Translations under genes and position numbers: made by a program
Shown here: in pieces, positions 1 to 20,255 of the stretch
Layout of the letters: every line of letters starts with the position of its first letter
Position numbering within the stretch: the first letter of the stretch is position 1
Virus record (IMG/VR): IMGVR_UViG_3300037234_000256
Span: 1 to 20,255 of that record
Source of the DNA: a virus
Strand: one strand, 5' to 3'
DNA: 20,255 nt
The notes under the pieces: model-generated
Seen by the model: only the letters and a program-made list of their open reading frames with translations
The model's database searches: none
What the model was told of the DNA's origin: nothing

Positions 1-1085
1 CCATCATCAGTCGTGTCGTTGTCGTCCACGGCCACCCCGTCGAGGTAGATGGTGATGTCAGCCGGGTCGGTGCCCCCATTGAAGGTAGCAAAGCCGGTAT
101 GCCACACATCTTCACTGACTCCTGTCTGGTACTCCCGCCCTATCGTGTCATCGCCGGACTCGTCGTAGCAGTCGAAGGAAAGGTAGTCGCTGGCATCGAA
201 GTAGAAGCGGAACTCACGGAAGGTACTGTCGACATCCCAGACTGCAATCAGGGTTGTGTCGGTGGCCTCTGTCAAGTAGAACGCTATACCAACACTGAAG
301 GCTCCTGCTGTTGAGAAGAGGGGGTTATCGGCAACGTCCCACTCCTCGTCTACTCCGTCGTGGGTATAGACCTGAACGGAACCCTGGTATGCCGGTTTGG
401 TGTCCCAGGTAGAGATGTCTTTGCTTGGGGTGCCGTCCTGACCGTTGGCGGTGAAATCTGTGGGCACACTCGCAGCACCGGTTATCTCCGTGTTGGGCCA
501 GAAGCCCGAGACATCGCCCAGTATCTCCATTATCTGAGCGTAGGCCATGCGTTGTACGACGCCGAGTGTGCCCTGGATTTCTATGCCTGTTGCGCTGCCC
601 CCGATGGACAGCGTTGGCGTGTCGTCTGCTGACATAGTGATTCCAAACCAAGAGTCACCATCAAGGTCTACAACTGTGACTAGCGGCTGGACGACCCAAT
701 CGAAGAGGCCGAGGTCGGTAGCATTTAGGGTCGTGTGCTCACCAAAGACGAACGCCGGGACATTGTTACCGGCATCATCGCTCTCGTCCATAATGAACAT
801 CAGTACCTTTGCATCAGCATCCAGGGGCTGGTACTTGATATTGGCATCATTGCCAGCGCCGAAGGAAACGTTTATGTTATCACCCACAGCAAGAAGTCCG
901 GCCACGGTTACATTGCTATCAAAGAAGGCAACCCCATCCACCTCTATTTTCCCAACGATAAATGCGTCATTGGGTGAGGCGAGACCATGAGAGGTTACAG
1001 CCCCAGCACCGACACGGAGGTACGGCAACCCGCCCAGGATAGTGCCTATTACCTCCGCTCTTATCCCATCTACGAAAGTTGCCAT
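1..1085 (-). CDS. Large structural protein with LamG/ConA-like domain, N-terminal part
   Basis: Read directly from ATG 1085 (GGAGGAG upstream) to the left edge with no stop, at least 361 residues. The first part is beta-rich: GVAFFDSNVTVAGLLAVGDN, then NVSFGAGNDANIKYQPLDAD; a region VVQRMAYAQIMEILGDVSG follows near residue 180. From about residue 205 comes a lectin-like sandwich: SVGIAFYLTEATDTTLIAVW, REFRFYFDASDYLSFDCYDE, then EDVWHTGFATFNGG with ITIYLDGVAVDDND, the classic LamG (laminin G/pentraxin-type) ending. Such domains bind sugars in tail fibres and in head fibres. A tail or receptor-binding protein is the best guess; the C-terminus is missing. Confidence 0.8.
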   Translation of the reverse strand, partial: MATFVDGIRAEVIGTILGGLPYLRVGAGAVTSHGLASPNDAFIVGKIEVDGVAFFDSNVTVAGLLAVGDNINVSFGAGNDANIKYQPLDADAKVLMFIMDESDDAGNNVPAFVFGEHTTLNATDLGLFDWVVQPLVTVVDLDGDSWFGITMSADDTPTLSIGGSATGIEIQGTLGVVQRMAYAQIMEILGDVSGFWPNTEITGAASVPTDFTANGQDGTPSKDISTWDTKPAYQGSVQVYTHDGVDEEWDVADNPLFSTAGAFSVGIAFYLTEATDTTLIAVWDVDSTFREFRFYFDASDYLSFDCYDESGDDTIGREYQTGVSEDVWHTGFATFNGGTDPADITIYLDGVAVDDNDTTDD

Positions 1086-1086
1086 A

Positions 1087-1287
1087 TCACTCCTCCTTCG
1101 GCGGCTTCATGGGCCGGAAGGCCATCGCCTGCATGTCCAGGTTCCAGTCTCCATTCAAGCCGAGTCCGGCCTTGAGGCCGCTGGCATACATATTCAACGC
1201 CTGCTGTGCCACGGTTAGATTAGCCACGAGTCTCTGGACTTCCCCCTTGGCTTCCTCTGGAATCTGTTTTTGTTCATTGTCTGTCAT
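1087..1287 (-). CDS. Small helical protein, 66 aa
   Basis: Starts in an ATGA overlap. The helical part EEAKGEVQRLVANLTVAQQA then LNMYASGLKAGLGLNGDWNL ends in a Pro/Lys/Glu tail. The pattern resembles small phage virion-associated proteins with a 'GL.GDW.LD' segment, but I have no name for it. AAGGAGGAG in its last codons is the ribosome site for the following structural gene, so the two are coupled. Confidence 0.6.
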   Translation of the reverse strand: MTDNEQKQIPEEAKGEVQRLVANLTVAQQALNMYASGLKAGLGLNGDWNLDMQAMAFRPMKPPKEE

Positions 1288-2315
1288 GGGAACACCGTCT
1301 GATACGTGAGCGTTACACCATAGTCGTCGTCCTCTGAGTTCGTGTGGAGGATGTCCAACTCGTCTCCGTCGCTGAACATCATCATCCCCTCAAAGGTCTC
1401 ATAGAGAGAAGTAAGTCCGAGTGCCCCCAGGTCAGAAGAGAAGACAACCGTGTCATATAAGGTGTCCTGTTCGGCATCCTTGGTTATCGTGAAGAGTTCC
1501 CCTGCGTTTGCTGAGGACGAAATATGGAGGTCAAGCGAGATAAGCCTGAAGGGAGTCTTGGGAGCAATCGTTCCTGTCAGGTCACCGGAGGCAACCGTGA
1601 AGTGCCTGACCCCATATCTCCCAGTCCCACCGCTATCAGGTTTGAGGAGTACCTGTTGCCCATTTATGGCAACCTCAGTAAGCCAGGCATCTTCGAGTGT
1701 GGATGAGGCCAGCCAGCCATAGTCAAGCGTGATACGGTAGATGGTCCAGGTTGAAAACAAGACGTCCGCCTGGAACTCTGCCCAGGTATACAACGTCCCT
1801 GCGGTCAGGTCTGTCCCTGTAGTATTCTCACCGTAGAAGAACATCTCGGTTGCGGTGTCGTCAAGCATCTCGACATTGAATAAGGCGCTCTTTGACGCCA
1901 GACCCATGAGCTGAGTTACCTCAACCCGCTTGCTGAAGTCGGCAGCGTCGTGGAGCCAGACCACGAGGTTGACACCTGCAGACTCAGCGTTAGTCATAAA
2001 GTAAGTCCACTGAGCAGATGTCAGGGAAGCGATTGGCATTTCGTTGATCGGTAGAACCACCGAAGCCCAGTCGTCATTGGACTGGACACCACCGTAGAGA
2101 TTTGCCGCCCAATGATTCAGGGACTTCTGATAGACTTGTGCGGCTGGGGTTCTTACCCAGCACGCCGAAGAGTTCCTGGTGGCAAACAGAGAGGCTTCTC
2201 CGATGCTACCCCTGCTGCCTGTTCCCGTTCCCACTTGGACGACTCGTGCTGCATCGAGCACATCGTCCATCGCCTCATGTGCGTCGACTGTTCCTAGTCG
2301 TACTTGCTGTGGCAT
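1284..2315 (-). CDS. Structural protein of unknown type, 343 aa
   Basis: An Ala/Thr/Ser/Leu-rich, mostly beta protein with a strong GGAGG site. It opens MPQQVRLGTVDAHEAMDDVL with a helical start, then a series of strands such as WTIYRITLDYGWL, GQQVLLKPDSGGTGRYGVR and RLISLDLHISSSA, and ends with YGVTLTYQTVFP. No signal peptide or membrane segment. Size, acidity and position after the head genes fit a virion component (tail, connector or second shell protein), but I cannot name the family. The stop overlaps the next ATG (ATGA). Confidence 0.65.
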   Translation of the reverse strand: MPQQVRLGTVDAHEAMDDVLDAARVVQVGTGTGSRGSIGEASLFATRNSSACWVRTPAAQVYQKSLNHWAANLYGGVQSNDDWASVVLPINEMPIASLTSAQWTYFMTNAESAGVNLVVWLHDAADFSKRVEVTQLMGLASKSALFNVEMLDDTATEMFFYGENTTGTDLTAGTLYTWAEFQADVLFSTWTIYRITLDYGWLASSTLEDAWLTEVAINGQQVLLKPDSGGTGRYGVRHFTVASGDLTGTIAPKTPFRLISLDLHISSSANAGELFTITKDAEQDTLYDTVVFSSDLGALGLTSLYETFEGMMMFSDGDELDILHTNSEDDDYGVTLTYQTVFP

Positions 2316-2354
2316 AACTTTTACCTCCTACCACCTGTTATTGCCAGCCTATTG

Positions 2355-2483
2355 TTAGTCTTTCGGGCAGTCCTCGTGCTGCCACATATAAGGATCCTCC
2401 TCGTTGTGGCGTTTCTCATGGTAAAGAGGAACTGGGTTTTCCTCTATGGGTTCGTTGCAATAAGTGCATATCTCGTTAGCCAT
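2355..2483 (-). CDS. Zinc-knuckle mini-protein, 42 aa
   Basis: Read directly: ATG 2483 overlaps the end of the previous gene, TAA at 2355. MANEICTYCNEPIEEN carries a C-x-x-C pair, and YHEKRH plus WQHEDCPKD supply His and Cys residues, so one zinc site (C-C...H...C) is plausible. AAGGTGAAG precedes the ATG. Such tiny zinc-ribbon proteins are common in phage late operons, without known role. Confidence 0.65.
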   Translation of the reverse strand: MANEICTYCNEPIEENPVPLYHEKRHNEEDPYMWQHEDCPKD

Positions 2484-3060
2484 TCTTCACCTTCTTCCGT
2501 CTTGTCCTTGGTACTATCGGTGGTACTATCGACGCTTCGGGTCTACCCACCGCTTCCAAGAGACCCCTCTGAAAAGCCCTGTCTTCGTCCCGCTCCTCAC
2601 GGACGCGGGCTGCCTCGATAGCTTTCCATTCCTGTGGGTGGCGTTTCCTCATATGCTCCGTAAGTTGATGCCGATTCGTGATATTGCTCTTGGGACAGGT
2701 CCGGAATCCCAGTTCTTCATAACTCTCCCTATCAGAGCTTTCAGGATGGAGCAGGCATTTGATCGTACCCCTCTTCCTTATCACCCCGGGATTATCTACC
2801 GAGAATCTGTACTTCCCATTGGGGAATCTTGAGGTGAGTTTCTGCCTGAGCATATACCCGAGACAGGGGACCCTATCACCAGTGTCCGTTTCGTAGATGT
2901 AGAAATACTTGCCGCTTTGCACTTCATGTACTACCGTGGGAGGCTCAACATCAGTAATCCCCCTGTTAATAACAGGGTTGTCAGTCAAGTCACTCGGTAG
3001 TTGTACCGGTTCTGCCCGCGCCAGCATCTCCTCGATCAAAGCATTATTTTCTGTAGTCAT
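2476..3060 (-). CDS. C2H2-like zinc-finger phage protein, about 194 aa
   Basis: The central part holds two Cys (KCLLHPES and GFRTCPKSN) followed by RHQLTEHMRKRHPQEW, where H-x(4)-H resembles the helix of a C2H2 zinc finger. The N-terminal half is acidic (ALIEEMLARAEPVQLP), then strands GKYFYIYETDTGDRVP; the C-terminus is basic (PRTRRKKVKNG). An in-frame ATG lies five codons upstream (3075), but I take 3060 because GGAGG sits eight bases before it. The stop lies two bases before the next ATG. Likely nucleic-acid binding or structural; unproven. Confidence 0.65.
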   Translation of the reverse strand: MTTENNALIEEMLARAEPVQLPSDLTDNPVINRGITDVEPPTVVHEVQSGKYFYIYETDTGDRVPCLGYMLRQKLTSRFPNGKYRFSVDNPGVIRKRGTIKCLLHPESSDRESYEELGFRTCPKSNITNRHQLTEHMRKRHPQEWKAIEAARVREERDEDRAFQRGLLEAVGRPEASIVPPIVPRTRRKKVKNG

Positions 3061-3106
3061 TCGATTGTCCTCCATAGCTTTCGCTAGTTCCCGTTTTATC
3101 GAACGG

Positions 3107-3424
3107 TCATCCCACTTTGTACGTGTCGAGTTGCAGTAGTTCGCTCAGGTCCAGTAATCGTTCACCTCTTATTTCGTCAGCCCAGCCTCGTAGCTCTTCC
3201 ACCGAATGCTCCCAGAGGCTGGGAATATGGATTTCCCGCACCCCCTTAAACGACTTTGCCAGGCCCATATCCTCACGGTACTCGGCGATACGTCCGTCCC
3301 GGTTTACCAGGATGATCCGATACCGCCGAGCGCCGCGGCCTGTCGGAGAAGGCTGGTGCAATTCCGCATAGTCCCAAGCCTTCTCATTACCTTTAATTGT
3401 GCTTGCTACGGCTATCAATGGCAT
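3107..3424 (-). CDS. Hypothetical protein, 105 aa
   Basis: Unknown function. A mixed alpha/beta protein with strands YRIILVNRDGRIAEY and VREIHIPSLW and a C-terminal helix SVEELRGWADEIRGERLLDL. The start at ATG 3424 overlaps the preceding 47-aa gene by 32 bases; no better in-frame start is seen. The protein is soluble and slightly basic. It may be a head-completion or connector-type protein, which often lie here, but no motif supports that directly. Confidence 0.6.
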   Translation of the reverse strand: MPLIAVASTIKGNEKAWDYAELHQPSPTGRGARRYRIILVNRDGRIAEYREDMGLAKSFKGVREIHIPSLWEHSVEELRGWADEIRGERLLDLSELLQLDTYKVG

Positions 3425-3536
3425 CCCGCATCTCCCGCAATTTCTTCTCGTCCTGTTTCACTTCTCTCAGGTATATTTCAAGACGAGACTTAAAAGCCTC
3501 CTCCGACTCTTGAAAATTCCTCCGAATGCTTCTCAT
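3393..3536 (-). CDS. Small charged helical protein, 47 aa
   Basis: Read directly from ATG 3536 to TAA 3393. Nearly all Arg/Lys/Glu with heptad-like spacing: RRNFQESEEAFKSRLEIYL then REVKQDEKKLREMRDAI, so a single long amphipathic helix or coiled coil. No strong ribosome site directly upstream. It overlaps the next gene's first 32 bases. Composition and helical pattern support it; function unknown. Confidence 0.5.
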   Translation of the reverse strand: MRSIRRNFQESEEAFKSRLEIYLREVKQDEKKLREMRDAIDSRSKHN

Positions 3537-3564
3537 ATAACTCTCGATGTTGTGACAGGAGTTA

Positions 3565-3705
3565 TCATTTCTTGCCTTTTGATTTCTCCGGAGGAGCCAG
3601 TTTCTGCCTTAGTTCCTCAGCAGTGTCCGACTGGAAGAACTTGATACCCTGCTCCTCGCACTCCTCTCTCAAGGCAACTAATCCATATCCGCTATAGTCT
3701 GTCAT
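3565..3705 (-). CDS. SAP/HeH-like mini-protein, 46 aa
   Basis: Read directly: ATG with a very strong GGGGGAGG site, stop TGA at 3565-3567. Sequence parts LVALREECEEQGIKFF and SDTAEELRQKL follow the helix-extended loop-helix pattern L-x-x-x-C/L-x-x-x-G-I-x-(5)-T-x-x-E-L-x-x-x-L of HeH/SAP-like motifs, which occur in tiny phage proteins near head genes and in nucleic-acid-binding termini. The tail is Lys-rich (PPEKSKGKK). Role unknown. Confidence 0.65.
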   Translation of the reverse strand: MTDYSGYGLVALREECEEQGIKFFQSDTAEELRQKLAPPEKSKGKK

Positions 3706-3714
3706 ACCTCCCCC

Positions 3715-4545
3715 TTAATACCGTCTGATCTGTAGGTCAATGAACCAAGACGCAGTATACGAAGCCGCATTAGTGTCATTGATAACACACCCTGCTACTT
3801 GACCCCCCGCAGTAGTACTCCAGAGTGGGTCTCCTGTCCAGATAAGGGTGCCATCAATGTTGAACATACCCATCCTGAGATGGTTGCCAGAACCTGGAAC
3901 CTCATCACCACCCAGCACGTTGCAAGGCCCCCCAGTCTGAATCCAGCCGTACCTACTAGCAACTGGTACTACAGGAGCACAGCCCATAACAGTGACATCA
4001 CGCCTACCTGCATTAACAGACGAGCAGAGGGTTTTGTACTGGTTTTCATATAGGCGGACTGTTTGCCCAGAGGAAGTAGCAGTTACGAGTCCCTTAGCCC
4101 TCTCCAGCGTAAGGATGGAATGCTCTCCATCATGGACAGTGCTTGCTATGATCCTATAGGTGTAGGTCGGGTGCGACCTCGACATCATGTATCCACCTGC
4201 CCACTGGTTTACCGTGCTTGCGGTGTCCTCTATTTTGATTTCCCTTTCCCCAACGGGTTCGATCACGGCATCAGTAGTAGTGACCTTCCCCGTGGCTATG
4301 TTGAAGAGGCCCTGCCCACACTTTGTCGTTGTTCCCTCAACGATAGTGATGTAGCCGTAGACGTAAGTTTTCTCTCCATCATAGAACGCAGTGCCTACAG
4401 GGTAGTTCGGGTTGACGTCAAGCACGTAGACGTCCGGTTCGTTATGATTTCCCCATCCCTTTTGTCCTTCGTAGAAGGCGGGGGGGTCCAGAGTCCCCCA
4501 CTGAGCGACGAAGGCCGGCAATTTCTTTCCCATAGTCTCCCTCAT
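3715..4545 (-). CDS. Putative head decoration or fibre protein, 276 aa
   Basis: Beta-rich, Gly/Thr-rich protein without a signal peptide. Segments such as VGTAFYDGEKTYVYGYITIV (a start-of-barrel pattern seen in phage capsid-associated proteins), YRIIASTV.DGEHSILTLE, ASRYGWIQTGGPC and a C-terminal strand ASWFIDLQIRRY suggest a compact beta structure exposed on the virion. It follows the duplicated 252-aa proteins and precedes small genes. Start is ambiguous: ATG 4545 has GGAGG only one base away, while ATG 4533 has GAGGGAG closer to ideal. No family assigned with certainty. Confidence 0.65.
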   Translation of the reverse strand: MRETMGKKLPAFVAQWGTLDPPAFYEGQKGWGNHNEPDVYVLDVNPNYPVGTAFYDGEKTYVYGYITIVEGTTTKCGQGLFNIATGKVTTTDAVIEPVGEREIKIEDTASTVNQWAGGYMMSRSHPTYTYRIIASTVHDGEHSILTLERAKGLVTATSSGQTVRLYENQYKTLCSSVNAGRRDVTVMGCAPVVPVASRYGWIQTGGPCNVLGGDEVPGSGNHLRMGMFNIDGTLIWTGDPLWSTTAGGQVAGCVINDTNAASYTASWFIDLQIRRY

Positions 4546-4562
4546 TCCTCCTGTTTATTTCC

Positions 4563-4590
4563 TGGCGGTTGATTTCAGGCCCAACCGCCA
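4563..4590. repeat. 9-bp inverted repeat after the LAGLIDADG gene
   Basis: TGGCGGTTG (4563-4571) pairs perfectly with CAACCGCCA (4582-4590) around a 10-base loop. It lies in the gap between the homing endonuclease stop and the ribosome site of the 276-aa gene. There is no U tract, so it is not a standard terminator; it could be a processing site, a translation barrier or a boundary of the inserted gene. Confidence 0.6.
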
Positions 4591-4603
4591 AAGCCTTCTA
4601 ACT

Positions 4604-5041
4604 TCAGGCGTGTTTCAGTGTTTTCATGGCTTGGTAGAAGCCTTCTCTGAGAGCGAGTTCCTTACTGGGCACAGGTCGACGCCCCGAATTATCAGTCCTT
4701 TGCTCCCAGAACTCCATCCCAAGCTCTGCTTGTTCCTTTTTGATGACCAAGTGCGGCTGTATCCTTTTCAAGCATTCGAAAGCCTTATTTGAACTGACAG
4801 ACCAGTTGTAGTGCTCTCTCCTTGTGAAAAAGGAACCCTCAGTCATGGGTTTGTGGCTTATCGAACCACCGTATTCTTCCACAAGCATTTCCAGTACAGG
4901 AAGATGTGTGTTAGAAACCTGCACATGGAGCCTATACCAAACGGACACTCCACCGTTACGCCAATATCTCTTAGGCTTAGTTCTACTAATGACAATAGAG
5001 CCATCAGCATCTATAAGACCAGCCGCATAAGAATCATCCAT
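4604..5041 (-). CDS. LAGLIDADG homing endonuclease, single motif
   Basis: About 145 residues with one textbook motif near the N-terminus, YAAGLIDADGSIVIS, whose Asp residues include the metal-binding acid. One motif per chain means it should act as a homodimer, as I-CreI does. Further family-like parts are a strand RLHVQVSNT, a helix LEMLVEEYGGSI, and the C-terminal HYNWSVSSNKAFECLKRI with HLVIKKEQAELGMEFWEQR. An in-frame ATG lies four codons upstream (5053), inside the previous gene; I choose 5041 because of the TAATG overlap. It is free-standing in the head operon, not in a visible intron. It likely cuts a site at this locus in related phages lacking it. Confidence 0.9.
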   Translation of the reverse strand: MDDSYAAGLIDADGSIVISRTKPKRYWRNGGVSVWYRLHVQVSNTHLPVLEMLVEEYGGSISHKPMTEGSFFTRREHYNWSVSSNKAFECLKRIQPHLVIKKEQAELGMEFWEQRTDNSGRRPVPSKELALREGFYQAMKTLKHA

Positions 5042-5799
5042 TAGGCATTCCAATCCCTATTCGCCTCGACCAGAAGGTAGTCCACGTCCATTGTGGGCTG
5101 AGTTGCACCAACAGCCCCTAGACCACAGAAGGCTGCAAGGTCAGTTGTAGTAGAAATTGCCCCCTCCAGTGTCTTCAAAAGGTCTTCGTCAGCGTACCAG
5201 CGAGCCGTACCGTTGTTGTCGATTTCAAGTCTCAGTACCATGAACTCGCCAGCCACCATCACTACGCCAAGGTCATTGTCAGTGGTGTCTGTTGAAGCAG
5301 ACGTAGCCCCGCCGTTGTAGACAGCGTGCAGTTCGGTAGCAGAAGTCATCTCAGATTGGATGTAGAACCCGCACATATCCGAGGCAGTGTTTTCTATCGT
5401 GGTAACAGCCGTGACATCGAAAAGGTCGTCCTCAATGTCTACATCGTCACCGTTTACATCGGAAAAACCGACGAACATCACCCTGGTTGTGAGAGCGGCC
5501 ATGCGAATCCGAGCCTCAAGTACAAGCGTCCCCATGAGACCCACGTCGAACCCCACTGCGGTAGTGAGTGCTGCCGTGAACCCGTCTGTGTTGTCGGTTT
5601 CAAGCTGGAGCACACCGCTAAGGGCGTCAGTCTCCAAGAGGGTTTGCTGTGTATCTGTGGCAGCAATGCCGTCACCAACAAGTTTGAAATCAGCAGCATC
5701 AATCACTACCTTAGTCTCAGCATCTAGTCCCTCCTCGCCTCCGAAGAAGTCGTTGAAGAGGCGAATCCTTCCAACCGTACCCTGTCCTTTGATTGTCAT
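5041..5799 (-). CDS. Putative capsid decoration protein, paralog 2 (252 aa)
   Basis: Same length and architecture as the gene upstream, about two-thirds identical without gaps. Best conserved are GRIRLFNDFFGGEE, VGFDVGLMGTLVLE, LFDVTA(A/V)TTIENTASD, NGGAT.ASTDT.DNDL and the last 15 residues MDVDYLLVEANRDWNA. The most variable parts are residues 50-80, 101-123 and 201-240, likely surface loops. A ConA-like beta sandwich is the best guess from strand pattern. AGGAAAGAT precedes the ATG. The TAA stop overlaps the ATG of the LAGLIDADG gene (TAATG). Confidence 0.75.
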   Translation of the reverse strand: MTIKGQGTVGRIRLFNDFFGGEEGLDAETKVVIDAADFKLVGDGIAATDTQQTLLETDALSGVLQLETDNTDGFTAALTTAVGFDVGLMGTLVLEARIRMAALTTRVMFVGFSDVNGDDVDIEDDLFDVTAVTTIENTASDMCGFYIQSEMTSATELHAVYNGGATSASTDTTDNDLGVVMVAGEFMVLRLEIDNNGTARWYADEDLLKTLEGAISTTTDLAAFCGLGAVGATQPTMDVDYLLVEANRDWNA

Positions 5800-5810
5800 A
5801 TCTTTCCTAC

Positions 5811-5845
5811 GAGCTTTAGCTCAATTCTATTTGTGCCCTATAGGG
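5811..5845. repeat. Two short palindromes in the spacer between paralogs
   Basis: The 47-base gap between the two 252-aa genes holds GAGCTTTAGCTC (5811-5822) and the perfect palindrome CCCTATAGGG (5836-5845). Either could form a small hairpin or be a protein site. The rest of the gap carries the AGGAAAG ribosome site of the second paralog. Confidence 0.5.
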
Positions 5846-5846
5846 A

Positions 5847-6605
5847 CTACGCATTCCAGTCTCTATTGGCCTCGACCAATAGATAGTCAACGTCCATCAG
5901 TTCCCGAGCCCCACTGACAGTGCCCAAGCCCACAACAGCCGCCACGTCAGTAGAAGTGCTGAGTGCCCCCGCCAGTGTCTTCACCACAACGCCATTGATC
6001 CACCACCGGGCGGTCCCATTGTTGTCCACTTCCAGCCTGAGAACGTCCCACTCGCCAGCTACAGCAACAACGTCCAGGTCGTTGTCATTAGTATCAGTTG
6101 AGGCTGCTGTGGCTCCACCGTTATAAATGGCGTGCCACTCGGTGCCGTAGGTCATGTCAGACTGAAGGTAGAACCCACAGATGTCAGAGGCAGTGTTCTC
6201 GATTGTAGTGGCGGCGGTAACGTCGAAGAGATGGTTTTCAATGCTCAGTGCATCCTGGTTGTCATCGGTAAAGCCCACGAAGACAACCTTGGTATCGAAG
6301 TCTGCGAAGCGTACCCGTGTCTCAAGCACCAGTGTCCCCATCAATCCAACATCAAACCCCACAGAGGTTACCAGGCAAGTGCTGTCTGCGTCAGTATCAG
6401 CAGACTCAATTTGGACAACCCCGCCGAGGCCATCCGAGTCCAGTGTGGTTATCTGCACATCGTTGTCAGCCAGACCCTCCCCGACGAGTTTGAAGTCCTT
6501 AGCGTCCACCACCACTTTGGCTTCTGCATCCAGGGCCTCTTCGCCGCCGAAGAAGTCATTGAACAGCCTGATCCGTCCAAGCCCGCTTTGTCCTTTTACA
6601 GTCAT
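5847..6605 (-). CDS. Putative capsid decoration protein, paralog 1 (252 aa)
   Basis: Beta-rich, Asp/Thr/Val-rich protein with no signal peptide. It opens with a conserved basic-hydrophobic stretch GRIRLFNDFFGGEEALDAE and has a concanavalin/LamG-like strand pattern near the end: GEWDVLRLEVDNNGTARWWI, then DVDYLLVEANRDWNA. The next gene is an ungapped paralog of the same length; my hand alignment gives about 170 identical positions of 252. Position just behind the coat gene suggests a shell-bound decoration or head-fibre role, which is inference. Start ATG follows GGAGG and overlaps the previous stop (ATGA). Confidence 0.75.
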   Translation of the reverse strand: MTVKGQSGLGRIRLFNDFFGGEEALDAEAKVVVDAKDFKLVGEGLADNDVQITTLDSDGLGGVVQIESADTDADSTCLVTSVGFDVGLMGTLVLETRVRFADFDTKVVFVGFTDDNQDALSIENHLFDVTAATTIENTASDICGFYLQSDMTYGTEWHAIYNGGATAASTDTNDNDLDVVAVAGEWDVLRLEVDNNGTARWWINGVVVKTLAGALSTSTDVAAVVGLGTVSGARELMDVDYLLVEANRDWNA

Positions 6606-6814
6606 TTTGCCTCCAGCAACTTTAGTTGCTTTTCCAATTCTCTGATTCTCGCGCCATAGGGCGCTGTTACCTGCCCCAAGTTATCGGGGTACCGAGGAAT
6701 CGCGGCAAGATTCTCTTCCCGCGTATCCTCAGTAGTCCCATTCAGGCTATGTACCACCCAACCTTTAGGTATCGGGCCATGAGCCTCTTTCCATGCCTCA
6801 CGCCTTGCGTTCAT
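6602..6814 (-). CDS. Degenerate HNH-type homing endonuclease-like protein, 70 aa
   Basis: Contains GPIPKGWVVHSLNGTTEDTR followed by EENLAAIPR, matching the central core of HNH_3-type endonucleases (P-x-G-x-V-V-H-H-I/L-N-G ... N/E-N-L). The usual second His of the V-V-H-H pair is Ser here, and the protein is only 70 aa, so nuclease activity is doubtful. The C-terminus is a short coiled coil, YGARIRELEKQLKLLEAK. Start ATG has GAGGGG upstream; the stop overlaps the next ATG (ATGA). It may be a remnant of a homing gene inserted after the coat gene, or a repurposed small protein. Confidence 0.65.
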   Translation of the reverse strand: MNARREAWKEAHGPIPKGWVVHSLNGTTEDTREENLAAIPRYPDNLGQVTAPYGARIRELEKQLKLLEAK

Positions 6815-6835
6815 GTAGCCCCTCGTTTATGTCAA

Positions 6836-7723
6836 CTACGAAGTTGGAGCAGTCGCGTCGCTCACAATTTTCTGCACCCAGCCGTAGGCCGCACTCGGTC
6901 GCTCACCGTAGGCGTACTCATCGTAGTGGTAAACGTGGTCTCCACCCCCACCACGCTTCTCGTTGCGAACAGACACGACTCTCGGCGCCCTGCCCTGAAC
7001 GAGGATGATGCCCTCCATAGCAAACACCCCACCGGTTGCATCATCGTTAGCGTCGATGGTAATGTTGCCGTCCTCGAAGACTTCCACCGACGCAATGGCC
7101 ATCAACATACCAGTGGTAAACACCCTGGCCGTTAGACCTTCCCCACTCATGTAGGTGCCGATGCCGGCTACCAACTCGTCGTATATGTCCTTGATCTGGA
7201 ATCCGTGCAGTACACTCCGGTATGGGGGCTTGGCGTTTTCGGTTGCGTTGCTTGAGATATTGGCCTTTGCAGCCGCAATGTGCCCTGTCGTCAGGGTACT
7301 ACCAGCACCGGGAGAGGCGGTTGTGGCACCGGTTGAGAAGATGGTCAGACCATCTTCATCCTTTTTGCGCTCGATTGCGTTCTGTGCCAGTCCACCGATT
7401 TTGCTAAAGCCCTTCCGGTTGATCCTTGCCTGGACCCTATCGGTCAAGAACGTCTCTATTCCGACCACGGTCGGGGTGATTATCTGCAAACTATCAACCA
7501 CCTGTTGGGGGTTATCGAGATCGGTGTTCTCGGTGACGGCCTGGGCTGTCATTTGGTCATAGGTGATTTCCTGCCAGGACAGACCAATTCCCTCTCCAAG
7601 TGTTTGCCTTTCGACAAGCTGGGGCATTACGCCCTCATATTCTCTGACTATCCTGGCCGAGCTGCGAATATCATCCAGAGAATCCGCAACAGAGCCGGTA
7701 GTCGTCCAACCAATGGGACTCAT
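6836..7723 (-). CDS. Major capsid protein
   Basis: A 295-residue protein right after the scaffold, with an excellent GGAGGAG ribosome site, as expected for the most abundant virion protein. Features typical of HK97-fold coat proteins: an N-terminal helical arm, a loop region with ENTDLDNPQQVVDSLQI followed by ITPTVVGIETFLTD, a spine-like helix with INRKGFSKIGGLAQNAIERK, an A-domain-like stretch with VFTTGMLMAIASVEVFEDGN, and a C-terminal strand with VVSVRNEKRGG. The size is normal for the fold. It would form the hexamers and pentamers of the shell. I cannot place it in a named subfamily without a search. Confidence 0.8.
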   Translation of the reverse strand: MSPIGWTTTGSVADSLDDIRSSARIVREYEGVMPQLVERQTLGEGIGLSWQEITYDQMTAQAVTENTDLDNPQQVVDSLQIITPTVVGIETFLTDRVQARINRKGFSKIGGLAQNAIERKKDEDGLTIFSTGATTASPGAGSTLTTGHIAAAKANISSNATENAKPPYRSVLHGFQIKDIYDELVAGIGTYMSGEGLTARVFTTGMLMAIASVEVFEDGNITIDANDDATGGVFAMEGIILVQGRAPRVVSVRNEKRGGGGDHVYHYDEYAYGERPSAAYGWVQKIVSDATAPTS

Positions 7724-7732
7724 AATCTCCTC

Positions 7733-8449
7733 CTAGTATGCATCTACTATCTTATCGTGCCTTTTCTTAGTCTCTGGGGTTACGGGGATCTGACCGGATG
7801 CAAACTTCTTCATAAAGCTCTCATCCGAATCTCCCCCTGCACCAGGACGGCTTGAATCAGGCCGTCTCGGTGTATTTACACTCTCGGGAGTCTGGAACTC
7901 TTTGGCTCTCGCCTGAGCATACTTCTCCATCCCCGCATCATCCTTGAAGACCACGAGGTCGTCCACGAATGCCTGTACTTGCGAATGGACAGTAGGGTCG
8001 GCCAAAGCGTACTTGATTGCCAGTTCCCAAGCCCTTATCCCATTTTCTCGTTCGTTGAGTGTGTCTTCCCATTTCCTCTGGTCACCAGCGAGCTTTTCAG
8101 CGTCCTGCCTGAGCTGAGTTACCCGCCGCCTTTCCTTCTGGAACTCGCGGGCCGGTGGGTCGTCTCCCCATGCCTCCAATTCCGCCGTTTCAACAATATT
8201 CAGAGCCGACTTCAATCTGTCGACTTCTCCCCTCGCGCTATCCCTCTCCTCGTAGATAGGAGTTATACGTTTGTCTACCGCAGACTGGATGTTCTCGTCT
8301 GTGGCCTTGGCCACCGCCAGTTGGAACTCCGGTCGGTCTTCTATCTTGACCTCGGGCTCAGGCGCTTCGGATGCCTCGTCTGGTGGTGTCTCAGGGGGTT
8401 CTACGGGCACTTCCGGTACTACCTCTTCCTTAACTTGTGTGTTTACCAC
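7733..8449 (-). CDS. Probable capsid scaffolding protein
   Basis: About 238 residues, directly before the coat gene, the usual place for scaffold. The composition fits: Pro/Glu/Val-rich disordered N-terminus (VVPEVPVEPPETPPDEASEA), a long charged coiled-coil stretch (about residues 60-145, e.g. REFQKERRRVTQLRQDAEKL), and a short C-terminal helix with basic residues (FMKKFASGQIP, then ETKKRHDKIVDAY) such as scaffolds use to bind coat protein. The frame is open to a TTG at 8461, but I choose the GTG at 8449 because GGAGG lies six bases upstream of it; the TTG would overlap its own site. The giant gene's TAA (8462-8464) lies just before. Confidence 0.7.
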   Translation of the reverse strand: MVNTQVKEEVVPEVPVEPPETPPDEASEAPEPEVKIEDRPEFQLAVAKATDENIQSAVDKRITPIYEERDSARGEVDRLKSALNIVETAELEAWGDDPPAREFQKERRRVTQLRQDAEKLAGDQRKWEDTLNERENGIRAWELAIKYALADPTVHSQVQAFVDDLVVFKDDAGMEKYAQARAKEFQTPESVNTPRRPDSSRPGAGGDSDESFMKKFASGQIPVTPETKKRHDKIVDAY

Positions 8450-8461
8450 GATTGCCTCCAA

Positions 8462-11400
8462 TTACTCCACGTGTAGTCCCATCAATCTATCCCAGGCAGA
8501 AGTACCAGGCACTTGCTGGGTGGGTAGTTGCTCAGTGGGCGCTTGCTGGGTAGGCGCTTGGGTGCGAGGCTGAGTCCTGCTAGATGACCGCTGACTTCTG
8601 ATGGACTTGTACCCATACCATTTCACAAGGATTTCATCAATCTCAGGGTACTTTCTCCTGTAACGCTTTCGCCTCTCGGCTTGGTTAGGCCCTTCTATTT
8701 CCCAGTAAGGCTTCAGAGCTGCAATAGCCTGTTGGTACTCGGCCATCAGAGGCCCCCACTCAGTTAATCCTGTGTTCCTGTCTACATAAGCCTCTTGAGT
8801 ATCACTCCACTGTTTCCTCAGACGCCCTTCCAGTACCTCTTGCTTATCCCAGTCCAGTACACCAGATGCCCTTTTCGCCTTATCAAAGGTCTCGTAGTAC
8901 TGCACCAACGCCCTCTTATTCGGGTCTGTCGGTAAGACGTCGGTCTCCTTGAACAACTGGAAGTCTATATCTACTTGGGATTTACGCGCTGACATCTCGC
9001 GCTTTAGCAGCGTGACTTCATCCCGAAAGGCATCAGCCTCCATCAACCCCTGCGCGAACTCAGAGACCAGCGCCTCTCCTCTAACTACCCTCTCCTTATC
9101 AATATCATCAAGCGTCGAAAAGCCTTCTGCCTTGAGCTGTTGCCGTTCTATGGCAGCCTCACTTCTCAAGCCCAACTCAGTTTGCAGTTCTACGTTGTTG
9201 GATAGTTCCCTTTTTTGCGAAGGTTCCAGGTCAGCCCAGGTTTCAACAGGGAGACCATTGACTTTCAGAAAACCGCTATCCCTGGCAACCCTATCCAGGA
9301 GGTTCATGGTTGTTTCTGCCCTGACATTTACACCGGTGGCCTGCACTGCCAAGCCTTTAATCCCCACCCTTTCCTCGCCTCTTGGGACAATCTCTTCAGC
9401 CCCCGGTATTTCCTGACGGAGCCATTCCCCTATAATGCCGCCTACTCCTATAGGCGCAAACATATCGTGTAGCAACTGACTTGTCCTGGAAATGACACCG
9501 CCAGGCCCAACATCATCTATAGGAGCACCCCAAAAGTTTGTGCCTGTTACCTGATTCGCCAGCGTCCTTACAGGGACACTTTCTCTGGAAGTAATGAAGT
9601 TGATAGGATCGAGCACCCGGAACGCCGTGTCCATCTGCCCGGCCAGGTCAAGAGTTATCTCCACATCCCCCCTACCTTTTATCGGTAAGGTAGGGGCAGC
9701 GAACTCCGTGTTATAACCATAGGGAAAAGGCCCATAGTTGCTCTTGCTTATGGGACTATACCTTTCGGATGGTAGCGGTTCCCCTGTAGAGGCGAAGTGA
9801 ACCACATTGGCAGTAGTAATCAAGAAAAGATAGACACCGATCCAGTGCTTTCGCCAGTAGCTCTTGTACGGGCCGTGAAAAGCACCTGTGGCCTGCCTTA
9901 GCAGACCTTCCGACTCACCTATCGAGAAGAACAACCTGCGAAGACTCTCTCTTAACACCCTGTTCTGAATAACACTTTGAGACGCCGGAATGGTCGAGTA
10001 TTTGGTGTTGGCAACTCTAGCAATCATTCCATTTATCTGTGCATCATTCAGTGAAGCATACTGACGGGCAATCATAGGAGCTATATTATTCTGAACATCC
10101 GTCATTATCGCAGCTGAGTAAACACCGTCAAAGAGACCACGCCTCATCGCACTTTCCAGATCGCCTATCAAACCGAGAAATCTCTTTCCCTTGCCGAGTA
10201 TCCCAGACTCCTTTGCTACCTGATGTACTAGCTTGTCCATGTCAGCAGGGAATATAGTTACATCCCTGAGAGACAGGCCAGCTCTACTGATGCCCTTGAA
10301 AGTGATGCCCGGTCTACCCTGAACGAGAGGTTCTGTGCTCTGGAGTTGCTTGGCAAGGCTCAGTCTTTTGGCAGGGCTAAAGTTAGCCCGCAAGACCTTC
10401 GCCACAGTTTGAGGGTACCTCGCCGGGGCCTTTATGGCTTCTATCGGCTGACCTGCCATTAGAGCATCAACGGATCTCGTCCAACTACCAGACCCAGCCC
10501 TCGTGAGGAAGTCTATCTGCTGGAAGAAGGACGCAAATAGCTTTGCCCTCTTGGGAATAAAGACCAGGGCGTCGATGATAGAAAGCGGGTCGATAGTCAG
10601 TCCTTTGACAGTGAACTTCCCCAGACTTGGCCGCTTCCCGTAGATATTTTCCAGAGCATTGGCTATCTTATCCGGGACAATCCACCTTCTTGAATACATA
10701 ATCGCTGGCTGTCCAGTAACGGGATCAGCAATAGCAAATGGCTTCCCCTCAAAGGCAGGCCCGACTTCAGGGACTCTCCACCCTTGGCGTATTGGGCCAC
10801 CATCATGGGGGCGGATCAACTCTTCACCCATACTCTTCAAGTGTGAGACGAGTTCCATCTGCTCTCGGTATTTAACCCCCTGCATTCGGGAAATACTCCA
10901 CTGCTGGTAGGGATTCCAGAATAGAGGCTCAAAACCAGCCGCTCTCATTTCCTCATAGGTAGCATTAACACGAGGTTTCTTGAAAGAAGGTGTTTTGACC
11001 AGGGGCCTACCTTGCACCACATCGGCAAAAGCACCCTCTGGCGGTTTCCAACCTCTGTAGAAGTAGTCCTCGACTGTAGCCATTTCAGGATCGAAGTCCA
11101 ATCTGGCAGACTGCTCCCAGTCGGTTAGGGCTCTTAACTCCTGATAGACTTCCTCAAGCCCTTCAGGGACTCGTACTGCCCCCGACTCTACTCCGCTAGG
11201 ATTGTGAAGGGCAGCATACAGCTCATCTAGTTTCTGGATATCTTGAGGACGTGGAATTAAATTATCCCTCCTCCATACCCCGATACCCTTTGCCTTTAGC
11301 TTCTTACCGCCCTCCTTGACAATAATATAAGAGCGGGTAGACTCATTGTTGATAGCACCCTCATGCAATACAAGAAGCCCCCGGTCTGGCCGTTCCCCAG

Positions 11401-13747
11401 GTGGTATCTTCTCTAATATCTCCCTAAAAATATCGTCTGGCTCCCTTGCCACAAGGTCTGTGGGCGGTTTCGGCGGTTTCGGGCCATCTGGTGCCGCAGC
11501 TTCAGTATGAGCAACCTTTGCATCTTCTGGAGGGACACTCTCTGGGGCAGTTCTTCCTTGCTCTTGGACCCCCTTAACCCAGGCTGCCCCCGCAGTAGAC
11601 GGAGGTTCTGGAGGTACCGCAGGCGGAGCGACCTCAGCAGGGACTTCTGGTGCCACTTCAGCCGAAACGACTGCTTCAACTGGGGCCGTCTCAGGGGCTG
11701 CCCTGTAGACCTTGAGCATTTCGTCTAGTTGAGATGTGGTGAATCGTGTCAAAGGGCCAGCCTTTTCCCCACCATGAAACGGCATACTGCGAAGACCTAA
11801 CTCCGACTCTACCTCTGCGATAGCACCTTGTAAGTCGTCTGGTGAAAGGCTCTCCACATCCTTTTGGGCTTCCAGCCTGGCCGCTTCAAGACGTAACGCC
11901 TCTTTTGTACCCGTGCCCGCAGGTAGTCTCCCCTTTGTTTCAAGTAGTCGGTCAATTTCCTCGCTTCGAGCATCACGCTGCGCCTGCTGGAGCTTGAGTT
12001 GGTCGTCCATACTGACCTGAGTAGGTCGACCCCGGCCAGGAGGTCTTACTTCTTCTACTCCCCCAAACATCCCAGGCTGTAGACCAGCTTCGGGTTCCCC
12101 TGGTATTTGCTGGGGCAATTCCGCAGCCGCGAACTCCTGCCGCATCTCCGTCAGGCGGGTTTGAGCCCCTTCTAGGTCAGCCCCGAAGAACGTACTGCCA
12201 GTGTCTGGATCGGTGAACAGGTAACCGGCCCCTTCTATCTTCTCAATGCCGGTATATTTCACCCCCAAGTCCTTGGCTATCTGCCTGCCGACAGCGTTAG
12301 TAGGCTTTTTAGGTGCTACAGCAGGTTTCAAGTCAGGGTACTCAGCTAGGACTTCAGGTGGGACGGGTTGACCTTCGGCAAGGGCTGTACGGATAGCTTC
12401 TCGATGATAGCCTTCACCTCGCAGAGATGCTTCTACCACCTCTTTTGCTACGACATTGCCACGCGCCTTTTCTGCTGCCACAAGCTCATCTACATGCTGA
12501 GGGATACTCTTTCCAACGGTCTTCTCATACCCGAGTTCATTAGATACACGGAACTCAGCCCTAGTCATCTGCCACGGCTGCTTGGCTGCTCCTCCACCAG
12601 GCACTCTCGGCATATCCGGAGGCAACCCACCTCCTGCCTGTGCTGCGGCTGTCTCGATTTGGGGAATTATCCTGTTCTCTACTTCACCAATGGTATCCGC
12701 AACAGCGTTCCTGACGGCCGTTTGCGTACCCCTCCTCTCTGCCAGCCTTCTCGTGAGATTATCTGTAGCTCTCTGAATAATCCATTGGCGGTCACCTACA
12801 ACCGCCCTGAATATACGATTTTGCGCCGGGGAACCCTTGAGACGACCCTGAGTAGCAATCCACTTGTCAAGACCAGCGTCCAACGCAACCTGTAAACCTT
12901 TACGAGCAGCCGCTGGTACACCTTTAGTCACTGGGATAACAATACCGTGCTTGACGACCGCTCCCACCGCTGCCTCAGCAGCAGCCGGAGGTGCCAATGC
13001 CGCCGCTGCAACTTCAGCCGCACCACCACGGAATCCACCTCTAGCAATTGCCGGTCTGAGAGCTTCCCTTGCTCCAGTAGCAGTCCCACCTACCGCAGTG
13101 AGACCAATCATTTCCACTGCTAGTTGGACAGGCACTGGTAACTCTCTGAATCTCTCCGCAGGCAATTGCCTTAGCTCATCCTGTATCTCCCATGCCTCTT
13201 GCCCGATGCGATCCATAGCTTCTTTTTGCTCAGGCGTTGCCCCAACACCCCACCGAGAGACACCCAAATCCTTCCATTCACGATCAAGTTGGGCCAGCCT
13301 AACAGACAGTTGACCCACATCGGATACACCAGTAACACCTGATGGCGCACCACGTAATCGTCTCTTTTCTACTTCCTCCGTTATCTGCCCTGTGACAGCA
13401 CCACCAAAACCCGCGAATGCCTCATCCAGAGCCATAAGTGCCGGGATAAAGACGTACTCTCCTAATTGCTGGGGCAATCGAGCTAAAGCGGCATGTACGC
13501 CCCTCGGTTCCTGTAATCCTGGGAAAAGGGTGGGTTCGGATGGTTGTGGGGGTTTAATTGGAGGTAGGAGCAAATCAGAAGGGCTGCGTTGCTCCGGCAT
13601 CCTCACATCAGTTTCGGGCTCTGGATGCAGGGCAAGTAGATTCTGCCAGGCATCAGGTTTGGGTTTGACCTCTAGTTGACGCCCGGTTTCCTCGATCTCG
13701 CCGGCGATATCCTCTATATTCTGTTGTCTCAGGTCTCTTGTCGTCAT
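8462..13747 (-). CDS. Giant phage head/ejection-type protein, 1761 aa
   Basis: Very long multi-part protein in the interval between portal and scaffold. Visible parts: a charged, Pro-rich N-terminus; Ala/Gly-rich hydrophobic stretches near residues 215-290; a segment HREAIRTALAEGQPVPPEVL (about 446-465), a motif style I associate with polyvalent phage proteins; YLFTDPDTGSTFF (about 510); a Pro/Ala/Val/Glu low-complexity linker (about 681-722); a long folded helical region with FFQQIDFLTRAG; a likely membrane-inserting segment WIGVYLFLITTANVVHFAST (about 1300-1320); a charged coiled region; and Thr-Gln-Pro repeats at the end (about 1726-1745). I infer an internal or ejected virion protein. No enzyme active site is certain. 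The start ATG lacks a ribosome site and touches a terminator-like hairpin. Confidence 0.85.
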   Translation of the reverse strand: MTTRDLRQQNIEDIAGEIEETGRQLEVKPKPDAWQNLLALHPEPETDVRMPEQRSPSDLLLPPIKPPQPSEPTLFPGLQEPRGVHAALARLPQQLGEYVFIPALMALDEAFAGFGGAVTGQITEEVEKRRLRGAPSGVTGVSDVGQLSVRLAQLDREWKDLGVSRWGVGATPEQKEAMDRIGQEAWEIQDELRQLPAERFRELPVPVQLAVEMIGLTAVGGTATGAREALRPAIARGGFRGGAAEVAAAALAPPAAAEAAVGAVVKHGIVIPVTKGVPAAARKGLQVALDAGLDKWIATQGRLKGSPAQNRIFRAVVGDRQWIIQRATDNLTRRLAERRGTQTAVRNAVADTIGEVENRIIPQIETAAAQAGGGLPPDMPRVPGGGAAKQPWQMTRAEFRVSNELGYEKTVGKSIPQHVDELVAAEKARGNVVAKEVVEASLRGEGYHREAIRTALAEGQPVPPEVLAEYPDLKPAVAPKKPTNAVGRQIAKDLGVKYTGIEKIEGAGYLFTDPDTGSTFFGADLEGAQTRLTEMRQEFAAAELPQQIPGEPEAGLQPGMFGGVEEVRPPGRGRPTQVSMDDQLKLQQAQRDARSEEIDRLLETKGRLPAGTGTKEALRLEAARLEAQKDVESLSPDDLQGAIAEVESELGLRSMPFHGGEKAGPLTRFTTSQLDEMLKVYRAAPETAPVEAVVSAEVAPEVPAEVAPPAVPPEPPSTAGAAWVKGVQEQGRTAPESVPPEDAKVAHTEAAAPDGPKPPKPPTDLVAREPDDIFREILEKIPPGERPDRGLLVLHEGAINNESTRSYIIVKEGGKKLKAKGIGVWRRDNLIPRPQDIQKLDELYAALHNPSGVESGAVRVPEGLEEVYQELRALTDWEQSARLDFDPEMATVEDYFYRGWKPPEGAFADVVQGRPLVKTPSFKKPRVNATYEEMRAAGFEPLFWNPYQQWSISRMQGVKYREQMELVSHLKSMGEELIRPHDGGPIRQGWRVPEVGPAFEGKPFAIADPVTGQPAIMYSRRWIVPDKIANALENIYGKRPSLGKFTVKGLTIDPLSIIDALVFIPKRAKLFASFFQQIDFLTRAGSGSWTRSVDALMAGQPIEAIKAPARYPQTVAKVLRANFSPAKRLSLAKQLQSTEPLVQGRPGITFKGISRAGLSLRDVTIFPADMDKLVHQVAKESGILGKGKRFLGLIGDLESAMRRGLFDGVYSAAIMTDVQNNIAPMIARQYASLNDAQINGMIARVANTKYSTIPASQSVIQNRVLRESLRRLFFSIGESEGLLRQATGAFHGPYKSYWRKHWIGVYLFLITTANVVHFASTGEPLPSERYSPISKSNYGPFPYGYNTEFAAPTLPIKGRGDVEITLDLAGQMDTAFRVLDPINFITSRESVPVRTLANQVTGTNFWGAPIDDVGPGGVISRTSQLLHDMFAPIGVGGIIGEWLRQEIPGAEEIVPRGEERVGIKGLAVQATGVNVRAETTMNLLDRVARDSGFLKVNGLPVETWADLEPSQKRELSNNVELQTELGLRSEAAIERQQLKAEGFSTLDDIDKERVVRGEALVSEFAQGLMEADAFRDEVTLLKREMSARKSQVDIDFQLFKETDVLPTDPNKRALVQYYETFDKAKRASGVLDWDKQEVLEGRLRKQWSDTQEAYVDRNTGLTEWGPLMAEYQQAIAALKPYWEIEGPNQAERRKRYRRKYPEIDEILVKWYGYKSIRSQRSSSRTQPRTQAPTQQAPTEQLPTQQVPGTSAWDRLMGLHVE
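8512..8571. repeat. Four tandem 15-base units in the giant gene
   Basis: Plus-strand units start at 8512, 8527, 8542 and 8557, e.g. CTTGCTGGGTGGGTA and CTTGCTGGGTAGGCG; the last is the most diverged. On the coding strand they give five-residue Thr-Gln-Pro units near the C-terminus of the 1761-aa protein (TQQAP, TEQLP, TQQVP). Confidence 0.7.
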
Positions 13748-13977
13748 ATAAAACCAAAAGAGGCGAAGCCAATTAAGACTCCGCCTCCGATTTCGGTCGG
13801 CCTGATATTCTGTTGTTAGCTCAGAGCCAAGGGCCTTTCACCCTTGGACATTCTCGCCGTATCCCTATATCCGTCTTTGGGTGAATCGCTCCACCCGACT
13901 AGCGTTCGGGGTAATAGGGCGTTATTACCTTGAGAACTCGGTGCACCTCCTAGCGTCTATCTTCCGCCACTCTGAGC
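13748..13977 (-). ncRNA. Candidate structured RNA or leader, 230 bases
   Basis: Longest gene-free stretch in the window. On the minus strand it holds, in order: an AGGAGGTG with no usable start after it; an outer pairing CCCTAT/ATAGGG (13914-13919 with 13863-13868) around two overlapping hairpins, CCCGA/TCGGG (13894-13910) and GGGTG/CACCC (13879-13896); a perfect 7-bp hairpin CCAAGGG/CCCTTGG (13827-13847); a 4-bp CCGA/TCGG hairpin (13787-13800); and the terminator hairpin at 13760-13787. No convincing protein frame. It does not match any riboswitch, tRNA or ribozyme core I can recall. Could be an sRNA ending at the terminator, a leader of the giant gene, or plain spacer. Confidence 0.4.
13750..13787 (-). 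terminator. Intrinsic-terminator-like hairpin with U tract
   Basis: On the minus-strand RNA, GAGGCGGAGUC pairs over all 11 positions with GGCUUCGCCUC (two G-U pairs) around a UUAAUU loop, followed by UUUUGGUUUU. On the plus strand the two wobble positions become A-C mismatches, so the stem is better in the direction of transcription. The U tract runs to within three bases of the next start codon. Confidence 0.65.
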
Positions 13978-14139
13978 CTATAGTTTCTCGCTCTGAATAC
14001 CTGTCTCTACACGATCCGGGTGGCCATCGACCATGATTATTGTAACACGGGAATGCGGGATGTGTCGAAGCTTACGTATCAGACTGCTCTCTTTGTCGCT
14101 GACGAACATCTTCTGGGTCCGTTCTGTTCTACTGCTCAT
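13978..14139 (-). CDS. Small hypothetical protein, 53 aa
   Basis: Read directly: ATG in an ATGA overlap with the 92-aa gene, TAG at 13978-13980. The first part is charged and helical (SSRTERTQKMFVSDKESSL, then IRKLRHIPHS), followed by a probable beta strand RVTIIMVDGHPDRVE and a short tail EKL. No family recognised. It is the last gene before the 230-base non-coding region. Confidence 0.6.
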   Translation of the reverse strand: MSSRTERTQKMFVSDKESSLIRKLRHIPHSRVTIIMVDGHPDRVETGIQSEKL

Positions 14140-14414
14140 ATCAACGGCTCCGTCAGGGTGTAGCCTGCTTGCCCCAAAAGCCTCTTGTAGTCCTCTCTGC
14201 TCCAGGCGCTCTGCCCCTCCATTAAAGAGTCAGGCAACTCCCCCTCATTAACCTTGATGGCTACGCCTTGGGAGTCAAGATACGTAAGAATATCGTGAAC
14301 ATAACTAGTAGGTGTTGTTGCTGGGAGTTCGCCGCGATGAGACTTAATGCCATCACACCACACATCAGCGACTATATCCCATATCCCTTCCCGTATCTCT
14401 TCCTGCTTAGTCAT
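14136..14414 (-). CDS. Hypothetical protein, 92 aa
   Basis: Start and stop are both inside ATGA overlaps with neighbours, strong support for a real coupled gene. The protein is helical and mildly acidic, with EEIREGIWDIVADVWCDGI at the N-terminus, then YVHDILTYLDSQGVAIKV and SREDYKRLLGQAGYTLTEPL near the end. This looks like a small regulatory or structural helical protein, but I recognise no family. Its ribosome site is weak, consistent with dependence on translation of the gene before it. Confidence 0.65.
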   Translation of the reverse strand: MTKQEEIREGIWDIVADVWCDGIKSHRGELPATTPTSYVHDILTYLDSQGVAIKVNEGELPDSLMEGQSAWSREDYKRLLGQAGYTLTEPLI

Positions 14415-15550
14415 CGTCTCAACGTTCTCAGTGTCGGTCTGAATTGCCTCGTCCTGATCCCTCTCTCAGCCTCAGATAACTGTGCCCACCGGCTCTCGAA
14501 GTCCCACCCCTGCACAAACCGACCGAACTGCCCTGCCGCAGCCGTCGCATCATCAACCCTCCGCACAATCGGTGACTGCCGATAAGCCTGTGCTACGTCG
14601 TCAAACAGACTCTTGAAGAACTGCCGCTGTCTGACAGACCCTTGTGGTACGTTCTGGCTGAATGCCCCGAAAGTGATACCGCCCTCCCGGAGTCGGGCTT
14701 GCTCCCTCTCGAACGCAGGCATACGAGCTTGCTCAACCTGCGCCGCCGTAAACCGCTGTTCGGGTCTCTCCACTCCTTCCAGCCGTCCGCTAACCCACTC
14801 AGGAGCCTTCCAACCGGTTGCTTCCTGGTCCTTTATCCACTGACGCGGACTGGTACCGATAGCCGCTGCCTGCTGGCGTACCCACTCCATAAACGCCTGC
14901 TGGTGTTGCTCGGTTGCCGGGCCTTCTACACCACGCTGTTGTGGGGTTAGCCCTTCTCTACCAGCAGGTGTGAACTCCCACATCCGGGCTTGAGTTGTTT
15001 GAGGACCAAGGGAAGAAATCCCCATCCCACTCTGATAGAGCATCGTATCCGCTCGGAAGTCCTCATCAAACATGGCTTCCGGTAAGTATTGAGGATACCC
15101 AGCACTCGTGTCAAGACCCAGAACGTCTGCATACCTATCCAGCGTAGCCTCTAAATCTGTCCGTTCCTCATCAGTAGCAGTCTGCCATCTCCCTTGCAAG
15201 GACTCGTAGTTCTCAAGGGCTTCATTGCTTAACACCACATCCAGTAAATCTGTCCCCGCTTGTAAGTCGGTTCCGCCCAAGCCAAACCGTAACCTGCGTC
15301 CTGACTCATCCGTAGGCAAATTATAGAGAATAGCCGCAGTGTTCTGGTCAAGGTTTCGGACACCCGGTATGGTAGCTAGACGGAGAGCGGTATTTGTGGG
15401 TTTGCCGTTTTGAAGCAATGCCTGATAGAGCGCCCAATCAACATCACCACTGGGTAACGTGGCACGACGCCTCGCCTCCGCCGGGGGTATACCCTGCCGG
15501 AGCAACGCCCTGAACAGTTCCTCATCCAGTCCAGTACGTCGGTCTCCCAT
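14411..15550 (-). CDS. Head-region protein of unknown function, 379 aa
   Basis: Predicted soluble, helix-rich and Arg/Gln-rich. The first 55 residues contain two related helical units, LFRALLRQGIPPAEARRRAT and LYQALLQNGKPTNTALRLAT, separated by about 30 residues and each ending in A-T-(L/I)-P. The middle is Gln-rich (TEQHQQAFMEWVRQQAAA) and the C-terminus is strongly basic (RQFRPTLRTLRR). The start is in a TAATG overlap, with GGGAGAC upstream. The gene sits between portal and the giant head protein, so a minor head or ejected protein is plausible. No family recognised. Confidence 0.7.
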   Translation of the reverse strand: MGDRRTGLDEELFRALLRQGIPPAEARRRATLPSGDVDWALYQALLQNGKPTNTALRLATIPGVRNLDQNTAAILYNLPTDESGRRLRFGLGGTDLQAGTDLLDVVLSNEALENYESLQGRWQTATDEERTDLEATLDRYADVLGLDTSAGYPQYLPEAMFDEDFRADTMLYQSGMGISSLGPQTTQARMWEFTPAGREGLTPQQRGVEGPATEQHQQAFMEWVRQQAAAIGTSPRQWIKDQEATGWKAPEWVSGRLEGVERPEQRFTAAQVEQARMPAFEREQARLREGGITFGAFSQNVPQGSVRQRQFFKSLFDDVAQAYRQSPIVRRVDDATAAAGQFGRFVQGWDFESRWAQLSEAERGIRTRQFRPTLRTLRR

Positions 15551-15798
15551 TAGTCTCCCTCTCCCTTATGAGCTGGTAGCCTGACCTTCCCAAACAGTAT
15601 CAGAGGAACGAACACCATGATGCGCCGCCATATTGAATAGTTAGAATAGAGATAGCCTTCAAGCTCAAGCAAGCCTTGGAGATCAATATTCAGTGGGTCC
15701 TGGACAAAGGCTAGGGTCTGTGGTTCATTCTCTACCCCTTGATACTCCAACTTTACGTCATCCATCGGACCCCATTTAATGGGCTTGTCATCTTTCAT
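15550..15798 (-). CDS. Hypothetical protein, 82 aa, one hydrophobic segment
   Basis: Unknown. Coupled to the portal gene by an ATGA overlap and to the next gene by TAATG. The N-terminal half is acidic (EYQGVENEPQTLAF); a hydrophobic stretch RIMVFVPLILFGKV near residues 59-72 could be a short membrane segment or a buried helix, followed by a basic tail. Position right behind the portal suggests a head-vertex or accessory role, but nothing in the sequence proves it. Confidence 0.65.
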   Translation of the reverse strand: MKDDKPIKWGPMDDVKLEYQGVENEPQTLAFVQDPLNIDLQGLLELEGYLYSNYSIWRRIMVFVPLILFGKVRLPAHKGEGD

Positions 15799-17534
15799 CT
15801 ACCTAACCCCTTCAGTCTGTTCATAGCCCGTTGTCTGAGGTTCGGCTGGTCCTTAATCTGCCCTATCCTGGCAGTTGGGGTAGGCGGACCACCGGGTTGG
15901 GGTGTTGGTCCGGTAGGTTGCTGTTCTTGCGCCTGCTGTTGGGCGAGCTCTCTCTCAAGTATGTCAGCGTCCTCATCATCACCGTCAGCTCGCAGTGCTG
16001 ACAGAACTCTCTTGGCCATGATACCGAAGAACCCGTAGACCTTCTCACGGTCAATCTTGTCATCCTCAGCGTCAGTGTCCTGTACAAGATGGAACTCGTC
16101 CCTGATCGTCTCATCCGAAAGCAAGGGACGCCCGTTCGGCCCCACCGTCCTGGCAGTAGTGCCCATAGCGAGGTTAGTCTGCTGGTCTTGCAGGATGTTA
16201 GGTACTATCCTTGTATCGAACTGGAGGTCACCGGGGAGATCGCCTGGTTTCCTATCAAGACTGTACGGCACCCCTCGCCTATCGGTACCTGAGACAGTCA
16301 TACCCTTCGACTTGTCCAGAGCGTTGAACTGCCTGACAAACTCGTTACCAGCCCAGCTACGAGCCTTCTCGACCGTCTTGAGAAAGGGGAAAATAACCTT
16401 TAACGCCCCTTGGGTAAGCTGTTGTACAGTAACCCCGGCAGGAGCGCCTTGAGCCACACCATGGACTACCGCTGTCAGACCACCGATGCTGATTTTCCTC
16501 TGCACATTCTCCCAGAATAGTATCCCGTACCGAGGAAACTCTGGGTTCTGTGTCGGACTCAGACTTTCGCCTTTGCCTATGTCCAGCGCGATAATGCCAC
16601 CCTTTTGGCTCGGGTCCTGGTCAAAGTCTACCGCACTCCCTTGCAAGGTGCTATCGTAGGTAGACGTCATAGGCTGTTTTGCCGCCTTACCGAGCAAAGT
16701 CATCAGATAGCTACCAATACGCTCTTCAATCGGAATCAATAATCGGTCGTTGAATAGCAGGTCCTTACCCACATTCACCAGATCATCCCCACTCTCACTG
16801 ACCACAAACGGGCGGTTCCCCACAGGGAGTATCAACACTGGTAGATGGCCGATTCCATGACGTTCGGGAGGTTTAACCCAGTCCCCAACCGTTCCATCAG
16901 TATGGGTATACATGACCCCGCTATCTTCATCATCGAGAATATCGTGAAGGTCTAACTCACCCTTATTGTCCCCAGTAACCTCTTCCCCATACTCGTCAAG
17001 TACCGCTTCAACAGTAGTTCGACGTCGGTGAGATACCCACAGATTACCCTTTGCCCCGGGCCACCAGAGAGTTTGTCTTGGATCCCACGGCATCAGATCA
17101 GGGACCAGATCACCGTCTTCTTCATAGAGAATCACCCTCTGCGCTATCCAGCCACGGTTGACAGCGAACCAAGCCTGTTGACTCTGCCAGTTCGTAGCCT
17201 CCGATACAGCTGTAAGGTTCTGATCACTGATGGCAAAAAGCCCTTCAACAAACTGCTCGGCCTCTGACAGCTTCTTGCGCTTGCCCTTACTACCGTAGCT
17301 GATAGGTAGCTTGGTGAATATCTCTCCGTTTCCAATAATGTTAGTAGCGGTATCGACTAGCACGCCGGCATCATTGGAGGTGTAGGAGTCCCAGGCACCT
17401 TCCTTAGCCGGTATCTGGAATGCCTCTTCAATCATCCTCTGAGTAGCGTCCATACGGTCGTGGAGAGGCTGCAGGCGTTCCTGTGCCTTTTTCAGGTTCT
17501 GGTGCCAGGTACCGATATCACTGTCAAGTGCCAT
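15795..17534 (-). CDS. Portal protein
   Basis: A 579-residue protein of portal size (families usually about 400-750 aa), located just after the terminase cluster and before the head genes. It would form the dodecameric ring through which DNA enters and leaves the capsid. The N-terminus is a helical segment with paired charges; a mixed alpha/beta body follows, with portal-like stretches such as PDLMPWDPRQTLWWPG and HLPVLILPVGN. A long helix-rich part (about residues 255-400) includes an IGSYLMTLLGKAAKQP segment. From about residue 535 the tail is Gln/Pro-rich and probably disordered. Start: ATG with GGAGAGATAG upstream. The stop TGA overlaps the next start (ATGA). The call rests on size, composition and position rather than one diagnostic motif. 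Confidence 0.75.
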   Translation of the reverse strand: MALDSDIGTWHQNLKKAQERLQPLHDRMDATQRMIEEAFQIPAKEGAWDSYTSNDAGVLVDTATNIIGNGEIFTKLPISYGSKGKRKKLSEAEQFVEGLFAISDQNLTAVSEATNWQSQQAWFAVNRGWIAQRVILYEEDGDLVPDLMPWDPRQTLWWPGAKGNLWVSHRRRTTVEAVLDEYGEEVTGDNKGELDLHDILDDEDSGVMYTHTDGTVGDWVKPPERHGIGHLPVLILPVGNRPFVVSESGDDLVNVGKDLLFNDRLLIPIEERIGSYLMTLLGKAAKQPMTSTYDSTLQGSAVDFDQDPSQKGGIIALDIGKGESLSPTQNPEFPRYGILFWENVQRKISIGGLTAVVHGVAQGAPAGVTVQQLTQGALKVIFPFLKTVEKARSWAGNEFVRQFNALDKSKGMTVSGTDRRGVPYSLDRKPGDLPGDLQFDTRIVPNILQDQQTNLAMGTTARTVGPNGRPLLSDETIRDEFHLVQDTDAEDDKIDREKVYGFFGIMAKRVLSALRADGDDEDADILERELAQQQAQEQQPTGPTPQPGGPPTPTARIGQIKDQPNLRQRAMNRLKGLGR

Positions 17535-17749
17535 CTATCTCTCCTATAATACCTCCGACAGACATTGCACCTTCACCCTCGCAATGAGCACAAGAAAAGA
17601 GTATCATCAACTCTCCGCTACCAGGAATCCCAACGTGAAGGAAATGGAATGGGCAGTCCTGCATTGGGCAACCGTCGACGAAGACGCCCCGACATGGCTC
17701 ACATCGTAGGATTTCAGTATCCAGTGCCATCTAAATCTCCTATAGACAT
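17514..17749 (-). repeat. Diverged direct repeat of a gene-junction cassette
   Basis: Two copies read on the minus strand: 17749-17710 (40 bases) and 17565-17514 (52 bases, with an extra 12-base GTCGGAGGTATT). Both run ATGTCT, then ATAGGAGA..TAGATGGCACT, then six to seven matching codons of the new gene. The cassette encodes the C-terminal tail of the upstream gene, the ribosome site and the first residues MALDxxI of the downstream gene. Confidence 0.7.
17524..17730 (-). CDS. Zinc-ribbon-like mini-protein, 68 aa, second copy of junction
   Basis: Begins MALDTEILRCEPCRG, then DGCPMQDCPFH and SCAHCEGEG: at least three Cys pairs, so one or two metal sites are possible. It ends SVGGIIGEIDGT, matching the end of the preceding 68-aa protein (SIGDLDGT), and its start MALDTEI matches the portal start MALDSDI. 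It overlaps the portal gene by 11 bases; TATAGGAGAGATAG within its last codons is the portal ribosome site. Same length as its upstream neighbour but low similarity outside the ends. Function unknown. Confidence 0.7.
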   Translation of the reverse strand: MALDTEILRCEPCRGVFVDGCPMQDCPFHFLHVGIPGSGELMILFSCAHCEGEGAMSVGGIIGEIDGT

Positions 17750-17920
17750 TCCAGTCACCTCAAGGAACTCCTCAGCGTAGCCATCTCTACTTCGAATACA
17801 CTTACGGCATATCCTCTCTTCACCCGGTTTCAGGTACTTCCCAAACCACTCTGACCTGTCGGAGAAACTAAAGACCATCTTACCGCAACAGTTGCACCGG
17901 GTAGCGATTCTCTCAAACAT
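17714..17920 (-). CDS. Zinc-ribbon-like mini-protein, 68 aa
   Basis: Begins MFERIATRCNCCGKMVFSFS and carries a second pair in RICRKCIRSRD, so it has the two C-x-x-C knuckles (about residues 9-12 and 38-41) of a small zinc ribbon. The C-terminus, GMSIGDLDGTGY, is encoded by DNA that also holds the ribosome site and first codons of the next gene, with a 17-base overlap. That junction is nearly repeated at the following gene boundary. Function unknown; zinc binding is inferred from Cys spacing. Confidence 0.7.
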   Translation of the reverse strand: MFERIATRCNCCGKMVFSFSDRSEWFGKYLKPGEERICRKCIRSRDGYAEEFLEVTGMSIGDLDGTGY

Positions 17921-18072
17921 TACTTCTTCTTCCTTGGCTTAAAGCCGTGGTCAATAGCTTGGAGTAGTCGCTTCTGGGCCTTTGCCTTCACTTTCGTGGT
18001 GCTCTTTGCTTTCACGCTCCCGGGCGTGCTCACCCGGTATCCGTTGACCTTCCTGATTCGTACTGGACTCAT
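17920..18072 (-). CDS. Small basic phage protein, 50 aa
   Basis: Starts MSPVRIRKVNGYRVSTPGSV and ends in a Lys-rich tail. The pattern V-x-G-Y-R-V-S-T-P-G followed by a K-A-K-x-T-T-K-x-K-A-x-A-Q-K-R-L-L helix resembles tiny proteins I associate with phage head-module neighbourhoods; the role is not known. The same frame is open upstream to an ATG at 18228 (102 aa), but the upstream part overlaps the Cys-rich 56-aa gene entirely and looks unlike protein, so I take the internal ATG at 18072. Its TAA overlaps the next gene's ATG (TAATG). Confidence 0.7.
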   Translation of the reverse strand: MSPVRIRKVNGYRVSTPGSVKAKSTTKVKAKAQKRLLQAIDHGFKPRKKK

Positions 18073-18073
18073 A

Positions 18074-18244
18074 CTAGCACCACCAAGTCGCATTCGCCAA
18101 CGGTGTACACGGTGGCAGAGTATGCAGAGGAGGCTGGATAATCCACCATGGATTGACAGATTGGTAATTCCAGCAACTACCCCTGCACGGGCATGCCTCG
18201 CACTTTGGCGTATAGCAGGGAAAACCATCTTTACAACTTTTCAT
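18074..18244 (-). CDS. Cys-rich mini-protein, 56 aa
   Basis: Read directly from the minus strand: the ATG at 18244 follows AAGGGG at good spacing, and the TAG at 18074-18076 lies one base before the next ATG. The first half is very cysteine-rich, MKSCKDGFPC then YTPKCEACPC then RGSC, seven Cys in the first 24 residues, a spacing able to hold zinc or an iron-sulfur cluster. The second half is Pro/Trp-rich and ends ATWWC. A longer overlapping frame (17920-18228) competes for the same DNA; I prefer this reading because of its ribosome site, its Cys pattern and the neat TAG-T-ATG junction. Function unknown. Confidence 0.6.
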   Translation of the reverse strand: MKSCKDGFPCYTPKCEACPCRGSCWNYQSVNPWWIIQPPLHTLPPCTPLANATWWC

Positions 18245-18246
18245 TC

Positions 18247-18453
18247 TCAATCCCCTTCAGTATGACAGGTAATCTCCTTAGTTGTCGCTGATGTTGAAGT
18301 ACTGGTTTTACACCACTCACCCCTCCAGTGTACGGACTTCACAAGTCTGACTGCCAAGCGCATCCGTAGCCTCTCATACCATTTCCTGCAGTAGGTAACT
18401 TGCCCCCAGGTATCGGGCTGTTGAATCGCATCCAGAGTGATTCTCGTGTCCAT
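18247..18453 (-). CDS. Small basic hypothetical protein, 68 aa
   Basis: A 68-residue protein rich in Arg, Thr and Ser, with no recognised domain. The start ATG has a GGAG site that overlaps the end of the previous gene. Its stop codon lies within GAAGGGGATTGAGAATG, so the ribosome site of the next gene overlaps its end. This tight packing is the main support for it being a gene. Two isolated Cys residues and a basic centre (WYERLRMRLAVRLVK) are visible. Function unknown. Confidence 0.55.
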   Translation of the reverse strand: MDTRITLDAIQQPDTWGQVTYCRKWYERLRMRLAVRLVKSVHWRGEWCKTSTSTSATTKEITCHTEGD

Positions 18454-18457
18454 TCAC

Positions 18458-18886
18458 TCATCTCCATCCGTCTCCCGTCCAGACCTTTTGGTGTAGTTCG
18501 TACATCACAAAGGCCAGCCAGAGTTGCTCCATTGAAACCGGTATGTCTGCCTTGAAGGGTACAGTGAAGGCATACTTGTGCAAGTTGTCGAGCGCAGACC
18601 AGAAATTATCCTGAAACGCACCCACTACGAATGACAGCATCTCCTGCAACTGGTCCTGGCGGGGGAGCCAGATACTTTCCGCATCCTCATCTCTGTAACC
18701 CCCAATCATCATGCAACTAGTATCGTTGTCATAATGTAGGAGTTCGATATCACCGTTCATGTAAAAGAAGGAACCCAACTCACCATCTTTGGGAACATAA
18801 CCATAGGGTGAGCCAATGATCTTAGGTTGATGGCTCTGTATCTCAGGGCAGTCGGCCATCTTCCGGTAGGTCTCTGTAGTGTCCAT
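18458..18886 (-). CDS. Conserved-looking phage hypothetical protein, 142 aa
   Basis: Unknown function. The C-terminal half reads like a widespread small phage protein: an IWLPRQDQLQEML segment (about residues 72-84), then SMEQLWLAFVMYEL and a terminal WTGDGW (about 117-141). I recall such LP..DQLQEM / S.EQLWLAFVM proteins as hypothetical phage proteins without known role. The N-terminal part is Asp/Tyr-rich and holds MNGDIELLHYDND. It starts at the ATG in the TAATG overlap with the 84-aa gene, and is followed by a GGAG site for the next gene. It lies between terminase and portal with other accessory small genes and is not obviously structural. Confidence 0.75.
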   Translation of the reverse strand: MDTTETYRKMADCPEIQSHQPKIIGSPYGYVPKDGELGSFFYMNGDIELLHYDNDTSCMMIGGYRDEDAESIWLPRQDQLQEMLSFVVGAFQDNFWSALDNLHKYAFTVPFKADIPVSMEQLWLAFVMYELHQKVWTGDGWR

Positions 18887-19140
18887 TATCTCTCAGCCCA
18901 GTCCTTCATCTTCTCTTTCTTCTCTCGCTCCCGTACCCCGTCCTCTTCCTTGTACTCGGCAAGACACCCGTTCTCAACACACAACTCGTATGTCTCCCCG
19001 TCTATCTGTACGATCTCCATTGCAGACTGGACAGTAGCACTAGGCTCTCCAGGTAGAGGATGGCTGCCAGCTTGACCGTAGGTCTGGGGGTCGTACTCAA
19101 TCTCAAAGTCACATCGATCACAGATTCTCTTTCGGCTCAC
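18886..19140 (-). CDS. Small Cys-pair protein, 84 aa
   Basis: A small, highly charged protein starting at GTG with GGTGGAG upstream; the start overlaps the preceding stop (GTGA). It has an N-terminal C-x-x-C pair (ICDRCDFE, about residues 6-13) and a second pair in ELCVENGC about 50 residues later, so a four-Cys zinc site is plausible. The tail from about residue 62 is a Glu/Lys-rich helix (REREKKEKMKDW). Its TAA stop overlaps the next ATG (TAATG). Function unknown; a structural zinc knuckle or DNA-binding role is inference only. Confidence 0.7.
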   Translation of the reverse strand: MSRKRICDRCDFEIEYDPQTYGQAGSHPLPGEPSATVQSAMEIVQIDGETYELCVENGCLAEYKEEDGVREREKKEKMKDWAER

Positions 19141-19280
19141 TGTACTCCACCTTTGTAATACTCCTCATTCGACATACCTCCAACACACTCGGTTGTATCT
19201 TCTTCAGGTAGCAGCACTAGCGTAGACGACTCGGTACTATCCCAGTCCATCAGCTCTCCGTTACCCATTCTGATATCCAT
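19137..19280 (-). CDS. Small hypothetical protein, 47 aa, coupled
   Basis: A 47-residue acidic protein with no recognisable family; it ends MSNEEYYKGGVQ. Its TGA stop overlaps the GTG start of the next gene as GTGA, which argues for a real coupled gene. The start is uncertain. The first ATG (19280) has no good ribosome site, whereas the third in-frame ATG (19250) is preceded by GGAG at a good distance and sits in a TGATG overlap with a 22-codon frame that begins at the terminase stop (ATGA, 19318). The shorter version would be 37 aa. Role unknown. Confidence 0.5.
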   Translation of the reverse strand: MDIRMGNGELMDWDSTESSTLVLLPEEDTTECVGGMSNEEYYKGGVQ

Positions 19281-19314
19281 GTTGCGGACTGAACACCTTG
19301 AATTGGAGGTATTC

Positions 19315-20255
19315 TCATCTCCCCGCAGGCACCTGGACCTTCACCACTCGGCGTTCAGTAGTCGCAACCGTCTCTGGCCTGAACTCTGAGTACATATACC
19401 GCCCACACGCACTGAGATGATACTTGGACTCGTCCCTTATCACATTGGTAGGCTTCCCCTCATCGTCCAGCTTCCACATACAGCTATTGAGTTCCTGTGG
19501 CCGGTGATGGAGCGTAGAGAAGACATATATCTTGTTGAGTTCCATGAGCCCTTTAACTTTATCTACCTGCGCAGTGACCCTCGGTATCTTAGGTGCTGTG
19601 ATCGGCCAGCCGTGTGCGGTGTAGTTACTACGAGAGTCGTCTTCCTGCGGTGAACCCCCTACCCGGCGAATGACGTTACGCCCTTCACTGATTACCTGGA
19701 ACGCCTTGACATTCTCCGCTGTGGATAAACCTCGCCCAGGTAGATACTCAGCAAACTCGTAGAAGAATGCTGTGGACGGGTCTTGAGCAGTGAACAGCGC
19801 AGCCGGATTAGCCGAACCAAAGTCATGCCCTGAGTAGACCAGCCAGCCAGATGGTATCGGGAAGGGGTCAATCTTGCACACCCTCTCATCGAAGGCACCG
19901 TAAACCAGGAGATTCAACTGGTAGTCATCATCTTGAGCTAGAATCTCCTTGAGATAAGACTCCCGGCTCATATCCAGGGTAATCTCTTCCAGGGCATCAG
20001 TACTGAGGTAAGGGTTGTCGTGTGACGTGAAGTGGAAGGCAGCCCATCGACCAGTAGTGTCCTCTTGTGCTCGCTTGAACATCCTGGCGGCATGACGCGG
20101 ATCCCGAGCCTTTGAGACACCTGTAGACCGAAGAGACGGGGGTGTGTAGATAAACACCGCATCCCCGTTATTGTCCAGCAGCATGGGAGCCCCTACCTCT
20201 TCCCAGGCATCCTCAGCAGTGAGCTGGAACTCATCGAAAATTATCAGGTCGGCAT
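19315..20255 (-). CDS. terL: Terminase large subunit, 3' part (open at right edge)
   Basis: ATP-driven DNA packaging motor and headful nuclease, acting at the portal vertex. The reading frame is open to the window edge (first full codon at 20253), so about 312 C-terminal residues are seen and the Walker A motif lies outside. The fragment opens with a Walker B motif, ADLIIFDEFQ, followed by the coupling-type segment FIYTPPS. The RNase H-like nuclease starts at GHDFGSANPAALF, whose Asp is the first metal ligand. A Trp-Lys-Asp stretch (MWKLDDEGK) precedes the final motif YHLSACGRY. In the family this last motif is normally H-x-x-D-A-x-R-Y; here the His is kept but the Asp position is Ala. The stop TGA overlaps an ATG (19315-19318). 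Family assignment is firm; the altered acid is as read from the DNA. Confidence 0.9.
   Translation of the reverse strand, partial: ADLIIFDEFQLTAEDAWEEVGAPMLLDNNGDAVFIYTPPSLRSTGVSKARDPRHAARMFKRAQEDTTGRWAAFHFTSHDNPYLSTDALEEITLDMSRESYLKEILAQDDDYQLNLLVYGAFDERVCKIDPFPIPSGWLVYSGHDFGSANPAALFTAQDPSTAFFYEFAEYLPGRGLSTAENVKAFQVISEGRNVIRRVGGSPQEDDSRSNYTAHGWPITAPKIPRVTAQVDKVKGLMELNKIYVFSTLHHRPQELNSCMWKLDDEGKPTNVIRDESKYHLSACGRYMYSEFRPETVATTERRVVKVQVPAGR

Follow-up and report, generated by a model that had tools for sequence, protein, structure and literature searches.

What is the function of the long gap in front of the giant gene of this phage? The window, that is, the whole stretch of DNA that was analysed, comprises 20,255 nt (IMG/VR record IMGVR_UViG_3300037234_000256). 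All of its called genes lie on the minus strand, and the gap is therefore read from 13977 to 13748. It separates a 53-aa ORF from a 1761-aa ORF and, at 230 nt, is the longest of the window's 28 junctions. The other 27 range from -32 to 58 nt (the runner-up), in agreement with a previous sequence-only reading that had called the gap by far the longest. The same reading had described the region as non-coding and structured, and had suggested a phage sRNA, a leader that regulates the giant gene, or a packaged RNA. The gap and its downstream neighbours are:

13748-13977, minus strand: non-coding gap, read here as a putative leader of the giant, scaffold and capsid genes (longest junction, no codon signal, whole-gap z of -3.65)
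8462-13747, minus strand: 1761-aa giant gene, preceded by the leader (relatives found)
6836-8461, minus strand: genes for a 242-aa putative scaffold and the 295-aa major capsid protein, 3' of the giant gene (position, capsid profile)

The giant gene is followed by the scaffold gene with a gap of 0. The capsid protein was assigned by profile (phage head protein gp7 3j40, E 2.7e-5; also major head protein families), and the position of the 242-aa protein points to a scaffold role. Pfam matches mark LAGLIDADG and HNH endonucleases, possibly homing endonucleases, among the minus-strand genes beside the structural genes (4604-5053 and 6602-6814). Two adjacent 252-aa proteins (5041-5799 and 5847-6605, minus strand) are clearly similar by eye, an apparent tandem duplication. 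A 35-nt direct repeat (17514-17548 and 17710-17744, 83% identical) lies across the start sites of the adjacent portal gene and a 68-aa ORF.

By codon statistics, the best minus-strand frame of the gap scored 0.07, compared with 0.29 ± 0.13 for the window's real genes and -0.15 ± 0.15 for off-frame readings. There was no codon signal in any frame, which speaks against a lost coding frame within the gap and bears out its description as non-coding. The sequence-only reading could recall no matching RNA class; likewise, Rfam gave no useful match to the gap at gathering or permissive thresholds. A search of the window for tRNA and tmRNA yielded none. Similarity searches of phage and plasmid records with the gap returned nothing of note. 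Scans of IMG/VR and GTDB, in which the gap was presented as a pseudo-peptide and six degenerate patterns were run at once, returned no close match.

The transcribed strand of the whole gap folded better than expected (z = -3.65; 0/1000 dinucleotide shuffles as good), the opposite strand with z = -1.4 only. Without the terminator at its 3' end, the remainder (13789-13977) gave z = -1.7 (56/1000 shuffles as good). For the closed 5' domain (13816-13977) z was -2.8 (8/1000), and for the middle of the gap (13868-13950) it was -0.25. Two coding stretches of the window, 6602-6835 (z = -3.7) and 7733-7960 (z = -3.8), show excess folding equal to that of the gap for their composition. The impression of a structured RNA therefore rests mostly on the terminator.

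The serial stem-loops drawn in the sequence-only reading were upheld in so far as several helices are probable (each about 0.8-1.0), namely GCTCAGAG/CTCTGAGC, TGGCG/CGCTA, GGGTG/CACCC, CCAAGGG/CCCTTGG and the terminator, but the fold as drawn is mostly not the predicted one. Its outer CCCTAT/ATAGGG stem had a pairing probability of 0.04, the 7-bp GGTAATA hairpin 0.4 and the CCCGA/TCGGG helix about 0.01. The closing helix pairs 13977-13970 with 13826-13819 at a probability of about 1.0; upstream sequence, when included in the fold, competes with it. It delimits the following domain:

13819-13977, minus strand: orphan 5' domain with a multibranch fold and the closing helix GCTCAGAG/CTCTGAGC (pairing probabilities; z of -2.8 for 13816-13977)

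A single-sequence model of this domain (R1) found no homologue among 130 related loci. Riboswitches are usually laid out in this way, with a multibranch domain ahead of a terminator. We nevertheless regard a ligand-binding riboswitch, a self-splicing element or a packaged RNA as highly improbable: Rfam held no match even at a permissive threshold, the 5' domain is seen in this phage alone, the middle of the gap is without excess folding, and splice-compatible frames were not seen. Nothing supports the packaged RNA that had been among the earlier suggestions.

The single strongly non-random feature of the gap is its terminator, the sequence of which is established (GGAGGCGGAGTC-TTAATT-GGCTTCGCCTCT, then TTTGGTTTT; 12 pairs):

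13750-13788, minus strand: intrinsic terminator, 12-pair stem at 13788-13759 and U-rich tail to 13750 (pair count, z, energy)

It has the most pairs among the 26 terminator-like sites of the window and the best energy (-20.8) among the sense terminators. Stem and tail together gave z = -5.4, which substantiates the terminator-like stem noted earlier at the end of the gap. The tail ends 2 nt upstream of the ATG of the giant gene. Unlike most genes of the window, the giant gene has no Shine-Dalgarno sequence at its ATG.

We then compared the junction with those of related phages. IMG/VR contains 48 relatives of the giant protein. The nearest share only about 60-67% identity with it across the core of the protein, and the genomes are mosaic. 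Searches via the portal protein or a 379-aa protein gave no relatives. Where the upstream junction of the giant-gene relatives is visible, it measures at most about 115 nt, and none has a gap or RNA of the 230-nt type before the giant gene. The sequence-only reading had made its case depend on the presence of the sequence in related genomes; the giant-gene relatives lack the gap and have no detectable homologue of the 5' domain. By that standard, the sequence comparison speaks against an element conserved at this position, tempered by the divergence and mosaicism.

A search with the capsid protein gave 80 more loci, with capsid identities of up to 78%. The giant-scaffold-capsid synteny is common among the relatives, and in many of them the gap is found one gene later, after the giant gene and directly before the scaffold gene. 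Mosaicism relative to the window is strong in loci L058-L086, in which the capsid is up to 78% identical and the upstream giant genes are mostly unrelated by sequence. At several loci the best sense promoter-like site lies in the pre-scaffold gap, often with a strong terminator downstream of it, and the order promoter then terminator recurs in many of the relatives.

About a dozen relatives have a conserved leader at this place, with a boxA-like core, TTAACAACTGAATAA, and a covarying terminator hairpin ~30 nt downstream. The order is promoter, core, small hairpin, terminator hairpin with an inner stem, Shine-Dalgarno sequence and scaffold ATG, and the core starts approximately at the transcription start. 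The hairpin covaries. In ten aligned leaders, 12/13 pairs show two-sided changes; the covariation score was 0.67, compared with 0.26 for shuffled and at most 0.19 for slid alignments, and 83.5% of the cells were paired (shuffled, 61.6%; slid, 50% at most). Covarying pairs, which the sequence-only reading had named as support, thus occur one gene further on, in the leader before the scaffold gene of the relatives.

A covariance model built from the relatives' leaders (R2) recovered locus L060 as an independent member (E 1.1e-7). Over whole contigs it gave a single match (E ≤ 0.01) in nearly every phage that has the leader; one contig had a second, marginal match. R2 is a concrete RNA family with about a dozen members, in phages without a cultured representative here. 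A terminator was present at 11/12 loci with the core and at 20/54 without it (Fisher P 0.0008), a figure that is biased because most of the seed leaders were noticed via their terminators. Relatives without the core often have a promoter alone (L059, L070, L073 and L083). The core matches the boxA consensus GYTCTTTAANA at 7-10/11 positions in 12 relatives; the Escherichia coli rrn leader, fetched for comparison, contains TGCTCTTTAACAATTTATCA.

Other arrangements are found at the same place. Two loci (L019:11627-11810 and L032:12362-12560) have a second type of leader, consisting of a TTGACA-17-TACATT/TAGAGT promoter and a strong terminator, followed by the scaffold gene. These two share common sequence, including CTTAGCCGARCA and GCGAAGGC, with a mean column identity of 79%. 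This leader (CTTAGCCGARCARCC) was also considered as a wider family; the likeness is real between those two, and the wider scan gave unrelated-looking matches only. The pre-scaffold gaps of L008, L016, L021 and L033 contain small cysteine-pair (zinc-ribbon-like) frames, and that of L002 an HTH-like frame (by eye). The pre-scaffold gap of the relatives looks like a variable accessory site.

The window leader contains the shared core as CTAACAACAGAATAT, 32 nt before the terminator. The corresponding features are:

13804-13819, minus strand: boxA-like leader core CTAACAACAGAATATC (motif built without the window, positional P, best R2 match)
13787-13800, minus strand: possible small hairpin CCGA-CCGAAA-TCGG between core and terminator (read from the sequence beside the relatives' leaders)
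13715-13730, minus strand: second, weaker core copy (GAGACAACAGAATATA) within the opening codons of the giant gene (third-best sense motif site, 10.5)

The core motif was built from 15 relatives with the window left out. It ranked 13819-13804 as the top site on both strands of the window, and the score of 17.9 (next site, 10.6) falls within the leave-one-out range of true members (10.1-24.5). The distance from the start of the core to the base of the terminator stem at 13787 is 32 nt, which is the right spacing: it is 25-32 nt in the relatives, except in L060. With positions restricted to the terminator spacing of the relatives, P was 0.0002 for a 16-mer motif and 0.005 for a 23-mer motif that takes in the poorly matching 5' flank of the window copy. 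The 23-mer was tried first and ranked the window site fourth; the shorter core was used afterwards. Since the 16-mer was delimited after the window match had been seen, the P value of 0.005 is the safer figure.

R2, which was built without the window, gave its best window match at 13821-13750 (7.8 bits, E 4.1, not significant) and a second one at 13736-13705 (E 7.3). The window core with its 5' flank matches GYTCTTTAANA at 6/11 positions (P 0.10) and falls short of the consensus. Because of these E values and the deviating flank, we regard the window copy as a probable, not a secure, diverged member of the capsid-leader family. It also differs from the relatives in standing one gene earlier, before the giant gene, and in that no Shine-Dalgarno sequence follows the leader. 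The relatives, too, have a small hairpin at the position of CCGA-CCGAAA-TCGG. Its pairing probability in the whole-gap fold was 0 because the terminator stem extends into it, and it is therefore a transient candidate only. The second core copy is a direct repeat of the first, weak alone (13/1000 shuffles as good). An insertion footprint was considered for the repeat and abandoned: it is weak alone and was later explained as two copies of the core.

Could the gap be plain punctuation? In that case an accessory insert (the 53-aa ORF and spacer) would end in an ordinary terminator, shielding the giant and capsid genes from transcription that arrives from upstream; the core would be there by chance, and there would be no regulated read-through. 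Should the window copy be no more than spacer and terminator, it would be punctuation of the ordinary kind. The neighbouring junction of the relatives, with its variable small ORFs and strong terminators, would fit, as would a 5' domain without relatives and the R2 E value of 4.1 in the window. However, with no clear promoter between the terminator and the ATG, the giant and capsid genes would be starved of transcripts, and the core match with its spacing has P values of 0.0002-0.005. We find this explanation unlikely, but it deserves to be taken seriously.

Two features upstream of the core bear on where transcription might begin:

14039-14068, minus strand: promoter-like site TCGACA-18-TACAAT, its second hexamer preceded by TG (score 11.85)
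13978-14139, minus strand: 53-aa ORF adjoining the gap on its upstream side, of ambiguous coding status (codon score 0.11)

The codon score of the 53-aa ORF falls between the real and off-frame values, and our searches gave no relatives of it. Among the sense promoter-like sites of the 20-kb window, the one at 14068-14039 scores highest (11.85, compared with 11.71 and 11.45 for the next two; 2% of shuffles as good), but the total number of such sites is at chance level and this one is of ordinary quality. Unlike in the relatives, it stands about 220-250 nt upstream of the core. That one region is bounded by the window's best sense promoter-like site and its best sense terminator would suit an autonomous phage sRNA of ~280 nt, transcribed from this site to the terminator and acting on other RNAs or proteins. 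The better folding of the transcribed strand, and z of about -3 for 14032-13750, point the same way. Yet the 5' domain has no homologue anywhere searched, the promoter-like sites of the window occur at chance number, and the relatives conserve the core and terminator, not a body. Furthermore, a terminator that abuts a start codon is better suited to a leader. We therefore hold the candidate sRNA to be quite improbable.

Of the three earlier suggestions, a leader regulating the giant gene is partly supported, and best so, because the terminator stands at the ATG and the core 32 nt before it, in the order and spacing of the relatives' leader; the giant-gene relatives without the gap speak against it. 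We give about even chances to the view that the gap is a diverged attenuator/antitermination RNA leader that precedes the giant, scaffold and capsid genes and contains its own transcription stop. We infer from the sequence comparisons the kinship of the window copy to the relatives' leader, recognition of its core as a boxA, and all regulation. Polymerase would come from the promoter-like site at 14068-14039, or read on from the portal genes, and would transcribe in turn the orphan 5' domain, the boxA-like core and the terminator. By default, much of the polymerase would halt at the terminator, giving an RNA of ~280 nt if it starts near 14032. An antitermination complex might form on the leader RNA, with host NusB/S10 at the boxA-like core and perhaps a phage protein at the hairpins. 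Polymerase bearing this complex would pass the terminator into the giant, scaffold and capsid genes. The closing helix of the 5' domain ends at the start of the core, and it is therefore conceivable, as a speculation, that the domain masks the core.

More tentatively, a broad group of uncultured phages may carry a nut-like antitermination switch in the head module, of which the window would have a relocated, diverged copy before its giant head gene. In 20 related contigs, no Q-family antiterminator scored over the family cut-off (there was one sub-threshold match, and the window is a fragment) and no NusG paralogue was found. A nut-like leader of this make-up (boxA-like site, small hairpins and intrinsic terminator) is not catalogued in Rfam, from which the relatives' leader is absent. 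Antitermination leaders with box elements are known chiefly for early genes of the lambda type, for rRNA operons and for a small number of cellular genes. If true, a conserved leader of this type before capsid genes would suggest that in many environmental phages capsid expression is gated or tuned during transcription elongation.

In its proposed action, the leader resembles lambdoid late promoter modules or nut-type leaders, a likeness short of established membership in either. The nut sites of lambda N consist of boxA-boxB and serve early genes. They resemble the present leader in that small hairpins and a terminator come after a boxA-like core; here, in contrast, the hairpin loops vary between phages and the leader precedes capsid, not early, genes. 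The put RNAs of HK022 mediate antitermination for which boxA is not needed. They are likened here by layout: two small leader hairpins, with loops that are sometimes alike (L080).

The lambdoid PR'-tR' arrangement that works with Q (phage 21, lambda), described for phage 21 (PMC6606751), is matched at several related loci by a promoter, a short leader, an intrinsic terminator and late structural genes. In the window, the terminator of such a layout is clear, and 14068-14039 is the best promoter-like site, of chance-level quality overall. Lambdoid Q loads on a promoter DNA site and, in contrast to the proposed mechanism, does without a boxA in the RNA, and the capsid leader lies inside the head gene cluster rather than at its start. 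For suhB, a BoxA has been described in the mRNA leader, where it binds the NusB/S10 complex and concerns Rho-dependent termination (consensus GYTCTTTAANA; PMC5725501). The relatives' core comes near to this consensus (7-10/11), as in the rRNA and suhB leaders, whereas the window copy has 6/11. In addition, conservation in the present leaders runs 3' into ACTGAATAA, and an intrinsic terminator comes next, in contrast to the Rho-dependent termination at suhB. In the Caulobacter gene transfer agent, the protein GafZ loads at a promoter DNA element and the terminator consists of repeats after the first gene; the part of that account drawn on here describes no boxA leader (PMC11150451). The likeness lies in the arrangement: according to the same part, the structural gene cluster of this phage-like element stands behind a terminator and is released by antitermination with NusA, NusE and NusG (PMC11150451), much as we propose for the giant, scaffold and capsid genes.
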